A stretch of 5,258 bases of DNA, from NCBI GenBank assembly GCA_024275165.1, contig JAJRZQ010000009.1:1-5258 (forward strand). Reading direction: 5' to 3'. How positions within the stretch are numbered: the stretch's first letter is position 1; each line of letters opens with the position of its first letter. A model generated the notes under the pieces. The model did no database searches and was not told the origin of the DNA. It worked only from the letters and a program-made list of their open reading frames with translations. Below, in pieces: positions 1 to 5,258 of the stretch. The position numbers were made by a program, and so were the translations under genes. This DNA is from a bacterium (lineage in GTDB: Bacteria > SAR324 > XYD2-FULL-50-16).

Positions 1-114
1 AAAGGGTTAAAACTTTACTTTCAGCATTACAATGAGGAACGACCTCATCAAGCCTTGGGATACCAAACTCCTGAGGAAGTACATTTTAACCATACTACCT
101 TAAAGGCGGGCTAA
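1..114 (+). CDS. IS3-family transposase (orfB), C-terminal end only
   Basis: The frame is open from the first base to the TAA at 112-114 and gives 37 residues. These include YNEERPHQALGYQTPEE, the signature C-terminus of the DDE (rve) integrase domain of IS3-family OrfB transposases; the acidic residue just before RPH lies in the region of the last catalytic glutamate. Everything upstream lies outside the window, so it is not possible to say whether the element is intact. The protein would catalyse cut/copy transposition of its own IS. The gene runs convergently toward the minus-strand operon that ends at 321. The family call is firm; the IS name is unknown. Confidence 0.9.
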   Translation, partial: KGLKLYFQHYNEERPHQALGYQTPEEVHFNHTTLKAG

Positions 115-141
115 AGTTGTCCCCCTGAAGGGGCCACTTCA
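1..141 (+). mobile_element. Right end of an IS3-family insertion sequence
   Basis: The transposase tail is followed within 30 bp by a candidate right terminal inverted repeat at 118-141. Read on the minus strand it begins TGAAGTGGCCCC, in the style of IS3-family ends (TGA...GGCCCC...GACA). The repeat contains a small self-complementary core, CCCCT-GA-AGGGG (122-133). The outer boundary at 141 is inferred, since the matching left end and any target duplication lie outside the window. Confidence 0.55.
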
Positions 142-320
142 TTCCCAGTCCAACATGCCGATTCTTAAGGATCTGTTTTGCCGGGAAAAAAGCATCGGAA
201 ATCATCAAGAAAGCATGGCGTAGTTATCAGGATTATCAATTTTATTTATCGAAATTTCTTCGCAAACCCTTTGCGGACAGGCTCATCAAGCAGTTTTACT
301 TTATCGGGGAAGAGGGGTCT
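142..320. other. Intergenic stretch between IS3 end and operon; possible decayed ORF
   Basis: No gene with a start codon and ribosome binding site was found here. One plus-strand frame is open from 129 to a TAA at 387-389 and reads protein-like between about 186 and 318 (for example SEIIKKAWRSYQDYQFYL). It has no credible start and runs into the transposon end upstream, so it could be the 3' remnant of a gene cut by the IS or simply chance. A short inverted repeat, CGCAAA-CCC-TTTGCG (261-275), lies about 50 bp beyond the operon's last stop codon. It has no clean U-tract, so it is at best a weak terminator candidate. Confidence 0.35.
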
Positions 321-359
321 TTATCGGGGAAGAGGGGTCTTTATCGGGGAAGAGGGGTC
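300..359. repeat. Three perfect tandem copies of a 20-bp unit
   Basis: The unit tttatcggggaagaggggtc occurs at 300-319, 320-339 and 340-359 with no mismatches. The array straddles the 3' end of the minus-strand membrane protein gene. Because 20 is not a multiple of three, each added copy shifts the reading frame. With a single copy the protein would end ...RDPSSPIK; with two or more copies it ends ...RDPSSPIKTPLPR, the stop codon falling inside the second copy read. The perfect identity suggests recent expansion by slippage, or an assembly artefact. Confidence 0.97.
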
Positions 360-821
360 GCGTTTTCTCTGGAGCAGGTGGCCCCCTAAGGTGAGGGGGA
401 ATAAAAAGGTCAAGCCTTTATGCGCCCAGCGCACCCCTTGCTCCATGCTTTCGGGTAGGTGCATCAGCAGAGCCATGCCCGTCAAGCTGAGCAACAGCAA
501 CACCGCTAGCAGCAAAATGCCGAGCAATTTTCTTTTTTTTTGCAGGTTGATGGCCACATGGCTGGGCAACAGCCCTCCCAAGGTCAGCATAATACCCCAG
601 GCAGCAAAGAGATGGATCATCTTGGCTCCCCCCTTAAAGGGGTGCCCGCCTGTTGAAAACGGGTCCGGCGGGAACAGGAATGGAGCCGCCCAAATCGCCG
701 CCCCACTGAGCAGGCATACACTACTGGTTCCCATCAAGAGCAGTTGGAGCCCGGAAAAAGGCGTTTGCTCCTTTTCCAAAAATTCACTTTGCTTTTCCAT
801 TTTAGTTGGAATGCTATTCAT
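321..821 (-). CDS. Four-helix membrane protein, putative di-haem b-type electron carrier linked to FMN_bind/ApbE
   Basis: The protein has 166 residues and no signal peptide, with four predicted membrane helices at about 24-50, 67-91, 97-121 and 131-150. Basic clusters at QKKRK (93-98) and QRKR (151-154) imply that both termini are cytoplasmic. In that topology His70 and His134 sit near the periplasmic face, and His88 and His148 near the cytoplasmic face, so they could form two axial-ligand pairs for stacked haems. The pattern HP...K.H...LLP.HV...LTG...H...PL...H resembles, from memory, small membrane proteins encoded beside FMN_bind and ApbE genes in other proteobacteria. The ATG at 821 overlaps the apbE stop (ATGA) and has AGGAG five bases upstream. 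A longer TTG start at 839 is possible but less likely. Inferred role: quinol-to-periplasm electron transfer to the flavoprotein. The tail is altered by the 20-bp repeats, and an A9 tract encodes the QKKR turn. Confidence 0.75.
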   Translation of the reverse strand: MNSIPTKMEKQSEFLEKEQTPFSGLQLLLMGTSSVCLLSGAAIWAAPFLFPPDPFSTGGHPFKGGAKMIHLFAAWGIMLTLGGLLPSHVAINLQKKRKLLGILLLAVLLLLSLTGMALLMHLPESMEQGVRWAHKGLTFLFPLTLGGHLLQRKRDPSSPIKTPLPR

Positions 822-1831
822 GCTTTCTCCTGAGAGCAAAAATGAGTACTCAAACGGCGCCCCAATCGAGACAGCCCGGCACTATGCTCAATGACAAATT
901 GCCCCGGCAGCAACTGGCGAACCCAAATCGCTTCTAAGTTCTTTTGATCCTGCAATATCTTTTTCCCCTTTTTAGGGCCCAAAACAGCCAAGGCGGTTGC
1001 CCAACCATCGGCTAGAGCCCCTCGGTCTGCCAACACGGTAACCGACCAAGCCTGTTTCTCATGGGGGAGCAAGCTGCCGGTTTTTGGGTCTAGAAGGTGG
1101 CCAAAGGTTTTCCCTTGGATTTTCTTGCTTTGACCCAGATTGGAAGAGCTCGAAAGCGCCGGAAAATGAAAAGACAACTCCAACGCAATTTGACCCCGTG
1201 CCCTGGGGCTTTCCAATTGAATATGGCGGCAAACTGGCGCCCCCTCTTGGTTTACATATAAATGACTGCTACCTCCAAAATGGAGGCTGGCCGGAACGAG
1301 GCCGGATTCTTTCAACCGCTCTCCCGCTCGATCCAAGGCGTAGCCTTTGCCCACGGCACCCAAAGCCAAGCCCATTCCCGGTCGATCCAGATACAATTTT
1401 CTGCCCTCTAATCTAAGGTAATGATAATCGCTCTGCCAAGTCGCCTGCCGGATTTTACTCAGGGGGGGTAAATGTTGTTTCGCTTCCCCCCAAAGTCGCA
1501 GCAGGGGGCCCAAGGCAGGATTAAAAGCGCCCTGTGTTTGCTCGGCCAAACCCAAAGCAAGGGCGACCAGTTTGGCGGTCGGTTCGGTGAGTTGCAGGCT
1601 TTTGGCATGACGAATCTGGTTGACCTCGCTTAAAGGGTAAAAGCGACTCCACAAACGATCATCACGCTGAACCTCGGCAAAAGCTTGGTTCGTTGCTTCT
1701 AAAGGGGTGCCCGCAGGTAGATTGATCTCGAGTACCGCGCCCATCACCCATTGTGCCCGGCGCATGGATTCTGCCCCTTCTACGCTCCCGGCCAAACCCA
1801 ACCCAACCCAAAGCAGAATCCAGCTTTTCAT
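818..1831 (-). CDS. apbE: FAD:protein FMN transferase (ApbE), exported
   Basis: ApbE cleaves FAD and attaches FMN through a phosphoester bond to a Thr/Ser in a D..SGAT motif of a target flavoprotein. It acts in the periplasm. The 337-residue protein is of normal family length. It shows the family motifs in order: FNPALGPLLRLWG (103-115), LALGAVGKGYALD (155-167), the LHFGG flavin-site region (183-187), GHLLDPKTG (244-252) and ADGWATAL (274-281). The last contains the Asp275 and Thr279 expected to bind the divalent metal. A Sec signal peptide spans about 1-20 and ends VEGA. No lipobox cysteine is visible, unlike the many ApbE proteins that are lipoproteins. The ATG overlaps the stop of the FMN-binding gene (ATGA), and the stop overlaps the next ATG. 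The obvious substrate is the SGAT protein encoded immediately upstream. Confidence 0.95.
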   Translation of the reverse strand: MKSWILLWVGLGLAGSVEGAESMRRAQWVMGAVLEINLPAGTPLEATNQAFAEVQRDDRLWSRFYPLSEVNQIRHAKSLQLTEPTAKLVALALGLAEQTQGAFNPALGPLLRLWGEAKQHLPPLSKIRQATWQSDYHYLRLEGRKLYLDRPGMGLALGAVGKGYALDRAGERLKESGLVPASLHFGGSSHLYVNQEGAPVCRHIQLESPRARGQIALELSFHFPALSSSSNLGQSKKIQGKTFGHLLDPKTGSLLPHEKQAWSVTVLADRGALADGWATALAVLGPKKGKKILQDQKNLEAIWVRQLLPGQFVIEHSAGLSRLGRRLSTHFCSQEKA

Positions 1832-2397
1832 GGTGCCGCCTGATGGAGGGGAGGTAAGTCTTTTAAAAAGATACGGTAAAGATGGATCAGCTTTCTCGCC
1901 CCGGTGGCCAAGGCCCGTGAAGAATAAGTCGCCCCACTGATCTTACGGATATCCCGCTCCAGCCGCACAGGGTCTTCTGAGTTTTTACCTTGAAATTGCC
2001 TTAAAAAGGCGGGGTTTTTGATCTCCCCGCCCTCGCTCTCACGATAGGTCATTAACTCAACAAATTCGACCTCCCCTTGGGGGTGGCGAATATAAAGGAG
2101 GTAAGTGATATACTCGCTTTTGCCGATCATGTTGTCGATGCAGGCATACCCTTTTATTTTCCCCTGTTTCAACCCTTGATAGCAATGGGTTATGCGGGAG
2201 GAAAAAGGCATGCCCGTTTTTTCTTTAAGGCCGGCCAATTGGGCATCCGTCAATTGGCTTAAGGGGACGGTCATCCGCTGTTCCCCTGCGGGAAAAGCGA
2301 GCCTCAAAGCCTCTTCGGTACTGAGGTAAACCACCGCCTGAGCGTTGGTTCCCCAGCAGAACAAAAACCCCATGATCAGCCCAAAGCGCGTTCTCAT
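1828..2397 (-). CDS. Secreted FMN-binding-domain flavoprotein, ApbE substrate
   Basis: The protein has 189 residues: a Sec signal peptide (MRTRFGLIMGFLFCWG..., cleavage probably after NAQA near 21) followed by one FMN_bind domain. Family hallmarks are GYACIDNMIGK (83-93), YRESEGGEI (118-126), FLRQFQGK (131-138) and the flavinylation motif D149..KISGATYSS, in which Thr157 should carry the covalent FMN. It resembles the single-domain relatives of RnfG/NqrC/NosR that act as periplasmic one- or two-electron relays. Mature Cys72 and Cys86 could form a disulfide, which is unusual enough to note. The ATG at 2397 follows the porin stop by 1 nt and gives the cleanest signal peptide; a GTG at 2418 would add seven residues ahead of it and overlap the porin gene. 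The protein probably receives electrons from the membrane protein encoded at the operon's end. The acceptor is unknown. Confidence 0.9.
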   Translation of the reverse strand: MRTRFGLIMGFLFCWGTNAQAVVYLSTEEALRLAFPAGEQRMTVPLSQLTDAQLAGLKEKTGMPFSSRITHCYQGLKQGKIKGYACIDNMIGKSEYITYLLYIRHPQGEVEFVELMTYRESEGGEIKNPAFLRQFQGKNSEDPVRLERDIRKISGATYSSRALATGARKLIHLYRIFLKDLPPLHQAAP

Positions 2398-2398
2398 C

Positions 2399-3568
2399 TT
2401 AAAAGGACCATCCAACACCCAAGTTCATGTCCTTTTGGGCAAGCGCGTTGACGGCTTTCGTTTTTTTCGATCCCATATCCCATTTGATGGCTATATCAGG
2501 ATGAGGCCAATAGTTTACCCCCACCCGGTTGTTGGTGAAATTGTAGGCTCCGTTTGAACTGCCAGACTCCATGCTTTTTTGAGGGTTTACATCCTCAAAG
2601 CGAGCAAAAGTCCCTATGGCCTGATCGCCGGCAAACCAGAACTTGTAAGAAGGTTCCACATAATACCCAGAGAAGCTAGCGCCAACATTTTGCCCATAAA
2701 TCTGGTTCAAGGCCGCGCTGTTTCCGATGACGCCTTGAGCGATTTCCGACCTCAGAGTAAAATTGCCCTGCTGAATATCCAGGTCAGCGGTATATAAACC
2801 AAAGGGAACCGCATCTAAAGAAACACCTGCCTGAGAAGCGGCAGCGGCGACCTTAACGGTTTTGGCATCCCCTTGGTAAAAAGAGAAACCAAAGGTAGCG
2901 CCAGGAGCATTATATTGGAGTCGGCCTGTTTGCGCAATTGATTCGGCATCGGATTTATAGGCCTGTTGCCGCCCCTTCCGTAAGGCATTGCCGCCGCTAA
3001 AACCTGCGGCGTCTAATCCGGCAACCAAATAGCCTTGCAAATTCCAAGAATCGCCAATATTGAGCGACAAACCGGCCCCCTCGGCAATTAAGGTGGTGGG
3101 GATCACATATTTATTCACATCTGGTCGATCCACCCCATAAAAGGTATTCGGCTCGTGCCTGACATTGATCAAGCCAACGGGCAACAACAATACCCCGGCT
3201 TTCGCCTCCAGCTTATTGTTGATTGTAAAGGTCAAGCCGGCCTGTTCGATTTCCAACTCGCCCTGACCATTATTCACCAGGGCATGTTCCAATTCAAGTT
3301 CGGCATTGAAGCGAATCCAAGAATTAATCTCTTTTTTTAAAATCAACACAAATCGGTGAAAATCAAATTGAGTTGTTACTTCTTGAGGGGCGTTGTAATG
3401 CAGTTCGGCGTAACCACCTACCGTAGTGGAGGCTGGTTTTTCCAATTTAAGACTGAGTTGGTCCACTTGGGTTTGCAATTTTTCAAATTCCTTTTGGGTT
3501 TGCGCAAGCAACCCTTGAGGTAGGATAAGGCACAGGCTGAGCAAAAAGCTCGCAAGGTAAGTTTTCAT
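2399..3568 (-). CDS. Porin-like outer membrane beta-barrel protein with N-terminal coiled coil
   Basis: The protein has 389 residues. A Sec signal peptide (MKTYLASFLLSLCLILPQGLLA, 1-22) is followed by a short heptad-like coiled coil (EFEKLQTQVDQLSLKLEK, 27-44) as seen in trimeric phosphate-selective/DcaP-type porins. A long region of alternating beta-strand character starting GGYAELHYN (51-59) completes the protein, which ends in GVGWSF with the terminal Phe typical of BAM-assembled barrels. A conserved-looking block NVRHEPNTFYGVDRP (135-149) resembles a segment I recall from putative outer membrane porins next to redox genes. It is the first gene of the operon. The in-frame ATG at 3655 gives 29 extra residues ahead of a perfect signal peptide, so the start at 3568 is preferred; no strong Shine-Dalgarno is visible. 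The substrate is unknown. The porin class is inferred from architecture. Confidence 0.75.
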   Translation of the reverse strand: MKTYLASFLLSLCLILPQGLLAQTQKEFEKLQTQVDQLSLKLEKPASTTVGGYAELHYNAPQEVTTQFDFHRFVLILKKEINSWIRFNAELELEHALVNNGQGELEIEQAGLTFTINNKLEAKAGVLLLPVGLINVRHEPNTFYGVDRPDVNKYVIPTTLIAEGAGLSLNIGDSWNLQGYLVAGLDAAGFSGGNALRKGRQQAYKSDAESIAQTGRLQYNAPGATFGFSFYQGDAKTVKVAAAASQAGVSLDAVPFGLYTADLDIQQGNFTLRSEIAQGVIGNSAALNQIYGQNVGASFSGYYVEPSYKFWFAGDQAIGTFARFEDVNPQKSMESGSSNGAYNFTNNRVGVNYWPHPDIAIKWDMGSKKTKAVNALAQKDMNLGVGWSF

Positions 3569-3682
3569 AAAAAGACTTTTTGGTTGGTGGAATGGATGGA
3601 GATAAAAAACATCAATGGCTTTAATTAAATAAATTTTTCTATAATCAGAATACATATAGTTTGTGAAACCGAACTTATTAAA

Positions 3683-3721
3683 TTCGCCTCTACGAAAATA
3701 GTAAACATTCGCATAGGCGAA
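3683..3721. promoter_or_regulatory. Inverted repeat overlapping the operon promoter, probable operator
   Basis: Two 14-bp arms, TTCGCCTCTACGAA (3683-3696) and TTCGCATAGGCGAA (3708-3721), are inverted copies of each other at 12 of 14 positions and separated by 11 bp. The second arm is itself a palindrome (TTCGC-CTAT-GCGAA on the minus strand), and the first is nearly so. Arm centres are 25 bp apart, somewhat more than two helical turns. The arms cover the spacer, the -10 region and the likely start site, so a bound dimer or tetramer would block transcription. No regulator gene is present in the window. Confidence 0.6.
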
Positions 3722-3728
3722 ATGTCAA
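3698..3728 (-). promoter_or_regulatory. Candidate sigma-70-type promoter of the four-gene operon
   Basis: On the minus strand a perfect -35 consensus, TTGACA, lies at 3728-3723. A -10 element could be TTTACT at 3705-3700 (17-bp spacing) or TACTAT at 3703-3698 (19-bp spacing). Both -10 options match only 4 of 6 consensus bases. Transcription would start near 3692-3695, leaving a 5' untranslated leader of about 125 nt before the porin ATG. A promoter with a strong -35 and weak -10 overlapping an inverted repeat is typical of a regulated start. The position is inferred, with no other comparably good site noticed nearby. Confidence 0.5.
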
Positions 3729-4396
3729 CCTCTTTTTTATTACTGTTGTTTTGTATTGAAATTTTTAAAAATTCAAAAATTTTCTCATCCTGACGGAATT
3801 CCACCAACAAAATTTTTCAAGGGCTTTGAATTTCAGGCAAAAGGAAAACTCTGGTTGGTTACGGCAGTGGTTTTTGCAAGTCAATGCCGCTATAAATGGC
3901 GCAAAGGTTGATTAACAATGAGAGACGGCCTAGTTTTAGGTGATGTAGTGGATCCTATAGTGAAGGCAAAATGTGGATTTTGGTATAGATATGATAATCC
4001 AATAAATTAGGATGAACAAACTTTTGCTAAAACTATAATCGGAGCTTTTCCTTAATCAGAGTTATAGAAAAGAACTGCTGCCGGATTCTTACGGCTTGGA
4101 AAAGCCTCTTGGCATACTCATCCAACTTGATGGCAATCCGTTTGGCGCCACAGTAGAGCCCCGTTTTAAGGGAAAGGCGAAATTCTGGGTTATGTTCTAA
4201 AAAAGATTGATGTCTTTGGGGATCATGCAGTGGTAATGGTAAGCCCCGCCTTGGGTTACTCGAATTACACAACCTGGGTTGTTCGCTCGTCGAATCCACC
4301 ATGACCAAGCCCAAGAACTGTGACCTTTCGCAAGACCCACTGTGACTAACTGTAGGGGTGATGCTGAAGCCAGAACCGGCTTGTATCTAGAATTTG

Positions 4397-4470
4397 TGGA
4401 GGCGAGGATCGGACTTGAGCCGATGTAAAAGGTTTTGCAGACCTCTGCCGAATCGCTTGGCTACATCGCC
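4397..4470 (-). tRNA. tRNA-Cys (GCA), encoded CCA, atypical elbow bases
   Basis: The minus strand from 4470 to 4397 gives 74 nt that fold as a cloverleaf. The anticodon arm is GAGGT-CTGCAAA-ACCTT with anticodon GCA, the D stem has 3 bp, the variable loop 4 nt, and the T stem is ATCGG/CCGAT. The discriminator is U73 followed by an encoded CCA, both expected for bacterial tRNA-Cys. Three departures from the norm are visible: the acceptor stem has a T6:C mismatch, the D loop reads GA where G18-G19 is near-universal, and the T loop starts CTC instead of TTC. It may be a functional but divergent gene or a decaying copy. The next feature downstream is the gene-poor stretch, with no clear terminator. 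Confidence 0.75.
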
Positions 4471-4737
4471 TCATAAGAGGAGTACAGATTGACTCTGTAA
4501 TTTATCAAAAAAGGTATTTTGGCGGGTGTTGTCAATCAAAAGAAATGGGTTTTTATGGGGTCTGGTTAAGGGTGTTTGTTTGAGCCTTGATTAGGGTTTT
4601 AACCTCCAAATATCAAACAAAGTATTAGAGTTGGATAGGTGTGCTACTTGGGTGGGGCATTTTAAGTTTTGTTTACTATAGTAAACAGATTTGAAGTTTT
4701 GACACAAAAAATTAGCTGTAAAAGCTCCAATTTAATC
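4471..4737. other. AT-rich intergenic spacer between the tRNA and the IS481-type element
   Basis: No gene was found on either strand. A TTGACA-like box lies on the minus strand upstream of the tRNA, but no good -10 stands at the right distance, so the tRNA promoter is not assigned. The stretch also contains a perfect 16-bp palindrome at 4671-4686. Confidence 0.5.
4671..4686. promoter_or_regulatory. Perfect 16-bp palindrome GTTTACTATAGTAAAC, operator-like
   Basis: The sequence equals its own reverse complement over all 16 bases. AT-rich palindromes of this TTTAC...GTAAA type are typical binding sites for small helix-turn-helix repressors, including antitoxins of toxin-antitoxin modules; that comparison is from general knowledge. 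No ORF with a start stands next to it on either strand before the IS begins about 50 bp away, so the gene it once controlled may be missing or displaced. The half GTTTACTAT also occurs at the operon promoter (3706-3698, minus strand). Confidence 0.45.
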
Positions 4738-4768
4738 TGACAGTTCTTAAAAAAGTAGGCATCCTGTT

Positions 4769-4797
4769 TTGAGCTTTCAATTAAAGCTTGTTATATA
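4769..4797 (+). promoter_or_regulatory. Candidate promoter of the IS481-type transposase
   Basis: A -35-like TTGAGC (4769-4774) is followed at exactly 17 bp by TATATA (4792-4797), within TATATAAAAT. The predicted start would fall just ahead of an AGGAG ribosome site (4802-4806) placed five bases before the ATG at 4812. The arrangement would give a very short leader. Confidence 0.45.
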
Positions 4798-4811
4798 AAA
4801 TAGGAGACAAG

Positions 4812-5258
4812 ATGAATCTGGAACACAATTACGATTTTGGAGCCAACAAGATCATTAAGAATGAAAGTGGGGCTTTTTGCGGCTCGCGGAAGAACTAGGC
4901 AACATATCCAAAGCCTGTAACATCATGGGTTTTTCCCGTGATACTTTCTACCGCTACAAGCAGGCGGTGGAAGAAGGCGGGGTTGAAGCCTTGATCGAGA
5001 AGACCCGGCGCGAGCCCAATATCAAGAACCGGGTTGCGCCTGAGGTGGAAGAGGCCGTTTGTGCCTTAGCTATCGAATTTCCCGCCTATGGGCAACTCAG
5101 GGCCGGCAATGAACCGCGCAAGCAGGGCATCATCGTTTCCCCTGCTGGAGCGCGCTGTATATGGCTTCGCCACGGGCTAGAAAACATGAAAAAGCGGCTG
5201 AATGCCTTGGAAGCGAAGGTAACCAAAGAAGGAGGTATCCTCACTGAGCCCAGTTGGT
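4812..5258 (+). pseudogene. IS481-type transposase, frameshifted near the N-terminus and cut by the window end
   Basis: An ATG at 4812 with a good Shine-Dalgarno opens MNLEHNYDFGANKIIKNES, but this frame hits TAG about 29 codons on. The family sequence continues in the -1 frame from about 4871: LAEELGNISKACNIMGFSRD, then FYRYKQAVEEGGVEALIEKT, NRVAPEVEEAV, AYGQLRAGNEPRKQG, IWLRHGLENMKKRL and LEAKV. This is the helix-turn-helix N-terminal half of the long IS481-type transposases; the DDE catalytic core lies beyond the window. The break falls at GTGGGGCTTTTTGC (4867-4880). Removing one A from 4864-4866 and one T from the T5 run would restore NEVGLLRLAEEL, so it looks like homopolymer indels rather than a designed two-ORF layout. 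A -1 ribosomal slip on the T run is a less likely alternative. Confidence 0.8.

Follow-up and report, generated by a model that had tools for sequence, protein, structure and literature searches.

The window analysed here is a complete contig of 5,258 bp from a 2.69-Mb SAR324 genome (98% complete). Four genes on the minus strand occupy most of it: gene 1 (2399..3568), encoding a 389-aa Porin_O_P-like outer-membrane beta-barrel; gene 2 (1828..2397), a secreted single-domain FMN_bind protein of 189 aa; gene 3 (818..1831), a 337-aa ApbE (FAD:protein FMN transferase); and gene 4 (321..821), a membrane protein of 166 aa with four transmembrane helices (4-TM). On the coding strand, genes 1 and 2 are separated by a 1-nt gap (TTTTAAGATGAGA; 2398), while genes 2/3 (ACCATGAAA; 1828..1831) and genes 3/4 (AGCATGAAT; 818..821) share ATGA overlaps, the arrangement already given in an earlier note on this DNA and confirmed here. 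Sec-type signals can be read from the sequence of the products of genes 1–3.

Both contig ends carry transposase fragments (rve_3 integrase end and HTH_29 start; 1–114 and 4877–5257), probably reflecting assembly breaks at repeats, so that the genes natively flanking the operon cannot be seen. The operon has the same G+C content (0.51) as is found elsewhere in the genome (0.51–0.52 on other contigs), and contig C11 holds a fragment 90% identical to the transposase end, making it plausible that the contig is part of this genome, which encodes one barrel, two ApbE and three FMN_bind genes, plus FeoB elsewhere. A minus-strand tRNA-Cys (GCA; 4397–4470) lies between the operon and a transposase fragment. 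Upstream of gene 1 (3682–3721) are two palindrome-like 14-bp sites, TTCGCCTCTACGAA and TTCGCATAGGCGAA (the latter at 3708–3721), the copy just upstream of TTCGCATAGGCGAA being the weaker match. A role as operator or regulon marker is unsupported, since the pattern occurs at eight sites genome-wide and the reversed pattern also at eight. At the other end of the operon a unit of ~20 bp (ttatcggggaagaggggtct) is repeated three times head-to-tail (302–360); the C-terminus and stop codon of gene 4 are encoded inside this repeat and the last residues of its product may thus be recent.

The gene 2 product matches PF04205 above the family cut-off (27.8 bits against 22; E=3.9e-6) and carries a [S/T]GA[S/T]-type flavinylation motif, SGAT, with the threonine (Thr157) kept in 42/43 relatives; the nearest named relative is a protein from a SAR324 cluster MAG (46% identity). 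The closest solved structures to its FMN_bind domain are RnfG/NqrC, which have the SGAT-type motif in common with it, but 27.8 bits is far below the RnfG cut-offs (205), and membership of an Rnf/Nqr complex was rejected, as genes for Rnf/Nqr subunits are absent from both operon and window. Gene 3 is a clear ApbE (PF02424, 172.9 bits against a cut-off of 25.6; E=1.2e-50), with metal-ligand and His motifs ADxxxT (LADGWATALA) and H..DPxTG (GHLLDPKTG). At four loci, three of them from one family, FMN_bind and ApbE are naturally fused, which is direct evidence of their joint action.

FMN_bind proteins of SAR324 share two Cys residues (C72 and C86) that the alphaproteobacterial ones lack, possibly forming a clade-specific disulfide. 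One SAR324 genome (G012) carries the same gene set with three FMN_bind genes in tandem within the operon (locus L026, 3325–5687), two of them with AGAT instead of SGAT, perhaps giving a multi-flavin chain. In a SAR324 MAG (L012, 5297–6507) a lone FMN_bind relative adjoins a cupredoxin-like gene, and no gene of that 9-kb locus is labelled as barrel, ApbE or 4-TM.

The gene 4 product has four hydrophobic helices and six His. Neither it nor its homologues match any Pfam family above its cut-off, the top match being a sub-threshold cytochrome b561 (Ni_hydr_CYTB, E=1.6e-4); no match at E<=1 was obtained to PF12801, PF01794, PF03929/PF16357, PF02683 or Nqr/Rnf, and a PDB sequence search returned no relative of the 4-TM family. 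All nine aligned sequences retain four His, despite identities of only 16–26% to the gene 4 product: H70/H88 in TM2 (spacing 18) and H134/H148 in TM4 (spacing 14), corresponding to H65/H83/H129/H143 in the alignment, where numbering starts five residues later. Such a placement is what two bis-His haems spanning a four-helix bundle would require, and the protein is predicted to be a di-haem cytochrome b. The single-sequence structure models of this protein (mean pLDDT 62) and of the barrel (pLDDT 31) are too poor to be used for anything beyond the helix count.

Among characterised proteins, the DUF4405 cytochromes (Huang 2024, PMC11334425) resemble gene 4 in being small, ApbE-associated membrane proteins with four conserved central His, haem b having been demonstrated for one of the apbE-linked DUF4405 proteins. 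They are described as having six transmembrane helices, whereas four are found in the aligned gene 4 homologues and in the low-confidence 166-aa model, and gene 4 (10.6 bits against a cut-off of 26.7; PF14358, E=0.85), like its Ideonella homologue (E=0.0067), scores below the DUF4405 cut-off. By analogy of features, DUF4405 is the closest functional counterpart of gene 4, which falls outside the family by sequence. In many other genomes the type A family, to which gene 4 belongs, is replaced by a second 4-TM family (type B) with a conserved HxH; kinship of the two is unproven, since comparison of their profiles gives a probability of 11.5%.

The barrel matches PF07396 (32.4 bits against a cut-off of 20.9; E=7.7e-8), and the invariant residues of its family alignment are present; its relatives give weak matches to BBP2 or OMP_b-brl, or none. 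It has an N-terminal coiled-coil-like stretch, a C-terminal Phe and the motif HEPxTFYGVDRPxxxxYVIPTT. Foldseek with predicted models yielded no match at E<0.001 and a PDB sequence search no convincing relative. Where a barrel relative lacks FMN_bind, the genes after it often encode imelysin and a di-haem oxidoreductase (DHOR; 5 and 6 matches, respectively, among 105 neighbours), an association also seen in Parabacteroides, Prevotella and Pseudoalteromonas. In these operons, as here, a member of the barrel family takes first position and the context is one of iron acquisition, imelysins having been implicated in iron uptake (PMC3143127), but DHOR and imelysin stand where the window has the FMN_bind/ApbE/4-TM unit. 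Other surroundings include replicons of Candidatus Manganitrophus, where a barrel relative (33% identity; L133, 6935–8098) has genes for a heavy-metal P-type ATPase and a Tn3 transposase close by but no annotated FMN_bind within 7 kb, and three loci from two families (L099, L100 and L102) where the barrel relative is followed by a small putative lipoprotein of ~130 aa; in L100 a possible metal-dependent regulator, judged by eye, lies upstream.

An arrangement as barrel, FMN_bind, ApbE, 4-TM is shared by SAR324 and five alpha/betaproteobacterial plasmid lineages: Bradyrhizobium, Methylocystis, Ideonella, Novosphingobium and Sphingomonas (located by tblastn with the FMN_bind protein as query). 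Each of the five has the full set in this order, a recurrence among distant relatives that exceeds chance; their membrane proteins (~140–155 aa) are labelled hypothetical wherever annotated. In high-GC loci genes were called by a simple script and some starts are overlong. Co-location was assessed in 383 genomes from 322 genera, with taxonomic spread among the numbered genomes expressed as counts of genera and families. A strong FMN_bind relative (E<=1e-17) is present in 36/383, although a few of these may be of Rnf/Nqr type. The barrel profile identified 52 genomes, with the barrel within 3 kb of FMN_bind in 25; all 26 barrel/FMN_bind pairs are on the same strand, with gaps mostly <200 nt. 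Genes of the type A 4-TM family adjoin FMN_bind in 5/5 genomes (a sixth match, at E=8e-7, was excluded as weak), as well as in all five plasmid lineages, and those of type B in 20 of 33 genomes. A random gene pair would be expected within 3 kb in roughly 0.2% of genomes; the observed fractions are upper estimates, since some of the loci that went into the profiles had been reached through FMN_bind, which favours adjacent copies. The membrane carrier is thus variable between genomes, being replaced by type B and, once, by a PepSY_TM-like protein.

These results bear on most of what the earlier note had proposed. Its pairing of FMN_bind with ApbE is upheld by the co-located genes and natural fusions, and its view of the membrane protein as electron feeder gains support from the four invariant His together with the strict co-location with FMN_bind, features that make such a role likely on sequence grounds. 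The porin that it counted as part of the pathway appears to be a real partner, co-location with FMN_bind (26/26 pairs same-strand, in 25 genomes) leading us to reject a chance neighbour. Its expectation that porin and membrane protein would keep to FMN_bind and ApbE holds for the membrane protein, adjacent in every one of the five genomes, and in part for the porin: a porin of its own is a fair description of this operon, but the family is not exclusive to such operons, several members being partnered with imelysin and DHOR instead.

The barrel might still be a general porin that is merely co-regulated and plays no direct role, genes 2–4 alone forming the electron-transfer unit, a reading compatible with the other proposals for the acceptor. 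It would account for the 27/52 genomes in which the barrel family lies away from FMN_bind and for the sphingomonad copies, which carry a different barrel, DUF6662. We consider it unlikely, given the strand agreement of all pairs and because, in almost every copy, a barrel heads the set or adjoins FMN_bind; retention of a barrel beside FMN_bind even when its family has been swapped suggests that some barrel is needed.

Genes surrounding the relatives point to iron. When 117 neighbour genes from 28 loci were scanned against Pfam, FeoB (3), Fur (3), FTR1 (2) and TonB receptors (2) were among the commonest families, with no respiratory reductases among the repeated ones. The most telling locus (L061) carries, on one strand, a Fur-FeoA fusion, FeoB, a PepSY_TM-like gene (sub-threshold), barrel and FMN_bind; FeoB is present in L062 and L063 (one family), Fur in L079 and L086, ferritin in L083 and FTR1 in L084, while a ferritin-like protein and multicopper oxidases are encoded near the Methylocystis copy. 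About seven of the 28 loci are thus iron-linked, as is the Methylocystis copy; two come from a single taxonomic family, and three (L083, L086 and Methylocystis) have the type A carrier of the window. The 5.3-kb contig itself holds no iron genes, and the Ideonella plasmid locus has a di-haem cytochrome c peroxidase instead. In a control set of 80 outer genes, drawn from 11 further regions that chiefly surround Rnf/Nqr-type FMN_bind, no FeoB, Fur, FTR1 or ferritin was found in the repeated families, a comparison that takes in only some of the single matches. The earlier note had left the acceptor open between a metal and an organic substrate; these neighbours favour iron.

Taken together, the FeoB/Fur/FTR1/ferritin neighbours of relatives, the imelysin/DHOR partners of the barrel family and FeoB in the host genome lead us to prefer an assimilatory ferric reductase. 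Gene 4, as a small inner-membrane di-haem cytochrome b, would take electrons from the quinol pool and pass them to FMN attached covalently by ApbE at Thr157 of the periplasmic gene 2 protein; the reduced flavoprotein would then act on a substrate arriving via the cognate outer-membrane barrel, most likely ferric iron or a ferric chelate, and the ferrous product would be taken up by FeoB/FTR1-type importers encoded elsewhere. The path from inner membrane to flavoprotein is well supported by the predicted anatomy of the module, while ferric iron as acceptor is what we infer from neighbour genes of relatives, and haem content, direction of electron flow and docking of partners would follow from the model. 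As a whole, this is probably what the module does.

The same path could instead serve energy conservation, the FMN protein handing respiratory electrons on, by way of the barrel, to an acceptor that is external or imported (metal oxide, chelated metal, or organic or chlorinated compound). The His pattern of gene 4, predicting a quinol-linked carrier, would suit such dissimilatory use, as would the peroxidase gene adjoining the Ideonella dechloratans copy, and in other systems FMN_bind proteins serve respiratory reductases (PMC8238504). Here the FMN protein is single-domain and a terminal reductase is absent, and the repeated neighbour families run to iron acquisition rather than respiration; we regard this alternative as improbable but not negligible. 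Flow in the opposite direction, in which the barrel would admit an electron-donating substrate (for example ferrous or manganous ion, or cuprous copper) to the FMN protein and gene 4 would reduce quinone, or metal detoxification, is very unlikely: a di-haem b can in principle work either way, the Manganitrophus replicons belong to a manganese oxidiser and multicopper oxidases adjoin the Methylocystis copy, but the Manganitrophus barrel has no annotated FMN_bind within 7 kb, the FeoB and Fur context favours reduction and covalent FMN of low potential usually acts as an electron donor.

The preferred assimilatory reading places the operon among the flavinylation-based extracytosolic systems set out in the main text of Meheust 2021 (PMC8238504), which likewise combine ApbE, an FMN_bind substrate and an inner-membrane carrier, several being linked to iron assimilation. 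Gene 4 fits none of the five carrier classes given there (NapH-, MsrQ-, PepSY-, DsbD- and Nqr/Rnf-like), and the operon adds a beta-barrel; the word porin is absent from that main text. The P19-FTR1 iron systems, also covered there, similarly tie an FMN_bind protein to iron assimilation, but the window lacks P19 and has its own barrel and 4-TM carrier. No description of the barrel/FMN_bind/ApbE/4-TM cassette was found in the open-access literature apart from supplementary tables, where such clusters may stand unnamed.

The use of one barrel family by both the flavin module and the imelysin/di-haem module suggests that a flavin unit and a haem unit can stand in for one another at an outer-membrane channel linked to iron. 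Going further, the covalent-FMN protein might bind to its cognate barrel, or sit within it, and so reduce metal at the outer membrane or beyond it. The module would then be a widespread, undescribed equivalent, built on flavin, of porin-cytochrome conduits; its inner-membrane carriers (two 4-TM families, PepSY-like) would be interchangeable, and other lineages would place an imelysin/di-haem unit on the barrel instead. This we consider distinctly unlikely. Flavinylation-based electron transfer is widespread, and the classes found in the literature use other carriers and have no outer-membrane partner in their definition. The four-gene set occurs across many bacterial groups; it would give a function to proteins labelled hypothetical, including two unnamed membrane families, in many lineages, and it provides a route to periplasmic ferric reduction that can be tested.
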